From Comamonas sp. B21-038 (GTDB lineage: Bacteria > Pseudomonadota > Gammaproteobacteria > Burkholderiales > Burkholderiaceae_C): a stretch of DNA of 64,000 nucleotides. The stretch covers positions 2,914,001-2,978,000 of the forward strand of contig NZ_CP092462.1 in assembly GCF_022387135.1 (NCBI RefSeq), in the 5' to 3' direction. The notes under the pieces were generated by a model, which was given only the letters and a program-made list of their open reading frames with translations, had not been told where the DNA came from and did not search any database. A program made the translations under genes and the position numbers. Within the stretch, counting starts at the first letter, position 1. Each line of letters starts with the position of its first letter. Shown piece after piece: positions 1 through 64,000 of this stretch.

Positions 1-1025
1 CGCCCGGCCAGCAGCGACAGCGCAAAGGCCAGGCCCATGCCCAGCCAGTTCAGCCAGGGCTGGCTCGGCCAGACATGCGAGACCACCGCGTTGCACAGCA
101 CCACGATCGAAAAGTGCACCAGAAACACCGAGTAACCCATTTGGCCCAGCGACTGCAGCCAGCGCACCGGCGCCTGGCGGCCCAGCCAATCGACCAGGCG
201 GCTGTCCGAAGGCACACGCATCAACCACAGCAGTGCCACGGCGCCACACAGGGCCACCGCGATGCGCAGGCGGAAATCCACCTCCAATGACAGCAGGCCC
301 AGTGCCAGCAATGCGGCCGTCCAGGACCAGGGCTTGGCACTTTGGCTGCCCCAGAAAGCCAGCATGCCCATGCCATAGGCGCCGATAAAGTAGACAAACC
401 ACATGTCCAGCTCACTGTGGCGGTTGAGCACCAGCAGCGACAGCGCCGTCATCGCCAGAACCACCCACTGACCCAGTTGCAGGCCCAGCCACTGGCGCGG
501 CCAGCGGCGGCTGAATGCGAACAGCAGCGTCACCGCAGCAAACAGCTGGAAGTCGATGGCAACATACCAGACGCCTGCCGACAGCGCGTCTTCACCGCTG
601 ATGTCCTGCAGCATCAGCGCATTGGCGATCAACTGCTGCCAAGTCGGCTCGGCGGGTACGGATTCATGGGCAAACCAGGGCCGCACCAGCGCTGCGATAA
701 GCACCGCCAGCAACAGCGCGACGGAATAAGGCGCCAGCAGCCGCAGCGCGCGCTGGCCGATCTTGGCCAGCGGGCTGCCAAAGCGGGCCACGCCTTGGGG
801 TGCCAGGCTGGCGGCCGACAGAAAGCCACCCATGACCAGGAAAATCTGCACGGCGATGCGCGCATATTCCGCCAGCCACTCGATGATGCCGGGGGTGACT
901 TGTGCTGCAACATCCGACATCGGGCCATAGAAAGCCAGGTGGTGCCAGACGATGGCAGCACAGCAAGCCCCTTTGGTCATGTCCAGCCACAGATTTCGTT
1001 TGTTATGGGTTGTGGTGGTAGGCAA
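1..1025 (-). CDS. Acyltransferase 3 family membrane protein (OafA-like), C-terminus cut by window edge
   Basis: The frame stays open from about 1025 to the left edge, giving roughly 341 residues. It carries hydrophobic helices typical of the acyltransferase-3 family, which moves acyl groups onto cell-surface sugars or lipids. Near the N-terminus it reads NLWLDMTKG and then IVWHHLAFYG, matching the family's first helix and its conserved His. I chose a TTG start at 1023-1025 because NKRNLWLDMTKG is upstream of the first ATG (978-980) and looks like conserved family sequence; the ATG would trim 15 residues. No strong ribosome site is visible before either start. The distal end lies outside the window. 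The substrate cannot be told. The gene is divergent from the GbsR-type regulator. Confidence 0.8.
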   Translation of the reverse strand, partial: MPTTTTHNKRNLWLDMTKGACCAAIVWHHLAFYGPMSDVAAQVTPGIIEWLAEYARIAVQIFLVMGGFLSAASLAPQGVARFGSPLAKIGQRALRLLAPYSVALLLAVLIAALVRPWFAHESVPAEPTWQQLIANALMLQDISGEDALSAGVWYVAIDFQLFAAVTLLFAFSRRWPRQWLGLQLGQWVVLAMTALSLLVLNRHSELDMWFVYFIGAYGMGMLAFWGSQSAKPWSWTAALLALGLLSLEVDFRLRIAVALCGAVALLWLMRVPSDSRLVDWLGRQAPVRWLQSLGQMGYSVFLVHFSIVVLCNAVVSHVWPSQPWLNWLGMGLAFALSLLAG

Positions 1026-1273
1026 GATAGTCTCTGGCCAGCTGATCCGCCATGGGCATGCCATCGCGGCGCAGTCCGGCAATGTTCTGACAAAGGTGTG
1101 GCACCGCGCGCGCAGTGCCACTCCATGTGTAACGCCGTTGTATCCGCTGCCGTTGACGGGGCGGCCCTGCTCATAGACCGAAAACTGCCGTCTTTACAAA
1201 GCGGCTATAGCAAGCGCCGGGCCATGGCGGCCTGGCGTTTCAGCTTTTCCAGAAAAAACCGATAATCAGCGCC

Positions 1274-1858
1274 ATGAAACAAGCCCCAACGCCGCTGCCC
1301 GAGCTCACCCGCCAATTCGTGTCACATTTTGGCGAAATGGGCAGCCGCTGGGGCATCAACCGCACGGTAGGACAGATCTACGCGCTGATCTTTCTGTCGC
1401 CCCAGCCCATCAATGCCGACGAGATTGCCGAGGGCCTGTCGTTCTCGCGCTCCAATGTCAGCATGGGCTTGAAGGAGCTGCAATCCTGGCGCCTGGTACA
1501 CATGCGCCACCAGCCGGGTGACCGGCGCGAGTACTTTGAAGCGCCAGCCGATGTCTGGGAAATCTTCCGCACCCTGGCCGAGGAGCGCCGCCGCCGCGAG
1601 ATCGAACCCACCCAGTCGATGCTGCGCTCCGCGCTGCTGCAGGAAACCCATTCCGCCGACGAGCAATACGCCCAGCAGCGCATGCAGGAGATGTACGACC
1701 TGATCGACAAGCTGATGACCTGGTTTGACGATGTGCAGCGCCTCAACCCCGACACCGCCTTGCAGCTGATGGGCATGGGCAGCGCCGTCACCCGGGTGCT
1801 GACCATCAAGGACCGCCTGACCGGCAAATCGCCCGCCCGCAAGGAAGGCAACGACTGA
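1274..1858 (+). CDS. GbsR/MarR-family transcriptional regulator
   Basis: A 194-residue winged-helix protein. The N-terminal part (about residues 15-100) reads as a MarR-like DNA-binding domain: GINRTVGQIYALIFL, then INADEIAEGLSFSRSNVSMG as the recognition helix-turn-helix, then a wing ending in DRREYFEA. The C-terminal half is helical and probably dimerises, as in GbsR-type repressors. The ligand is unknown. The next gene begins two bases after its stop, so the two are probably co-transcribed. The divergent acyltransferase and the downstream SUKH-like gene are the obvious candidate targets, but that is inference. Confidence 0.85.
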   Translation: MKQAPTPLPELTRQFVSHFGEMGSRWGINRTVGQIYALIFLSPQPINADEIAEGLSFSRSNVSMGLKELQSWRLVHMRHQPGDRREYFEAPADVWEIFRTLAEERRRREIEPTQSMLRSALLQETHSADEQYAQQRMQEMYDLIDKLMTWFDDVQRLNPDTALQLMGMGSAVTRVLTIKDRLTGKSPARKEGND

Positions 1859-1859
1859 G

Positions 1860-2321
1860 ATGCTGGCGCTGCAAACCCCGGCCGCCATTGCCGAGCGGCT
1901 CTGGCCCGGCACGAGCTGGCCTGCGCTGATGCCCGGCCATGGCCTGCCCCGCGCCGAGATTGCCGGTGATTTCTTGCTGCTGGACCACCTCGAAGCCGCC
2001 GAAGAAACCTGGGGGCGCGATGCCCCGTTGGCGAACCTGGGCCAGGATTGGTGGGTGTTTGCCTGTTCTGGCACCGGCGACGCCTGGCTGTTGAGCCGTG
2101 ACCAGCAGCAGACCGTCGCCTTCCTGGACCACGATGCCGGGCCTGATGCCCTGCCCCGGCTGCTCGGCATCGATGCCGGGCAATGGCTGCAACTGGCCGA
2201 TCTGATGGCCCAGCTGGAAGCGGCGCAAGACCAAGGGCTGGAGCTGGCGCCGCAAGCCTTGGCGCTGATGGAGCAACTGGCGCCAGGCTTATCCGCCCAC
2301 TACCCCTATTCCCTGGTTTAA
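1860..2321 (+). CDS. SMI1/KNR4 (SUKH-like) family protein
   Basis: 153 residues. The core runs GDFLLLDHLEAAEETW, then a segment with WWVFACSGTGDAWLL, then TVAFLDHDAG. This resembles the SMI1/KNR4 (SUKH) fold, in which a conserved Gly-Asp and a late Asp-His-Asp mark the sheet. SUKH proteins are often immunity or partner-binding proteins, but no toxin gene is adjacent, so a housekeeping or orphan role is as likely. It starts two bases after the GbsR-type regulator. Its TAA stop overlaps the stop of the convergent DUF1439 gene (2318-2321). Family assignment is by pattern only. Confidence 0.6.
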   Translation: MLALQTPAAIAERLWPGTSWPALMPGHGLPRAEIAGDFLLLDHLEAAEETWGRDAPLANLGQDWWVFACSGTGDAWLLSRDQQQTVAFLDHDAGPDALPRLLGIDAGQWLQLADLMAQLEAAQDQGLELAPQALALMEQLAPGLSAHYPYSLV

Positions 2322-2962
2322 CGCGTAGGCGCCGCCGTAGCCGTCTTGGGCGCCAGCACAATGCGCAGGCCTTGCTCCTGCACCTCCATGCGCTCGACCG
2401 TATAGCCCAGGCCTTGCAGCAGCATGCGCTGGCTGGCCGGGAGTTCATAGACCAGCAGGCCTTGCAGCACCTGCTCGGCCAGGCGGGGGGCATAGGTCTG
2501 GAACATGCCCTGGTAGGCGGCAGGCACGCCCTGCATCTGCAACTGCTGCACGCGCACATTGTGCAGACGGATGCTGGCATCGGCATCATGGAAGGCCAGG
2601 CCAAAGTCCAGGGTCATCTGGCCGGGGTATTCATTGCCCATCAGTTTTTCGGTCACCCAGATATCGAAGGCGGCACGCAGGCTGTTGCTCTGCGCCAGCA
2701 GCTCCACCTTGGGCTTTTGCAGCTGGATGACGACCATGCCCTGCCAGGAGCGGGCCAGCGGAAACTTGGCCGCGACCGCCTGCTGCAGCTGCGCCTGGCT
2801 GATGCGAATGCTGCGCGCACCGGCGGGCAGTGGGGCATCGGCCGCCTGCGCCACGCTGGCCGCAAGGCCGGTCCCTACGACCATGGCCGCTGCAGCCCAT
2901 ACCAGGCAATGGCGGCGCGGCAGCAGCGAGGCAGGCCCTGGGGCAAAAAACAGATTCACCAT
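2318..2962 (-). CDS. DUF1439 (YceB-like) exported protein
   Basis: 214 residues. The N-terminus has PRR, then a hydrophobic stretch, then SVAQA-AD, a standard signal-peptidase I site near residue 41. I see no lipobox, although E. coli YceB is a lipoprotein. The mature part (ISQAQLQQAVAAKFPL ... MTLDFGLAFHDADASIRL ... LRIVLAP) fits the DUF1439 beta-rich fold, thought to hold hydrophobic ligands in the periplasm. The start at 2962 gives a complete signal peptide; ATGs further in would remove it. The stop codon overlaps that of the convergent SUKH-like gene. Function unknown. Confidence 0.75.
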   Translation of the reverse strand: MVNLFFAPGPASLLPRRHCLVWAAAAMVVGTGLAASVAQAADAPLPAGARSIRISQAQLQQAVAAKFPLARSWQGMVVIQLQKPKVELLAQSNSLRAAFDIWVTEKLMGNEYPGQMTLDFGLAFHDADASIRLHNVRVQQLQMQGVPAAYQGMFQTYAPRLAEQVLQGLLVYELPASQRMLLQGLGYTVERMEVQEQGLRIVLAPKTATAAPTR

Positions 2963-3048
2963 CGCATCACACCGTAGCTGTCAAACGCGGTTCGACAGCG
3001 CCGCAGGGCCAAAGTTCAGCCCCGGCGGCCGGTGTTGGTATCTGCGCG

Positions 3049-4038
3049 TTACGCCGCTTGCGCAGCGGCAGGTACGCGGCTTGGGCCGCCAGCCAGCAGC
3101 GCATCGCGGGCTTCGAAGTACTCGCGCTTGAGCCGGGCCACCAGCTCGGCGGCAGGCACCACCTGCTTGACAGCGCCAATGCCCTGGCCACTGCCCCAGA
3201 TGTCTTTCCAGGCCTTGCGGTCCTTGCCAAAGCTCATCGAGCTGGGGTCGGAGACCGGCAGGTTGTCCGGGTCCATGCCGGCCGCACGGATCGACGGGCT
3301 CAGGTAGTTGCCATGCACGCCGGTAAAAAGGTTGCTGTAGACGATGTCGTCCGAGTTGGAGCTGACGATCATCTGCTTGTACTCTTCCACCGCACGCGCC
3401 TCGTCAGTGGCGATGAAAGCCGAGCCGATGTAGGCAAAGTCGGCGCCCATGGCCTGGGCAGCCAGCACGGCGCGCCCATGCGCAATGCTGCCCGACAGCG
3501 CCAGCGGGCCGTCAAACCATTCACGGATTTCCTGCACCAGCGCAAACGGGCTCTTGATGCCCGCATGGCCACCGGCACCAGCGGCCACGGCGATCAGGCC
3601 ATCGGCGCCCTTGTCGATGGCCTTGTGTGCAAAGCTGTTGTTGATGATGTCGTGCATCACCACGCCGCCCCAGGAATGGGCCGCCTGGAACACGTCCTCG
3701 CGCGCGCCCAGCGAGGTGATCAAAATGGGCACCTTGTACTTTTCGCACAGCGCCATGTCATGCTCCAGGCGCTCATTGGTCCGGTGCACGATCTGGTTGA
3801 TCGCAAACGGTGCGGCGGGCTGGTCAGGGTGGGCGCGGTTGTGAGCAGCCAGGGTTTCGGTGATTTCGGCCAGCCAGTCATCGAGCTGCTCGGCCGGGCG
3901 GGCATTGAGCGCGGGCATGGAGCCGACAATACCGGCCTTGCACTGGGCGATCAGCAACTGCGGGTTGCTGACGATGAACAGCGGCGAGCCGATGACCGGA
4001 AAAGGCACGTTCTGCAACGCGCCGGGAAGCTTGGACAT
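3049..4038 (-). CDS. Nitronate monooxygenase family flavoprotein
   Basis: 329 residues, the usual size for FMN-dependent nitronate monooxygenases (former 2-nitropropane dioxygenases), which oxidise nitronates with O2. Visible marks are the N-terminal FPVIGSPLF strand, the FMN-binding GAGGHAG (about residues 154-160) and a phosphate-binding ALSGSIAHG (about 180-188). GAAFDA-type ends are replaced here by MGADFAYIGSAFIAT. Class II enzymes and enoyl-reductase-like relatives share this fold, so the real substrate is uncertain. A good ribosome site (GAAGGAGA) lies 5 bases before the ATG at 4038. It follows the acyl-CoA dehydrogenase on the same strand by about 100 bases, with a long palindrome between them. 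Confidence 0.88.
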   Translation of the reverse strand: MSKLPGALQNVPFPVIGSPLFIVSNPQLLIAQCKAGIVGSMPALNARPAEQLDDWLAEITETLAAHNRAHPDQPAAPFAINQIVHRTNERLEHDMALCEKYKVPILITSLGAREDVFQAAHSWGGVVMHDIINNSFAHKAIDKGADGLIAVAAGAGGHAGIKSPFALVQEIREWFDGPLALSGSIAHGRAVLAAQAMGADFAYIGSAFIATDEARAVEEYKQMIVSSNSDDIVYSNLFTGVHGNYLSPSIRAAGMDPDNLPVSDPSSMSFGKDRKAWKDIWGSGQGIGAVKQVVPAAELVARLKREYFEARDALLAGGPSRVPAAAQAA

Positions 4039-4092
4039 ACAAGGTCTCCTTCAAATGGCTAAAGCCTTCTGCGCGGTCAGGGCGGCGCAGAC

Positions 4093-4120
4093 CCCCGGCG
4101 CCTTGGCCAAGGCGCCGGGG
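4093..4120. repeat. 28-bp perfect palindrome between acyl-CoA dehydrogenase and nitronate monooxygenase genes
   Basis: Arms CCCCGGCGCCTTGG and CCAAGGCGCCGGGG meet with no spacer. It could fold as a very stable hairpin but has no T-run on either side, so a simple intrinsic terminator is unlikely. It might be an mRNA-stabilising hairpin, a processing site or a protein-binding palindrome. Confidence 0.7.
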
Positions 4121-4144
4121 CACTTCAGATGGGGGGCATGGCGC

Positions 4145-5938
4145 TCAGAAACTGTCCTGCGGCAGCGCCATCACCGGGGCCGCACCGTGCAGCACTTCTT
4201 CGCGCAATGCGGAGGTTTTTACCAAAATATGCGTGGCATAGAAATGCGCGGTTGTCACCTTGGCTTCGAGGAAAGCCTGGTCGCCCGCGCCCTGGCTGAG
4301 CTGCTGCTCGGCCGCCAGCAAGGCCCGGCCCATTTGCCAGCCGGCCACCAGATTGCCCGCCAGCATCAGGTACGGCACGCTGGCCGCAAACACATCGTTG
4401 GGCGCAGTCTTGCTGCCGGCGACCACGTAATCGACGACTGCCAAAAAGTCCTGCCGCGCCTGCGCCAGCGCACGTGCAAAGGCCTGGGCTGCGGCCGAGC
4501 TGCCCGCCTTCAGCGCCTGCTCGGTCTGCTCGATCTGGCTGGCGATGCCCCGCGCGGCCTGACCGCCATCGCGGGCCGTTTTGCGGCCCACCAGGTCATT
4601 GGCCTGGATGGCCGTAGTGCCTTCATAGATGGTCAAAATCTTGGCGTCGCGGTAGTGCTGGGCCGCACCCGTCTCCTCGATAAAACCCATGCCGCCGTGC
4701 ACCTGCACGCCCAGGCTGGTGACCTCCTGGCTCATCTCGGTGCTGTAGCCCTTGATCAGCGGCACCATGAACTCATAGAAAGCCTGGTTGTCCTGGCGCA
4801 CCTGCGCATCGGGATGGGCATGGGCAGCATCAAAGGCCGCAGCGGCCGTCAACGCCATCGCGCGGCAGCCTTCGGTATAGGCGCGCATCGTCATCAGCAT
4901 GCGGCGCACATCGGGGTGGTGGATGATGGTGGCACTGCCGGCCACGCTGCCATCGACCGGGCGGCTTTGCACACGATCCTTGGCAAAGGCGGCGGCCTGC
5001 TGGTAGGCCCGCTCGGCAATGGCCACGCCCTGCAGACCGACCGCATAGCGGGCCGCGTTCATCATGATGAACATGTACTCCAGGCCCCGGTTTTCCTCGC
5101 CCACCAAAAAGCCGGTGGCCCCCCCGTGGTCGCCATACTGCAGCACACAGGTGGGCGATGCCTTGATGCCCAGCTTGTGCTCGATGCTGACGCAGTGCAC
5201 ATCGTTGCGCGCACCGAGTGTGCCATCGGCATTGACGAGGAACTTGGGCACCACGAACAGGCTGATGCCCTTGACGCCTTCGGGCGCACCGGCCACCCGG
5301 GCCAGCACCAGGTGCACGATGTTCTCGGCCATGTCGTGCTCACCATAGGTGATGAAGATCTTGGTGCCAAAGACCTTGTAGCTGCCATCGCCCTGCCGCT
5401 CGGCGCGCGTGCGCACCAGCGCCAGGTCCGAGCCGGCCTGGGGCTCGGTCAGATTCATCGTGCCGGTCCACTGGCCGGAGACCAGCTTGTCCAGGTAGGT
5501 CGTTTTCAGCGCATCGCTGCCAGCCGTCAGCAAGGCCTCGATCGCGCCATCGGTCAGCAAGGGGCAGAGCGCAAAGCTCATGTTGGCGCTGTTGAGCATC
5601 TCGACACAGGCCGCGCCAATCGTCTTGGGCAAGCCTTGGCCGCCGGCATCGACCGGGTGCTGCAGACCCTGCCAGCCGCCTTGCACATACTGCGCAAAGG
5701 CCTCCTTGAATCCCGCCGTGGTGCTGACCTGGCCATCCTTCCAGGTCGAGGGCTGCAGGTCACCCACCACATTCAGCGGCGCTACCACCTCTTCGTTGAA
5801 GCGTGCACATTCCTCCAGCACGGCCTGTGCCGTCTCCAGCCCCGCTTCTTCAAAACCGGGAATCTGTGCCACCTGGTCGATACGGGCCAGGTGCTCCATT
5901 GCAAACAGCATGTCCTTGACTGGTGCCTTGTAGCTCAT
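4145..5938 (-). CDS. Acyl-CoA dehydrogenase, long form (DmdC/FadE-like with extra C-terminal domain)
   Basis: 597 residues, longer than classic 380-residue acyl-CoA dehydrogenases and matching the DmdC-like group with an extra N-terminal segment and an acyl-CoA dehydrogenase C-terminal extension. It would oxidise an acyl-CoA to the enoyl-CoA with FAD and pass electrons to ETF, whose genes are next upstream. Seen: N-terminal MSYKAPVKDMLFAMEHL, typical of the group; NLTEPQAGSDLA (FAD/substrate site); MGFIEETGAAQHYRDA; and YEGTTAIQANDLVGRK near residue 437, where the active-site Glu is expected. The ribosome site GAGGAG precedes the ATG. A strong terminator after etfA separates it from etfBA. 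The exact acyl chain is unknown. Confidence 0.92.
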   Translation of the reverse strand: MSYKAPVKDMLFAMEHLARIDQVAQIPGFEEAGLETAQAVLEECARFNEEVVAPLNVVGDLQPSTWKDGQVSTTAGFKEAFAQYVQGGWQGLQHPVDAGGQGLPKTIGAACVEMLNSANMSFALCPLLTDGAIEALLTAGSDALKTTYLDKLVSGQWTGTMNLTEPQAGSDLALVRTRAERQGDGSYKVFGTKIFITYGEHDMAENIVHLVLARVAGAPEGVKGISLFVVPKFLVNADGTLGARNDVHCVSIEHKLGIKASPTCVLQYGDHGGATGFLVGEENRGLEYMFIMMNAARYAVGLQGVAIAERAYQQAAAFAKDRVQSRPVDGSVAGSATIIHHPDVRRMLMTMRAYTEGCRAMALTAAAAFDAAHAHPDAQVRQDNQAFYEFMVPLIKGYSTEMSQEVTSLGVQVHGGMGFIEETGAAQHYRDAKILTIYEGTTAIQANDLVGRKTARDGGQAARGIASQIEQTEQALKAGSSAAAQAFARALAQARQDFLAVVDYVVAGSKTAPNDVFAASVPYLMLAGNLVAGWQMGRALLAAEQQLSQGAGDQAFLEAKVTTAHFYATHILVKTSALREEVLHGAAPVMALPQDSF

Positions 5939-5991
5939 CGTTGTCTCCTCGTCTTATCGTTGCTTGTGGTTTAGGGGTGCGCTGCGCAGAC

Positions 5992-6023
5992 AAAAAAAGG
6001 CATCCCGCCAGGGGATGCCTTCT
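5992..6023 (-). terminator. Intrinsic terminator after etfA
   Basis: On the minus strand an AAGGCATCCC / GGGATGCCTT stem with a 4-base loop is followed by seven T. It ends the etfBA transcript about 90 bases past the etfA stop. Confidence 0.85.
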
Positions 6024-6112
6024 TCAGATGCTGCTGTCTGCCACCACGCTGCCCACCACATCCAAGCTCAGCAGGATGCTGTTGCAGTGTGGTGTGGTGG
6101 CAGGCACGTTAT

Positions 6113-7045
6113 TTACAGCTTGCTGGCCATCTCGGGCACGGCGTCGAACAGGTCAGCCACCAGGCCGTAGTCCGCCACGCTGAAGATCGGCGCTTCTTCG
6201 TCCTTGTTGATCGCCACGATCACCTTGGAGTCCTTCATGCCCGCCAAGTGCTGGATGGCGCCCGAGATGCCCGCTGCCACATACAGCTGGGGCGCGACGA
6301 TCTTGCCGGTCTGGCCCACTTGCAGGTCGTTGGGCGCGTAGCCCGCATCCACCGCGGCGCGGCTGGCACCAATGGCCGCGCCCAGCTTGTCGGCCAGCGG
6401 CGTCATCACTTCGCTGAACTTCTCGGCGCTGCCCAGCGCGCGGCCACCGGAGACGATGATCTTGGCGGCCGTCAGCTCCGGGCGGTCGTTCTTGGTCACT
6501 TCGCGGCCCACAAAGCTGCTCTTGCCGCTGCCCTCAACCGCTGCGGCGTTCTCGACCGTGGCCGAGCCACCGGTGGCCGCGGCGGCATCAAAGCCGGTGC
6601 CGCGCACGGTGATGACCTTGGTGGCATCGATCGATTGCACGGTGGCAATGGCGTTGCCCGCGTAGATGGGGCGCTCGAACGTGTCGGCGCTCACCACCTT
6701 GGTGATGTCGCTGATCTGGGCGACGTCGAGCTTGGCGGCCACGCGCGGGGCGACGTTCTTGCCCGAGGCGGTGGCGGGCGCCAGGATGTGGCTGTAGTTG
6801 CCGGCAAGGGCCAGCACTTGCGCGGCCAGGTTTTCAGCCAGGCCATCCTTGAGCGCCGGGCCTTCGGCCAGGATGACTTTGGCTACGCCTGCGATCTGCG
6901 CAGCAGCTTGGGCTGCAGCTGCTGCGCCTTCGCCAGCGACGAGCACATGCACATCGCCGCCGCAAGCCAGCGCTGCGGTGACGGTGTTGAGCGTGGCGGT
7001 CTTGATCGTTTGGTTGTCGTGTTCTGCAATAACGAGAGCGGTCAT
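6113..7045 (-). CDS. etfA: Electron transfer flavoprotein alpha subunit
   Basis: 310 residues, normal length for EtfA. It forms a heterodimer with EtfB, holds FAD, and carries electrons from acyl-CoA dehydrogenases to ETF-ubiquinone oxidoreductase. The C-terminal FAD domain is clear: [33 protein letters not shown], and [20 protein letters not shown]. The N-terminal part ([35 protein letters not shown]) is also typical. The start has AAAAGGAAA upstream and lies 27 bases after etfB, so the two are one operon. A strong terminator follows. Confidence 0.97.
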
Positions 7046-7072
7046 TTGTAGGTTTCCTTTTGAGCGGCAGGC

Positions 7073-7822
7073 TTAGATTACTTTTGCTTCGTTCTTGAGC
7101 TTGTCGATCAAGGTGGCCACATCGGGCACCTTCACACCGGCGCCGCGCTTGGCGGGTTCTTGCACCTTCAGGGTCTTCAGGCGCGGGCTCACGTCCACAC
7201 CCAGCTCTTCTGGCTTGACGGTGTCGAGCTGCTTTTTCTTGGCCTTCATGATGTTGGGCAAGGTGACGTAGCGCGGCTCGTTCAGGCGCAGGTCGGTGGT
7301 GATGACGGCGGGCAGCGACAGCGACAGGGTCTCCAGGCCCCCGTCCACTTCGCGCGTCACGCTCACCTTGTCGCCAGCGAGTTCGATCTTGGAGGCGAAG
7401 GTGGCCTGGGGCAGGTCGCCCAGCGCGGCCAGCATCTGGCCGGTCTGGTTGGCGTCGTCGTCAATGGCTTGCTTGCCGCAGATCACGAGGCCGGGCTGCT
7501 CCTTGTCGACCAGCGCCTTCAGCAGCTTGGCCACGGCCAGCGGCTGCAGCTCTTCGGCGGTTTCGACCAGGATCGCGCGGTCGGCTCCAATGGCCATCGC
7601 CGTGCGCAGGGTCTCCTGGCACTGGGTGACACCGCAGCTGACGGCGATGATCTCGGTCACGACGCCCTTTTCCTTCAATCGCACGGCCTCTTCCACCGCG
7701 ATTTCATCAAAGGGGTTCATCGACATCTTCACGTTCGCAATGTCCACACCCGAGCCATCGCTCTTGACGCGCACCTTGACGTTGTAGTCCACCACGCGTT
7801 TGACGGGTACCAGTACTTTCAT
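7073..7822 (-). CDS. etfB: Electron transfer flavoprotein beta subunit
   Basis: 249 residues, normal for EtfB. It begins [20 protein letters not shown] and contains the signature region [20 protein letters not shown] (AMP site) and the AlaLys-rich tail [17 protein letters not shown]. It is the first gene of the etfBA operon. An AGGAG ribosome site precedes the ATG at 7822. Its likely partners in this window are the acyl-CoA dehydrogenase at 4145-5938 and glutaryl-CoA dehydrogenase at 43275-44465. Confidence 0.97.
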
Positions 7823-8023
7823 AAACCTCGACTCCTGAGTTGTTCAATAGGTTTGCGCCAGTGGCAGCGCTTGGGCGCTGCCACGCAGCCATGGGCATGG
7901 ATCAGGCCATCATCGCACAAAAATGCACGACCGTGCTTTTTTGTAGCCAAGCGGCTCATAACGGCCAATTATCGGCGCATCGCTGCGCACCAGCCTCCAT
8001 TTTCCGCACAAGTTGGCGGTTCA

Positions 8024-9298
8024 TCAGCCCTGGCTGGCAGGTATTGCACCGCCGCTATTGTTCTGGATATGCAAAACACGTTGCGGGAACGGAATCTCGA
8101 TCTTCGCCGCACGCAGGCCCTCGAGCACGGCGATATTGACCGCTGACTTCACATTGGCCTGCCCGTTCATCGGATCGTTGATGAAAAAGCTCAGGCTGAA
8201 CTCCAGTCCGTCAGGGGCGAAATTCACCAGGAACACCGAGGGCTCGGGCTTGGCCAGCACCCGCGCTTGGGCCAGGGCCGCGCGCGTCAGCACTTCGCGC
8301 ACCTGCGCGACATCACTGTCGGCGCCGACGACGATCTGGGTGGTCAGGTTGAACTTCTGGTCGGCGTCGGTGAGGTTTTCCACGCGCTGTGTGATCAAGG
8401 TCTCATTGGGGACAATCGACTCGCGCCCGTTGGAGGCGCGGATGACGGTGTAGCGGGTGCGGATGTCGGTGATGCGGCCTTCGAAGCCATCGACGCGCAC
8501 GTTGTCGCCAATGCGCAAGGCCCGCTCGATCAGCACCAAAAAACCGCTGACATAGTTGGAGGCAATTTTCTGCATGCCAAAACCCAGGCCGACACCGAAA
8601 GCACCGCCCAGCACCGACAGCGCCGTCAGATCGACGCCAACGAGGGACAGCGCCACCAGCAGGCCAATGGTGATCAGCAGCATGCGTGTGAGATTGACGG
8701 CCATCTTGCGCATCGACAGGTCCTTGACCATGTCGTCGATCACGCGTTGCTCGAAGGTGGTCGAAATCCACAGTACCACCAGCATCACCATGCCCACCGA
8801 TATCGCCCCCTGGAACAGCTCCAGTACCGAGATCGACGTCTTGCCAAAGGCGAACTGCACCGCATCGAGTTGCGCCATCACCTGCGGCAGCACACCCAGA
8901 ATCCCCAGCACCGCCACGCCCCAGGCCAGCCACGAGAAGATCCGCTCAATCAGGCGCACCACGGTGGAGTTGGGAAAGGTCTTGGCCAGCACCCGGGCGA
9001 CCAGGCGGATGACCGCCAGCGACAGCAGAATCTGCACCGCCAGCCGCAGCAGAAACACCGGTTGGTAGTGCTCCACCAGCATGCGCGCGGCAGCGGTCAG
9101 CAGCAGTGCCAGCAGCGGGAACAGCGCCCCGCCCCAGGCCGTTTTGCCAAACCATACCGAGGGCTTGCCCACCTCACGGTGGCGGTAAAAGCTGCGGCTG
9201 AGGAGCCAGGCCAGGCCCAGGCAAATCACCAAAACCGCCAGCTCCTGCCAGGTGCTGGACTGCTCAAAGTCCACTCTCAAACGATCAAAGATATCCAT
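8024..9298 (-). CDS. MscS-family mechanosensitive ion channel
   Basis: 424 residues in the inner membrane. About five to six hydrophobic helices cover the first 240 residues. They end in the pore helix, rich in Gly and Ala (ALSVLGGAFGVGLGFGMQ), followed by IASNYVSGFLVLIERALRIGDNVRV, the hallmark of the MscS pore and beta domain. The C-terminal part (VIRASNGRESIVPNETLI, then an alpha/beta cage) is complete. Such channels open under membrane tension and release solutes on osmotic downshift. It is longer than E. coli MscS (286) through extra N-terminal helices. It stands alone on its strand. Confidence 0.92.
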   Translation of the reverse strand: MDIFDRLRVDFEQSSTWQELAVLVICLGLAWLLSRSFYRHREVGKPSVWFGKTAWGGALFPLLALLLTAAARMLVEHYQPVFLLRLAVQILLSLAVIRLVARVLAKTFPNSTVVRLIERIFSWLAWGVAVLGILGVLPQVMAQLDAVQFAFGKTSISVLELFQGAISVGMVMLVVLWISTTFEQRVIDDMVKDLSMRKMAVNLTRMLLITIGLLVALSLVGVDLTALSVLGGAFGVGLGFGMQKIASNYVSGFLVLIERALRIGDNVRVDGFEGRITDIRTRYTVIRASNGRESIVPNETLITQRVENLTDADQKFNLTTQIVVGADSDVAQVREVLTRAALAQARVLAKPEPSVFLVNFAPDGLEFSLSFFINDPMNGQANVKSAVNIAVLEGLRAAKIEIPFPQRVLHIQNNSGGAIPASQG

Positions 9299-9434
9299 GC
9301 GCCAGCCTTATCGGGTCCAAAAGAAAAAGCATACGCGCAAGCATATGCTGGTTCCGTACCGTATCACCGATGGTGCAGTGCCGTTTGTAGGAGCGGCAGA
9401 CGTCCACAGACGCGCGGCTGGGTGTGGCCTGGGG

Positions 9435-10214
9435 CTAGGACCAGACCGGCTTGCGCTTTTGCGCAAAGGCCTGCGCGCCTTCCTGAGCGTTGCCGTCCAT
9501 CATGTTGGCGGCCATGCACTGGCTGGCCACCTGGTAGGCGGCCTCCATACCCAGCTCCCGCTGCTGGTAGACCAGGGCCTTGCCCATGCGCACGGCGGCA
9601 GCGGGCTTGCTGACGATGGCAGCGACGAGCGTTTCCAGCTCCGCATCGAGCTGCTCGGGCGCGGCCACCCGGTTGACCAGGCCCTGGGCCAGCGCCTGCT
9701 CGGCGCTGATGAATTCACCGGTCAGCAGCATTTCCATCGCCTGCTTGATGGGCATGTTGCGCACCAAGGGCACGCTGGGCGTGGCGCAGAACAGGCCGTA
9801 CTGGATGCCGCTGGTGGCAAAGCTGGCCTCGCTGCTGGCAACGGCCAGATCACATTGCGCCACCAGTTGGCAGCCGGCGGCCGTCGCCATGCCCTGCACC
9901 CGCGCAATGACGGGTACCGGCAGCTTCTGGATCGCCATCATCACCTGGCTGCAGCGGTTGAACAAGTCCTGGTACCAGGCGCGGTCGGGGTGGGCGGCCA
10001 TGTCCTTGAGATTGTGGCCGGCGCAAAAGGCCCGGCCCTGCGCGGCCAGCACCACCACGCGCACCGATGCATCCTGCGCAATGGCGGCCAGGGCTGCGCG
10101 CAACGCAGCGAGCATCTCATCACCCAGCGCATTGAAGCGCGCCCCATCGTTCATGCTCAAGGTCACCACGCCGCGCGCATCGCGGGTCTGCACAAGCAAG
10201 TTGCTGTCCGTCAT
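9435..10214 (-). CDS. Enoyl-CoA hydratase/isomerase family protein (ECHDC3-like)
   Basis: 259 residues with the crotonase fold: GRAFCAGHNLKDMAAH (oxyanion strand) and VQGMATAAGCQLVAQCDLAVA. The positions that hold catalytic Glu in true enoyl-CoA hydratases are changed: Gln in GCQLV instead of Glu, and no Glu in the segment GIQYGLFCATPSVPLV. This pattern matches the ECHDC3 subgroup, which may bind acyl-CoA but perhaps does not hydrate it. It lies 21 bases behind the histone-deacetylase-like gene and is probably co-transcribed. A GAGG ribosome site precedes the ATG at 10214. Confidence 0.88.
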   Translation of the reverse strand: MTDSNLLVQTRDARGVVTLSMNDGARFNALGDEMLAALRAALAAIAQDASVRVVVLAAQGRAFCAGHNLKDMAAHPDRAWYQDLFNRCSQVMMAIQKLPVPVIARVQGMATAAGCQLVAQCDLAVASSEASFATSGIQYGLFCATPSVPLVRNMPIKQAMEMLLTGEFISAEQALAQGLVNRVAAPEQLDAELETLVAAIVSKPAAAVRMGKALVYQQRELGMEAAYQVASQCMAANMMDGNAQEGAQAFAQKRKPVWS

Positions 10215-10235
10215 TGCCAGGTCCTCAGAAGGTGT

Positions 10236-11189
10236 TTACAGATCGGCGAGCACGCGGATATGGGCTTCCACGCTGGCTGCGAGCGGCGCCATCACATAGC
10301 CGCCCTCCAGGCAGGAGACGATGCGGCCCTTGCTGAAGCGCCGCGCAATGTCTTTCACGCGGTGGGTGATCCAGGCATAGTCGGCCTCGACCATGCCCAG
10401 CTGGCCCATGTCGTCTTCGCGGTGGGCGTCAAAGCCTGCGCTGATGAAGACCATCTCCGGCTTGAATTCCTCAAGACGTGGAATCCAGTAGGTCTCCACA
10501 ATCTCGCGGATGTCCATGCCCTTGGTATAGGCCGGCACCGGCACATTGAGCATATTGGCCGCCGGGTCCTTGTCGCCCGAATGCGGGTAGAACGGGTGCT
10601 GAAAAATGCCCACCATCAGAATGTGCGGGTCGCCCGCGCAGATGTCTTCGGTGCCATTGCCATGGTGCACATCAAAATCGACTATCGCTACGCGCTTGAG
10701 CTGGTGGCGCATCAGCGCGTATTTGGCCGCCACCGCGACGTTGTTGAAAAAACAAAAGCCCATGGCCTGCTTGCGCGTGGCATGGTGACCCGGGGGACGC
10801 ACGGCGCAGAAGGCGTTTTCCATCTCGCCGCTGATCACGGCATCGGTGGCCGCCAGCGCAGCGCCACAGGCCCGCAGCGCGGCATTCCAGGTGGCGCCAT
10901 TGACGGCGGTGTCGGTGTCCAGCATCAGGGTTTCCGGGCCACCAATGGCCTGGTTGTCCGCCGCCATTTCAGACAAACCGCGTATCGATGCGATATGCAG
11001 GCGCTCATGGCCCAGCTCCAGATCGGACATGCTGGCCTTGGGCGCATCGCGCCGCTCCAATGCGTCCCCCACACCGGTAATCAGCAGGCGGTCTTCAATC
11101 GCATCCAGGCGCGCAGCGCATTCCGGGTGGGCAGGCCCCATGTCGTGCAGCCAACAGTCACGGTGGCTGAAATAACCTGTCTTGGACAC
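10236..11189 (-). CDS. Histone deacetylase superfamily hydrolase (class II-like)
   Basis: 317 residues. Zn-hydrolase motifs are all present: RPPGHHA (catalytic His pair), DFDVHHGNGT (Zn Asp and His), SAGFDAH (second Zn Asp) and a C-terminal CLEGGYV. The bacterial members deacetylate acetylated proteins, acetylpolyamines or related amides. The start is a GTG (11187-11189) with AAGGAGA 8 bases upstream; the reading MSKTGYFSHRDCWLHDMG is typical of this family. Its start is only 43 bases from the divergent MoxR gene. The ECHDC3-like gene follows. Confidence 0.92.
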   Translation of the reverse strand: MSKTGYFSHRDCWLHDMGPAHPECAARLDAIEDRLLITGVGDALERRDAPKASMSDLELGHERLHIASIRGLSEMAADNQAIGGPETLMLDTDTAVNGATWNAALRACGAALAATDAVISGEMENAFCAVRPPGHHATRKQAMGFCFFNNVAVAAKYALMRHQLKRVAIVDFDVHHGNGTEDICAGDPHILMVGIFQHPFYPHSGDKDPAANMLNVPVPAYTKGMDIREIVETYWIPRLEEFKPEMVFISAGFDAHREDDMGQLGMVEADYAWITHRVKDIARRFSKGRIVSCLEGGYVMAPLAASVEAHIRVLADL

Positions 11190-11232
11190 AGTTTTCGTCT
11201 CCTTAACTGCCTTTGTCGTTTATTGTGATGGG

Positions 11233-12153
11233 ATGCAGACACAGCACACCATACAAAAATTATTGACTCAGCTTAACACGGTGATTGTGGGGAAACCGGC
11301 GCAGGTTCAGCATTGCCTGACTTGTTTGCTGGCGGGAGGACATCTGCTGATTGAAGACGTGCCCGGCGTGGGTAAGACCACACTTTCGCATGCGCTGGCC
11401 CGCACCTTGGGCCTGCAGTTTGCACGGGTGCAATTCACCGCAGACCTGATGCCCAGCGACTTGACCGGCGTGTCGGTCTATGAGCGCGAGCAGCAGGCTT
11501 TTGTGTTTCATCCCGGCCCCGTGTTCACCCAGGTTTTGCTGGCCGATGAGATCAACCGCGCCAGCCCCAAGACGCAAAGCGCGTTGCTGGAGGCGATGGA
11601 GGAAAAGCAGGTGACGGTCGAGGGCGCGACGCGCCCGCTGCCCCAGCCTTTCTTCGTCATCGCCACCCAGAACCCGCTCGACCAGCTGGGCACCTATGCC
11701 CTGCCCGAGAGCCAGCTCGACCGCTTCCTGATGCGCATCTCGCTGGGCTACCCCGACCAGGCGGCCGAGTTCCAGCTGCTGGCCGGCCAAGGCCACCGCG
11801 ATATCGCCAACCAGTTGCCAGCGCTCACCTCTGCGGTGGAGCTGAAGTTCCTGCAGCAGGAAGTGACCAGCGTGCGCGCCAGCGACGCGCTGATCCACTA
11901 CGTGCAGGCGCTGATCGCCGCCACACGCTCGGGCAAATGGTTTGTGCAGGGCCTGTCACCGCGCGCGGGGATTGGCCTCATCCGGGCGGCCAAGGCGCAA
12001 GCGCTGATCCAGGGCCGTGACTATGTGGCGCCCGATGATGTGCAAGCCATCCTGCCGCAGACGACGGCGCACCGGCTGGTGCCCATCAGCACATCGGGGC
12101 GCAGTGCCGTCGAGCAGGTGCGCGCGATGATGGACAGCGTGGCGCTGCAGTAG
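11233..12153 (+). CDS. MoxR-family AAA+ ATPase
   Basis: 306 residues counting from ATG 11233 (MQTQHTIQKLL). An upstream TTG in frame would add 17 odd residues and overlap the divergent gene. Walker A is GVGKTT (about residues 45-50) and Walker B LLADEINRA (about 110); the sensor VIATQNPLDQ and arginine-finger region LPESQLDRFLMR are present. MoxR ATPases act as chaperones that help mature or activate partner proteins, typically the DUF58 and transglutaminase proteins encoded next. The DUF58 gene starts one base after this stop, so they form one operon. Confidence 0.93.
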   Translation: MQTQHTIQKLLTQLNTVIVGKPAQVQHCLTCLLAGGHLLIEDVPGVGKTTLSHALARTLGLQFARVQFTADLMPSDLTGVSVYEREQQAFVFHPGPVFTQVLLADEINRASPKTQSALLEAMEEKQVTVEGATRPLPQPFFVIATQNPLDQLGTYALPESQLDRFLMRISLGYPDQAAEFQLLAGQGHRDIANQLPALTSAVELKFLQQEVTSVRASDALIHYVQALIAATRSGKWFVQGLSPRAGIGLIRAAKAQALIQGRDYVAPDDVQAILPQTTAHRLVPISTSGRSAVEQVRAMMDSVALQ

Positions 12154-12154
12154 C

Positions 12155-13168
12155 GTGAACCCGCCTTCTGCGGCCTCAGGGCAGCCCCGCAACAGCCCTC
12201 TTCAGCGGCTGCGCCAGCGCATGCGCCAGTGGTGGCTGGCCCATTTGCCCAGCGCCAGCAGCCATGCGGTCAGCCGCCGCAACCTCTACCTGCTGCCCAC
12301 CCGCGCTGGCTGGATGCTGGCGCTCACCTTGCTGGTGCTGCTGGTGACCAGCATCAATTTCCAGCTCAATCTGGGATTTTTGCTGACCTTCATGCTGACC
12401 GGCGCCGCACTGGTGTCCGTGGGCATTGGCTACCGCAATCTGCTGGGGCTGCAGCTGGAGCTGCACGCGCCCGAGGCACAGTTTGCCGGACAGGCGCTGC
12501 GCCTGGACCTTCGGCTGCACAACCCCAGCCGCCGCGCCCGCTATGCGCTGGGCATACGCCAGTACCAGGGCCTGGAACTGAGCCTGAGCGATGCTCCGGC
12601 GCAGGCAACCACCCCGATGCAACTGAGCACGCCCGCCGAGCGGCGCGGCTACCACAGCCTGCCTGCGGTGCTGGTCGAGACCCGTTTTCCGCTCGGTGTC
12701 TTTCGCATGTGGACCGTTTTCCGCACCACCGAAAAAGCCCTGGTCTACCCCTGCCCCGAGACCAACCCACCCCCGCTGCCGCTGGGCCTGGCCGATGCCG
12801 GCGCCGGCAGCAGCGCCAGCCTGCGGGCCAGCAGTGGCGAGTTCGACGGGGTGCGCAGCTACCGCCGCGGCGACCCGCTCAAGCTGGTGGTCTGGAAGAA
12901 GGCGGCCACATCGCTGGCCACCGGCAGCGGCCATTTTGTCGTGCGCGACAACCAGCACCAGGCGCAGCAGGATGTGTGGCTGGATGCCCAGCAATGCGGC
13001 CTGGCGGAGCGGGAAGCCCAGCTTTCGCGGCTGACGGCCTGGGTAGTGATGGCCGACCAGCAAGGGCTGCGCTACGGGTTGCGCCTGGGCAGCGGCCACG
13101 CAGATCAGGCGGCCGACAGCGGGGCCGAGCACCGCCAGGCCTGCCTGCGCGCACTGGCACTGGCCTAG
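12155..13168 (+). CDS. DUF58 domain membrane protein
   Basis: 337 residues from a GTG start one base after the MoxR stop. Two hydrophobic helices near residues 45-90 (GWMLALTLLVLLVTSINFQL, then a second) anchor it in the membrane. The DUF58 core follows, with the signature FDGVRSYRRGDPLKLVVWKK (about residues 230-249). DUF58 proteins pair with MoxR ATPases in all bacteria where the set is found; the biochemical role is unsettled. The transglutaminase gene begins 10 bases downstream. Confidence 0.9.
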   Translation: MNPPSAASGQPRNSPLQRLRQRMRQWWLAHLPSASSHAVSRRNLYLLPTRAGWMLALTLLVLLVTSINFQLNLGFLLTFMLTGAALVSVGIGYRNLLGLQLELHAPEAQFAGQALRLDLRLHNPSRRARYALGIRQYQGLELSLSDAPAQATTPMQLSTPAERRGYHSLPAVLVETRFPLGVFRMWTVFRTTEKALVYPCPETNPPPLPLGLADAGAGSSASLRASSGEFDGVRSYRRGDPLKLVVWKKAATSLATGSGHFVVRDNQHQAQQDVWLDAQQCGLAEREAQLSRLTAWVVMADQQGLRYGLRLGSGHADQAADSGAEHRQACLRALALA

Positions 13169-13178
13169 GAACAACACG

Positions 13179-15263
13179 ATGCCTTCTGCTTTCCACCCTG
13201 CCCCGTCTGCAGGCGCCAGCCGCTGGTCCCGCCTGCCACGCGAGGCACGCGATACCTTGTTTTTGCTGGCCGTCGTCGGCTGGATACTGCTGCCGCTCAC
13301 CGCCACCTTGCCACTGTGGGCCTACGCTCTGGCTTACGCGCTGCTCGCCTGGCGCGGCCGCATTGCGCTGCTGCAAAAGCCCATGCCGGGCCGCTGGCAG
13401 CTGCTGGCCTTGCTGGTGCTGGTGGTCGGGCTGACCCTGCTCAGCTACCGCACCATCCTGGGGGCCGATGCCGGCGTCACCCTGGTCAGCATGCTGCTGA
13501 CGCTCAAGACCATGGAGCTGCGCGCCAAGCGCGATGCGATGGTCATCTTCTTTCTGGGTTTTTTTGCGCTGATCGCCAACTTTCTGCATTCGCAGTCGCT
13601 GCTGACCGCGCTGGCCATTGCGATCGGTCTGGTGGGCTTGCTCACCGCGCTGGTCCATGCGCATATGCCGGTGGGGCAGCCCTCGCTGAAGTTCGCCGCC
13701 GGCCTGTCGCTGAAGATGGTGGCCATTGGCGCGCCGCTGACCTTGGCGCTGTTTGTCTTCTTTCCCCGCATGGCGCCGCTGTGGGGCGTGCCGCAGAACC
13801 CGGCAGCCAAGACCGGTCTGTCCGATGAGATGACGGTCGGCTCGGTGGCATCGCTGGCCCAGGACGAAGGCATCGCGTTCCGCGTCAAGTTCGACACGCC
13901 GCAAAACCGGCCGCCCCCCGCCAACCAGCTCTACTGGCGCGGGCCGGTGCTGTCCGACTTCGACGGCAGCACCTGGCGCGCCACACCCAGCTTTCGCACG
14001 CCGGACGACCGGATGTTTGCCGACATCCGCACCGAGGGCGAGGCGCTGCGCTACGAGCTGACCCTGGAGCCCCACCACAAGCCATGGTTGCTGACTTTGG
14101 ACCTGACCGGCAGCGCGCCGGTGCTGCCACGCGGCCGCGCCTACAGCACCGGCGATCTGCAATGGCTCAGCAACCGTCCCATTACCGAGGTGACCCGCAT
14201 TGCGGTCGAAAGCCACACGCGCTACCGGTTTGGCATGCAGGCCGGCAACCGCGAGCTGGCCTTCAACCGCCGGCTGCCGGCCAACAGCAACCCGCGCACC
14301 CAGGCCTGGGTGGCGCAGCTGGTGGCCGAGATCGGCGAGCGCCCGGACCGCAGCGCGCAACTGGTGCAGCGCCTGCAGCAGCAGCTGCGCAGTGGCGGCT
14401 ATACCTACACCTTGGATCCCGGCGTCTACACCGGCCAGGCAGCTGACGAGTTCTGGTTTGACCGCAAACAAGGCTTTTGCGAGCATATTTCGGCCGCCTT
14501 TGTGATTGCGCTGCGCAGTGCCGGCGTGCCGGCGCGCATTGTGACCGGCTACCAGGGGGGCGAAGCCAACAGCGTGGACGGCTACTGGACGGTGCGCCAG
14601 GCCGATGCCCATGCCTGGGCGGAGGTGTGGCTGGGCGAGGAACAAGGCTGGGTGCGCTTTGACCCGACGGGCTCGGTCAGCCCCGGCCGCATCGGCGCCG
14701 CACAACGCCTGAACACGCCCAACTTCATGGGCATCAGCGTCAGCAATGCCGCCACCATCAATGGGTTGCAGCGCATGCGCGCGGTCTGGGAAGCCGTCAA
14801 CAACAGCTGGAACCAGTGGGTGCTGAACTACACCCAGCGCGAGCAGATGGACATGCTCAGCAAGCTGGGCCTGTCCAGCCCCAACTGGATGGACCTGGTG
14901 CGCATTCTGGGTGGCCTGGTACTGGCGGCGGCGATGGTCGTGGTGCTGGCCCTGCAGTACCAGCGCCGGCGCGTGGACCCCTGGCTTGCGCTGCTGGGCG
15001 AGGCGCGCAAACGCCTGCGCCAGGCCGGGGTGCCAGAGGCCGCACAAGGCAGCGCCGCTACGCCCCGCGCGCTGGCACGCTTGGTGCACGCCCAGGCGCC
15101 CGAGCTGGCCCCTGCGTTTGGCCAATGGCTTAAGGCCATGGAGCGGCAGCGCTATGCACATGCGACCGGCCAGCCTGCACCCAAGGCCGAGCTGGCGGCG
15201 CTTCGCAAACAATTACGACTTCTGCCCTGGTCCCGCCTGCGGGCCCGGGCAAACAAGGTATAA
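13179..15263 (+). CDS. TgpA-like membrane transglutaminase (DUF3488 + transglutaminase core + DUF4129)
   Basis: 694 residues. The N-terminal 190 residues hold about six membrane helices (DUF3488). A periplasmic transglutaminase core follows with Cys in GFCEHISAAF (about 433), His in QADAHAWAEV (about 477) and Asp in WVRFDPTG (about 495). After these come one more helix (about 575-600) and a cytoplasmic tail matching DUF4129. In Pseudomonas TgpA this architecture is needed for growth. It ends the MoxR-DUF58-TgpA operon. The mltB gene starts 6 bases later and is probably co-transcribed, which suggests a cell-envelope role. Confidence 0.92.
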   Translation: MPSAFHPAPSAGASRWSRLPREARDTLFLLAVVGWILLPLTATLPLWAYALAYALLAWRGRIALLQKPMPGRWQLLALLVLVVGLTLLSYRTILGADAGVTLVSMLLTLKTMELRAKRDAMVIFFLGFFALIANFLHSQSLLTALAIAIGLVGLLTALVHAHMPVGQPSLKFAAGLSLKMVAIGAPLTLALFVFFPRMAPLWGVPQNPAAKTGLSDEMTVGSVASLAQDEGIAFRVKFDTPQNRPPPANQLYWRGPVLSDFDGSTWRATPSFRTPDDRMFADIRTEGEALRYELTLEPHHKPWLLTLDLTGSAPVLPRGRAYSTGDLQWLSNRPITEVTRIAVESHTRYRFGMQAGNRELAFNRRLPANSNPRTQAWVAQLVAEIGERPDRSAQLVQRLQQQLRSGGYTYTLDPGVYTGQAADEFWFDRKQGFCEHISAAFVIALRSAGVPARIVTGYQGGEANSVDGYWTVRQADAHAWAEVWLGEEQGWVRFDPTGSVSPGRIGAAQRLNTPNFMGISVSNAATINGLQRMRAVWEAVNNSWNQWVLNYTQREQMDMLSKLGLSSPNWMDLVRILGGLVLAAAMVVVLALQYQRRRVDPWLALLGEARKRLRQAGVPEAAQGSAATPRALARLVHAQAPELAPAFGQWLKAMERQRYAHATGQPAPKAELAALRKQLRLLPWSRLRARANKV

Positions 15264-15269
15264 AACCCC

Positions 15270-16499
15270 ATGCACCGAATTCTTCAGACCACCGTGGCCG
15301 TGCTGTGCGCCGGCCTGTGCGCAACGGGCGCCTACGCGCAAAAAAACACCAGCAACAAGGCCCGCAGCGCTGATTCCACCCCCGCCGCATCCAGCTATGG
15401 CAACCGGCCCGAGGCCGAGGCTTTTGTCCGCGAGGTGGCCGAGCGCCGCCATATCGATGAGGCCTGGCTGCGTGCCAGCATCCAGCAAGCCCGCTTCAAC
15501 GCCACGGTGCAGCGCCTGATGACGCCGCGCACCGGGCCAGCCGGTGTCAAGAACTGGCGCGGCTACCGCAGCCGCTTTGTCGAGCCGATCCGCATCCGCG
15601 CGGGCCTGCGCTTCTGGAACGAGAACGCAGCGACCCTGGCCCGCGCCGAGCAGACCTATGGCGTGCCGGCCGAGTACATCGTCGGCATCATCGGGGTCGA
15701 GACCATTTACGGCCAGCAAATGGGCAACTTCACCGTGGTCGATGCGCTGGCCACCTTGGCTTTCGACTATCCCGCAAGCCACCCGCGCGCGGCCGACCGC
15801 GCCAAGTATTTCCGGGGTGAGCTCGAGCAGTTCCTGGCCACCGCGTACCTGACGGACAGCAACCCCTTCGACACGGTCGGCAGCTACGCCGGCGCGATGG
15901 GCATGCCCCAGTTCATGCCGACCAGCTGGTCCAACTACGCAGTCGATTTCGATGGCGATGGCAAGATCAACCTGTTTGGCAGCACCGCCGATGCGATCGG
16001 CTCGGTAGCCAACTACTTCGTCGCCCATGGCTGGCAGCGCGGCATGCCGGCCTACTACGATGTGCAGGTGAACAGCACGCCGGCACAGCTGGAGACCTTG
16101 CTGGCCCCGGACATCAAGCCCAGCTTCAGCGCCGCCGAGATGGCCGCACTGGGCCTGCGCATCCAGGCACCGGGTGACCAGCACAATGGCCCGCTCGCAC
16201 TGATCGAGCTGCCCAATGCCAGCGCCGCCACCCAGTACGTCGTGGGTACGCCCAACTTCTACACCATCACCCGCTACAACCTCTCGAGCTTCTATGCGAT
16301 GTCCGTGGTGGAGCTGGGCCAGGCCATTGCGCGTGCACGCAACGGCACGCCGGCTGCGGCGGATGCCGAGCCCAGCGCGCCTGAACCCAGCAGCGAACCG
16401 AGCAACTCCCCCACGGCCGAAGCCGCCGCCAAGGCCTATCTGCGCAGCAAGGCGCGCCAGCAGCGCACGCCCGATCCGGCCAACTTCAGCGCGCCGTGA
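15270..16499 (+). CDS. mltB: Membrane-bound lytic murein transglycosylase B
   Basis: 409 residues. A signal peptide (about 1-24, ending CATGAYA-QK) directs export. The catalytic region reads VGIIGVETIYGQQMGNF with the general acid Glu at about residue 147, then GSYAGAMGMPQFMPTSW and the calcium-loop-like DFDGDGKINLF. MltB cleaves the MurNAc-GlcNAc bond to 1,6-anhydroMurNAc. The Cys in the signal peptide (CAGLCATGAYA) is not a clear lipobox, so it may be soluble in the periplasm. The tail from about 355 is rich in Pro, Ala and Ser. It sits 6 bases after the transglutaminase gene. Confidence 0.93.
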   Translation: MHRILQTTVAVLCAGLCATGAYAQKNTSNKARSADSTPAASSYGNRPEAEAFVREVAERRHIDEAWLRASIQQARFNATVQRLMTPRTGPAGVKNWRGYRSRFVEPIRIRAGLRFWNENAATLARAEQTYGVPAEYIVGIIGVETIYGQQMGNFTVVDALATLAFDYPASHPRAADRAKYFRGELEQFLATAYLTDSNPFDTVGSYAGAMGMPQFMPTSWSNYAVDFDGDGKINLFGSTADAIGSVANYFVAHGWQRGMPAYYDVQVNSTPAQLETLLAPDIKPSFSAAEMAALGLRIQAPGDQHNGPLALIELPNASAATQYVVGTPNFYTITRYNLSSFYAMSVVELGQAIARARNGTPAAADAEPSAPEPSSEPSNSPTAEAAAKAYLRSKARQQRTPDPANFSAP

Positions 16500-16595
16500 T
16501 CCCCAGCTTGGCCAGCCCAGGCAGGGCAACACATATGGACGTGATCTGCAGGCTTTCAAGGCCTTAGCTGCAAAAATAAAAGGCAGCGATTTTCT

Positions 16596-16632
16596 CTTGA
16601 AATTGCCGCATCTTCATCCAACTATCAGTCAT
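16596..16632 (+). promoter_or_regulatory. Possible heat-shock (sigma-32) promoter before the Hsp20 gene
   Basis: CTTGAAA at 16596-16602 equals the sigma-32 -35 element. The -10 consensus is poorly matched in the following bases (CTTCATCC). Only the -35 half is convincing. Confidence 0.3.
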
Positions 16633-16672
16633 CGAGCAGCAACCCCGCTGCCCTGTTCTACAAGGATTGAAG

Positions 16673-17035
16673 ATGATCATGACCCCTCTGATGCACCGCT
16701 CGGCCTACGCTGTCTCCCCTTCCGCGATGGATGCCGCGCTGCAGCGCTTCCTCCAGGCCACCACCAATGCGCAAGATCGCGTGCAGCAAGATGGCCAGGT
16801 GTTCAGCATCAGCGTGGATGTGCCCGGTCTGTCCCGCGACCAGCTGCGCATCGAGCTGCAAGACAAGACCGTGCGCCTGTCCAGCATTGAAGGTGCGCCG
16901 CGCAGTGTGCAACGTGCCTGGAAGCTGCCTGCCAGCATCGATGCCGCAGCCTCCAAAGCCAGCCTGGAAAACGGCGTGCTGACCCTGGTGCTGAGCACCA
17001 ACCAGCCCAGCACCCAGACCCTGGCGATTGCATAA
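16673..17035 (+). CDS. Small heat-shock protein, Hsp20/alpha-crystallin family
   Basis: 120 residues from ATG 16673, which has AAGGA seven bases upstream. A TTG at 16667 in frame sits directly on that ribosome site and is unlikely. The alpha-crystallin domain spans about residues 38-115: FSISVDVPGLSRDQLRIELQ, then AWKLPASIDAAASKASLENG, the sHsp signature strand, and VLTLVLS. It is short and lacks a long N-terminal arm or an I-x-I tail, so oligomer formation may differ from IbpA. It would bind unfolded proteins and keep them soluble. A terminator follows. Confidence 0.88.
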   Translation: MIMTPLMHRSAYAVSPSAMDAALQRFLQATTNAQDRVQQDGQVFSISVDVPGLSRDQLRIELQDKTVRLSSIEGAPRSVQRAWKLPASIDAAASKASLENGVLTLVLSTNQPSTQTLAIA

Positions 17036-17058
17036 ACGCCAACACCGCACCATGCAGA

Positions 17059-17083
17059 AGGGGCCCTGACAGGCCCCTTTTGC
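17059..17083 (+). terminator. Intrinsic terminator after hsp20
   Basis: GGGGCC / GGCCCC stem with a 6-base loop followed by TTTT, 24 bases after the hsp20 stop. Confidence 0.8.
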
Positions 17084-17117
17084 TCGTTGTGCCGCTGCAT
17101 CACCAGCGGGTCACCCT

Positions 17118-18188
17118 CTAGACCGCAGCGGCAGCCGCAGGTGGCTGCTGCACGATCGCATCCAGCGGCCAGCGCGGCTTGACGTCGAATGCATAGACCT
17201 TTTCAGCCTGCTGCTGCCCCGCTTCGATGCGCATCGCAGCCGCCATTGCAATCATCGCGCCGTTGTCGGTGCACAGATGCAGCTCGGGATAGTGCACCCG
17301 GATGCCGCGCTTGCGGCAGGCATCGTTGAGCTGCTCGCGCAGCAGCCGGTTGGCACCCACACCGCCAGCGACCACCACGCGCTTCATGCCGGTTTCTTTC
17401 AGTGCATTCAAGGTCTTTTTCACCAGCACATCGACAATGGCCGCCTGCGTGGATGCGGCCAGGTCCGCCTTGCGCGCCTCCAGGCCATCGCCCAGCTTCT
17501 TGGCCTGGGTCAGCACCGCCGTCTTCAGGCCGGCAAAGGAGAAATCCAGATCGCCACTGTGCAGCAGCGGGCGCGGCAGCTTGAACGCCTCGGGATCGCC
17601 GCCCTGCGCCAGACGGGACAGCTCCGGCCCGCCCGGGTACGGCAGTCCCAGCAGCTTGGCGGATTTGTCAAAGGCCTCGCCTGCCGCGTCGTCAATGGTC
17701 TCGCCCAGAATCTGGTACTGGCCCACACCATCCACCCGCATCAGCTGCGTATGGCCCCCAGAAACCAGCAAGGCCACGAAGGGGAATTCGGGCGGGTCTT
17801 CGCTCAGGAAAGGGGACAGCAGATGGCCTTCGAGGTGGTGCACGCCCAGCACGGGCTTGTCCAGCGCGGCGGCCATCGCGCAGGCCACCCCGGATCCGAC
17901 CAGCAGCGCACCGGCCAGCCCCGGGCCCCGGGTAAAGGCAATCGCATCGATCTGCGCGAGCGTACAGCCCGCGTCATCGAGCACTTTTTGCGTCAGCGGC
18001 AATACCCGGCGGATATGGTCGCGGCTGGCCAGCTCGGGCACTACACCACCATAGGCACGGTGCATCTCGATCTGGCTGTAGAGCGCATGGCTCAGCAGCT
18101 CGGGCACGGTGCCGGCGCCACGGGTGCGCACCAGGGCCACGCCGGTTTCATCACAGGAGGATTCGATCCCCAAAATCAACTCACTCAT
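17118..18188 (-). CDS. tsaD: tRNA N6-adenosine threonylcarbamoyltransferase
   Basis: 356 residues, standard for TsaD, which with TsaB/TsaE adds threonylcarbamoyl to A37 of ANN-decoding tRNAs. Visible: [15 protein letters not shown] at the N-terminus, the metal-binding HHLEGH (His at about 118 and 122), [11 protein letters not shown], and the late CTDNGAMIA with a metal Asp (about 305). The Ala-rich tail ends the protein. The start at 18188 begins [11 protein letters not shown], the conserved N-terminus. It stands alone; the DUF937 gene upstream is on the same strand 92 bases away. Confidence 0.97.
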
Positions 18189-18280
18189 GGGGCCAAAGTG
18201 TAGGCGCTCCCGGCCGGTTGTGCCCCCGGGGACCGGTCTACCCTGGCGGGCTGCCAGGGTTTGGCGCGGGGACAGATGGC

Positions 18281-19003
18281 TCAGCGCTTGCCGCCCAGCA
18301 GCGAGCCACCGATTTTCATCAGGTCGCTGACATCGAGCTTGCCGTCGCCATTCTGGTCCAGCAGCGAGCCCAGCAGGCCGCCGCCCAGGCCACCCTGCTG
18401 CTGCACCTGGTCTTTTTCCTGGCCGAGCGCATTGCCCAGTTGCGACGAGTTGAGGCCGCCCGACATCACGCGCTGCGCCAGGAAGGACATCACCAGCGGG
18501 GCCAGCATTTTGAGCAGGTTGCCGGCATTGGCGCCCAGGCCTGTGGCCTGGCCCAGGCTGGCCGATGCCTGGTCTTGCTGGTCGCCAAAGATATGGCCCA
18601 GAATGCTGGCGCCGTCCATCGCTGCAGGCGATGCGGCACCCGCACCGGCAGGTGCTCCGCCGCCGAGCGCGCCGCCCAGAACGCTGCCGAGCATGCCGCC
18701 CAGACCACCGCTCTGCGCGCCGCCGCCACCGCCCAACAGCGATCCGAGCAGCCCTCCCAGATCAGGGCCCGCGCCTGCGCCGCCGGCCGCGCCGTGGTCG
18801 CGCTGCAGCGCTTCAAACAAGGCGCTCGCACCACCTGCGCTTTGCGCGTTGTTGCCCAGGGCGCCCAGCATCATCGGTACGGCCGCCTTCACGGCCTGCT
18901 CGGTCTGGGCCTCGCTCTGACCCAGGCTTTGGGCCATCTGCTGGATGGGAGCCCCTTGCAGTTGCGCGAGGAGCTCATCGACCATCGAGGGAGTTGCGGA
19001 CAT
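18281..19003 (-). CDS. DUF937 (YidB-like) protein, Gly-rich
   Basis: 240 residues from ATG 19001-19003, which has AAAGGAAAG before it; a longer reading would add 38 residues with no family likeness. The N-terminal helix reads [20 protein letters not shown] and [20 protein letters not shown], typical of DUF937 proteins such as YidB. The middle (about 75-130) is very rich in Gly, with repeats of [12 protein letters not shown] and similar. The end has [14 protein letters not shown], an EF-hand-like calcium loop of the dockerin type. Function unknown. The Gly-rich repeats are a marked low-complexity region. Confidence 0.82.
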
Positions 19004-19219
19004 GTTCTTTCCTTTCATAAGCCCAGGCGGGCGTGGCACAGACTGCAGATGGTAGACGTTCAGCATGGCAGTGCAATACGCAGTGGCGCAAATCTTCGTT
19101 AACCAAGGCCGCTTCACCGCTGCCGGCCTGCATACCCGAGATGCCGGATGGGCTGATTTTCCTTATTACTTACGTATATATAAAACCTAAAATAATGGGC
19201 ACACGTATTTTTCAATGCC

Positions 19220-20158
19220 ATGGCCATACAGCACTACATCAAGGAAATCGGGCGCGGCGCACGCGGCGCCAAGGCCCTCAGCCGTCTCGAAGCCAGCGAT
19301 GCGATGGCGCAGATACTCGATGGCCGGGTCAGCGATTACGAAATCGGCGCCTTTTGCATTGCGATGCGCATCAAAGGCGAAACCGCCGAGGAGATGTGCG
19401 GCCTCTGGGATGCCGTGCATGCACGTATTGCCCGCTTCCACAGCAGCGCAGCGCTGCCCACCGTGGTAGTGCCCAGCTATAACGGTGCGCGCCGCTTGCC
19501 CACGTTGACTCCGCTGCTGGCCCTGCTGCTGGCACGCGAAGGCCTGCCCGTGCTGGTTCACGGCATGCAGACCGAGGCGAGCCGCATCACGGCCTTTGCG
19601 GTGTTCGAGCGGCTGGGGCTGACAGTCCGCGATGGGGCCGGGGCGATCGCCCCATCCGAAGTGGCCTTGGTGCATACGGGCACCTTGCTGCCCGCGCTCG
19701 CCAAACTGCTGGCGGTGCGCCAGATCATTGGCCTGCGCAACCCCGGCCACAGCATTGCGAAGCTGCTGCAGCCCCTGCAGAGCCCTGCGGTTTTGCTGGG
19801 CAGCTATACCCACCCCGAATACCTGCCGATGCTGCAAGCCACGCTGGCCGAGCTGCAGACCCATGCGCTGCTCTCGCGCGGACTGGAAGGCGAAGTCTGC
19901 GCCGACCCGCGCCGCACCCCGCAGTACGATGGCTTTGTCGCCGGCCAGCACCAGCTGCTGCAAGCGCGCAGCAGTGGCACCGATGGCCAGGTGCCGGGGC
20001 TGCCCAGCGAGCGCGATGCGGACACCACCGCCCGCTACACCGAGGCCGTTCTGGCCGGCCAGTTGCCGGTGCCCGCCGCCCTGGCCCAGCAAGTGGAACA
20101 TGTGCTGGCCATCGCCCAACAAACACTACCCGCGTCCCAAGGTCCCCGCCATGACTGA
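19220..20158 (+). CDS. ybiB: DNA-binding protein YbiB (TrpD2-like phosphoribosyltransferase fold)
   Basis: 312 residues. The sequence matches the YbiB/TrpD2 family, related to anthranilate phosphoribosyltransferase but binding nucleic acid rather than anthranilate. Seen: IKEIGRGARGAKALSRLEA, the helical ILDGRVSDYEIGAFCIAMRI, VVPSYNGARRLPTLTPLLAL in place of a PRPP loop, and GLRNPGHSIAKLLQPL. In E. coli YbiB is LexA-regulated, and I did not see a clear SOS box here. Its last eight bases overlap the start of cobA (ATGACTGA), so translation is likely coupled. Confidence 0.88.
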   Translation: MAIQHYIKEIGRGARGAKALSRLEASDAMAQILDGRVSDYEIGAFCIAMRIKGETAEEMCGLWDAVHARIARFHSSAALPTVVVPSYNGARRLPTLTPLLALLLAREGLPVLVHGMQTEASRITAFAVFERLGLTVRDGAGAIAPSEVALVHTGTLLPALAKLLAVRQIIGLRNPGHSIAKLLQPLQSPAVLLGSYTHPEYLPMLQATLAELQTHALLSRGLEGEVCADPRRTPQYDGFVAGQHQLLQARSSGTDGQVPGLPSERDADTTARYTEAVLAGQLPVPAALAQQVEHVLAIAQQTLPASQGPRHD

Positions 20159-21047
20159 CAGCAGCCTGCCCACTCCTACTGCGCGCCCCCCCGCCGATGC
20201 CCCAACGCCCGGTCAGGGCCAGTGCACCCTGGTCGGTGCCGGCCCGGGTGACCCGGACCTGCTGACCATTGCTGCCGCCAAAGCGCTGCAACGTGCCACC
20301 GTGCTGCTGGTGGACGACCTCGTCAACGAAGCCGTGCTGCAATGGGCTCCCGAGAGCGCACGCATCGTTCACGTAGGCAAGCGGGGCGGCTGCCAAAGTA
20401 CGCCCCAGGCATTTATCCAGCGCCTGATGCTGCAAGAGGTGCAGGCTGGCGAGAACGTGGTGCGTCTCAAAGGGGGTGACCCGTTCATCTTTGGCCGGGG
20501 CGGTGAAGAAGTGGAGTTCTTGCGCGCCCATGGCATCGAGCCGCGCATCATCAACGGCGTGACGGCCGGGCTTGCAGCGCTGACCAGCCTGGGCGCACCG
20601 CTGACCCACCGTGACCATGCACGGGGCGTGGTGTTCATCACCGGCCATGCCAAGCCGGGCGGACAAGGCCCCGATTGGGCGCAACTGGCCCGCACCGCAC
20701 ATGATGCGCGCCTGACCCTGGTGATCTACATGGGTGTGGCCAGTGCCGAGGCCATCAGCCAGGGCCTGGGCAGTGGCTTGCCTGCCGATACGCCCGTCGC
20801 CATCGTGCAGCACGCCAGCCTGCCCCAGCAGCGCCATGCGATCACCGACCTAGCCCATTTACCCGCCACCATGGCCCGCGAAAAACTGGCCAGCCCCAGC
20901 ATCATCGTCGTCGGCGATGTGGTGCAATGCGTGGCTTTGGCAGCGCAGGCAATCCGTAACAACGAGGCGATAGCCAGCCGAGATTTCTCCGAGATTTGCG
21001 GATACGATAGCCAGGCAACCGTGGAAGACCAAGCATCCATAGCGTAG
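20151..21047 (+). CDS. cobA: Uroporphyrinogen-III C-methyltransferase (SUMT)
   Basis: 298 residues from ATG 20151. SUMT methylates uroporphyrinogen III at C2 and C7 with SAM, giving precorrin-2 for siroheme or cobalamin. Motifs are clear: LVGAGPGDPDLLTIAAAKAL (SAM loop), RLKGGDPFIFGRGGEE, and GVTAGLAALTSLGAPLTHRD. It lacks the CysG N-terminal dehydrogenase domain, so the two later steps must be elsewhere. An N-terminal extension of about 22 residues is Pro-rich. It overlaps ybiB by eight bases. Confidence 0.95.
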   Translation: MTDSSLPTPTARPPADAPTPGQGQCTLVGAGPGDPDLLTIAAAKALQRATVLLVDDLVNEAVLQWAPESARIVHVGKRGGCQSTPQAFIQRLMLQEVQAGENVVRLKGGDPFIFGRGGEEVEFLRAHGIEPRIINGVTAGLAALTSLGAPLTHRDHARGVVFITGHAKPGGQGPDWAQLARTAHDARLTLVIYMGVASAEAISQGLGSGLPADTPVAIVQHASLPQQRHAITDLAHLPATMAREKLASPSIIVVGDVVQCVALAAQAIRNNEAIASRDFSEICGYDSQATVEDQASIA

Positions 21048-21118
21048 AGTAATCAATCTTTACATATGCACAGATTGTTTCTCCAGGTTCAATCCATAAA
21101 ACGAGGAGCACTGACGAT

Positions 21119-22306
21119 ATGCAAAGACAACGCACCTGGCGCCTGTGCGCCGCTGCACTGGCCATTACCGCACTGACCGCCTGCAAGACTGAGCTGGGCC
21201 CGGGCGATGGCGATGGTGGCACCAACCCCAATCCCAAACCCTACCCCACGCTCGACGGCAAAGCACCGCAAAGCTTTTCGCTCAGCAGCATCGATGGCAA
21301 GGCCGCCAATACGGCCGAGAGCTTTGATGCCGCCATCGCGCAGGATGCCAACTTCATCGCTGTGGATCTGGTCATGAGCAAGGATGGCGAGCTGGTCGCG
21401 CTGGCCTCGCCGGACATCACCGACATCACCGACGTCTCCAGCCGCAGCGTCTACGCGAGCCGCAAAACCTTGCGAATGATCGATGGACAGCGCCACGAAG
21501 GTTGGTTTGCCTCTGACTTCACGTTGGTGGAACTGCAAAGCCTGCGCGCCAAGCTGACTGGCTCTAGCACGCCGCCGGTCAATGCCACCACCGGCCGCAT
21601 TCTGTCGCTCAATGATGTGATCGCCTATGTCAAGCGCCAGCGCAAGACCGTCGGCCTGTATCTGCAGACCCTGAACCCGACCTACCACAGCCAGCAGGGC
21701 CTGGCGATGGAAGACAAGCTGCTGGCCGCCTTCACCGCAGCGGGCTACACCCAGGAAACGGCGCCAGTGATGGTGCGCTCTTTGGAGGTGGCCCACCTGA
21801 AAGCCCTGCGCGCCAAAACCCAGGTTCGCCTGGTACAGATGATCAATGGCCATCCGGAGCTCGCATCTGATGGCAGCATCACCCTGTCGCCACCCTATGC
21901 CCAACCCTATGACTTCACGCTGGCCGGCACCTCTACCACCTATGCCCAGATGGTGACCGCCGACGGCCTGGCGCAGATCAAGACCTATGCCAATGGCATT
22001 TCGCCGTGGAAGCCTTACGTCATCTCCGCACGCTACCTGGACAAGAATGGTGACAAGCAGCCCGACGACCTGAACAACGACGGCAAGTGGGACTACCGTG
22101 ACCGCGAGATGATGCCGCCGACCAACCTGGTCACCCTCGCCCATGCGGCCAAGCTCTTTGTCCACCCCTGGGAATACCGCAACGATGTGACCTTGCTGGC
22201 CAGCGACTTCAAGGGCAAGGTGGCGGCAGAGTACAAGCTGTTCTACGAAGTGGGTGTGGATGGCGTGTTCAGCGACAGCCCCAGCGATGCCAACAAGGCA
22301 CGCTAA
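21119..22306 (+). CDS. GDPD-fold lipoprotein, probable pseudoenzyme
   Basis: 395 residues. The lipobox LTAC places the lipidated Cys at residue 21. The mature part aligns with glycerophosphodiester phosphodiesterases (NTAESFDAAIAQDANFIAVD, then LVMSKDGELVALASPD), but the HRG motif is SIDG, the Glu of the E-x-D pair is Ala (FIAVDL) and the HD pair is Ala-Ser. Only one metal Asp is kept. Near residue 316 there is a dockerin-type calcium loop, DLNNDGKWDYRD, and a second one before it (DKNGDKQPDD). It may bind but not cleave its ligand. It begins 71 bases after cobA; a terminator follows. Confidence 0.75.
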   Translation: MQRQRTWRLCAAALAITALTACKTELGPGDGDGGTNPNPKPYPTLDGKAPQSFSLSSIDGKAANTAESFDAAIAQDANFIAVDLVMSKDGELVALASPDITDITDVSSRSVYASRKTLRMIDGQRHEGWFASDFTLVELQSLRAKLTGSSTPPVNATTGRILSLNDVIAYVKRQRKTVGLYLQTLNPTYHSQQGLAMEDKLLAAFTAAGYTQETAPVMVRSLEVAHLKALRAKTQVRLVQMINGHPELASDGSITLSPPYAQPYDFTLAGTSTTYAQMVTADGLAQIKTYANGISPWKPYVISARYLDKNGDKQPDDLNNDGKWDYRDREMMPPTNLVTLAHAAKLFVHPWEYRNDVTLLASDFKGKVAAEYKLFYEVGVDGVFSDSPSDANKAR

Positions 22307-22363
22307 TCAGGCAACCAACGCCAAGATCAGCTAGGTGCCGACGCTAGGGCACCACCTACGAAG

Positions 22364-22391
22364 AAAGGCAAGGTGAAGACCTTGCCTTTTT
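22364..22391 (+). terminator. Intrinsic terminator after the GDPD-like gene
   Basis: AAAGGCAAGGT / ACCTTGCCTTT stem with a 4-base loop, then TTT. Confidence 0.85.
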
Positions 22392-22458
22392 CTATGGGCC
22401 TGAATCTTGCTGCGCCATGCAGCAAAATCAGGCAACGCAAATCGCTACCCAGCCACAC

Positions 22459-22944
22459 TCAGCTGGTCTGCCGCGTCGTCTGCGCAAAGCGGCGCGCCAA
22501 CTCCTTGCGCAGTTCCTTGCGCGTCAACGCCGCTTCCCAGCGGCGTTTTTCATCCGCCGTCTCCGGCTGCAACGGCGGCACCGGCACTGGCTTGCGCTGG
22601 TCGTCCACCGCCACCATCGTGAAAAAGCAGCTGTTGACATGGCGCACGCTGCGTTCGCGGATGTTCTCCGCCACCACCTTGATGCCGATCTCCATCGACG
22701 AGGTTCCGGTGTAGTTGACGCTGGCGTAGAACGACACCAGCTCACCCACATGGATGGGCTCCAGGAACATCACCTGGTCCACACTCAGGGTCACCACGTA
22801 GCGCCCGGCATAGCGGCTCGCACAGGAGTAAGCCACATTGTCCAGCTCGCGCAAAATGGCGCCGCCATGCACATTGCCAGAAAAATTAGCCATGTCCGGA
22901 GACATCAGCACCGTCATCGTGAGTTGGTGGTGGGGTAAACGCAT
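22459..22944 (-). CDS. Acyl-CoA thioesterase, hotdog fold
   Basis: 161 residues from ATG 22944 (MRLPHHQLTMTVLMSPDM). An in-frame start at 23106 would add 54 residues of unrelated sequence. The hotdog signature is NFSGNVHGGAILRELDNVAY, in which the Asp or Glu of the helix and the His-Gly-Gly turn are conserved, followed by YVVTLSVDQVMFLEPIHVGE. This is the acyl-CoA thioesterase (YciA/ACOT-like) group that hydrolyses medium to long acyl-CoA. No strong ribosome site is seen, so the exact start is uncertain. It lies downstream of the FHA gene on the same strand. Confidence 0.9.
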   Translation of the reverse strand: MRLPHHQLTMTVLMSPDMANFSGNVHGGAILRELDNVAYSCASRYAGRYVVTLSVDQVMFLEPIHVGELVSFYASVNYTGTSSMEIGIKVVAENIRERSVRHVNSCFFTMVAVDDQRKPVPVPPLQPETADEKRRWEAALTRKELRKELARRFAQTTRQTS

Positions 22945-23102
22945 GGAGCCGATTGTAGGCATCGCGCTAGACGGCGGGGAGCCGCCCGGGCAAGCCCCTG
23001 GTTCCGCTCGGACATGCCGCATTCCCGGCTGCGACGGCCTAGCGGGACAGGCTTGGGCCCGCCGGCTTGTGCGCTGGCCATAGCCCTTCACCCATCCATC
23101 CC

Positions 23103-23426
23103 TCACCCGGCAAAGGCATTGCGGGGCTGTTCCGAGCCATGTTTGATAAAGACCTTGTAGCAGCCTACGAGCACATAGTCCCCCGTGTAGAGCACCTTGC
23201 GGCGCGTCCGCATGCCATTGACGAAGATGCCGTTCGTGCTGTGGTGGTCGACGACGGACAGAACACCGGCACGGTAGTGGAAAGCGCCGTGATCCCGGCT
23301 GACAGCCGGGTTATCCAGGCAAATGGCGTTGCCGGCACCTCGGCCAAATGTGGTGTACCCGCTCTCCAGGATCAGCGAATGAAGCACGACCCTGTGCGTG
23401 ATGAAGATCAGGACTTCCGGCAGCAT
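23103..23426 (-). CDS. FHA domain protein, stand-alone
   Basis: 107 residues, almost all of it a single FHA domain: TTFGRGAGNAICLDNPAVSR (the Gly-Arg of strand 3 and the Ser of the loop), then DHGAFHY and HHSTNGIFVNG (the Asn that contacts phospho-Thr). FHA domains bind phosphothreonine peptides. A strong ribosome site (GAAGGAGGTGG) lies 6 bases before the ATG. No kinase, phosphatase or secretion gene is nearby, so the partner is unknown. The gene end comes 158 bases before the thioesterase start. Confidence 0.9.
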   Translation of the reverse strand: MLPEVLIFITHRVVLHSLILESGYTTFGRGAGNAICLDNPAVSRDHGAFHYRAGVLSVVDHHSTNGIFVNGMRTRRKVLYTGDYVLVGCYKVFIKHGSEQPRNAFAG

Positions 23427-24274
23427 ATTCCACCTCCTTCGCCCGACCGGTGCCCGGTCAGTACTGCAATCTATCGCTGCAGCATCAACAAATTATCAAT
23501 CGGTTTATTAAAATAGATTGATAATAAATTACAACTTGGATTGATAGAAAGAAAACCTAGGGAATACACGGAGCATCAATTTTATCTATTGGTGGAAGAC
23601 GCCCGCTCTCCCAACGGATGCGGGCAGGCAGGCTTGCTGGCTGGTCAGGACAATGCCGGCCAGTAGGACACACTGACTGACATAAAACACGCTTTGTTGG
23701 AGGGAAGCAACTGCGGCAACCCATCATGCGTCGGCAGCACTCGGGAGCGTGTCTCAAGCACCTGGAGCTGAAAAACACAAGGCCATGCTGTGCACCCCGC
23801 TGGGCACCATGCCATCTGCCCCGTTGCTGCTTGGGCAGGCGTATCGCTCGCCAAACATCGGACACACCAGCAAGACGCGCCAGGGAAAAACGCAGTCTAG
23901 GGCGCGGTCCGCTGCGTTGTATTCCTTGTCAAATAGCTGCAGCCTGACTGCAAAGAACGCTTTGCTTCTCATCCCGCTCCAAGCAGGCTCCATGGGCGAA
24001 GGTTTTGCAAAGGATTTCAAGCGCTTGTCTCTATGTGGGGAGTGGCGTGAACTGCAGCGGTTCATGCAAGACGGTGGCAATCACTCTCTCCAGCCGGTGC
24101 TGGACTGTGCATGACTCCTATCCTGCAGGCCTTTCAGCCCGTTCAGCGCAATAGCAGCAAACATTCTGAGGGCTGCTTGCAGCATCGCTCAGCCCCTGGC
24201 CTTCCAAGTCTTCCTGCACATCGGGGAAGACCAGTTTGTTCTAACCTACAAAAGCAGGTGACGACCAGAAATTG
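23427..24274. other. Gene-poor stretch between FHA gene and tRNA-His
   Basis: About 850 bases with no convincing gene. The part near 23490-23580 is AT-rich. The short open frames on both strands have no recognisable domain and no clear ribosome site. The part from about 23880 to 24018 is related to the dispersed repeat listed separately. It looks like decayed or repeat-derived DNA. Confidence 0.6.
23880..24018 (+). repeat. Degenerate copy (A) of dispersed inverted-repeat element
   Basis: From about 23901 it aligns with the copies at 56559-56725 and 31909-32072, sharing TCCGCTGCGTTGT, TTCCTTGTCAA, GACTGCAAA and CTCATCCCG in the same order and spacing. It ends in GGTTTTGCAAAGGATTTC, a worn version of the right terminal repeat. 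The left end is too different to place. Confidence 0.65.
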
Positions 24275-24310
24275 AAAAACCCTTGCAGGTTGTTCACTTG
24301 CAAGGGTTTC
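24275..24310 (-). terminator. Intrinsic terminator after tRNA-His
   Basis: Minus strand: AAACCCTTGCA / TGCAAGGGTTT stem with a T-run. It lies 5 bases beyond the encoded CCA of tRNA-His. Confidence 0.85.
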
Positions 24311-24314
24311 AATT

Positions 24315-24391
24315 TGGGGTGGCTGATGGGGCTCGAACCCACGACAACAGGAATCACAATCCTGGACTCTACCAACTGAGCTACAGCCACC
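24315..24391 (-). tRNA. tRNA-His (anticodon GTG)
   Basis: The minus strand folds as a full cloverleaf. The D-stem region reads AGCTCAGTTGGTAGAG, the anticodon loop TTGTGAT has GTG, and the T-arm GTTCGAGCC is present. The acceptor GTGGCTG / CAGCCAC has an extra 5' G paired with C73, the histidine identity mark. The 3' CCA is encoded. A terminator follows at once. ppiD lies upstream on the same strand. Confidence 0.97.
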
Positions 24392-24450
24392 GTGTTGGGG
24401 AAGACATGATTATAGCCAGAAATTTGGCCCCTCTCATGAATTCTCCGTTT

Positions 24451-26364
24451 TTATGAAATTTTTGTTTCTGCGGGGCGTGGGACCTTGATCTGCGCCTTGA
24501 AACGCTCCTTGAGCATTTCGTAATACGCCAAGGTTTCAGCATTGGCCTGGTAACGCTCGAACTCCTGCTTTTGGCGCAGGCGCATCTCGGCAGAGTCTTC
24601 GCTACGCGGCACGACCTTGTTCACGCGCACGATGGTGTAACCATCGTTGCCCAGGTCCACACCCACCCAGGAGGCAGCCTCGCCGACCTTCGCATGCATG
24701 GCAGCATTGAGCACCGCAGGCACCTGGCCCTTGGCATCCTGGCGCGACACGACAATCGGTGCTGCCAGCTTGGCGCCTGCAGCGTCGGCCTTCCAGGCTT
24801 CCAGCTTGGCTTGCGCGTCCTGGCGGGCGAGTTCTGCAGCCTTCTGCGCTACGTACAGGTCATGGGCCTTGGCCTTGACTTCCTCGAACGGCAGAATGCG
24901 TGCATCGAAGTGCTCCACCACACGACCCGAGGCCAGGGTGCTGGGCGCCACTTCAATGGCTTCGGTGTTGCGCTTGTTCTGCAAAGCGTCGCTGGAGAAC
25001 AGCGCTTCCAGGAAGGTTGCGTTGGCCAGGGCGCCCGTCGCTCCAGGGGCGGCCGTGCGGGTGACATGCTCGGCCTTCTGGATCTTCAGACCCAGCTTCT
25101 CAGCCACAGGCTGCAGGCTATCGGACTGCTCGAACACCATGTTGGAGAAGGTCTCGGCGACTTCGGCGTACTTGCGCTGCACCTGCTGGGCCAGCACCTC
25201 GGTCTCGATCTTCGCGCGCAGCTCTTCAAAGCTGGGGGTACGCGGGGTCTTGATCTCACCCATCTTGATGATGTGGAAGCCGTACTCCGTGCTGACCAGG
25301 TCGCTGATCTCACCAGTCTTCATTGCAAAGGCGGCGTCCTCAAAAGGCTTGACCATGTCGCCCTGCTTGACCAGACCCAGATCACCGCCGCTGTCGCGCG
25401 AGCCGGTGTCTTGCGAATTCTTCTTGGCCAGCTCGGCGAATTGGGCTGGGTTGGCCTTGGCTTCGGCCAACAGCTGCTCGGCACGCTGCTTGGCTTTTTC
25501 ACGGTCTGCTGCCGACATGGAGGCTGGCGCGTCAATCAGGATGTGGCTGATGCGGCGCTGTTCCTTGTCCATGAAGCGGCTCAGATTTTCCTTGTAGTAG
25601 GTACGCAGATCGTCTTCGCTGGGCTTGATCATGCTCTTGACCGCTTCGGCGTTCAGCACCACATACTCGATCGTGGACTGCTCCTTCTGGCGGAACAGCT
25701 CCTGGTTGCTCTTGTAGAACGCTTCCACATCGGCATCGGTGGTCTTGACCTGGGACGCATAGTCCTTGGCTGCGAACTGCGCCAGCTGGATCTCACGCTG
25801 CTGGTAGAGCGCGTCGACCGCCAGCTGGGTCTGTGCATCGGTCGCAAAGGCCGTGTTGGACACACCGCCGAGTACCTGGCGCGACGCAATGTCGCGGCGC
25901 ATGCCTGCTTCAAAGCCTTCGGGCGTCATGCCCTGGGCACCCACCAGCGCGCGGTAGGCATCGACGTCCAGCGAGCCATCGGGTTTTTTCAGCGCAGCAA
26001 TCTGCGGAATTTCCTGCAGCGCGCGGACCAGTGCGGCATTGTCCACCCTCAGGTGCATTTTTTGCACCGCGGCGTCAATCACCTGGTCACGCACCATGCG
26101 CTCCAACGTCAGATAGCGGGCATCCGGGCCGTCCATCCACTTGGCGTCCATGTTGGGGTCTTGCTGGCGCATGCGATCCGAGGCAACGCGGTGCGCATTG
26201 TCCCAGTCCATCTGCGTAATGTCTTTGCCATTGACTTTGGCGACCACCGGGCTCTTTTCGGTGAAGTAGTTCTGGTTCACTCCCACCAAAACAAAAGACA
26301 GAATGATCAGCAAGAACAGCGGATACATCAGCACCTTGGAGTACTTGCGGATGGTTTCAAACAT
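24451..26364 (-). CDS. ppiD: Periplasmic folding chaperone/peptidyl-prolyl isomerase PpiD
   Basis: 637 residues. A single membrane anchor near residues 12-32 (VLMYPLFLLIILSFVLVGVN) is followed by a SurA-like N-terminal domain. A parvulin domain lies at about 265-365 (ISHILIDAP, KKNSQDTGSRDSGGDLGLV, VSTEYGFHIIKM) and a second long helical part follows. PpiD helps proteins leaving the Sec translocon fold in the periplasm. A ribosome site AGGAAAG precedes the ATG at 26364. A strong terminator structure lies only about 20 bases before the ATG, which leaves no room for a promoter between. Confidence 0.95.
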   Translation of the reverse strand: MFETIRKYSKVLMYPLFLLIILSFVLVGVNQNYFTEKSPVVAKVNGKDITQMDWDNAHRVASDRMRQQDPNMDAKWMDGPDARYLTLERMVRDQVIDAAVQKMHLRVDNAALVRALQEIPQIAALKKPDGSLDVDAYRALVGAQGMTPEGFEAGMRRDIASRQVLGGVSNTAFATDAQTQLAVDALYQQREIQLAQFAAKDYASQVKTTDADVEAFYKSNQELFRQKEQSTIEYVVLNAEAVKSMIKPSEDDLRTYYKENLSRFMDKEQRRISHILIDAPASMSAADREKAKQRAEQLLAEAKANPAQFAELAKKNSQDTGSRDSGGDLGLVKQGDMVKPFEDAAFAMKTGEISDLVSTEYGFHIIKMGEIKTPRTPSFEELRAKIETEVLAQQVQRKYAEVAETFSNMVFEQSDSLQPVAEKLGLKIQKAEHVTRTAAPGATGALANATFLEALFSSDALQNKRNTEAIEVAPSTLASGRVVEHFDARILPFEEVKAKAHDLYVAQKAAELARQDAQAKLEAWKADAAGAKLAAPIVVSRQDAKGQVPAVLNAAMHAKVGEAASWVGVDLGNDGYTIVRVNKVVPRSEDSAEMRLRQKQEFERYQANAETLAYYEMLKERFKAQIKVPRPAETKIS

Positions 26365-26384
26365 CGTCTAACTTTCCTGAGGAC

Positions 26385-26414
26385 AAAAAAAAAGGCGAAC
26401 CCTCATTCGCCTTT
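26385..26414 (-). terminator. Intrinsic terminator in the leader of ppiD (possible attenuator)
   Basis: Minus strand: AAAGGCGAA / TTCGCCTTT stem with a 6-base loop, followed by nine T. The T-run ends 20 bases before the ppiD start and overlaps nothing else. Either it ends an upstream RNA, with ppiD reached by read-through, or it acts as an attenuator. Confidence 0.75.
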
Positions 26415-27102
26415 ATTCGGTTTTCAGCAAGGGATGCGGCGGCAGACGGTCAGACGTAGGCATCTGCTGCTTGCAACGGCGGTTTTCCCATTGCATATCA
26501 ATCAGATACAACGTCAACTGACATCTGCTCCCCACCCCCTGTCAAATAGGGCGTGCAACATGCGTCTTGGCAACGCATGAACGTCGAAACAGCAAGTGTA
26601 CCGCGAAAGAGTTTTTCCTCCCTATGAGGGCAAGGGGCGCGTTAGGGAATACAGGATTTTTGCCCGCACCTGGGACCGCGAGGCGGCGGATGCGCAGCAC
26701 CTCCCCCCTCTTTTAAGAGGCAGCACTAAGGAGAAAAGCACTGGAGGCGTCCCAGGCCGGGCTGGACCCAACCGCCCGTCTGACAGGTTGCAGACTGCAA
26801 CGACGCGCATGCCAAGGTGGCGCGGCAGACGCCCCATCTGGCCATTGAAGCTCGGGAACAAAGGGAGGAAAGGAGATACCGGGTTCTAGGGCGCAGGCAC
26901 TGGAGCGGCTTTGGCGGATGGCCGGGCGCATGCGTACCAACGCTGCAGACTGCGCCATGGCGGCCATGCGGCGGGACGGCGATAACGAGCCGCCCCGCCC
27001 TGGCTGATGGCCGAGACTCTACGCCCAGGCAAGTGGGTAAGCAATAAACTCGGCCGGTATGGGCTGATTCGAGCTGACCCTGCAGAGGGTGAACAGACAA
27101 AG
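26415..27102. other. Unassigned stretch between the ppiD leader and tRNA-Val terminator
   Basis: About 690 bases with no recognisable protein gene or tRNA. Several short open frames exist on both strands, but none has a known domain. On the minus strand it lies between two strong terminators (27103-27133 and 26385-26414), so a separate transcript, perhaps a non-coding RNA or a long ppiD leader, could start here. I see no clear promoter match. Confidence 0.5.
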
Positions 27103-27133
27103 AAAAAACCCCTTAGATCACTCTAAGGGGTTT
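27103..27133 (-). terminator. Intrinsic terminator after tRNA-Val
   Basis: Minus strand: AAACCCCTTAGA / TCTAAGGGGTTT stem, 4-base loop, six T. It closes the hupB-tRNA-Val unit. Confidence 0.88.
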
Positions 27134-27149
27134 ATTTTCTTGGTTAATG

Positions 27150-27225
27150 TGGTGGGTGCTGACGGGGTCGAACCGCCGACCTACGCCTTGTAAGGGCGCC
27201 GCTCTACCAACTGAGCTAAGCACCC
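27150..27225 (-). tRNA. tRNA-Val (anticodon TAC)
   Basis: The minus strand gives a 76-base cloverleaf with acceptor GGGTGCT / AGCACCC, D-arm AGCTCAGTTGGTAGAG, anticodon loop CTTACAA (TAC) and T-arm GGTTCGACC, with CCA encoded. It sits 16 bases after hupB, and the two are likely transcribed together. Confidence 0.97.
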
Positions 27226-27241
27226 CACCTGATAACCGAAA

Positions 27242-27514
27242 TTAGTTCAACGCATCTTTCAATGCCTTGCCTGGACGGAACTTAGGCACCTTGGCTGCCT
27301 TGATCTTGATCGCAGCGCCGGTACGTGGGTTACGGCCGGTACGCGCAGCGCGCTTACCAACGGCAAAGGTACCAAAACCTACCAGAGAGACTGTACCACC
27401 TTTTTTCAAGGTTTTCTTCACTGCATCAATGGTGGACTCCAGCGCACGAGCCGCAGCAGCCTTGGAGATATCAGCATTGTTAGCAATGTGCTCAATGAGT
27501 TCAGTTTTATTCAC
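27242..27514 (-). CDS. hupB: Nucleoid protein HU (beta type)
   Basis: 90 residues, the exact size of HU. It starts [20 protein letters not shown], has [25 protein letters not shown] in the DNA-clasping arm (the conserved Pro is present) and ends [14 protein letters not shown] bends and compacts DNA. It is followed by tRNA-Val and a terminator. Confidence 0.97.
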
Positions 27515-27563
27515 AAGCAGCCTCTATTCATCAAGAGAGTTAAGGAAGTGTATGTTTCATCCC

Positions 27564-27590
27564 ATTATGAGCAGTTTGCACACGGTGCAA
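27564..27590 (-). promoter_or_regulatory. Possible sigma-70 promoter of hupB
   Basis: TTGCAC at 27585-27590 and CATAAT at 27564-27569 on the minus strand, 15 bases apart (shorter than the ideal 17), about 50 bases before the hupB start. The rest of the 306-base gap to pgsA holds no gene I can support. Confidence 0.4.
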
Positions 27591-27820
27591 CTGTCACAGA
27601 TTCAAAAACAACACCACTGGCACGAAATTTTCACCTCGACCCCAGTGCCTCTGGAATGAGGTGAATTCTAGACGGAATTTCTGGGTACTCAGGCAAAAAA
27701 TCACTTTTTTTCGCTGACCAGCGCCCGGTTTGCCTTGCGAAAGCCAGGCATCACGGGCTCTGTAGCCTGAATTCCTTGTACAGGCGAGGTGGAGTCTACG
27801 CCCAAACCTGTGACGGCCAA

Positions 27821-28387
27821 CTAAGAATCAACCCTAGCCCGGATCTCTGGCAATGCCTTTTGCAAGTAATAAATCATCGACCAGACGGTCAATACCGCCG
27901 CCCCCCAGATCAGCCAGGTACCCCAGACACCGGTATCGATCCCGGCCACCTTGCCGTCGTAGAGCAAAAACGGAATGGCCACCATCTGCACGGTGGTCTT
28001 GAGCTTGCCCACCATGTGCACAGCCACGCTCTTGCTCGCACCAATGCGCGCCATCCATTCACGCAGCGCCGAGATCGCAATCTCGCGGCCGATGATGATC
28101 AGCGCGACAAAGACATCGGCACGCTGCAGGTAGACCAGGATCAGCAGCGACGCGCAGACCAGGAACTTGTCGGCCACCGGATCGAGGAAGGCGCCAAAGG
28201 ATGAGGTCTGGTTGAGCTTGCGTGCCAGAAAGCCATCGAGCCAGTCGGTGAAGGCGAACACCACAAACATGACGGTGGCCCACAGGTTCTTGGTGGCCAT
28301 ATCAAGAGGCGAGTAATACACGCCGATGATGAGCGGGATCGCGACAATGCGCGTCCAGGTCATGATGGTGGGGATCGTGAAGAACAT
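27821..28387 (-). CDS. pgsA: CDP-diacylglycerol-glycerol-3-phosphate 3-phosphatidyltransferase
   Basis: 188 residues with four to five membrane helices. It holds the CDP-alcohol phosphotransferase signature: DWLDGFLARKLNQTSSFG, then AFLDPVADK, that is D-G-x2-A-R with the later two Asp residues. PgsA makes phosphatidylglycerol phosphate from CDP-diacylglycerol and glycerol-3-phosphate. The start MFFTIPTIMTWTRIVAIPL fits known PgsA N-termini. It follows uvrC by about 206 bases, a common uvrC-pgsA order. Confidence 0.95.
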   Translation of the reverse strand: MFFTIPTIMTWTRIVAIPLIIGVYYSPLDMATKNLWATVMFVVFAFTDWLDGFLARKLNQTSSFGAFLDPVADKFLVCASLLILVYLQRADVFVALIIIGREIAISALREWMARIGASKSVAVHMVGKLKTTVQMVAIPFLLYDGKVAGIDTGVWGTWLIWGAAVLTVWSMIYYLQKALPEIRARVDS

Positions 28388-28593
28388 GCGGCTATTGTGG
28401 CACGCTGCGGTGCAAATTCAGTGAACGACATGCTCTGTGAACGACATGCGTTCAGAACCCTTGCCAAAGCTTGCGGCCTGGAACGGAGCGCGGGCTGACG
28501 CGACCGGCGTCCATTCCACAGGGCGAGGGTTCTGCATGGGCACCATGACGCGCCCGCCTGCGCGACCTGTTGCAAGGCCGCACAGGCCTCACG

Positions 28594-30579
28594 TCAATGC
28601 AAGGCTCTGTAGATATCCTGCGCCAGCGCTGGCGATATGCCATCGACCGTCATCAGGTCATCGACCCCGGCCTCCTCCACACCGCGTACGCCGCCAAAGC
28701 GTTGCAGCAGGCGCGCCCGCTTCTTGGGCCCGACCCCGGGAATGTCTTCCAGCCGGCTGCCACCTACCCGCACCTTGGCACGCGCAGCGCGCATGCCGGT
28801 GATCGCAAAGCGGTGCGCCTCATCGCGAATCTGCGCCACCAGCATCAGCGCAGCCGAGTCGCGGCCCAGATAGACCTTGTCGCGCCCATCGCAGAACACC
28901 AGCTCTTCGAGACCGACCTTGCGGCCCTCGCCTTTCTCGACACCGACGATGCGTGACAGATCCAGACCCAGCTCGGTAAAGACCTCGCGTGCGACACCAA
29001 CCTGGCCCTTGCCGCCATCGATAAGCACGATGTCGGGCAAACGGGCAGCATTCTTGCCAAGCTCGGCGCCACCGGCATCGCGCTGGGCCTCGGCCACCTT
29101 GCTGTAGCGGCGCGTCAGCACCTGGCGCATGGCGGCATAGTCGTCGCCGCCGGTGATGCCTTCGATCTTGTAGCGCCGGTACTCGCTGCTTTGCATCTTG
29201 TGGTGGTGAAACACCACGCAGGAGGCCTGGGTGTTCTCACCCGAGGTGTGCGAGATGTCAAAGCACTCGATGGTCAGCTGGTCAATATCGTCCTGGGGCA
29301 AATCCAGCGCCTCGACCAGCGCACGCGTGCGTGCCTGTTGCGAGCCTTCTTCCGCCAGCAGGCGGGCCAGCTGCAACTGGGCATTCTTTTGCGCCATCTC
29401 GAGCCAGACGCGGCGCTCCTCGCGCGGCTGCGACACCGCAGCAATGCGCGTGCCGGTCTGCTGTGACAAGGCCTCCAGCAATGCGGGCTCCAGCGCAACG
29501 CTGACCACCAGCACCGGCGGCGGCGCCACCTGCAGATAGTGCTGCGCCACAAACGCTTCCAGCACCCGCTGCTCCACCGTCTTGGCAGCCACGGTGGTGC
29601 CGGGCGTGCCCAACGCCTGGTCCTCGGCGTCTTCGGCCTCTTCCAGACTGGCGATGGCAGCACTGTCCTCGACATGCACCGGGAAGTAGGCGCGGTCCCC
29701 CAGGTGCCGCCCGCCACGCACCATCGCCAGATTCACGCAGGCCTTGCCGCCTTGCACCTGCACGGCCAGTATGTCCACATCGCGGTCATCACTGGTCTCG
29801 ATGCTTTGCTGGTGCAGCATACTGGCCAGTGCCTTGATCTGGTTGCGGATGTCGGCCGCCTGCTCAAACTCCAGCTGGTCCGAGTGCGCCATCATGCGCG
29901 CCTCCAGCGTCTTGAGCAGCGTGTCGGTCTCGCCACGCAGCATGGCTTCGGCATGGGCCACATCGGCGGCGTAATCCTCCGGACTGATGTGGTCGACACA
30001 GGGGCCGCTGCAGCGCTTGATCTGGTACAGCAAACAAGGCCGGGTGCGGTTGCTGAAGATGCTGTCCTCGCAGGTGCGCAGGCGGAACACCTTTTGCAGC
30101 AACTGGATGGTTTCCTTGACCGCCCAGGCATTCGGATACGGGCCGAAATAGCGCTGGCGCTTGTCGGTGGCACCCCGGTAGTAGGCCACGCGCGGGTAGC
30201 ACTGGCTGGGGGGCGCGCGCATGTCACCATCGTGGATCGCCATGCCGGTGATCTTCAGGTACGGATAGCTCTTGTCATCCCGAAAAAGAATGTTGTATTT
30301 CGGATGCTGGGTCTTGATGAGGTTGTTTTCCAGCAGCAGCGCTTCGGCTTCGGAGCGCACCACCGTGGTCTCCATGCGCACGATCTTGCCCACCATGTGG
30401 CCGATGCGCGTGCCGCCATGGTCCTTCTGGAAATAGCTCGATACCCGGCGCTTGAGGTTGATGGCCTTGCCCACATACAGCAAGGCATCGCTGGCGTCGA
30501 AATAGCGGTAGACCCCGGGCATGGCGGGCAAACCAGCCACCTGGGCAAGAAGTTCGGGAGAGTGCACGTGAATGGGCAT
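28594..30579 (-). CDS. uvrC: Excinuclease ABC subunit C
   Basis: 661 residues, complete. Domains in order: GIY-YIG nuclease (about 15-95, [20 protein letters not shown]), UVR motif (about 205-240, [20 protein letters not shown]), the RNase H-like second nuclease ([19 protein letters not shown], then [13 protein letters not shown]) and a C-terminal helix-hairpin-helix pair ([21 protein letters not shown]). UvrC makes both cuts in nucleotide excision repair. It lies 61 bases after the CoA-transferase gene on the same strand. Confidence 0.97.
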
Positions 30580-30640
30580 GGCGCTATTGTCTTATGCGTT
30601 CGCGCTGCCCGCAGCAAACCGGTCCATCACCCATGCAGGC

Positions 30641-31867
30641 TCACTGCACAATGCCGCGCTCCCGCAGCGTTGCAATCTGCGCTGCGCTCAGGCCCAGGCC
30701 CTGCAGTACGGCGTCGGTGTCGTCACCCAGGTGGGGGGCACTGCTGCGGATCGTGCCCGGCGTGACAGACAGCTTGGGCACGATGCCCGGCACCTCGAGT
30801 GTGTGGCCATCGCGCGTGGTCTGCGGCACGATCATCTGGCGCGCACGGTAGTGCGGGTCTTCGCTGATGTCCTTGGCGGTGTAGACCTTGCCGGCCGGCA
30901 CCCTTGCAGCGGCAAGCGCATCCATCACCTGTGCAATCGCGCGCGGCTGTGTCCAGGCGCTGATGGCCGCGTCGATCTCCTCTATACGTGCCACCCGTCC
31001 CGCATTGCTGGCCAGGTCGGGCGCCTGGCCCAGGTCAGGCCGGCCAATGGTGTCCATCAGCCGCTTGAAGATACTGTCGCCATTGCCGGCCACCAGCACC
31101 CAGCCATCCTGGCAGGCATAGGCGTTGGACGGCGCAATGCCCGGCAAGGCGCTGCCCGCCGCCTCGCGCACCACGCCAAAGGCGCTGTACTCGGGGATCA
31201 GGCTTTCCATCACATTGAAGACCGCCTCATGCAAGGCCACATCGATCACCTGGCCACTGCCGCCGTTGACCTTGCGGTGGTAGAGCGCCATCATCACGCC
31301 GATGACGCCATGCAGCGCCGCCAAGGTGTCGCCGATCGACACCCCCACCCGCACAGGCACCCGCCCGGGCTCGGCCGTCAGGTGGCGCAGGCCGCCCATG
31401 GCCTCGCCAATCACGCCAAAGCCTGGCAGGTCGCGGTAGGGGCCGGTTTGCCCGTAGCCGGAGATGCGCAGCATCACCAGGCCCGGGTTGAGGGCATGCA
31501 GCTCCTCGGGCGACATGCCCCAGCCCTCCAGGGTGCCGGGGCGGAAGTTCTCCACCAGCACATCGGCCTCGGCAATCAGCTGGCGGGCAATGTCCTGCGC
31601 CTCTTTCTGGCGCAAATCCAGTGCCAGCGACTGCTTGTTGCGCGACTGCACCTGCCACCAGACGGAGGTGCCATCCTGCAGCAGGCGCCAGTTGCGCAGC
31701 GGGTCGCCCGCGCCGGTGGCCTCGATCTTCACCACGTCGGCACCAAACTCGCCCAAGGTCTTGCCGCAGAATGGCCCGGCAATCAGCTGGCCCATCTCGA
31801 CCACCTTGACGCCTTGCAAAGCCATCGGCCCAGGGGTTGCAGTGTGGGGGTTCATGTCTGTCTCCAT
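30641..31867 (-). CDS. CaiB/BaiF family CoA-transferase (Asp of active site replaced)
   Basis: 408 residues. It is a family III CoA-transferase: LQGVKVVEMGQLIAGPFCG, FGADVVKIEATGAGDPLRNW, SLALDLRQKEAQDIARQL, and VLVENFRPGTLEGWGMSPEE. Where active members show Asp in G-Y/F-D-x-x-x-Q-A, this one reads GFGVIGEAMGG, with Gly at the Asp position. This is a recurring subgroup pattern, so it may use another nucleophile or a different reaction. The substrate is unknown. The gene is upstream of uvrC. Upstream again comes a copy of the dispersed repeat. Confidence 0.85.
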   Translation of the reverse strand: METDMNPHTATPGPMALQGVKVVEMGQLIAGPFCGKTLGEFGADVVKIEATGAGDPLRNWRLLQDGTSVWWQVQSRNKQSLALDLRQKEAQDIARQLIAEADVLVENFRPGTLEGWGMSPEELHALNPGLVMLRISGYGQTGPYRDLPGFGVIGEAMGGLRHLTAEPGRVPVRVGVSIGDTLAALHGVIGVMMALYHRKVNGGSGQVIDVALHEAVFNVMESLIPEYSAFGVVREAAGSALPGIAPSNAYACQDGWVLVAGNGDSIFKRLMDTIGRPDLGQAPDLASNAGRVARIEEIDAAISAWTQPRAIAQVMDALAAARVPAGKVYTAKDISEDPHYRARQMIVPQTTRDGHTLEVPGIVPKLSVTPGTIRSSAPHLGDDTDAVLQGLGLSAAQIATLRERGIVQ

Positions 31868-31908
31868 GCTTGATCAACTGGGGCTTATTGTGGCCCAGGC
31901 GGCAGGGC

Positions 31909-32072
31909 CTGGGATCCTCTGCATAACCCTCGTCAAGTGGAATGGGCGCGGATCGGGATGAGCCGCAAGGCGTACTTTGCAGTCAATAGCCCGCTATTGA
32001 CAAGAAAGACAACGCAGCGGATCGCCCGAGCCCGCGTTCAGACCACGACAGGGAGTTGTGCAGCGGATTCCA
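31909..32072 (-). repeat. Dispersed inverted-repeat element, copy B (164 bp)
   Basis: Read on the minus strand it matches copy C (56559-56725) over its whole length with few gaps. The right end reads GGATCCTCTGC and the left end GGAATCCGCTGC, so the ends form imperfect terminal inverted repeats. It fills most of the space between the CoA-transferase and earP. It codes for nothing obvious and may be a MITE-like element. Confidence 0.8.
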
Positions 32073-32111
32073 CAACAGTGACGCCCGGGACTGCACTATC
32101 ATCGCCCCGTC

Positions 32112-33221
32112 ATGCCCAACGCTCCCGCCCCGCCCTCCGCCACCCCCATCCCACCCCCTCAGGTCTGGGATATCTTTTGCCAGGTGATCGACAACTTTGG
32201 CGACATCGGCGTGTGTTGGCGCCTGGCCGCCGACCTGGCCCGGCGCGGCTGCCAGGTGCGCCTGTGGGTGGACGATGGCAGCGCGCTGGCCTGGATGGCG
32301 CCGCAGGGCGCGCCCGGCGTGACCGTGCACCCGTGGCCCGGTGCGGTGCCGGCCAGCGGCATTGCCGATGTGGTGGTGGAAGCCTTTGGCTGCGAGATCC
32401 CCCCCGCCTTCCAACAGGCACTGGCCGCGCGGGCGCAATCGCCAGCACAGCAGCCCAGCGTCTGGATCAACCTGGAATACCTGTCCGCCGAAGACTATGT
32501 GGAGCGCTGCCACCGCCTGCCTTCACGCTTGATGAGCGGCCCGGCCAGCGGCCTCACGCGCTGGTTCTTCTACCCCGGCTTCAGCACCGGCACCGGCGGC
32601 CTGCTGCGCGAGGCCGATCTGCCCCAGCGCCAGGCGGAGTTTGACCGCAGCGCCTGGCGGGCGCGGCATGGCCTGCATGACGGCGACCCGGTGTTTTCGC
32701 TGTTCTGCTATGAACCGCCCGCTTTTTTGCAGGCCTTTGCCAGCGCCGGCACGGCCACGCAATGGCTGGTCACCCCGGGCCGCGCGGCGGCACTGGTACA
32801 GCGGCAACTGCCGCAGCCCCTGCCCCGTCAGGTGCAGTTGCTGCAGCCCTGCAGCCAGCCGGAATTCGACGACATGCTCTGGTCCTGCGACCTCAACTTT
32901 GTGCGCGGCGAAGACTCGCTGGTGCGGGCACTATGGGCTGGCCAGCCCTTTGTCTGGCAGATCTACCCCCAAGACGACAACGCGCACCATGCCAAGCTGG
33001 AGGCCTTTCTGGACTGGCTGCATGCGCCAGACAGCCTGCGCCAGGCCCATGCGGCCTGGAATGGCATCCCCGGCGCCAATGGCTCCCCCCCGGCCTGGCC
33101 CGGCACTACCGCCGCAGTGCTGTCCCAATGGGCGCAGTGCGTGCAGGCGGCACGCAACAGTCTGCAGATGCAGCCCAGCCTTGCCGAGCAGCTGATGGCA
33201 TTTGCAGACGAAAAATGTTAG
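32112..33221 (+). CDS. earP: EF-P arginine rhamnosyltransferase EarP
   Basis: 369 residues, family DUF2331. EarP adds rhamnose from dTDP-rhamnose to Arg32 of EF-P. It has the typical start VWDIFCQVIDNFGDIGVCWRLA, the active-site region DNFGDIGV, WINLEYLSAEDYVERCH, FYPGFSTGTGGLL and the C-terminal nucleotide-sugar region NFVRGEDSLVRALWAGQPFVW with QDDNAHHAKL. Its target efp lies about 165 bases downstream on the same strand. A short Pro-rich N-terminal extension of about 17 residues is not typical. Confidence 0.95.
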   Translation: MPNAPAPPSATPIPPPQVWDIFCQVIDNFGDIGVCWRLAADLARRGCQVRLWVDDGSALAWMAPQGAPGVTVHPWPGAVPASGIADVVVEAFGCEIPPAFQQALAARAQSPAQQPSVWINLEYLSAEDYVERCHRLPSRLMSGPASGLTRWFFYPGFSTGTGGLLREADLPQRQAEFDRSAWRARHGLHDGDPVFSLFCYEPPAFLQAFASAGTATQWLVTPGRAAALVQRQLPQPLPRQVQLLQPCSQPEFDDMLWSCDLNFVRGEDSLVRALWAGQPFVWQIYPQDDNAHHAKLEAFLDWLHAPDSLRQAHAAWNGIPGANGSPPAWPGTTAAVLSQWAQCVQAARNSLQMQPSLAEQLMAFADEKC

Positions 33222-33386
33222 AATCGGAGTCTTTGCGCTTATCCCCGCACCCAGCGCCGCCAGGCAACAGGGTTTGACGGATGCGCACAACGCCGCGGAA
33301 CATGCTACGGCGCAGCACAGCCCGTCCAACGACACTTGCGCGCCGCCCGTAGAAGTTTGAGCGGCCCAACACAGGCACCTATTGCT

Positions 33387-33941
33387 ATGAAAATCGCTCA
33401 AGAAATCCGCGCTGGTAACGTGATCATGTTCGGCAAGGACCCGATGATCGTTCTGAAGACCGAATACGCACGTGGCGGCCGTGGCGCTGCCACCGTGCGC
33501 ATGAAGCTCAAGAGCCTGATCGGCAACTTCGGCACGGAAAACGTGTTCAAGGCCGACGACAAGATCGACAACGTGATCCTGGAGAAGAAGGACTGCACGT
33601 ACTCCTACTTCGCAGACCCCATGTACGTCTGGATGGACCCCGAGTTCAACCAGTACGAAGTGGAAGCCGAAAACATGGCTGATGCACTGAACTACCTCGA
33701 AGACGGCATGACCGCTGAAGTGGTTTTCTACGACGGCAAGGCCATCTCCGTCGAACTGCCGACCACCATCGTGCGCGAAATCACCTGGACCGAGCCAGCC
33801 GTCAAGGGCGATACTTCGGGCAAGGTGCTCAAGCCCGCCAAGATCGCTACCGGTTTTGAAATCGCTGTGCCCCTGTTCGTGAGCCAGGAAGACAAGATCG
33901 AAATCGACACCCGCACTGCCGAATACCGCAAGCGCGTGTAA
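33387..33941 (+). CDS. efp: Elongation factor P
   Basis: 184 residues from ATG 33387 ([16 protein letters not shown]); an earlier start in frame would add 17 residues. EF-P relieves stalling at polyproline. The tip loop reads [13 protein letters not shown] with Arg at residue 32, the residue that EarP rhamnosylates, instead of the Lys of E. coli. The three OB-like domains are complete, ending [11 protein letters not shown]. The neighbouring earP gene supports the Arg32 pathway. A terminator follows 28 bases after the stop. Confidence 0.97.
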
Positions 33942-33969
33942 TGCCTGGGCCGCAAGCCCCAGCCAGAAC

Positions 33970-34001
33970 AACCTCCATGCCCCGCGCTGGAGGTTTTTTT
34001 T
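33970..34001 (+). terminator. Intrinsic terminator after efp
   Basis: AACCTCCA / TGGAGGTT stem with a 10-base loop followed by a run of T. Confidence 0.88.
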
Positions 34002-34161
34002 CGCCCAGGCATCGCAGACCTTTCCAAGAGGAGACAGCCGCAAGCGGGCCATTGCAGCAATGCACATGCAGATACATATTTTTACCCATTAAAAATAGCC
34101 AAATATTTTTGCCCCGGTAAAATAGAGCGCATATCCCCAAAAATAGAAAGAACAAGTGGCC

Positions 34162-34800
34162 ATGACTACCGAGACATTGACCGGCCGGTTGACAATTTTC
34201 CAGGGCCACCAGCGCCTGCTGCAAGCCGACCGCCTCACCGTGCTGCGCTATCTGCAAAACCATGACGAACTGCACCCTGGCGGCAGCCCTACCCCTTTGT
34301 GGGTGTTTGACGACCTCTCCGGCTTGCGGCTGGACCTGAACTGGCGCTCGGAACTTGCGCCCACCATCCCTCCCACCCCGTTGGATAGTGCAGAACCTGC
34401 GCCCGTTACCCCGGCGGCCGCACCGATGGAGCCGGCCAGCCACGGCCGTGCCGCGCGGGCCGTGGGACGCCCCAAACTGGGTGTGGTCTCGCGCGAAGTC
34501 ACTTTGCTGCCCCGCCACTGGGAGTGGCTCAACCGCCAGCCGGGCGGCGCCTCCGCCGCGTTGCGCCGGTTGATCGACGATGCCCGCAATGCCCACGCGG
34601 AGAAGGATTCCCAGCGCGCCGCGACCGAGGCCACCTACCAGTTCATGCAGGCGATGGCAGGCGATCTGCCCGGTTTTGACGAAGCCTGCCGCGCGCTGTT
34701 TGCCCACAAGCAATCGGCATTCTTGCTGCAGACCCAGGCATGGCCTGATGATGTACAAGCTTATCTGCACCAGCTCAGCCGTCCCATCTGGCCGGTGTAA
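34162..34800 (+). CDS. DUF2239 family protein
   Basis: 212 residues from ATG 34162; a GTG six bases earlier (34156) is possible and would add two residues. Family-like segments are LWVFDDLSGLRLDLNW, then GRPKLGVVSREVTLLPRHWE and LNRQPGGASAALRRLIDDAR, which look like a helix-turn-helix-like DUF2239 core. A Pro/Ala-rich linker separates the two halves. Function unknown; the family is common in proteobacteria. The AT-rich DNA just upstream (34070-34130) could hold the promoter. It is followed by the MATE gene. Confidence 0.75.
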   Translation: MTTETLTGRLTIFQGHQRLLQADRLTVLRYLQNHDELHPGGSPTPLWVFDDLSGLRLDLNWRSELAPTIPPTPLDSAEPAPVTPAAAPMEPASHGRAARAVGRPKLGVVSREVTLLPRHWEWLNRQPGGASAALRRLIDDARNAHAEKDSQRAATEATYQFMQAMAGDLPGFDEACRALFAHKQSAFLLQTQAWPDDVQAYLHQLSRPIWPV

Positions 34801-34837
34801 GCGCTACAGTCCCGTTCCCCCGACTACACACGCCCCC

Positions 34838-36226
34838 ATGTCTTCGCCCCTTCCCCTCACGCAGGCTGTGCCGCCCGCCCCGCCTGTACGCCCCCTGTGG
34901 CAAGTGTTCATGGTGTTTCTGGGCCCCATGCTGCTGTCCAACATCCTCCAGTCTCTCTCGGGCACGCTCAACAGCATGTTTCTCGGTCAGATGATGGGGG
35001 TCAAGGCGCTGGCTGCGGTCGCGGCCTTCTTCCCGGTCATGTTTGTCTTTATTGCGTTTGTCATCGGCCTGGGCGCTGGCGCCTCGGTGCTGATTGGCCA
35101 GGCCTGGGGCGCAGGGCAGCCCGACAAGGTGCGCGCCATTGCCGGCACCACCTTGCTGACCGGGCTGGCCATGGGGGCGGCGGTGGCGCTATTTGGCGGC
35201 CTGTTCACCCAGCCCATCATGCGGCTGCTGGGTACCCCAGCCGATATCCTCGAGCAGGCCACGGTGTATTCGCGCATCGTCTTGCTGGGCATGCCCGGGC
35301 TGTTCATCTTCCTGCTATTCACCTCGCTGCTGCGCGGCGTCGGCGACACACTCACGCCCATGTGGTCGCTGATCGTGTCCACCGGCATCGGCCTGGTCAG
35401 CACCCCGGCGCTGATTGCCGGCTGGGGCGGCCTGCCGCGCCTGGGCGTGGCCAGCGCCGGGGTGTCGATGATCCTGGGCTTCAGCATCGCCCTGGTCTGG
35501 CTGACGGTGCAGCTGCGCCGCAAGCGCAGCGTGCTGGCACCCAACAGGGCGCTGTTGCGCGCTATGCGCCCGGATTGGGGCTTGCTGCGCGGCGTGCTGC
35601 GTGTGGGCATCCCCACCGGCGTGCTGATGATCGCCACCTCGCTGGCCGGCCTGGTCGTCCTGTCGCAGATCAACGGATTTGGATCCAACGCCACCGCCGC
35701 CTACGGCGCCGTGAACCAGATCAATGCGTTCGCGCAGTTTCCGCTGATCTCGATCGCCATCACCGCCTCCATTCTGGCCGCCCAGTCGATCGGCGCCGGC
35801 CGCAGCGAACGCCTGCCCGCCATTGCGCGCACTGCGATGCAGATCAACCTGGCCATAGGGGGCGCCACCGCGTTGCTCGGCACCCTCTTCGCCAGGCCTT
35901 TGCTGTCGATCTTCATCACCGATCAGGAGGTGCTGCATGTGGCCGTGGAACTGCTGCGCATTGTGCTGTGGAGCGGTCTGCTGTTTGGCGCCTTCGCGTC
36001 CCTGGCAGCGCTGATGCGTGCCAGCGGTGATGTGCTGATCCCCACGTTGATCACCATCGGCGTGATTGCTACGCTGGAGCTGCCGCTGGCCTGGCTGTTC
36101 AGCCGCCACTTTGGCCTGGTAGGCATCTGGATGGCCTTCCCGGTCTCCTACGGCATCACATTGGCGCTGCAAACCTGGTACTACCAGGCCATCTGGAAAA
36201 AGCGCCCGATCCGCAAGATGGTCTGA
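34838..36226 (+). CDS. MATE-family multidrug/toxin efflux protein
   Basis: 462 residues from ATG 34838 (MSSPLPLTQAVPP). A longer reading from 34580 overlaps the DUF2239 gene and is not needed. About 12 membrane helices form two similar bundles. Typical MATE motifs are FLGPMLLSNILQSLSGTLN, LGAGASVLIGQAWGAGQPDK and, in the second half, NAFAQFPLISIAITASIL and AAQSIGAGRSERLPAIARTA. It would export cationic compounds in exchange for Na+ or H+. Substrate unknown. Confidence 0.92.
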   Translation: MSSPLPLTQAVPPAPPVRPLWQVFMVFLGPMLLSNILQSLSGTLNSMFLGQMMGVKALAAVAAFFPVMFVFIAFVIGLGAGASVLIGQAWGAGQPDKVRAIAGTTLLTGLAMGAAVALFGGLFTQPIMRLLGTPADILEQATVYSRIVLLGMPGLFIFLLFTSLLRGVGDTLTPMWSLIVSTGIGLVSTPALIAGWGGLPRLGVASAGVSMILGFSIALVWLTVQLRRKRSVLAPNRALLRAMRPDWGLLRGVLRVGIPTGVLMIATSLAGLVVLSQINGFGSNATAAYGAVNQINAFAQFPLISIAITASILAAQSIGAGRSERLPAIARTAMQINLAIGGATALLGTLFARPLLSIFITDQEVLHVAVELLRIVLWSGLLFGAFASLAALMRASGDVLIPTLITIGVIATLELPLAWLFSRHFGLVGIWMAFPVSYGITLALQTWYYQAIWKKRPIRKMV

Positions 36227-36333
36227 GCGCGGCACGCCCAGGCGCTGCGCCCACGAGCCCAGGTGACAAGCGCCGTAAAAACTGAAATCATGGCCAGCTG
36301 CAGCAGCCTGCCTGCCTTCAACGATCTGCCTTT

Positions 36334-37146
36334 ATGCCCAAGCTTGATAACTACCGCGTGCCCGTCAACGGCCCCGTCCATCTGGCCGACTACGACCCGG
36401 CCGCCACACCGTTTGCACACGGCACTGTCAAGGCCCAGGAAAAGGACCTGAAGGCGCTCAACAAGCAGCTGGCGCAGCTGATGCGCCCGCTGCAGGGCGA
36501 GAACAAGCGCTCGGTACTGTTGGTGCTGCAAGGAACGGACACCAGCGGCAAGGACGGCACCGTGCGCGGCGTGTTCAAAACCACGGGACCGCAGGGCCTG
36601 CGCATGGCCACCTTCAAAAGCCCGAGCAAGGAAGAGCTCTCGCACGACTACCTGTGGCGCTGCCATGCGGTGGTGCCCGCCAAGGGCGAGATCGGCATCT
36701 GGAACCGCAGCCATTATGAAGACGTGCTGGTGCCGCTGGTCAACGGCTGGATCACGCCGCAGGTCGCCAAGCAGCGCTATGCGCAGATCAATGACTTCGA
36801 GCGCCTGCTGGCCGAGAACGGCACCACCGTCCTCAAATGCATGCTGCATATCAGCAAGGACGAACAGCGCGTTCGGCTGCAGGAGCGCATCGATGTGCCG
36901 GAAAAACGCTGGAAGTTCAGCCTCGATGACCTCGCGGTGCGCAAGCAGTGGGACGCCTACCAACAGGCCTACGAGGACCTGCTGGAAGCCACTTCCACCG
37001 CGCATGCGCCCTGGTATGTGGTGCCGGCCGACAACAAGCTGCACCGCAACCTGATGGTCAACACCTTGCTCAACCACTGCCTGCTCGACATGCAGCCGCA
37101 GTACCCGGTCGATTTCCCCGAGCTGGTCGGCCTGCAGGTCGAATAA
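36334..37146 (+). CDS. ppk2: Polyphosphate kinase 2 family protein
   Basis: 270 residues, single-domain PPK2. It has Walker A GTDTSGKDG (about residues 67-75), then GPQGLRMATFKSPSKEELSHD, then GEIGIWNRSHYEDVL, the Walker B and lid region, with R-S-H-Y-E-D conserved. The enzyme moves phosphate between polyphosphate and nucleoside mono- or diphosphates. Subclass (NDP or NMP kinase) cannot be fixed by eye. The start MPKLDNYRVPVNGPVHL fits relatives. It ends in a shared terminator with convergent rimO. Confidence 0.93.
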   Translation: MPKLDNYRVPVNGPVHLADYDPAATPFAHGTVKAQEKDLKALNKQLAQLMRPLQGENKRSVLLVLQGTDTSGKDGTVRGVFKTTGPQGLRMATFKSPSKEELSHDYLWRCHAVVPAKGEIGIWNRSHYEDVLVPLVNGWITPQVAKQRYAQINDFERLLAENGTTVLKCMLHISKDEQRVRLQERIDVPEKRWKFSLDDLAVRKQWDAYQQAYEDLLEATSTAHAPWYVVPADNKLHRNLMVNTLLNHCLLDMQPQYPVDFPELVGLQVE

Positions 37147-37176
37147 GCGCGCCCGGCAAAAGCGCACCGACCACAG

Positions 37177-37209
37177 AAAAGGGGCCTGCTGCAACAGCAA
37201 GGCCCCTTT
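37177..37209. terminator. Bidirectional terminator between ppk2 and rimO
   Basis: AAAAGGGGCC and GGCCCCTTT arms flank a TGCTGCAACAGCA hairpin, giving A- and T-tracts on both strands between two converging genes. Confidence 0.85.
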
Positions 37210-37230
37210 GCTTTGTCTACGATCCAGTGT

Positions 37231-38643
37231 CTAAACCGGCACACCCACCAGGTCATGGCCCTGGCTGCGCACAATGCGCACCTTGATCAGCTCGCCGACC
37301 TTGTAGGTCTTGCTGAGCTTCTCGGGCGGCAGCAGGTGCACGACACCGTCGATCTCGGGCGCATCGGCATAGGTACGGGCGATGCCACCCTTCTTGCCCA
37401 GGCCGATGGCCTTGTCGACCAGCACCTGCATGGTCTGGCCCACACGTCGCTCCAGGCGCTTGGCGGACACCTCTTCGGCCACTTCCATGAAACGGGCGCG
37501 GCGCGCTTCGCGCACCTCAGCGGGCAGCATGCCGGGCAGCTCGTTGGCGGTAGCGCCTTCCACCGGGCTATAGGCAAAGCAGCCTGCGCGGTCAATCTCG
37601 GCCTCACGGATAAAGTCCAGCAGGTGCTCGAACTCTTCTTCGGTCTCGCCGGGGAAGCCGGCAATAAAGGTCGAGCGGATCACCAGCTCGGGGCAGATCG
37701 CACGCCACTCACGGATGCGTTCCAGATTGCGCTCGCCGCTGGCCGGGCGCTTCATGCGCTTGAGTACATCGGGGTGGCTGTGCTGCAGCGGCACATCCAG
37801 GTAAGGCAGCACCAGGCCTTGGGCCATCAGCGGCAAGATCGCGTCCACCGTAGGATACGGGTACACATAGTGCAGGCGCACCCATGCCCCATACGGCTTG
37901 GCCAGTTCGCCCAGCGCTTCCACCAGCTCCAGCATGCGGGTCTTCACCGGCTTGCCGTCCCAGAAACCGGTGCGGTACTTCACATCGACACCGTAGGCGG
38001 AGGTGTCCTGGCTGATCACCAGCAGCTCCTTGACGCCACCGGCAAACAGCGCCTTGGCTTCCTTGAGCACATCGCCAATCGGGCGGCTGACCAGATCACC
38101 GCGCATCGAGGGGATGATGCAGAAGGTGCAGCGGTGGTTGCAGCCTTCGGAAATCTTCAGGTAGGCATAGTGCTTGGGCGTGAGCTTGATGCCCGCCTCG
38201 CCAAAGCTGCCGGGCACCAGGTCGATGAAGGGGTCATGCGGCTTGGGCAGGTTGGTGTGGACCGCGTCCATCACCTCTTGCGTGGCATGGGGGCCCGTTA
38301 CCGCCAGCACGCTGGGGTGCATCTGCTTGACCAGGTTGCCGCCGCCGTCGCCCATCTTGGCGCCCAGGCAACCGGTCACGATCACCTTGCCGTTCTCGGC
38401 CAGCGCCTCGCCAATCGTGTCCAGGCTTTCGCGCACGGCGTCGTCAATGAAGCCGCAGGTGTTGACGATCACCAGATCGGCGCCTTCAAAGGTCTTGGAG
38501 GTCTGGTACCCCTCGGCGCTCAACTGCGTCAGGATCAGCTCGCTGTCGGTAAGGGCTTTGGGGCAGCCCAAACTGACGAACCCCACCTTGGGGGTTCGGT
38601 TGGCGTCGAGCGTCGCAGTGGCAGCGTGGGTATCGGTATTCAT
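37231..38643 (-). CDS. rimO: Ribosomal protein S12 methylthiotransferase RimO
   Basis: 470 residues from ATG 38643 ([11 protein letters not shown]); an upstream start would add 8 residues. Domains in order: UPF0004 with Cys at about 27, 63 and 92 for the auxiliary cluster ([28 protein letters not shown]), radical SAM with CNHRCTFC (Cys 167, 171, 174), and a C-terminal TRAM domain ([17 protein letters not shown]). RimO adds methylthio to Asp89 of S12. It is convergent with ppk2. Confidence 0.97.
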
Positions 38644-38885
38644 TTTTCTTGCAGGGGAACCTGGCAACTAATCTGGGCGGTATTTTAAAGCAGGCGCCCT
38701 GACAGGCTCCGCCCCTGGGGTATAGACCCGCAGGCGGGGGCCTGGAGAACGTGCATTCAGGTGGGAGATAGGCGGACAAGCGCGGGGAAGGCTGCAGCGC
38801 CAGCGCAGAAAACAACACAAGCTGGCCACACCGGGCCTGCTTGTGTTGCGGAGACTGCCAAGGCCGCCAACGCGCCTCCTTCGCC

Positions 38886-40025
38886 TCAGGGCTGTTCAAT
38901 GCGCAGCGCATGGGCTTCCGTCTCGGTGGGCAGCTCCCAGCGGTTCAGCAGCGATTGCAGCGCCTTGTTGGACAGGGTCGAGTCTCGGCGGCTGTTACGG
39001 CGCAGCAGCTCGGCACGGGACTGCTCCAGATACACCAGCTCCACTTCGGCACCGTAGGCATAGAGCAGATCGAGCGTGCGCGTTCGCATCTGCAGGCTCA
39101 GGTGCGTGGCGCTCCAGACGAAAGGCGCCTTCTTGCGGAGCAGCTCCCGGGCCTTGTCATGCGCAAAGTGCGCAGCAGCGCCTTCGTTTTCGCCGTGCTT
39201 CAGGTCCAGTGCGTCTCTCGCATCATCGAAGGACACCACAGGCAGGCCGCGCCGGTGCTGCGCCAGCCAGCTGTCCTTTCCCGATGCCGGCAGGCCACAC
39301 ATCACAGTCACGCGCGATCCAGGTTCCTGAAAGAGCGCATAGTCCGGGTGTACGTCCGCCCCCCGGAAGTAACTCAGCCTGGTGTGGGCATCGGCAAACC
39401 GCCGAGGGCTCCCATAGCATCCTTCTTCGCGCGCTAGTTCCCGAAAGAGTTCGATGTTGTCCAGCACCGCCTGCTGGTCCATGCACACACGCCCGCGCAT
39501 ATCCGCCTCGGCCAGAGCGGCCAGGTGGACGAGATTCACTTGCCAGGACGTCTCCCGCACCATGCGCTCGGGCGTCTTGCCAGAACGAGACCCCGCCAAC
39601 GCGAAAAATGGCAGCTGATGCACCGCAATCAGGCGGCAGACCGCCTCCCGCAGCTCCAACGGCGCGTCCGCATCCCAGAGCAGCACGCGGGCCTCCACCG
39701 CTCCCTTGCGGGAATGGCCGGGCTGGCCAATGGTCCCGGTCTGCGGGTCGATGACCGTCGTGCGGTATTTGGCCACATCGTGCAGCAAGGCCGCCAGAAA
39801 CAAGACCGCACGGTCATGCGGACTCGCCTGCAGGTAGTCCGGCAGCGCCAGCAGCTCGTGCACCACCATTTGGGTGTGCGTCCAGACATCCCCTTCGGCA
39901 TGGTAACGGGGGTCCTGCACCGTCGTCTTGGCCCGCTCCAGTACCGGGAAGGCCGCCAGACAGGCGGCAAAATCCGGGGCAGTTCCCGGCGCAGGCACCA
40001 GGCCTGCAATCGTTGACCAGTTCAT
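38886..40025 (-). CDS. HD-Pnk: bifunctional RNA end-healing enzyme (HD phosphoesterase + polynucleotide kinase)
   Basis: 379 residues. The N-terminal HD domain has HAEGDVWTH (His at about 42 and 50), FLAALLHDVAKYR (HD at 82-83) and GQPGHSRKGAVEA (His about 104). The C-terminal part is a P-loop kinase with CGLPASGKDSW (about 243-253) and VVSFDDARDALDLK, as in the T4 polynucleotide kinase fold. This order equals that of Runella HD-Pnk, which removes 2',3'-cyclic or 3' phosphate and phosphorylates 5'-OH ends. Its ATG overlaps the stop of the RNA ligase gene by four bases (ATGA), so the two are translationally coupled. Rare in this family, but clear here. Confidence 0.9.
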   Translation of the reverse strand: MNWSTIAGLVPAPGTAPDFAACLAAFPVLERAKTTVQDPRYHAEGDVWTHTQMVVHELLALPDYLQASPHDRAVLFLAALLHDVAKYRTTVIDPQTGTIGQPGHSRKGAVEARVLLWDADAPLELREAVCRLIAVHQLPFFALAGSRSGKTPERMVRETSWQVNLVHLAALAEADMRGRVCMDQQAVLDNIELFRELAREEGCYGSPRRFADAHTRLSYFRGADVHPDYALFQEPGSRVTVMCGLPASGKDSWLAQHRRGLPVVSFDDARDALDLKHGENEGAAAHFAHDKARELLRKKAPFVWSATHLSLQMRTRTLDLLYAYGAEVELVYLEQSRAELLRRNSRRDSTLSNKALQSLLNRWELPTETEAHALRIEQP

Positions 40026-40972
40026 ACCCCCTCCTTTGCGGGAAAACTCTTTCCCGATGCTCGGCCGGCACCATCCGGCCTGCCTGCCCGGTCGCCCCGG
40101 GCCATCGCTTTCAATGCCTCCAGCGAGCGAACGGTGTGCAGGGACAGGTCTTCCCAGCGCACCGAAGGCTGTGGCGCATAGAGGTCGACCCCTTGTGCCA
40201 GGCCATTGGCAATCATCGGCCGCTGGCTGTGGTGCGAGCCGCTGTCCAGAATCGTCTGGAGAAAGTCCTGCCGCACGAGCTTGTAGCGCGCCACCACCTG
40301 CCCGCCCTCCTCCACCTTCAGGTACAGGCCTTCTGCCAGGTCCGAGTTATTCGTCTGCTGCCAGCACAGCGGGGCCGGTAGGCCCTCTCGCTGGACGGCG
40401 AGGTCAAACGACTGGCGCCAGGCGCGGCTCTTGGCCAGCGAGGGCCGCACCAGTGCCCACAGCAAGGCAGGGTCTGTCGGCATCGGACCTTCGTAGAGCA
40501 CCGGGACGGACAACACCGGTGATCCCTGCAGGAGGACATGGCGTCGCGGGGTGGATAGGAATTGACCCGTTTCGCGGTCAAAAATGTCGAACTCGTGGAA
40601 GTGGTGCGGCAACTGGTCATAGAAGACCGAGTGCTTGGCATGGGTCCACTCACCGTAGACGACGAAGCGGTCTTCCAGGCGCTCAAGCAACGCAGCTTCA
40701 TGGGCTGCGGCCCAGACTTTGAAGAGGTTGAACTGCCGCTCGCTGCCGCCGCCCACCAGGTAGTGGCCCCGGGATTGCAGCAGCTGCTCGCCAGCGCCGG
40801 TAAAGGAAATGCCGGCGTTGGCGCCGTCGAGTTTTTCCTCGATGACGACGTGTTGGCCGGCCAGGGCTTTGAGGGGCACCTGGTCATGGGCATCGTCGCC
40901 CGCTTGCAAGCGCGATCCTTCCAGGTGGGGCGTGCGCGGGTATTTGAATATCGAAAGAGAGTGGGGATTCAT
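40022..40972 (-). CDS. ATP-dependent RNA ligase, partner of HD-Pnk
   Basis: 316 residues from ATG 40970-40972 (MNPHSLSIFKYPRTPHLEGS); a TTG at 41059 would add 29 residues unlike the family. The nucleotidyltransferase motif I is EEKLDGANAGIS with Lys47 as the AMP-accepting residue. RFVVYGEWTHAKHSVFYD and FHEFDIFDRETGQFL follow, then EGLYLKVEEGG (motif IV-like) and VARYKLVRQDFL (motif V). It would seal 5'-phosphate and 3'-OH RNA ends left by HD-Pnk. No strong ribosome site precedes the ATG. It is the first gene of the operon and overlaps HD-Pnk. Confidence 0.88.
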   Translation of the reverse strand: MNPHSLSIFKYPRTPHLEGSRLQAGDDAHDQVPLKALAGQHVVIEEKLDGANAGISFTGAGEQLLQSRGHYLVGGGSERQFNLFKVWAAAHEAALLERLEDRFVVYGEWTHAKHSVFYDQLPHHFHEFDIFDRETGQFLSTPRRHVLLQGSPVLSVPVLYEGPMPTDPALLWALVRPSLAKSRAWRQSFDLAVQREGLPAPLCWQQTNNSDLAEGLYLKVEEGGQVVARYKLVRQDFLQTILDSGSHHSQRPMIANGLAQGVDLYAPQPSVRWEDLSLHTVRSLEALKAMARGDRAGRPDGAGRASGKSFPAKEGV

Positions 40973-41204
40973 GTTCGTTGCAGCGAGAAGCGTCTCGCTG
41001 TCCAGCAGGACAGGGAAAGCCAACGAACGTGAGGCGCAGGTCGACCGCTCTTGCCCCAAAAGGAAAGAGGTCGTCGCGCAGGGGAAGCGGGGGATTCAGC
41101 GCTCCCGCAGCCTCATGGCAGGCGTTGGGAGCTCGGAGCCAGTACCGCAGCCAGCTGTGGCGCAGACTTGCGCCGCACGAGGCTGCAAATGCAGTCGTCG
41201 GCGA

Positions 41205-41231
41205 TTAGCAGGTGACGAACAGGCGGGACAT
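41205..41231 (-). CDS. Possible leader peptide, MSRLFVTC
   Basis: Eight codons plus stop on the minus strand. GGAG sits six bases before its ATG. It lies in the leader of the RNA-repair operon. Too short to prove; could be chance. Confidence 0.25.
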   Translation of the reverse strand: MSRLFVTC

Positions 41232-41271
41232 GTCGGGCTCCGAAAAGGGCAAGAGGTTTGAAAGGTCTGAT

Positions 41272-41300
41272 GTTATAGCACGTGCAGTCCCTGTGTTCAA
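41272..41300 (-). promoter_or_regulatory. Sigma-70 promoter of the ligase/HD-Pnk operon
   Basis: Minus strand TTGAAC (41295-41300) and TATAAC (41272-41277) separated by 17 bases, a near-ideal housekeeping promoter. Transcription would start near 41265. Confidence 0.7.
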
Positions 41301-41423
41301 CGAATGGGCCAACACTGCGTTGAACGCCCTGGTCTGCGCCAGCTGCATGTGGCTGCTACGCCACCCGGCAACGGATGCGCAAGATGGCTGGACCCCTGCA
41401 GCAGCGCCCAGTCAACCCCGGCA

Positions 41424-41966
41424 TCAGGGCCGCTTGATCCCGAAGGCCGTCAGCATCTGCTCGGTCTGCTTTTGCATCTGCTCCTGCATCTGCTGGAAGA
41501 ACTGCTGCGACTGGGCCTGGTAGTTGCTCGCATCGGGCATGCCTGGCACGCCGGGCATCGGCATGCCCAAAAAGTTGCGCCACATCTCGGGCGTGGCGCC
41601 CTTCATCTGGTCGGCAAAGCGGCCTTGCATCTCCGTGAACAGCTGCACATTACGCTCCAGGTAGGAGCCCATGAAGCCCTGCATCGCATGGCCGTAGAAG
41701 CGGATGATGTTGACCAGCATGGCCTCGGTGAACATCGGCGCGCCGCCGGCTTCCTCATCGAGAATGATCTGCAGCAGAATGCTGCGCGTCAGGTCCTCGC
41801 CGGTCTTGGCGTCCTTGACGACGATGGGCTCGTTCTGCATGACCAGCGCCTTGACCTCGGCCAAGGTGATGTAGGCAGAGGTCTGGGTGTCGTACAGACG
41901 GCGGTTGGGGTATTTCTTGACGACGCGCTCGGACGCGGCAGCTGTTCCTGGGGTGTTTTCCGGCAC
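41424..41966 (-). CDS. phaR: Polyhydroxyalkanoate synthesis regulator PhaR
   Basis: 180 residues. The N-terminal PHB/PHA DNA-binding domain is plain: VVKKYPNRRLYDTQTSAYIT and LAEVKALVMQNEPIVVKDAK, then the accumulation-regulator part RFYGHAMQGFMGSYLERNVQL. The C-terminal tail is rich in Gln and Met (QAQSQQFFQQMQEQMQKQ), a coiled-coil-like segment. PhaR binds both PHA granules and the promoters of phasin genes. No pha synthase genes are in this window. The gene stands apart, upstream of the RNA-repair promoter. Confidence 0.93.
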   Translation of the reverse strand: MPENTPGTAAASERVVKKYPNRRLYDTQTSAYITLAEVKALVMQNEPIVVKDAKTGEDLTRSILLQIILDEEAGGAPMFTEAMLVNIIRFYGHAMQGFMGSYLERNVQLFTEMQGRFADQMKGATPEMWRNFLGMPMPGVPGMPDASNYQAQSQQFFQQMQEQMQKQTEQMLTAFGIKRP

Positions 41967-42119
41967 GCGGATCTCCTGTGTCTCTCGCCAACGGCGGGCT
42001 TTATGGGAATACCGACCATCCTAGTCTCTGGGACGGCGGTTTTTACCTCTAAGGCAATTTTTAGATTGTAGTGACGGCGGAGGCCTGTTGCGCTGCAGCA
42101 CTTACCCTAAGAACCTGTT

Positions 42120-43058
42120 CTAAGATGCGCCCGCCCGGCCCTTGAGCCAGTTGCCAAAGGCCTGCAGCGCAGGCTGGGCGGGCATGGGCTCGGTCGCCAG
42201 CGGGGTCATCCAGTAGTAGGCGCGGCTGCCTTTCAACGGCTGCTCGCAGGCAACCACCAGCTCGCCCCGGGCCAGCTCATCCTCGATCAGCATCGGCGGA
42301 ATCAGCGCCACCCCCATGCCCGCTGCTGCGGCCACGGCCAACATCGAGAACAGCTCATAGCGCGGGCCATCGAGCGCATGGGGGGCAGGCACACCGGCAG
42401 CATCAAACCACTTGCGCCAACCATCGGGCCGGGTGCTTTGCTGCAGCAGCGGCAATTGCGCCAGCACCTGGGGCGATACGGTCAGGTAGGCTCGGCCGCG
42501 CCCGCGCTGGGTGGCGCCTTCCAACAGGCGCGGGCTGCAGACCGGCACGATCACCTCGTCCATCAACCAGGTCGCCTGTGTACCCGGCCATTGGCGCGCC
42601 TGCTCGGCAGTACCGGCATAGATGGCGGCATCGACCAGGCGCTCGGCAAACGCAAAGGGCCGGGTCTGCACATCGATATGCACGACCACGCCGGGATGCA
42701 GCTGCAAAAACTGCGGCAGGCGCGGCAGCAGCCAGCGGGTCGCAAAGGTGGGCACGGCCGCAATGCTGATCGCGCCGCCTGCGCCCTGGTGGGCCATGAT
42801 GTCCAGCGTGCCGCGCTCAATGCCCTGCAGCCACTGCGCCACCTGATGGCTGTACTGGTGGCCCGCAGGCGTCAGCACCATGCCGTGGCGCGAGCGCTTG
42901 AACAGCTGCACGCCCAGTTGCTCTTCCAGCGCAATGATCTGGCGCGAGACGGCGCTTTGCGTCAGCGCCAGCTCCTGGGCGGCGCGGGTGTAGCTCTCGT
43001 GGCGGGCGGCGGCCTCAAAACAGGCCAGTGCCTGGGTCGAGGGAATCATTCGGCGCAT
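42120..43058 (-). CDS. LysR-family regulator (GcvA-like), divergent from gcdH
   Basis: 312 residues. The N-terminal helix-turn-helix reads SYTRAAQELALTQSAVSRQI (about 22-41), followed by the linker helix and ligand-binding domain (AISIAAVPTFATRWLLPRLP, a GcvA-type motif). It is divergent from glutaryl-CoA dehydrogenase with a gap of about 217 bases, the usual layout for LysR control of the neighbouring gene, so it may be GcdR. The CTAAGAACCTGTTC sequence at its 3' end also occurs after the CoA-transferase gene (45933-45946). Confidence 0.92.
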   Translation of the reverse strand: MRRMIPSTQALACFEAAARHESYTRAAQELALTQSAVSRQIIALEEQLGVQLFKRSRHGMVLTPAGHQYSHQVAQWLQGIERGTLDIMAHQGAGGAISIAAVPTFATRWLLPRLPQFLQLHPGVVVHIDVQTRPFAFAERLVDAAIYAGTAEQARQWPGTQATWLMDEVIVPVCSPRLLEGATQRGRGRAYLTVSPQVLAQLPLLQQSTRPDGWRKWFDAAGVPAPHALDGPRYELFSMLAVAAAAGMGVALIPPMLIEDELARGELVVACEQPLKGSRAYYWMTPLATEPMPAQPALQAFGNWLKGRAGAS

Positions 43059-43274
43059 ATCTTGTCTCCGATGTGACGCATGGCATCACTGCATCTTTCT
43101 CTGGCATTACCCAGTGCATGCGTTTTTATAAATGCGTAGGTCGCATATCTGGATGATAAACAATCGTTTGCCCCGCTGCTATCGCGGGTCTACCATGGCG
43201 GCTGTTTTGGCAGGGCAGCGCATTGGCGTCCGGCCCCGCCTTCCAATAAGCGAATACCGATCCAAGGAGCAGAC

Positions 43275-44465
43275 ATGGCGCAATTCACCTGGGAAGATCC
43301 CTTCCACCTCGACGAACAACTGACCGAAGACGAGCGCATGATCCGCGACGCGGCCCGTGCCTATTGCCGCGACAAGCTGGCACCACGCGTGCAGGAAATG
43401 TTCCGCAAGGAATCGGTGGACACCAGCATCTTCCGTGAGATGGGCGAGCTGGGCCTGCTGGGCCCCACGATCCCGACCGAGTACGGTGGCGCCGGCCTCA
43501 ACTACGTGAGCTACGGCCTGGTGGCGCGCGAGATCGAGTACATCGACTCGGGCTACCGCTCGATGGCCTCGGTCCAGTCCTCGCTGGTGATGGTGCCGAT
43601 CAACGAGTTCGGCACCGAAGCGCAAAAGCAGAAGTACCTGCCCAAGCTGGCATCGGGCGAGTTCATCGGCTGCTTTGGCCTGACCGAGCCTGACCACGGC
43701 TCCGACCCTGGCAGCATGGCCACCCGCGCCTACAAGGTGGATGGCGGCTACAAGCTCAAGGGCAGCAAGATGTGGATCACCAACAGCCCCATCGCCGATG
43801 TGTTCGTGGTCTGGGCCAAGGAAGTCTCCGAAGGCGGCGCCGTCGGCCAGATCCGTGGCTTTGTGCTGGAAAAGGGCATGAAGGGCCTGTCGGCTCCTGC
43901 GATCCACGGCAAGGTGGGCCTGCGTGCCTCGATCACCGGCGAAATCGTCATGGACGATGTGTTTGTGCCGGAAGAAAACGCCTTCCCCGAAGTGCGTGGT
44001 TTGAAGGGCCCCTTCACTTGCCTCAACAGCGCCCGCTTTGGCATTGCCTGGGGCGCGATGGGTGCGGCCGAGTTCTGCTGGCACACCGCGCGCCAGTACA
44101 CGATGGACCGCAAGCAGTTTGGCCGCCCGCTGGCTGCCAACCAGCTGATCCAGAAAAAGCTGGCCGACATGCAGACCGAAATCACGCTGGGCCTGCAAGC
44201 GGCGCTGCGCGTGGGCCGCATGAAGGACGAGCACCAGAACGTCATCGAGATCACTTCGCTGATCAAGCGCAACAACTGCGGCAAGTCGCTGGACATTGCC
44301 CGCCTGGCCCGCGACATGATGGGCGGCAACGGCATCAGCGACGAGTTCGGTGTGGCGCGCCACCTGGTCAACCTGGAAGTGGTGAACACCTACGAAGGCA
44401 CGCATGATGTGCACGCGCTGATCCTGGGTCGGGCCCAGACCGGCATCGCCGCGTTCGCCAACTAG
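43275..44465 (+). CDS. gcdH: Glutaryl-CoA dehydrogenase
   Basis: 396 residues. It oxidises and decarboxylates glutaryl-CoA to crotonyl-CoA with FAD and ETF. Seen: [20 protein letters not shown], a GcdH-like segment; [19 protein letters not shown]; the Arg-containing [17 protein letters not shown]; and [18 protein letters not shown] near the end with the catalytic Glu. AAGGAG precedes the ATG. It is divergent from the LysR gene and upstream of a CaiB-type CoA-transferase, which would make glutaryl-CoA. EtfAB would accept the electrons. Confidence 0.95.
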
Positions 44466-44484
44466 GAACGACCCGAGCCCCATC

Positions 44485-44506
44485 GCATGCAGCGCCCGCT
44501 GCATGC
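44485..44506. repeat. Perfect inverted repeat after gcdH
   Basis: GCATGCAGCG and CGCTGCATGC arms with two bases between. It directly precedes a terminator-like hairpin at 44511. Confidence 0.6.
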
Positions 44507-44510
44507 CTGC

Positions 44511-44559
44511 CCACAACCCACTTCACCGCAGGCGCTGCGTGGGTGGGTTGTGGTGTTTT
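44511..44559 (+). terminator. Terminator-like hairpin between gcdH and CoA-transferase
   Basis: An 11-bp stem CCACAACCCAC / GTGGGTTGTGG with a 21-base loop is followed by TGTTTTG. It may reduce read-through between the two genes. Confidence 0.5.
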
Positions 44560-44697
44560 GTGATCGCTTAACCACCCCCTTGCCGGATGCGAATGGCGCC
44601 GCCCTGAGGCGGCACGTACCATCGGCAAGTTTTGCAGAAATTTCTTGCTGCAGCGCCTGTTGCATATGCATGGGCAGCTATCGAATTTGGAGACACC

Positions 44698-45936
44698 ATG
44701 ACCGCAAGCATCGCGCCGCTGGACGGCATCAAAGTTCTGGATCTGTCGCGGGTGCTGGCCGGCCCCTGGTGCGCGCAGATGCTCGGTGACCTGGGCGCTG
44801 AGGTGATCAAGGTCGAGCGGCCCGAGGCCGGTGACGACACGCGCCACTGGGGCCCTCCCTACCTGCACACCGATGACGGCACCAAGACCGAGCAGGCCAG
44901 CTACTACACCTGCTGCAACCGCAACAAGCGCAGCATCACCATCGACATGGCCTCGCCCCAGGGCCAGGCGCTGATCGTCGAGCTGGCCAAGGATGCCGAC
45001 ATCCTCGTCGAGAATTTCAAGGTCGGTGGCCTCAAGGCCTATGGCCTGGACTATGAAAGCCTGCGCAAGATCAACCCGCGCCTGATCTACTGCTCGGTCA
45101 CCGGCTTTGGCCAGACGGGCCCCTACGCCCCGCGCGCCGGCTACGACCTGATGGTGCAGGCGATGAGCGGCATGATGAGCATCACCGGCCACCCTGATGG
45201 CGAGCCCGGTGGCGGCCCGCTCAAGGTGGGCGTCGCAGTCACCGATGTGTTCACCGGTATTTACTCCTGCTGCTCGATCCTGGCCGCGCTGCAGGCACGC
45301 CACCGGACCGGCGAAGGCCAGCACATCGACATGGCGCTGCTGGATGTGGGCATGGCCGTGCTGGCCAACCAGGCCGTGGGCTACCTGAATGCGGACGATA
45401 TTCCGCAGCGCGCAGGCAATATCCACCCCAGCGTGGGCCCCTACCAGGACTTCCCCAGCAAGGACGGCAATGTGCTGCTGGCCATTGGCAACGACGGCCA
45501 GTTCGCGCGCTTTTGCGCCGCCACCGGCAACGAGGCCTGGGCACAGGACCCGCGCTTTACCCGCAACTCGGGCCGCATCATCCACCGCAAGGATTTGCAG
45601 GAACTGATGTACCCGTTGATGAAGACCCGCACCACCGCCGAATGGATTGCGCTGCTCGAAGACAAGGCCGTCCCCTGCGGCCCCATCAACAACATCGCCC
45701 AGGCCTTTGACGATGCGCAGGTGATTGCACGCGGCCTGCATGTGCAGATCCCGCGCGATGCCGGCGACCAGATCGGTACGATCAGCACCGTCGCCAGCCC
45801 CATGCGGCTGACCGCTACGCCGCCTGTGGTGCGCCGCCCGCCGCCCGCAATGGGCCAGCACACCGACGAGATTCTGGCCGAGCTGGGCCGCTCGCCCGCG
45901 CAGATTGCGCAGCTGCACAGCGAAGGTGTGGTCTAA
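44698..45936 (+). CDS. CaiB/BaiF CoA-transferase, probable succinyl-CoA:glutarate CoA-transferase
   Basis: 412 residues from ATG 44698, with GGAG seven bases before it; a longer frame from 44632 lacks a ribosome site. Family III motifs are complete: LDGIKVLDLSRVLAGPWCAQ, LGAEVIKVERPEAGDDTRHW, ILVENFKVGGLKAYGLDYES, and RAGYDLMVQAMSGMMSITGH with the catalytic Asp present. It follows gcdH, so it probably loads CoA onto glutarate from succinyl-CoA, as human SUGCT does. That assignment rests on the neighbour and on the family. A terminator follows. Confidence 0.9.
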   Translation: MTASIAPLDGIKVLDLSRVLAGPWCAQMLGDLGAEVIKVERPEAGDDTRHWGPPYLHTDDGTKTEQASYYTCCNRNKRSITIDMASPQGQALIVELAKDADILVENFKVGGLKAYGLDYESLRKINPRLIYCSVTGFGQTGPYAPRAGYDLMVQAMSGMMSITGHPDGEPGGGPLKVGVAVTDVFTGIYSCCSILAALQARHRTGEGQHIDMALLDVGMAVLANQAVGYLNADDIPQRAGNIHPSVGPYQDFPSKDGNVLLAIGNDGQFARFCAATGNEAWAQDPRFTRNSGRIIHRKDLQELMYPLMKTRTTAEWIALLEDKAVPCGPINNIAQAFDDAQVIARGLHVQIPRDAGDQIGTISTVASPMRLTATPPVVRRPPPAMGQHTDEILAELGRSPAQIAQLHSEGVV

Positions 45937-45979
45937 GAACCTGTTCAAAGGGCTGGGGGCTATTGCTTCCATACACCAA

Positions 45980-46002
45980 GGGCCGCAACGCGGCCCTTTT
46001 TT
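45980..46002 (+). terminator. Intrinsic terminator after the CoA-transferase
   Basis: GGGCCGC / GCGGCCC stem with a 3-base loop followed by six T. It also lies just beyond the end of the convergent MGMT gene. Confidence 0.88.
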
Positions 46003-46017
46003 CATCCCTAGAGAGGC

Positions 46018-46755
46018 TCAGTCAAACAGACCCAGGCTGATGCCGTCGCCCAGCGCTGCACCCTCCCACTCCAGCAGCTGCAGCTTGGTGCGCGTGCCGC
46101 CATTGGCCGAGAAGCCGCCGCGCGCGCCATGCGCCGCCAAGATGCGGTGGCAGGGCACCACGGGTGCAAAGGGGTTGGCCCCCAGCGCCTGGCCTACCGC
46201 ACGGGCCATCCCCTTGCCACCCAAGTCGTCGGCAAGCTCACCATAGCTGCGCGTCTGCCCCGGCTCAATGGCCAGTGCCAGCTGGTAGACCGCACGCGAA
46301 AAATCCGGCACCCCATGCCAGTCGAGCACCACATCATCGAGCAGCGGCAAACCGCTGTGCGCGGACCAGCGGTTCAGGGTCAGCAGGCTGCGCAGGTCGC
46401 CCAGCACGGGGGCAGGTGCATCCGGCCAGCGCGCGCTGCCCTCCGGTTCACCGGTCTCCTGGCGCCCGGCCAGCAGCCACTGCACGCCGGCCACCGCCTG
46501 CAAAGCCTGGGCACTCAGATCACCGGGCGCCTGGGCCTGTGGCCACAAGCCCTCGCGGCGCTGGCGGGCATGCTCCAGCAGGCGCATCTGTGTAGCCTCC
46601 AGGCTGGGCTCGGGCAGCCGCAGCGCGACAACGGCTTGCGCACCCCAGGCAATGCCACAAACACCCAGGCGGGTGCGGAACAAGGCATGGCCCGTTTGCG
46701 CAGCATCCCAGGCATCGCCGGGCAGGGAGCGGGAAGAAAGCGGCTCAGTGTTCAT
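46018..46755 (-). CDS. Methylated-DNA-[protein]-cysteine S-methyltransferase, long form
   Basis: 245 residues from ATG 46755 (MNTEPLSSRSLPGD). The C-terminal active-site domain has SRAVYQLALAIEPGQTRSYG, GLGGKGMARAVGQALGANPF and the catalytic PCHRILAAHG (Cys about 200). The N-terminal part (about 140 residues) is longer than in Ogt (second copy at 59104-59637), so the two are not recent duplicates. It moves the alkyl group from O6-alkylguanine to its Cys in a suicide reaction. It lies convergent with the CoA-transferase and shares its terminator region. Confidence 0.9.
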   Translation of the reverse strand: MNTEPLSSRSLPGDAWDAAQTGHALFRTRLGVCGIAWGAQAVVALRLPEPSLEATQMRLLEHARQRREGLWPQAQAPGDLSAQALQAVAGVQWLLAGRQETGEPEGSARWPDAPAPVLGDLRSLLTLNRWSAHSGLPLLDDVVLDWHGVPDFSRAVYQLALAIEPGQTRSYGELADDLGGKGMARAVGQALGANPFAPVVPCHRILAAHGARGGFSANGGTRTKLQLLEWEGAALGDGISLGLFD

Positions 46756-46886
46756 GCCCCGCATCTTGCCCCCACCATGCCAACCCCGCAAGCCGCAGTG
46801 CCACTGTCAGCCTTTGCCGCCCAAGCCGCGCTGCCCCCCGGGCTGACAGGACAATCAAGCCCGTGTTCCCCGATAAGAAGAGCCCC

Positions 46887-47372
46887 ATGACCAACACCCT
46901 GCCAGCCCAGCACGCCGCCATCATGCGCGAGGTGCTGGACAGCGCCCACCGCAACCGCCATCTGCACAAAGGCCGCCCCTTTGCCGCAGCGATTGCCGAT
47001 GATGCGGGCCGCATTCTGGGCCGGGGCGTCAACACCATCAGCCAGACGCAGGACATGACCGGCCACGCCGAGATGGAAGCCATCCGCGACTGCTGCCGCC
47101 AGCGCCAGCTGCCGCATCTGCAGGGGCTGACGGTCTATGCCTCCGGCCACCCCTGCCCCATGTGCCTGGCAGCAATAGTGGCGGGCCGGGCCAAGCAGGT
47201 GTTTTTTGCGTTTGACAATGCCGATGCGGCGCCTTTCGGGCTGTCGAGCGAAGGCGTCTACCAGCGCCTGGGCTTGCAGCTGCAACCGCCGCCACTGCCC
47301 ATCCACCGGCTGAATCTGGGCATCAGCGCAGCGCAGCTCTATGGCGATGCGCCCTGGCCCAGCGCGGGCTGA
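46887..47372 (+). CDS. Nucleoside deaminase family protein (cytidine/deoxycytidylate deaminase fold)
   Basis: 161 residues from ATG 46887, with AAGAAGAG before it; a GTG at 46863 would add eight residues. Zinc-site motifs are GHAEMEAIRDCC (HAE) and SGHPCPMCLAAI (PCxxC). These are shared by guanine deaminase, tRNA-adenosine deaminase and cytosine deaminase, so the substrate is open. It would hydrolyse an amino group from a base or nucleoside with bound Zn. It starts 131 bases from the divergent MGMT gene. Confidence 0.88.
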   Translation: MTNTLPAQHAAIMREVLDSAHRNRHLHKGRPFAAAIADDAGRILGRGVNTISQTQDMTGHAEMEAIRDCCRQRQLPHLQGLTVYASGHPCPMCLAAIVAGRAKQVFFAFDNADAAPFGLSSEGVYQRLGLQLQPPPLPIHRLNLGISAAQLYGDAPWPSAG

Positions 47373-47474
47373 CAAGCGCCTTACCTGGCCTTCGCGCTTT
47401 GCGCTGGCTTTACGTCTGCCCCTTATGATCGGGCAGCTATTTTTGGCGGCCATGCCGCCCTTCCCTCCGCTTGC

Positions 47475-49007
47475 ATGACCCCGCCTTCTGCCCCGCCCCC
47501 TGCCGTTGACCGCCAAGCACTGCGCTGGATTGCTGCGCTGTTTGTACTGGTCATGGCCAGCCGCCTGCTGGCCTCGCACGGCGTGTCCTGGGACCAGAAC
47601 GAGCAGCTGGTCTGGTCCCAGCAACTGGCGCTGGGCTATGGGCCCCAGCCGCCGCTCTACACCTGGCTGCAATGGGGCCTGGTGGGGGTGCTGGGCCCGA
47701 GCACCCTGGCCGTGGTGCTGCTGAAAAACAGCCTGATCGCGCTGAGCTTTGTCTTTATGCTGCTGGCCGCACGCCAGGTGCTGCCCGCGCGCCAGGCCTG
47801 GCTGGCCGCTGCCGGCATGACCTGGCTGCCCGGCATTGCCTGGCAGTTGCTGCGCGACCAGACCCATACGGTGATGCTGACCTGCGCCATCTGCGCCACC
47901 TGGTGGCTGCTGCTGCGCCAGTTGCGCCAGCCGCGCCCGCTGGGCTTTGTCTACCTGGGCCTCGTCGTCGCCTGGGGCATGCTGTCCAAGTACAGCTACC
48001 TGCTGGTCGCCGTCACCCTGCTGGCGGCCTGCCTGAGCATGGCCAGCACGCGCCGCGCACTGTTGTCGCGCGGCTGGTGGCTCACGCCGCTGATCAGCAT
48101 CGCGCTGGTCGCCCCCCATGCCTGGTGGGTGCTGGAGCACTGGCAAGCGGCCAGCGGCGCCACCCTGGACAAGCTGCATCCAGCAGAGACCAGCTCCTAC
48201 CTCAGCGGCCTGGCCCACGGCCTGCGGGATCTGCTGGCCTTTTTGCTGCTGGCGGTGCTGCCCTTGCTGCTGATGGCGCGCTGGACCAGTGGGCGCTTTT
48301 GGCAACAGCGCGCTGCTGCCACCGGCGCTGTCAATCACAGCCCCACGCCTGACTGGCTGGTGCCGCTGCTGCGCCGCTATATGGCGCTGGTGGCGGGCGC
48401 GTTGGTGCTGATGGCGCTGGCGGGTGCGGCCAAGTTCGATGGCCGCTGGATCCAGCCGCTGCTGCTCATTTTTCCTCTCTACATGCTGGCCCGCTGGCCG
48501 GCGCTCGCGCAGTCGGACATAAGCCGCCGGCGCTATCTGCTGGCCTGTCTGGGCATGCTGGTGCTGGTCTGGTCGCTGGCGTTGCTGGCGCCGCTGCGCG
48601 ATGCCAAGCGCGGCAAGGGCGACCGCCTCAACTGGCAGCTGGACCTGATTGCCAACACCTTGCGCCAGGCCGGCTACCAAGGCCAGGGCATGGTGCTGGC
48701 TGAGCACCACACCACCGGCGGCGTGATGCGCATTCTGTTCCCCCAGGCCAAGATCGTGGTCTGCGATGCAGACGAGCCGGGCTTCCATAAGGACTGCGCC
48801 TGGCAGGCCGCTGAAAGCGCCCGCCGCCAGCACCTGCCCTGGCTGCAGGTCTCCACCGAGGACCCGGCGCCCGATGCCTGGTGGTGGGCCGCCTGGCCCG
48901 TCGATGCGATGCTGCAGGTGCAAGAGGCCGAGCTGCCCTACCGCTGGACCGATCCGGCACGTGCGCAGATGCAGATGAACTTTGTGGTGTCTCCGGCGGG
49001 CAGATAA
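47475..49007 (+). CDS. GT39-type (ArnT-like) membrane glycosyltransferase
   Basis: 510 residues with about nine to ten membrane helices followed by a periplasmic C-terminal domain from about residue 375. The first loop has SWDQNEQLVW with an acidic pair, as in GT39/ArnT enzymes that use a lipid-linked sugar donor. The next helices (PLYTWLQWGLVGVLG, LLAARQVLP) are family-like. The acceptor is unknown. The last part (VVCDADEPGFHKDCAWQ) looks like an extracytoplasmic domain. No ARN-type operon is near. Confidence 0.8.
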   Translation: MTPPSAPPPAVDRQALRWIAALFVLVMASRLLASHGVSWDQNEQLVWSQQLALGYGPQPPLYTWLQWGLVGVLGPSTLAVVLLKNSLIALSFVFMLLAARQVLPARQAWLAAAGMTWLPGIAWQLLRDQTHTVMLTCAICATWWLLLRQLRQPRPLGFVYLGLVVAWGMLSKYSYLLVAVTLLAACLSMASTRRALLSRGWWLTPLISIALVAPHAWWVLEHWQAASGATLDKLHPAETSSYLSGLAHGLRDLLAFLLLAVLPLLLMARWTSGRFWQQRAAATGAVNHSPTPDWLVPLLRRYMALVAGALVLMALAGAAKFDGRWIQPLLLIFPLYMLARWPALAQSDISRRRYLLACLGMLVLVWSLALLAPLRDAKRGKGDRLNWQLDLIANTLRQAGYQGQGMVLAEHHTTGGVMRILFPQAKIVVCDADEPGFHKDCAWQAAESARRQHLPWLQVSTEDPAPDAWWWAAWPVDAMLQVQEAELPYRWTDPARAQMQMNFVVSPAGR

Positions 49008-49057
49008 ACAGCGCACGGCGCCACTAAGATCTGGCCATTTCCCTCGCCGCCCAGACC

Positions 49058-49855
49058 ATGACCGACACCGCCGCCATCGCCCAAGAGCACTGGATCGGCC
49101 TGCCCCCACAGGGCCGGCTGTATGCCAAAACCTGGACCCCGGGCACCACGCACAAAGCGCCACTGGTGCTGCTGCATGACTCGCTGGGTTCAGTCGCGCT
49201 GTGGCGCGATTTTCCGGCGCAGCTGGCCCAGGCCACGGGACGGCAGGTGATCGCCTATGACCGCCTTGGCTTTGGCCAATCGGATGCGCGCAGCGGCACG
49301 CTGTCGGCGCAGTTTGTGGCTGAAGAGGCGGAGCTTTACTTCCCCATTGTGCGCCAGCATCTGGGCCTGGATCGCTTTGCGTTGCTGGGCCATAGCGTGG
49401 GTGGCGGCATGGGCATTGCGATAGCCGCCGGCGCGGGCCAGGCCTGCACGGCGCTGGTGACCATCGCCGCCCAGGCCTTTGTCGAAGACCGCACGCGTGC
49501 GGGCATTGCCGAGGCCCGCGCGCTGTTCCAGGACGCTGCGCAATTGGAGCGCCTGGCCAAATACCACGGCAGCAAGGCACGCTGGGTCGTGGATGCCTGG
49601 ACGGAGACCTGGCTCAGCCCCGCGTTTAGCGATTGGAACGTGGACGCCTGGCTGCCCCGCCTGCAATGCCCCCTGCTCGCCATCCATGGTGAGCTGGATG
49701 AATACGGCAGCACCGCGCATCCCGAGCGCATTGCCCGCCAAGCCGGCGGCAGTGGCCAGACCGAGATCATCGCCGGCGCCCACCATGTGCCGCACCGCGA
49801 AATGGCCGAGCAGGTGCTCGGCCGGGTGCGTGCTTTTCTGGCGCAGGCCGGCTAG
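49058..49855 (+). CDS. Alpha/beta hydrolase
   Basis: 265 residues. Strand-turn motifs are LVLLHDSLGSVALWRDF and VIAYDRLGFGQSDARSG. The nucleophile elbow is LLGHSVGGGMG (Ser about 112), the acid lies near LAIHGELDEYG and the His in GAHHVPHREM. The substrate is unknown; the shape fits carboxylesterase or haloalkane-dehalogenase-like hydrolases. The start at 49058 begins MTDTAAIAQEHWIG. It follows the glycosyltransferase by 50 bases and may be co-transcribed. Confidence 0.9.
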   Translation: MTDTAAIAQEHWIGLPPQGRLYAKTWTPGTTHKAPLVLLHDSLGSVALWRDFPAQLAQATGRQVIAYDRLGFGQSDARSGTLSAQFVAEEAELYFPIVRQHLGLDRFALLGHSVGGGMGIAIAAGAGQACTALVTIAAQAFVEDRTRAGIAEARALFQDAAQLERLAKYHGSKARWVVDAWTETWLSPAFSDWNVDAWLPRLQCPLLAIHGELDEYGSTAHPERIARQAGGSGQTEIIAGAHHVPHREMAEQVLGRVRAFLAQAG

Positions 49856-49874
49856 ACCTGCGTTTGGCTTTTGA

Positions 49875-50534
49875 TTAATAAGCGACCGTGAAGCGGGCCT
49901 TGCTGTGCAGATGCTGCTCCAGCGCATCGACCAGGGCCACCGCCAAATCCGCCGCCGAGATATCGCCAGGGCTGCCATCGGCTTGCCACAGCGGCTCGTC
50001 CTTGCCGGTGCGGTACTGGCCAGTGCGGCCCTGGCTTTGCGCGGCTGATCCGCCATGGAAGCCGACTGGCGGGCTCAGCACGGTCCAGTCCAGCGCGGTC
50101 TCTTTTTGCAGCGCGCTGTACATGTCGCGGGCCGCACTGGCTCCGGGCTTGATGGCGGCTGGGAACTCGGGCGAATCCACCAGCTGCTGGCCGTTCACAT
50201 ACAGGCTGCCTGCGCCGCCCACCACCAGGTAGCGGGCCACACCGGCCGCGCGGGTGCCAGCCTCGATGGCCTGCGAGCCCTTGAGGAAGTCCTCGTAGAT
50301 ATTCGGGTTGGTCCAGCCTGCGTTGTAGGCCGATAGCACGGCATCGCTGCCGGTGGCCGCCTTTTGCACCACGGCCGCATCCATCACATCCCCCTGCAGC
50401 ACTTGCAGATGCGGGCGGGGCTTGAGCTTGGCGGGGTCGCGCACCAGGGCCACCACCTCGTGGCCGCGCTGCAGCAGTTCATCAAGCAGTGCAGCGCCTA
50501 CAAAACCGGTCGATCCAATCAGTGTGACTTTCAT
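49875..50534 (-). CDS. NmrA/SDR-like NAD(P)-binding oxidoreductase
   Basis: 219 residues from ATG 50534. A Rossmann dinucleotide loop is at the start: MKVTLIGSTGFVGAALLDEL (G-x-x-G-x-x-G) with VVALVRDPAKLK as the cofactor-specificity strand. The YLVVGGAGSLYVNG and LDWTVLSPPVGFHG segments are typical of NAD(P)H-binding proteins of the NmrA type. It is divergent from the LysR gene, which probably regulates it. A longer frame to 51545 lies over the LysR gene and is a shadow. Confidence 0.9.
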   Translation of the reverse strand: MKVTLIGSTGFVGAALLDELLQRGHEVVALVRDPAKLKPRPHLQVLQGDVMDAAVVQKAATGSDAVLSAYNAGWTNPNIYEDFLKGSQAIEAGTRAAGVARYLVVGGAGSLYVNGQQLVDSPEFPAAIKPGASAARDMYSALQKETALDWTVLSPPVGFHGGSAAQSQGRTGQYRTGKDEPLWQADGSPGDISAADLAVALVDALEQHLHSKARFTVAY

Positions 50535-50666
50535 CGTATTTCCTTTGCATGGACAAAGGCGGGCAGCCTCTGCGCCACGCCATGACCACACTGTATGGCG
50601 AAGAAGTGGCATTGATAATCCCTCCCATCCAAGCATTTCTTTGAAGCTGTGCTTCATAATCTGGCG

Positions 50667-51569
50667 ATGGAAGACCTCAAGCGCATGGCTATTTTTGCGA
50701 CCGTGGTCGAGCAAGGCTCGATGACGGCCGCCGCACGCCTGCTGGGCATGAGCGCCTCGGCGGTGAGCCAGCAGGTGCGCCACCTGGAAGCCCAGGCGGG
50801 CCTGCCGCTGATGCATCGCACCACGCGCAGACTGAGCCTGTCCGATGCCGGGCAGCGCTTTTATGCACAGTGCGCAGTGATGCTGCAGGCCGCACGCCAG
50901 GCCCGCGCCGAGCTCGATGCCGAGCGCGACGAGCCAGTGGGCGAGCTGCGCATTGCCGCCGTGCTGGGCCTGGCCGCACCACTGGGCCGGGCGCTGGCAC
51001 CGTTGCTGCATGCCCACCCGCAGCTGCGGCTGCAACTGCTGCTCGATGAATCGCACAGCGACCTGGTAGCAGAGCGGGTGGACATCGCCATCCGCCTGGG
51101 CGAGCTGCCCGACTCCCACTGGGTGGCCCGCCCGCTGGGCACCTTGCCCTGGTGGATATGCGCCGCCCCCGCGCTGGCGCAAGGCAGGCCGGTGCCGCAA
51201 CACCCGCAGGCCTTGCAGGCCTGGCCCTGGATGGCGCGCAACATCGGCAAGACCACCAGCGCCAGCATGCAGCTGCAGCACCGCCACAGCGGCGAGGTGG
51301 TCATGCTGCACACGGCGCCACGCATCATCAGCAACCAGCAGTACGCGCTGCAACAGCTGTGCAGCGAGGGGCTGGGCCTGGCGCGGCTGTTTTCGCTCGA
51401 AGTGGCTGACCAGGTGCGCAGCGGCCAGCTGCTGCGCCTGCTGCCCGACTGGGACTGCGGCAGCCTGCGCATCTCCGCCCTCACCCCCGAGCGCCAGGCG
51501 CTGCCTGCACGGGTGCGGCTGGCGCTGGCCACCTTGCAGGCCCACTTTGCGCCGCTGGCGCTGTCCTGA
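50667..51569 (+). CDS. LysR-family regulator divergent from the NmrA-like gene
   Basis: 300 residues from ATG 50667 (MEDLKRMAIFATVVEQGS); a TTG 18 bases earlier is possible. The DNA-binding domain holds SMTAAARLLGMSASAVSQQV (helix-turn-helix) and RLSLSDAGQRFY. The effector domain follows (ELRIAAVLGLAAPLGRALAP). It is of the CrgA/AaeR-like LysR type. The NmrA-like gene reads away from it across 132 bases, the common control arrangement. Confidence 0.92.
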   Translation: MEDLKRMAIFATVVEQGSMTAAARLLGMSASAVSQQVRHLEAQAGLPLMHRTTRRLSLSDAGQRFYAQCAVMLQAARQARAELDAERDEPVGELRIAAVLGLAAPLGRALAPLLHAHPQLRLQLLLDESHSDLVAERVDIAIRLGELPDSHWVARPLGTLPWWICAAPALAQGRPVPQHPQALQAWPWMARNIGKTTSASMQLQHRHSGEVVMLHTAPRIISNQQYALQQLCSEGLGLARLFSLEVADQVRSGQLLRLLPDWDCGSLRISALTPERQALPARVRLALATLQAHFAPLALS

Positions 51570-51733
51570 AGCGCGTTGCCTGGCCGCCCTGAGCGGGCGC
51601 TTGCACCTTCGCTGTTGCCTAAAAAGAACGTGAGGGGCAGCGGTGGTTTTGGCAAATACGCAAGAATCCTCCCTTGGTGGTCGGTGTACTGCCTGGATCC
51701 CTATCGCTGCGCGTACCCCGCGCGGCCTATTAA

Positions 51734-51757
51734 ACCGCCGTGTATCCGGACGGCGGT
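51734..51757. promoter_or_regulatory. Inverted repeat upstream of the PhnD-like gene
   Basis: ACCGCCGT and ACGGCGGT with an 8-base spacer, 21 bases before the ATG of the binding protein. It may be an operator or a leader hairpin. No protein can be named. Confidence 0.45.
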
Positions 51758-51778
51758 GGCTTAACGAACGGAAGCTTT

Positions 51779-52663
51779 ATGACCCACTCTACCGCTCGCC
51801 GCTCGGCGCTGCGTGGCCTGTCGCTGGCCGCGCTCACCCTCTCCAGCCTGGCAAGCTTCAGTGCCCATGCAGACACCCCAGCGGTGCTGCGCGTATCTGC
51901 CATCCCCGACGAGGCACCCACGGAGCTGCAGCGCAAGTTCAAGCCGCTGGGCGAGTACCTGTCGCAGGCGACGGGCATGAAGGTGGTGTTCACGCCGGTG
52001 TCCGACTATGCGGCGGTGGTTGAATCCCTGGCCACCAGGAAGCTGGACCTGGCCTGGCTGGGCGGCTTTACCTATGTGCAGGCAAAGATCCGCACCAATG
52101 GCACGGCCATCCCGATCGTGCAGCGCGCCGAAGACGCGGTGTTCACCAGCAAGTTCATCACGGCCGACCCCAGCATCCAGACCCTGGCCGACCTCAAGGG
52201 CAAGACCTTCGCGTTTGGCGCGCCTTCGTCCACCTCGGGCAGCCTGATGCCTCGCTACTTTCTGCTGCAGGACGGCCTGAACCCGGAAAAGGACTTCAAG
52301 ACCGTGGCCTACTCGGGCGCGCATGACGCCACCGTGGCCTTTGTGGCGGCCGGCAAGGCCGAGGCCGGCGTGCTCAATACGTCGGTATGGGACAAGCTGG
52401 TCGAGACCAAGAAGGTGGACACCAGCAAGGTGCGCGTGTTCGCCACCACCCCCACCTACTTTGACTACAACTGGACCGTGCGCGGCGACCTGGACCCGGC
52501 CATCATCAAGAAGCTGACCGATGCCTTCCTGGCGCTGGACCCTGCCAAGCCCGAGCACAAGGCCATCATGGATTTGCAGCGCGCCTCCAAGTTCATCCCG
52601 ACCAAGCCCGAGAACTATGCCGGCACCGAAGCGGCTGCCAAGTCTGCCGGCCTGCTCAAGTAA
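51779..52663 (+). CDS. PhnD-like ABC transporter substrate-binding protein (possible selenate/phosphonate-type)
   Basis: 294 residues from ATG 51779, preceded by GGAAG. The signal peptide spans about residues 1-32 and ends FSAHA-DT. It contains ARRSALRG, a weak twin-arginine-like pattern. The mature protein is of the PhnD/PtxB type: LRVSAIPDEAPTELQRKFKP, DLAWLGGFTYVQAK and GSLMPRYFLLQDGLN. The IPDEAPTEL start and WLGGFTYVQ match my memory of the family that NCBI names putative selenate transporter binding protein; phosphonate or phosphite are alternatives. ATPase and permease follow. Confidence 0.85.
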   Translation: MTHSTARRSALRGLSLAALTLSSLASFSAHADTPAVLRVSAIPDEAPTELQRKFKPLGEYLSQATGMKVVFTPVSDYAAVVESLATRKLDLAWLGGFTYVQAKIRTNGTAIPIVQRAEDAVFTSKFITADPSIQTLADLKGKTFAFGAPSSTSGSLMPRYFLLQDGLNPEKDFKTVAYSGAHDATVAFVAAGKAEAGVLNTSVWDKLVETKKVDTSKVRVFATTPTYFDYNWTVRGDLDPAIIKKLTDAFLALDPAKPEHKAIMDLQRASKFIPTKPENYAGTEAAAKSAGLLK

Positions 52664-52737
52664 GGGGCCGCCGGGCATGGGCACTGCTGCAGGGCCCATG
52701 CCGCCTGCCTCTGCTGCACTTTTCCAGCATTTGATCC

Positions 52738-53586
52738 ATGAGCTTTGTGCTTGACGATGTGGGCCTGACCCACACCAATGGTTTTGTCGCACTCGCGGGC
52801 ATTCGCCTGTCGGCGGCCCAGGGCGAGAGCATTGCGCTGATCGGCCCCTCCGGCGCGGGCAAGACCTCGCTGCTGACGGCCATCGGCACCGCCCACCTGC
52901 CCAGCAGCGGCCGCATGCAGGTGCTCGGCCAGGCCTTGCCGGCGGCGCCTGCCACCCCCTCCGTGCGCGAGCTCAAAGCGCTGCGCAGCCTGATTGGCAC
53001 CGTGCACCAGAGCGCGCCCATTGCGCTGCGCCAGCGTGTGGTCACCGCCGTGCTGGCCGGCCGCCTGGGCCAGTGGCCGCTGTGGAAGGCGCTGGCATCG
53101 CTGGCCTACCCGCAAGACATCGCCGGCGCCCGCGAGGCCCTGGAGCGTGTGCAGATGGAGGACAAGCTCTTTGCGCGCTGCGACCAGCTCTCCGGCGGCC
53201 AGTTGCAGCGCGTGGGCATTGCCCGGGTGCTCTACCAGCAGGCCCGGCTGATTTTGGCCGATGAGCCGGTCTCCGCACTCGACCCGGCGCTGTCGCTGGC
53301 CACCGTGCAGCTGCTGGTGCAGGAAGCGGCTGCGCGCCAGGCCACCTTGGTGGCCAGCCTGCATGCGGTGGACCTGGCCCTCCGCTGCTTTGCACGCATT
53401 GTCGGCATCCGCGGTGGCCGGATTGCCTTTGACCTGCCCGCTGCACAGGTGAGCCAGGCACAGCTCCAGGCCCTGTATGCCCATGCCGATGGCAGTGCGG
53501 CCGCATTGCCCACGCTGGGCAGCATGGGCAGCGCCACGCCGCAAGTGCTGTCCAGCCCGGCAGCTGAAGTGATCACATGCCGCTGA
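52738..53586 (+). CDS. PhnC-like ABC transporter ATP-binding protein
   Basis: 282 residues. Walker A is GPSGAGKTS (about 36-44), the Q-loop GTVHQSAP lies near 89-96, the ABC signature is [15 protein letters not shown] (about 155) and Walker [13 protein letters not shown]. The His switch is SLHAVDLA. It belongs to the PhnC type of importer ATPase. It starts about 75 bases after the binding-protein gene and overlaps the permease gene by ten bases, so the three are one operon. Confidence 0.92.
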
Positions 53587-55151
53587 TGCCTGCCGCTGCC
53601 GCGCACACGCATCGCCGCGATCCCGCTGCCCGTGGCCGGCTCATCGCGCTGCTGCTGGCGGCCGTAGTGCTATGGCCGATACTGCAGACCTCGGGCTTCT
53701 CGCTGGCGCCGTTTTTTGACAGCAACAATCTCAAAGTGGTCGGCGGCTTTCTGGCCCAGTTTCTGCCGCCCGAGAGCAGCCAGGAGTTTCTGGGCTACCT
53801 GGGCCAGGCCAGCCTGGAGACCCTGGCCATTGCCACCGCCGGCATGGCGCTGGCACTGCTGCTGGCGCTGCCGCTGTCCTACCTGGCGAGCGGCGCTGCG
53901 CGCGAGAAAGTCAGCCTCAACCCCCTTACCCGCGGCGTGCTGACCATTCTGCGCGGCGTGCCCGAGCTGGTCTGGGCGCTGGTGTTTGTGCGGGTGTTTG
54001 GCCTGGGCCCCGCCGCTGGCGTGCTGGCCCTGGGCCTGACCTATGGCGGCATGCTAGCCAAGGTGTATGCCGAGATTCTGGAATCCACCGACCCGGCCCC
54101 CGCCCGCGCCCTGCGCGCCAGTGGCGCAGGTCGCCTGCAGGCCCTGCTCTACGGCAGCCTGCCGCAAGCTGCGCGTGAGCTGACCTCGTACACCGTCTAC
54201 CGCTGGGAATGCGCGATCCGCGCCTCGGTGGTGATGGGCTTTGTGGGCGCGGGTGGCCTGGGCCAGCTGATGGACCAGGCGATGAAGATGCTCAATGGCG
54301 GCGAGGTCGCCAGCATCTTGCTGGCCTTCATGCTGCTCGTGGCGCTGGCCGATCTGCTGTCCTGGTGGCTGCGCCGCGCGCTCGATACGCCGCCAGCGGC
54401 CCGTGCGCTGCCTTTTGGCTGGCGCAGCGCGGCCATGCTGCTGCTCGGCGGCATCGGCCTGTGGGCCAGCTTCTGGCTGCTCGGCATCGACTGGTCCGCG
54501 CTGTTCAGCCGCGATGCGCTGCAATCGATGGGCAGCTTCGTGGCCGGTTTTTTCTCGCCCGACCTGAGCGCCGCCTGGCTGCGCAAGGTGGCCCAAGGGT
54601 TGTGGGAGACCCTGGCCATCTCCGTTATCGGCAGCCTGCTGGCGGCCATGGCCGGGCTGCTGCTGGCCTTGCCGCGCTGGCGCGCACCCTGGAACGCGCT
54701 GCTCAACCTGCTGCGCTCGGTGCCCGAGCTGGTCTGGGCGACGATCACCGTGCTGGCGGTGGGCCTGGGCCCGTTTGCCGGCGCGCTGGCGCTGGCCTTG
54801 CACACGGCCGGGGTGCTGGGCCGGCTCTATGCCGAGGCCTTGCAGAATACGCCTACCGCTCCCGCCCGGGCGCTGCGCCTGGCCGGCAGCAGCCGCCTGC
54901 TGGCCTTTTGCTACGGCACGCTGCCAGCGGCCGCGCCGCAGTTGCTGGCCTACACCCTGTACCGCTGGGAGATGAACATCCGCATGGCGGCCATCCTCGG
55001 CTTTGTCGGCGCTGGTGGCCTGGGCCAGCTGCTGTATGTCGAACTCTCGCTGTTCCACTACGCGCAGGCCAGCACCGTCATCATTGCCATGCTGCTGCTG
55101 AGCATGGTGGTGGACTGGAGCAGTGCCGCGCTGCGCCGCGCGATGCGCTGA
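53577..55151 (+). CDS. PhnE-like ABC permease, tandem fusion of two permease domains
   Basis: 524 residues, about twice a normal PhnE. Two similar halves each contain a binding-protein-dependent transport domain. The first reads [18 protein letters not shown] and [20 protein letters not shown]; the second has [18 protein letters not shown] and [20 protein letters not shown]. The halves are parallel, so a single gene encodes both halves of the channel. About 12 membrane helices are seen. The gene overlaps the ATPase gene by ten bases. The PepSY gene follows 13 bases later. Confidence 0.92.
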
Positions 55152-55164
55152 ACCCCCATCCCTG

Positions 55165-56562
55165 ATGTCTCCCTCCTCCCGCAAAACCTGGCAGCTGCTG
55201 ATCCGCAGGCTGCATCTGTACATCGGCCTGCTGGTCGCGCCGTTCATCGTGGTGGCTGCCGCTACCGGCCTGCTGTATGCGCTGACGCCCCAGCTGGAAA
55301 ACCAGCTCTACCGCAGCGCGCTGCAGGCCGAATCGGCGCCAGGCGCCCCGGCGCAGCCGCTGTCGGCCCAGGTGCAGGCCGCCTTGCAGGCCTTGCCGGC
55401 ATCGGCTGCGGTGCTGGCCGTGCGCCCGGCGCCCGATGCCCGCAGCACCACCCGCGTCATGGTGGCCGATGCGGCGCTGGGCCCCTCGGAGTACCGCAGC
55501 CTCTTTGTGAACCCCTACAGCCTGGCGCTGCAGGGCGACCTGACGGTCTATGGCACCAGCGGCGTGCTGCCGCTGCGCAAGCAGCTTGATCTGCTGCACC
55601 GCCAGTTGCTGATGGGTGAATGGGGCCGCACTTACAGCGAACTGGCGGCCTCCTGGCTGTGGGTGGCTGCGCTGGGCGGTGTGGCCCTGTGGTGGCTGTC
55701 GCGCCCGCAGCGGGCTGGCGCCCCTGTGAACCATACTCCGCTGCGCCGCTGGCACCATGGCTTGGGGCTGTGGCTGCTGGTGGGCCTGCTGTTTCTGTCG
55801 GCCACGGGCCTGACCTGGTCGCGCTGGGCCGGCGGCCATTTTGGCCAGGCGCTGCAGCAGATGGGCTGGCAAACGCCGCGTTTGAACACCAGCCTGGGCA
55901 CGGACGCCAGCAGCGCCCATGCCCACCACCAGCCCGCAGACCCGCATGCGGACCATGCAGAGCACCAGGCCGCGCCCATGGCCATGGCTGGTATGGCCGG
56001 TATGGGCCCCATGCCGCAGGACTTTGACACCGCCCTGGCACTCGCCCGACAACATGGCCTGGCATCCAGCAAGCTGGAGATCCGGCCCCCCGCCGCCGCA
56101 GGCAAGGCCTGGACGGTGACGGAGATCAACCGATCGTGGCCGACCGAAGTCGATGCGCTGGCCATGGACCTGGCCAATGGCCAAGTGTTGCACCACAACC
56201 GCTTCAGCGACTACCCGCTGGCCTCCAAGCTGACGCGCTGGGGCATTGACCTGCACATGGGCAGCTGGGGTGTGCTGAACCAGGCCTTGCTGGTGCTGCT
56301 GGGCGCCGGCATGGTGGCGATGGCGCTGACCGGCTGGCTGCAATGGCGCAAGCGCCCGGGCCGCGGCCGCGAATGGCTGCATGGCCAGCTGACCCTGGTC
56401 CACCAATGGCGCCAGTTGCCGCGTACTGCTGCGCTGGCCCTGTTGCTGGTGGCAGCCGCCTTGGGCTGGCTGCTGCCGGTGCTGGGCTGCAGCCTGTTGG
56501 CACTGCTGGCGCTGGATGCCTGGATCTACCTGCGCCGATCGCACCCAGCTGCGCAACACTAG
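55165..56562 (+). CDS. PepSY-associated membrane protein with a His/Met-rich loop
   Basis: 465 residues from ATG 55165. The N-terminal helix (LIRRLHLYIGLLVAPFIVVA) and the motif RRWHHGLGLWLLVGLLFLSA are typical of PepSY transmembrane proteins, some of which reduce iron-siderophores or bind heme. Between helices, residues about 249-287 are rich in His and Met (AHAHHQPADPHADHAEHQ, then repeated Met-Ala-Gly), a likely metal-binding loop, with copper as a candidate. The second periplasmic PepSY-like part and a C-terminal helical bundle follow. It lies 13 bases after the permease gene, and the repeat element begins at its stop codon. Confidence 0.85.
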   Translation: MSPSSRKTWQLLIRRLHLYIGLLVAPFIVVAAATGLLYALTPQLENQLYRSALQAESAPGAPAQPLSAQVQAALQALPASAAVLAVRPAPDARSTTRVMVADAALGPSEYRSLFVNPYSLALQGDLTVYGTSGVLPLRKQLDLLHRQLLMGEWGRTYSELAASWLWVAALGGVALWWLSRPQRAGAPVNHTPLRRWHHGLGLWLLVGLLFLSATGLTWSRWAGGHFGQALQQMGWQTPRLNTSLGTDASSAHAHHQPADPHADHAEHQAAPMAMAGMAGMGPMPQDFDTALALARQHGLASSKLEIRPPAAAGKAWTVTEINRSWPTEVDALAMDLANGQVLHHNRFSDYPLASKLTRWGIDLHMGSWGVLNQALLVLLGAGMVAMALTGWLQWRKRPGRGREWLHGQLTLVHQWRQLPRTAALALLLVAAALGWLLPVLGCSLLALLALDAWIYLRRSHPAAQH

Positions 56563-56725
56563 GGACCCTCTGCCAAACTCCCTGCCGTGGTCTGAACGCG
56601 GACTCGGGCGATCCGCTGCGTTGTCTTCCTTGTCAATAGCTACGGCTCGACTGCAAAAGACGCCTTGCGTCTCATCCCGATCCGCGTCCATCCCGCTTGG
56701 CGAGGGTTTTGCAGAGGATCCCTAG
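56559..56725 (+). repeat. Dispersed inverted-repeat element, copy C (167 bp)
   Basis: Begins CTAGGGACCCTCTGC and ends GCAGAGGATCCCTAG: terminal inverted repeats of about 24 bases with few mismatches. The interior matches copy B (31909-32072, other strand). The TAG stop of the PepSY gene lies inside the left end. The sotB terminator starts three bases after the right end. MITE-like, non-coding. Confidence 0.85.
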
Positions 56726-56728
56726 ACC

Positions 56729-56760
56729 AAAAAAAGCCCGGCACAGAGCCGGTGCCGGGC
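56729..56760 (-). terminator. Intrinsic terminator after sotB
   Basis: Minus strand: GCCCGGCAC / GTGCCGGGC stem, 7-base loop, seven T. Confidence 0.9.
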
Positions 56761-56787
56761 AAGTGGACGGGGTTGGTTCGCAGCAGG

Positions 56788-58002
56788 TCAGTGCGGCACG
56801 ATGCGCGCCGCCGTCCCCGTGGGCGCAAAGCTGCTGCGCCACTTCCAGCCCGCATAGGCACACCACAGCACACCCAGCACGGCAATGCTGCCGCCAACGG
56901 GGCCCAGGTAGTGCAGGCCGGCATGCATGCCCACCTGGCTGCCCAGCAACGCGCCTGCGCCAATGCCGATATTGAAGATGCCCGAGAACAGCGACATGCC
57001 CACATCGGTGGCATCGGAGGCCAGGCGCAGCACCTTGGCCTGCAGCGGCAGCACCATGCACAGCATGACCACGCCCCACACGGCACAGACCAGGTACAGC
57101 GCAGGCGGCCAGCGCGTGCTGGGCAGCAGCAGCCACAGGCAGGCGGTCAGCACCACCATCGCGCCCAGCAAAAAGCCGCGCGGCCAGCGCATGCCAAAGC
57201 TGCTGAACAAAATGCTGCCGACAATGCCCATGCCGCCGTACAGCAGCAGCACCCAGGTGGTCACCTGGTTGTTCAGCCCGGCCTCGCGCTGGATCAGCGG
57301 CTCGATATAGCTGTAGACGGTGAACTGGGCCGTCACCATCAGGATCAGCAGGGCATAGGTGGCCGACAGCGCCGGGCGCTTGAACAGCACCGGAATGCTG
57401 CGCAGCGAGCCGGCATTCTCGCTGGGCAGCAAGGGCAGCATGCGCCACAGCACCAGCATGACGAGCAGCGCCAGCACGCCGATGATGCCAAAGGTCGTGC
57501 GCCAGCCCAGCGCCTCGCCCACCATGCGCCCCAGCGGCACGCCCAGCACCATGGCCAACGTGGTGCCGGTGGCCAGCAGGCCCAGCGCCTGCGGGCGCTT
57601 GTCCTGCGGCGCAATGCGCACCGCCAGCGAGGCGGTGATCGACCAGAACACCGCATGTGCCAGCGCAATGCCCATGCGGCTGATCAGCAAGGTGGCATAG
57701 TTCCAGGCGATGGCCGACAAACCATGGCTCACGATGAATAGCGCGAACACGCCCATCAGCAGCTTGCGGCGTTCGACATTCTTGGTCATCAGCATGCAGG
57801 GCAGCGAGGTGAGCGCGACGATCCAGGCATAGATGGTCAGCATCAGGCCCACCTGCTCGGTGGTCATGCCAAAGCTGCCGCCAATGTCACTGAGCAGGCC
57901 CACCGGCACGAACTCGGTGGTGTTGAAAACAAAGGCGCCCATAGCCAGGGCGAGCACGCCGAGCCAGGCCTGGCGGCGGGTCAAAGATGCGGAGTCAGTC
58001 AT
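56788..58002 (-). CDS. sotB: Sugar efflux transporter SotB (MFS)
   Basis: 404 residues with 12 helices of the major facilitator superfamily. It is strongly like E. coli Sot[72 protein letters not shown], and [20 protein letters not shown]. It would export sugars or IPTG-like compounds. There is no ribosome site before the ATG (58000-58002), and the terminator of ribH ends only seven bases upstream. A start further in would lose family sequence. Confidence 0.93.
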
Positions 58003-58008
58003 GGCAAT

Positions 58009-58041
58009 AAAAAAGCCGCAGCCCCAAAGCGGAGAGCGGCT
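58009..58041 (-). terminator. Intrinsic terminator after ribH, abutting sotB
   Basis: Minus strand: AGCCGC / GCGGCT outer stem with an inner GC-rich part, then six T. It lies between ribH and sotB, seven bases before the sotB start. Confidence 0.7.
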
Positions 58042-58116
58042 CGCCAGTGTGCCAAAAAACGCTTACCTGCCCAGAATGGCCAGGGAAAACCCTTTGGTCC
58101 CGGTTGTTGGCAGCTG

Positions 58117-58638
58117 TCAGGCTGCCAGGGTTTGCGGCTGCAGTTGCTGCAATTGCTGCGCTTCCAACGTGCGGTGCAGCTGTACCGTGGCCGCGCAGGC
58201 GCGGGCCAACTCGGCGCCCTTCTTCACAAAATGCTGGTGGAAGAAATCGTGGTGCTCCTGCGATTCATGGAAGTCGCGTGGCGTCAGCACGGCCGAGAAC
58301 ACCGGCACGCCGGTGTCCAGCTGCACCCGCATCAGGCCATCGATCACGGCGGTGGTGACAAACTCATGGCGGTAGATGCCGCCGTTGACCACCAGGCCGC
58401 AGGCCATCAGACCCGCATATTGGCCGCTTTGGGCCAGGCGCTTGAGCAGCAAGGGGATCTCGAAGGCGCCGGGCACATCGTAGAGGTCGATCTGGTCGGC
58501 GCGCCAGCCGTGTTGTGCCAACTCGGCGAGGGCGGCATCGCGGGCCTGGTGCACGATGTCCGAATGCCATTGCGCGCAGACAATCGCCAGGCGTGCAGCC
58601 TTGTTGATGGAGTAAGAAATGCTGGAATGCTGATTCAT
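58117..58638 (-). CDS. ribH: 6,7-dimethyl-8-ribityllumazine synthase, type II
   Basis: 173 residues from ATG 58638 with AAGGAC 8 bases upstream. RibH joins 5-amino-6-ribitylaminouracil with 3,4-dihydroxybutanone phosphate. The pattern DLYDVPGAFEIPLLLKRL, then VVNGGIYRHEFVTTAVIDGL and VPVFSAVLTPRDFH is the type II (decameric, RibH2-like) form with Arg-His-Glu-Phe, as in Brucella. It stands alone, not in a ribBDE operon, and is preceded by an FMN riboswitch. It ends in a terminator near sotB. Confidence 0.93.
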   Translation of the reverse strand: MNQHSSISYSINKAARLAIVCAQWHSDIVHQARDAALAELAQHGWRADQIDLYDVPGAFEIPLLLKRLAQSGQYAGLMACGLVVNGGIYRHEFVTTAVIDGLMRVQLDTGVPVFSAVLTPRDFHESQEHHDFFHQHFVKKGAELARACAATVQLHRTLEAQQLQQLQPQTLAA

Positions 58639-58730
58639 GGTTTTGCTGTCCTTCAATGACCTGAATCAGGGCGCGCGCAAGCCCATCGCAGCACCCCACG
58701 TACAGACGCAGGGCGACACAAGGTTTGCGC

Positions 58731-58882
58731 GATTCTCTTTCATCCGGACTGTGACCGTCGGCTCTGGCATCGCACCAGATCTGCTGACCTTGCGCAGCCG
58801 TAGGCCTTGCAAGCGCTCGCGGGCTCCTGGCTCCTCAAAGCCAGATACCGCCGGTGGGGAATTGCGCCCCGCCCTGAGAATA
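58731..58882 (-). promoter_or_regulatory. FMN riboswitch (RFN element) upstream of ribH
   Basis: The minus strand contains the conserved blocks TTCTCAGGGCGGGG and CCCCACCGGCGG at the 5' side, AGCCCGCGAGCG in the middle, and GGTCAGCAGATC, AGAGCCGACGG and AGTCCGGATGAAAGAGAA at the 3' side. This is the complete RFN aptamer. Behind it CGCGCAA and TTGCGCG arms (58674-58680, 58725-58731) could form the expression hairpin. It should turn ribH off when FMN is high. Confidence 0.95.
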
Positions 58883-59103
58883 ACGCTGAGCCGCTGCCGG
58901 CAAGGCCCTGGAGGGCCCAAGCCTGCTGCAGCTCGCCGGCCGATTGTAGAGGGGCTGCGATACAAACACCGTCACCCAGGTTTTTGGTGCGCAGGAAACT
59001 TGTTATGGATCTAGTTGTGCAGCTTTAGCCCGCCTATCTCCATTACCGCGCCAGCGCTCTACACTGCGGTAGCTAAGCGCTCCATCCATCCCCCGTCCCC
59101 ACC

Positions 59104-59637
59104 ATGGCCCTGCTGAACTTCATGCTCTCCCGCCTCCCCAGCCCGCAAGGGGGCATCCTGCTGCTGTGCGACGCGCAGCAGCGCCTGCGCGCACTGGACT
59201 GGCAGGGCTATGAAGCGCGCATGGCCTTGCTGATGCGCCGCCAGTACCCGCGCGATGCCGTCCAGATGCACAGCAGCGCGGCCGTGCCCGCGCCGGTGGC
59301 CGATGCCCTGGCCGCGTATTTTGATGGCGAGCTGCAGGCGCTTGATCGCCTGGAACTGGCACTGGGTGGCACCGATTTTCAGCGCCAGGTCTGGACGGCA
59401 TTGCGCGCCATCCCTGCAGGCAGCACGCGCAGCTATGCCAGCCTGGCCGCGCAGATCGGGCGGCCGGCAGCAGTGCGTGCGCTGGGCATGGCCAATGGCG
59501 CCAACCCCATCAGCATCGTGCTGCCCTGCCACCGGGTGATCGGCAGCGATGCATCGCTCACCGGCTATGCCGGCGGCCTGGCGCGCAAGCAGTGGCTGCT
59601 GGCGCATGAAGCGCGGCACAGCAAAAAGCCCGCCTAG
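59104..59637 (+). CDS. ogt: Methylated-DNA-protein-cysteine methyltransferase, Ogt type
   Basis: 177 residues. DFQRQVWTALRAIPAGSTRS (helix-turn-helix and Tyr/Arg region), then IGRPAAVRALGMANGANP and the active PCHRVIGSD with Cys142. It repairs O6-alkylguanine by accepting the alkyl group. It is shorter than the other MGMT (46018-46755). Its last codons and stop overlap the terminator of the convergent livK gene (59623-59645). The start MALLNFMLSRLPSPQ has no clear ribosome site. Confidence 0.93.
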   Translation: MALLNFMLSRLPSPQGGILLLCDAQQRLRALDWQGYEARMALLMRRQYPRDAVQMHSSAAVPAPVADALAAYFDGELQALDRLELALGGTDFQRQVWTALRAIPAGSTRSYASLAAQIGRPAAVRALGMANGANPISIVLPCHRVIGSDASLTGYAGGLARKQWLLAHEARHSKKPA

Positions 59638-59645
59638 GGCGGGCT
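59623..59645 (-). terminator. Intrinsic terminator of livK inside the ogt 3' end
   Basis: Minus strand: AGCCCGCC / GGCGGGCT stem with a 3-base loop that holds the ogt stop, then five T. Confidence 0.85.
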
Positions 59646-59675
59646 CGGGGAGGCTATCAGCACCGGTTTGGCAGC

Positions 59676-60806
59676 TTATTCGCCGATCGGGGTCTTCTTG
59701 CCGTCGATGTAGTGGCTCAGCGTGTACAGAGGCACCTTCAGCTCGCCGTTTTCCTGGAACGCAATCTTCGCGGTCACACCGTTGTACTCGGACTTGCGCA
59801 GCTCGGGCAGGTACTTCTTCGGATCGGTGGAATCGGCACGCTTCATCGCGTCGACGATCAGCATGGTCGCGTCATAGAAGTAAGGGCTGTAGACCTGGAA
59901 CACGCCAGGGTTCTTGGCATCGTAGCGCTTCTTCCATTCGGTGCCGCCAGGCATCTTGGCCAGCGATGCACCGCCGTCGGCGCAGACCACATTGCCCAAG
60001 GTCTTGGTGCCGGTGGCCAGCTTGGCCAGCTCGGCCGTGCAGATGCCGTCGCCGCCGAAGAACTTCACATTGGTCATGCCCAGTTGCACCATCTGGCGCA
60101 GCATGGGGCCGGCTTGCGCATCCATGCCGCCGTAGAAGATCGCATCGGGCTTCTTGGCCTTGATGGAAGTCAGGATGGCCATGAAGTCGGTGGCCTTGTC
60201 GTTGGTGAACTCGGACGCCACGATGTTCACGCCCTTGGCGCCCGCGTCCTTCTTGAACACATTGGCCAGGCCTTGGCCGTAGGCGGTGCGGTCGTCGATC
60301 ACGGCCACGTTCTTCAGCTTCAGGGTGTCGGCCGCGTAGCCTGCCAGCGCAGCGCCCAGCGCGTTGTCGTTGGCGATGATGCGGAAGACGCCGGGGTAGC
60401 CAGGGCGGGTCAGTTCGGGGTTGGTGGCCGCGCCGGTGATGAAGGGCACACCGCAGTCGTTGAAGATCTTGGATGAGGGGATCGCGACGCCCGAGTTCAG
60501 AATACCGGCAACCGCCGCCACCTTGTCATCGCAGAGCTTTTGCGCAGCAGCCGTGCCTTGCTTGGGGTCGGCCGCATCGTCTTCGGCCACCACCTCGAAC
60601 TTGATCTTCTTGCCACCGATGGTCACGCCCTGGGTGTTGAGGTCTTCCACCGCAAAGCGCACGCCGGTGACGTTGTCCTTGCCATAGTGCGCCTGAGGAC
60701 CGGACAGCGGGCTCATCGTACCGATCTTCACCACCTCTTGTGCGCTTGCAGCCACGGCCATACCGGCCACCACCAGGGCCACTGCAGCCTTGATACTTTT
60801 ATCCAT
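59676..60806 (-). CDS. livK: Branched-chain amino acid ABC transporter substrate-binding protein (LivK type)
   Basis: 376 residues from ATG 60806, with GGAG upstream. A signal peptide ends about residue 23 (AVAASA-QE). The mature protein is LivJ/K-like: VVKIGTMSPLSGPQAHYGKD, ELTRPGYPGVFRIIANDNAL and KNVAVIDDRTAYGQGLANVF. Its partner permease and ATPase are not in this window, so it may be one of several orphan binding proteins. The substrate could be Leu, Ile, Val or another acid or amide; family alone cannot tell. It ends in a terminator. Confidence 0.92.
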   Translation of the reverse strand: MDKSIKAAVALVVAGMAVAASAQEVVKIGTMSPLSGPQAHYGKDNVTGVRFAVEDLNTQGVTIGGKKIKFEVVAEDDAADPKQGTAAAQKLCDDKVAAVAGILNSGVAIPSSKIFNDCGVPFITGAATNPELTRPGYPGVFRIIANDNALGAALAGYAADTLKLKNVAVIDDRTAYGQGLANVFKKDAGAKGVNIVASEFTNDKATDFMAILTSIKAKKPDAIFYGGMDAQAGPMLRQMVQLGMTNVKFFGGDGICTAELAKLATGTKTLGNVVCADGGASLAKMPGGTEWKKRYDAKNPGVFQVYSPYFYDATMLIVDAMKRADSTDPKKYLPELRKSEYNGVTAKIAFQENGELKVPLYTLSHYIDGKKTPIGE

Positions 60807-61344
60807 TGCGTCGTACTCCATCAAAAGCGTCTGTTAAGCGCCACCGGTACCGGCATCTGCCGCCTTGCCACTTGTAATGGAGGCCGCACATTCGGTACAT
60901 CATCGAACTCGATAGCGTGAGTGAGATTTTTTATCTACCCGGGCCTACGACGGTATTAGGACAAGTCCTGTAAAAATAGCGACACAGTGGGTTTGAAATC
61001 GCATATAAGCGCCAGCACGCAATGCATTCCGGCGATTGCTGCATTGCATCAATGAGAACGGAAACAGCCGTTGTCGGTCTAACTTCTCAACACGAAGAAT
61101 ACGGATATTGACATCCCACAACAGGCATGTCTCCTGCATACCACGCAGGGATTGTCTGTAAAGATTGGCAAAACATGGCATGGCTGTGGCATCGCCGTCA
61201 ACCCCCAAGGCCGGAAAAACGTCTTTACATACATGGGCCCATGTCTCCGGTTTTGAGGGTGTAACGGTTAGCATTGGGAATCGCGATTGCTGGCCCTATG
61301 GCATCACGCAAGTCCTGCCACCACACAACCAGAAAGGCTCGAAT
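60807..61344. other. Gene-free gap between livK and the lipoprotein cluster
   Basis: About 540 bases with no convincing gene. It should hold the divergent promoters for livK and for the lipoprotein genes. A rightward frame through 61165-61344 extends the lipoprotein upstream but lacks signal-peptide logic. I see no clear repeat in it. Confidence 0.5.
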
Positions 61345-61836
61345 ATGAATCATCGTCATCTGCTCAGCATTGCCACCATCGCGTTCAGCGCGCTGGCCAC
61401 GACCGGCTGCGTTGCCACCGGCAGCGACGGCTACTACAGCGATTCGGGCTACGGCAGCTATGGCGGCGGTTATGGCTATGGTTACCAGCAGCCTTCGCAA
61501 ACCATTTATGTGCAGGACCGCTACAACGACGACCGCTATTACCGCGACCGTGAACGTGACCGGGACCGCGCAGCCCGCGAGCGCGAAGCCCGTGAACGCG
61601 AGCGTGACCGTGACCGCGATCGCCAGGCCCGTGAACGCGACCGCGACCAGCGCGCCCGTGACGAAGACCGCCGCCGCGCACTGGAGCGCCAGGCGCAAGA
61701 CCGTGAACGCCAAAACCGCGAGCGCGACCGCAACCGCTTTGGCGAAAGCCGTCACCAGCAGGAATGCGCGGCCGCTGCCCGCCAGAATGCCGCTGGCAGC
61801 GACAATGTGCTGACCCCCAGCCGCCCCTGCCGCTAA
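61345..61836 (+). CDS. Lipoprotein with a long Arg/Asp/Glu-rich tract
   Basis: 163 residues from ATG 61345 with AAAGG before it. The lipobox TTGC marks the lipidated Cys near residue 22. A Tyr/Gly-rich part follows (GGYGYGYQQPSQ) and then about 60 residues almost only of Arg, Asp, Glu and Ala (about 65-130; repeated RDRERDRDR-like units), which would form a highly charged helix or a disordered arm. The end CAAAARQNAAGSDNVLTPS carries a Cys and a last Cys near the C-terminus. It is probably secreted to the envelope. No family is known to me. Confidence 0.75.
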   Translation: MNHRHLLSIATIAFSALATTGCVATGSDGYYSDSGYGSYGGGYGYGYQQPSQTIYVQDRYNDDRYYRDRERDRDRAAREREARERERDRDRDRQARERDRDQRARDEDRRRALERQAQDRERQNRERDRNRFGESRHQQECAAAARQNAAGSDNVLTPSRPCR

Positions 61837-61847
61837 CCCGCTGACCC

Positions 61848-61875
61848 GCCCGCGTGCCGAGCGCGCGGGCTTATT
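61848..61875 (+). terminator. Weak hairpin between the two lipoprotein genes
   Basis: CCCGCG / CGCGGG stem followed by CTTATT. It may lower read-through between the genes. Confidence 0.4.
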
Positions 61876-61893
61876 CCTCAAGGAGTTTTCACC

Positions 61894-62349
61894 ATGCGTA
61901 CCATTCGTCTCGGAACGATGGCCATCGCTGCGGCCAGCGCCCTGCTCTTGGGCGGCTGCGTGGTCGCACCCGCAGACGGCGTGTACTACGGCGATGCCTA
62001 TTCGACCTACTCCACCCCCAGCTATGGCTACGGTTATGGGGGCTACGGGTATGGCTATAACAGCTACCCCTACTACGGCAGCAGCTCGCTGGTCATCCAG
62101 AGCTCTCCGACTTACGTGTATGGCGGCGGGCGCCCCTATTACCGCCCGGGTGGCGGTTACTACCGCCCCGGCGGTGGCTATGACCGCCCCGGCCATGGCG
62201 GCAGCAGCCGGCCACCACCATCGCGACCCCAGCAGTTGGCACCCGGCACGGGCTCCAACTTTGGCCGCCCTTATGGTTCGGGCCCGCGCCCGGCAGCGCC
62301 CGCGTCGCGCCCCAACGGCGGCCGGTTTGGTGGACAGTTCGAGCGCTAA
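61894..62349 (+). CDS. Gly/Tyr/Pro-rich lipoprotein
   Basis: 151 residues. The lipobox LLGGC puts the lipidated Cys near residue 22. The mature protein is almost entirely Gly, Tyr, Pro, Ser and Arg: SYGYGYGGYGYGYNSYPYYG, then YYRPGGG repeats, and a Pro-rich end. Such chains are usually disordered, surface-exposed or bind other proteins. A good ribosome site (CAAGGAG) precedes the ATG. It lies in tandem with the Arg/Asp-rich lipoprotein and probably has a related role. Confidence 0.75.
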   Translation: MRTIRLGTMAIAAASALLLGGCVVAPADGVYYGDAYSTYSTPSYGYGYGGYGYGYNSYPYYGSSSLVIQSSPTYVYGGGRPYYRPGGGYYRPGGGYDRPGHGGSSRPPPSRPQQLAPGTGSNFGRPYGSGPRPAAPASRPNGGRFGGQFER

Positions 62350-62364
62350 CCTTCGGTCACCACC

Positions 62365-63138
62365 ATGCGCCTCATGCCACGCCCCCCTCTGCCCAGCCTT
62401 CGCTATGCCGCATGGCTGGGTTTTTGGTGTGCTTGCGCATTGGCGGCGCCGTTGGCGCAGGCCCAGGTCACCCGCTGCGTGGACCCGGGCACGGGCAAGG
62501 TGACCTACACCGATGGCGCCTGCGCCAGCGGTGCCAGCGCGACCGAGATAGAGCGCCGCAAATCCGATGAGGAGCTGGCCCAGGACCGCGCCCGCGAGCA
62601 GGAAGCCCTGCAAGCCAAGGCCGAGCGGCGCCAGCAGGAGCTGGCCCAGCGCCGGCTGCAGGCCGATGAACGCGCCGAGGATTTGGCGCAACGGGCCGCC
62701 AACCGCCCCGCTCGCGCCAACCCCGCGCAGTCAGCCGCCTGCCAGCAATCGCGTGAGCGCTACAGCGCCGCATCCGAAGAGGCTGCCGACAAGACCATGG
62801 GCAGCCATGCCCGGCTCGATGCGGCCAAGCGCCAGATGGAGCTCGACTGCATGGGCCCCGAGGCCTATAGCCGGCTGGAGGCCAGCCGCCCCGCCCCGAC
62901 GGCGGTACTGCCCGCTGATCCCTATTGGGACGGATACCCATACCGCCCCCATCGCCCCCGCCCACCGGCACCACCCCCCGCCCCTGCACCCAGCATCAGC
63001 CGCTGCGATGTGTTCAAGTGCTTGGATACGCAGGGCTATTCGCACCCCCGGGGCCAGATTGGCGAAACCGCACGGCCACCGAGCCCCGGCGCCAACCCGC
63101 GCAGCTGCCGCAGCCAGGGCGGCTCGGCACCCTGCTAG
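62365..63138 (+). CDS. Exported DUF4124-like protein with coiled-coil and Pro-rich tail
   Basis: 257 residues. A signal peptide ends near LAQA-QV (about residue 33). The mature start VTRCVDPGTGKVTYTDGAC is DUF4124-like, with two Cys. From about 60 to 115 comes a charged helix of Ala, Glu, Gln and Arg (DRAREQEALQAKAERRQQEL), likely coiled coil. A Pro-rich segment (about 195-215) and a small C-terminal domain with Cys follow (SRCDVFKCLDTQGY). Function unknown. It begins 15 bases after the lipoprotein gene. Its stop is 13 bases from the end of the convergent epimerase gene. Confidence 0.75.
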   Translation: MRLMPRPPLPSLRYAAWLGFWCACALAAPLAQAQVTRCVDPGTGKVTYTDGACASGASATEIERRKSDEELAQDRAREQEALQAKAERRQQELAQRRLQADERAEDLAQRAANRPARANPAQSAACQQSRERYSAASEEAADKTMGSHARLDAAKRQMELDCMGPEAYSRLEASRPAPTAVLPADPYWDGYPYRPHRPRPPAPPPAPAPSISRCDVFKCLDTQGYSHPRGQIGETARPPSPGANPRSCRSQGGSAPC

Positions 63139-63150
63139 CCCAGGCGAGGC

Positions 63151-64000
63151 TCAAGCACCAGGGCCCGCCGCAGTGCCCGCCCCCACCAGGTACACAGCGG
63201 CCTGCAAGCCGTGGTGCACCGTCTGGTAGCGCAGTACCAGGCCCAGCTCCTGCCGCATACGCGTATTGCTCAGGCGCCGCGACTCGCGCATGAAACTCAG
63301 CAAGGTGGGGCTCAGTTGCTGCTCGGCCTCGGCCAGGCTGATGCGCATCGGGTGCGGCAGGCGCCACAGGTCAGCGGCCAGGTCAAAATAATCGCCCATC
63401 AGCATCGCAGAGTCATCGGCCACATTGGTGATGCGCTGTGGCATGCCGCGCCATAGCGCCCGCACCACCGCGCGCGCCAGGTCATCGGCATGGATGTGGC
63501 TGGTGTAAACATCGTCCTCGCGCCGCAACAGCGGCGTGCCGCGCTGCAGCCGCCCCAATGGGGTGCCGCCCTCGCGGTCGCCTGCGTAGATGCCGGGGAT
63601 GCGCAGTACATGCACGGCAGCGCCGCTGGCCACCAAGCGCCGCGCCCAGGCCCGCAATTGGCGTTCGGCATCGACCCGGCGCAGCGCCCGGGCGGTGCTG
63701 GCGCGCAGCGGATGGGTCTCCGTGACCCAGGCACCGTCCCAGTTGCCATAGACACCGCTGGTGGAGCCGTACACCAGCTGCGGCGCCTGGCCCGCGCGGC
63801 AAACCAGTGCTTGCAGCAGGTGGCGTGTGCGCAGATCGCGCGAGGCCAGCGTGGACGGCGTTCCCGCAGCGGGCTGCGCCGGTGGCGCCAGATGCACCAC
63901 ACGCTGGGCCAGCCCCGCCAGCCGGCGCAGGCTGCGCGGCTCGTCCAGATTGCCCAGCAACGGCGTAGCACCCAGGGCACGCAGGCTGTCAAAGCGCTGC
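63151..64000 (-). CDS. NAD-dependent epimerase/dehydratase (SDR-like), N-terminus beyond the window
   Basis: The frame runs off the right end; a start at 63960 would be internal, because QRFDSLRALGATPLLGNLDE extends the Rossmann part upstream. Seen: VVHLAPPAQPA (cofactor side), LVYGSTSGVYGNWDGAWVTE with Ser and Tyr of the SDR active site, and the later VHVLRIPGIYAGDREGGTP and DDLARAVVRALW. It looks like an extended SDR of the NAD-epimerase type (YeeZ-like). Substrate unknown. About 283 residues are visible. Confidence 0.85.
   Translation of the reverse strand, partial: QRFDSLRALGATPLLGNLDEPRSLRRLAGLAQRVVHLAPPAQPAAGTPSTLASRDLRTRHLLQALVCRAGQAPQLVYGSTSGVYGNWDGAWVTETHPLRASTARALRRVDAERQLRAWARRLVASGAAVHVLRIPGIYAGDREGGTPLGRLQRGTPLLRREDDVYTSHIHADDLARAVVRALWRGMPQRITNVADDSAMLMGDYFDLAADLWRLPHPMRISLAEAEQQLSPTLLSFMRESRRLSNTRMRQELGLVLRYQTVHHGLQAAVYLVGAGTAAGPGA

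Follow-up and report, generated by a model that had tools for sequence, protein, structure and literature searches.

The window, by which we mean the whole 64-kb stretch of DNA analysed, carries on its minus strand pgsA, a hupB-like gene, a tRNA-Val(TAC) gene, a terminator (terminator A), about 690 bases without a recognised gene, a second hairpin (hairpin B), a ppiD-like gene and a tRNA-His gene, in that order. The hupB-like gene, with HU as its best family match (27242-27514 including the stop codon, minus strand), matched the HU-beta model NF007945 with 127.6 bits, under the cut-off of 157. The 637-aa product of the ppiD-like gene (24451-26364, minus) had its best NCBIfam match in NF008054 (PRK10788) with 214 bits, under the curated cut-off of 493, and was 96% identical to PpiD of C. 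koreensis. The tRNA-Val(TAC) gene occupied 27150-27225 with terminator A directly behind it at 27106-27133, and the tRNA-His gene (24390-24315) lay just downstream of ppiD, all on the minus strand. The same strand of the gap contained a conserved non-coding block of 125 bases (26537-26661), situated 120 bases upstream of hairpin B and present only in the C. koreensis clade, followed by a fast-changing stretch (26424-26536) which in other members of the clade holds a relic of the tRNA-Val 3' half. Elsewhere in the window an FMN riboswitch was located at 58728-58885 (minus; 104.9 bits).

Hairpin B (stem-loop at 26414-26391, minus strand) has the stem AAAGGCGAAT/GTTCGCCTTT and the loop GAGG, with -12.7 kcal/mol when folded alone. 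On the minus strand, AAAGGCGAA/TTCGCCTTT formed nine Watson-Crick pairs plus a closing T-G pair, scored by a relaxed hairpin scan as 10 pairs with a loop of 4, and the run of nine T (26393-26385, minus) shares its first three T with the stem. The first-pass annotation had described a 9-bp stem with nine T 20 nt before ppiD, a ribosome site just after it and a lack of room for a promoter between them, and all three points were confirmed: stem and T-run span 26385-26414 (minus), the T-run ends 20 nt before the ATG (26364), the leader (26365-26384, minus) carries an AGGA Shine-Dalgarno at 26378-26375, and a full sigma-70 promoter is too big for this 20-nt gap. With a strict criterion (a perfect Watson-Crick stem of at least 9 pairs, then at least 7 T in 9), six hairpin positions were obtained in the window, hairpin B among them and both strands of 27106-27133 counted as one, and none comparable appeared in 20 dinucleotide shuffles; the relaxed scan was not significant by itself (11 in the window vs. 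a mean of 8.2 in shuffles). The pattern AAGGCGAA-N3..8-TTCGCCTTT occurred at a single site in the whole 5.18-Mb genome.

The DNA upstream of ppiD was compared in 64 relatives (L076, with only 55 upstream bases, was excluded). In 52 of the 64 a hairpin of the same type was present no more than 85 nt from ppiD, its stem ending 24-29 nt before the ATG, and in many of these relatives tRNA-Val ended about 10 nt before the hairpin, which thus appears there as the terminator of the hupB-tRNA-Val unit. To judge from this arrangement, hairpin B is ancestrally the terminator of hupB-tRNA-Val and hence would not originally have been made for ppiD. It has the stable stem-loop and the immediate T-run of an intrinsic terminator and, in the relatives, closes a transcription unit, a place now taken in the window by terminator A. 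Twelve of the 64 relatives had no hairpin near ppiD, three of them (L062, L083, L088) displaying one farther off, behind the tRNA, and at nine loci no such hairpin was found either near ppiD or behind tRNA-Val, which amounts to complete loss in some lineages. The hairpin is therefore dispensable, being absent near ppiD from those 12 relatives and, in its exact form, from 21 of 120 genera. At 20 of the 64 loci (two with fewer than 220 bases) the available DNA upstream of ppiD contained neither tRNA-Val nor hupB, which may be taken as a first sign of foreign DNA entering at the tRNA. Among lineages without a hairpin near ppiD (L067, L068, L069, L094), the promoter scan detected a TAGAAT box about 50-85 bases before the gene in three of these four, which may be a promoter of its own for ppiD. 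Two other loci were particular: in Comamonas kerstersii (L064) hupB and ppiD were separated by three tRNA-Val(TAC) genes in tandem, and a record titled Pantoea sp. 18069 (L056) showed a Comamonadaceae-type ppiD locus and is probably mislabelled or contaminated.

tRNA-Val and hairpin B are not adjacent in the Comamonas clade to which the window belongs. In Comamonas sp. JUb58, another member of this clade, the order was hupB, tRNA-Val, terminator A, integrase, about 59 kb of DNA, a tRNA 3' half, terminator A, the conserved block, hairpin B and ppiD, with hupB, the intact tRNA-Val and one terminator A at one end of an element readable at both ends. The integrase domain starts about 800 bases behind tRNA-Val; with the duplicated tRNA 3' half, the integrase beside the intact tRNA and mobile genes between the two, JUb58 thus displays the marks of integration at a tRNA gene. 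Since a second tRNA 3' half and a second terminator A are present, the element supplies a tRNA 3' end and a terminator of its own. The approximately 59-kb element (L402 4604-4679 and L128) also encodes a polyvalent protein of 3490 aa with matches to DNA methyltransferase and DarB-like antirestriction. C. odontotermitis (L085) carried phage genes, for a tail protein, an endolysin, an Rz-like spanin and a structural protein, in front of a copied tRNA 3' half and the hairpin; an identical endolysin is encoded on a 38-kb viral contig. The DNA just before hairpin B aligned with the 3' half of tRNA-Val in five of the six clade members (0 of 500 shuffles each); the window's own relic beside hairpin B was not significant (p 0.126), and among other displaced lineages a relic was significant at four of 15 loci (L058, L061, L065, L072) and not at the other 11. 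The window's insert between tRNA-Val and hairpin B had no match among the phages searched. From these data we infer that an older JUb58-like element parted tRNA and hairpin in the ancestor of the clade, gave the tRNA its terminator A and then decayed, and the insert in the window presumably arose as in JUb58. A terminator-bearing element that integrates at a tRNA can, on this evidence, rewire the leader of a neighbouring gene.

After this separation the hairpin has hardly changed. Across the clade's six members, invariant columns numbered 36 of 39 in hairpin plus flank and 20 of 20 in the aligned ppiD leader, the sequence from 26423 to the ATG being almost invariant with the loop included; the corresponding figures were 121 of 278 (43.5%) for four-fold sites of ppiD in the same members and 34 of 119 columns for the stretch just upstream of the hairpin. 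The tRNA is displaced in the C. testosteroni group too, and there all 14 arm positions were invariant at seven loci vs. 29 of 204 four-fold sites. The same 14 of 14 were found in the group L046/L056/L065 (p 0.00012) and in the pair L058/L061 (p 0.15), two loci too close to tell. Loss of the tRNA therefore does not free the hairpin, and the stranded hairpin B appears to be still under purifying selection in the ppiD leader. A ppiD-linked role is plausible because the hairpin is conserved beside ppiD where the tRNA has moved away. The block upstream (26661-26537), with 86 of 127 alignment columns invariant in the clade, was present in the six clade members only and missing from the remaining 47 of the 53 genomes of the genus that were searched; ten further matches to the block query in the genus cover only hairpin and leader. 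A coding role of the block was rejected, there being no frame open in all six members; no convincing sigma-70 site was common to the six, and no match was obtained in the plasmids searched.

Conservation of the stem extends well beyond the genus. Within the family, 236 of 299 genomes (108 of 126 genera) carried the pattern GGCGAAC-N3..6-GTTCGCCTT, mostly in one copy, as did 28 of 100 genomes sampled across the order; ppiD was found at 47 of 50 loci selected by this pattern, a selection that allows no rate to be derived. Because a pattern search selects what it finds, an additional sample was drawn by ppiD protein alone, with one genome per genus. It comprised 120 loci out of 129 ppiD matches. 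Left out were G000, G002, G085, G202 and G204, which belong to the window's genus or duplicate a genus already represented; G124 and G186, with an incomplete match or at the end of a contig; G091, with an incomplete match; and G095. The exact 7-pair stem GGCGAAC/GTTCGCC occurred within 450 bases upstream of ppiD in 99 of these 120 genera, and tRNA-Val lay upstream of the gene in 112; two more loci (L319, L324) had the same arms with a longer middle and another (L323) had one changed pair. Among the 99 genera with the exact stem, at least 5 T were present among the next 9 bases in 91, the arms were separated by 4 (70 genera), 5 (24), 3 (3) or 6 bases (2), and 59 different loops were counted, the flanks also varying freely. 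The stems of terminators are usually free to change their letters while pairing is kept. At the same loci, the tRNA-His terminator, used as a control, shared its commonest 7-mer in only six of 68 hairpins (68 of 101 tRNAs with a hairpin), vs. 74 of 83 behind tRNA-Val (83 of 112 with a hairpin within 90 bases). The tmRNA terminator, examined in 30 genomes that were closer relatives from the upper part of the ranking rather than a random draw (29 with a full tmRNA, 21 with a hairpin), had its commonest 7-mer in three of 21 hairpins, vs. an exact ppiD hairpin in all 30 genomes. RNase P was unusable as a second control, with a hairpin behind it in only two of 30. One terminator, usually present in single copy, thus keeps the letters of its stem in 99 of 120 genera, whereas the others tested turn over. 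A plain terminator would not explain these frozen letters; the control terminators drift. A stem kept while loop, spacing and neighbours change implies a constraint beyond termination. A literature search of titles and abstract openings recognised neither the hairpin nor the frozen stem in print.

In other families, 20 of 24 genomes were retained, each from a different family (G042, G049, G052 and G053 were left out, among other reasons for weak, partial or late-starting matches). Seven presented the exact stem, six a variant and seven none, and the hairpin was often located behind tRNA-Val and tRNA-Asp. Paired substitutions were seen in three variants (GGCGAAT/ATTCGCC twice, GGCAAAC/GTTTGCC once) and wobble pairs in two. 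Changes of these two kinds, together with the variable loop, favour an RNA stem over a DNA operator.

The distance from the stem to the start of ppiD was at most 45 bases in 52 of the 99 genera with the exact stem, and therefore too short for a full promoter behind the T-run. By what route ppiD is transcribed is the question raised by this layout, about half of the hairpin-bearing genera having no room for a promoter behind the stem. The best sigma-70 scores upstream of hairpin-bearing ppiD genes were under those of shuffled sequence and slightly under those of hairpin-less loci (158 vs. 26 loci, p 0.042), which lends slight support to read-through. In the window the 690-base gap could house a promoter; the transcript would still have to cross hairpin B. 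In our view ppiD is transcribed either by partial read-through or from a promoter that overlaps the hairpin. The earlier proposal that the gene lives on read-through from upstream is partly supported, the overlapping promoter being the other way.

Taken together, hairpin B is probably an ancestral tRNA terminator doubling as a fixed barrier before ppiD, which we consider the most likely reading. It would be an intrinsic terminator at which, in most of the family, the hupB-tRNA-Val transcript stops and which RNA polymerase has to pass as its last obstacle ahead of ppiD. In compact layouts ppiD would be reachable only via partial read-through or via a promoter overlapping tRNA or hairpin, so that the hairpin would keep ppiD transcription at a fixed, low level. 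The unit would have been split in the window's clade by a tRNA-integrating element, with tRNA-Val acquiring terminator A from the element and its former terminator, B, being left in the ppiD leader, where purifying selection would still act on it. Read directly in the DNA are the hairpin, its ancestral position, the element with duplicated terminator in a relative, the continuing conservation and the frozen stem; from these we infer termination in vivo at hairpin B and production of ppiD by read-through.

A bolder proposal, tentative and in our opinion unlikely, is that GGCGAAC/GTTCGCC represents an order-wide RNA element whose letters are read by a dedicated RNA-binding factor, or by alternative pairing of its arms with a fixed partner, and which would set the amount of transcription going on from hupB-tRNA-Val into ppiD. 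The adjacent tRNA-Val could be such a partner, CGAAC of the 5' arm facing GTTCG of the T-loop, an idea conceived post hoc. If true, a stem read by its letters would couple a periplasmic chaperone to the synthesis of a tRNA or of a nucleoid protein.

A regulated attenuator, in which ppiD would be controlled by a signal, envelope stress for example, that makes the leader fold either into hairpin B or into an antiterminator, seems quite unlikely. Of this reading, suggested in the first-pass annotation, the terminator form and the lack of promoter room held, and the control by envelope stress found no support: no antiterminator stood out beyond shuffled upstream sequence, no open frame for a leader peptide was shared by the six clade members, and no sensor or other Rfam family was matched in the ppiD leader region. 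Forbidding hairpin B cost 3.2-8.9 kcal/mol in the six leaders vs. shuffled-upstream means of 6.3-10.9 (sd 1.9-2.6). In five of the six the cost fell about 0.6-1.6 sd short of the shuffled mean, a difference inside the shuffle spread. The best partner of the 5' arm was CACTTGCT in four of six leaders when folding began at TACACT, but CTTTCGCT, also in four of six, when it began 20 bases earlier; a weak fold competing with hairpin B is possible according to these models. The hairpin kept beside ppiD after loss of the tRNA and the conserved block upstream would suit an attenuator, as would the promoter of E. coli ppiD, which answers to sigma-32 and Cpx according to a passage of PMC2956729. Across the family, however, it is a tRNA gene rather than a sensor that precedes the hairpin.

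It is doubtful, more so than attenuation, that hairpin B ends a trans-acting RNA (a tRNA 3' trailer or an RNA of the block) with ppiD merely incidental. The terminator form, the single copy and the frozen stem would fit such an RNA; the window's 236-nt leader is strongly structured with hairpin B included (z -5.35), and one tRNA trailer from E. coli, mentioned in a passage of PMC7815308, is known to act as a sponge. Against it, structure without hairpin B was uneven in the clade (z -3.70 in the window, -0.49 to -2.81 in the other five), the consensus fold had no clear strand preference, the block is confined to the window's clade, and loops and tail are free to vary, hence offering no conserved unpaired seed. 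The middle part of the consensus fold was reached by 0 of 200 and 2 of 200 column shuffles on the two strands, and the whole fold by 26 of 200 and 22 of 200; a long structured leader RNA is not claimed, the middle part beating shuffles on both strands and the whole not doing so.

Equally doubtful is a promoter overlapping the hairpin as the sole explanation, such that ppiD transcripts start inside it and escape while those from upstream stop there. The clade's near-invariant stretch between 26423 and the ATG, with the loop inside it, and the 52 of 99 genera without room for another promoter behind the stem would agree with it, but no sigma-70-like site stands out at the hairpin, and loop and flanks are free to vary across genera. 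Least probable of all is a DNA operator, a palindrome bound by a dimeric protein controlling ppiD: it would account for frozen arms, usually at one site per genome, with exactly 4 spacer bases in 70 of 99 genera, but not for spacers of 3 to 6 bases, for the T-run behind nearly all stems or for wobble variants (GGCGAAT with GTTCGCC; GGTGAAC with GTTCGCC) that keep an RNA stem and not a perfect palindrome.

The reading of hairpin B as an ancestral terminator and fixed barrier can be set beside several known systems. In E. coli, ppiD lies downstream of hupB, as it does in Comamonas. The E. coli gene has its own promoter, described in a passage of PMC2956729 as responding to sigma-32 and Cpx, whereas in Comamonas a tRNA and a terminator lie between the two genes and no promoter is recognisable. 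Hairpin B resembles 5'-leader attenuators in being a terminator directly before a ribosome site, and differs from them in that no significant antiterminator, leader peptide or sensor was found in its leader. With the intrinsic (Rho-independent) terminators of tRNA genes it shares a GC-containing stem, a short loop, a T-run and, in most of the family, the place just behind tRNA-Val; in contrast to the tRNA-His and tmRNA terminators tested, its stem is frozen across genera, and it sits in the leader of the next gene. Finally, the split locus of JUb58 has the duplicated tRNA 3' half, the integrase by the intact tRNA and the mobile genes between them that characterise tRNA integration sites of phages and islands, but here the terminator of the element replaces the old terminator of the tRNA, which is left stranded before ppiD.
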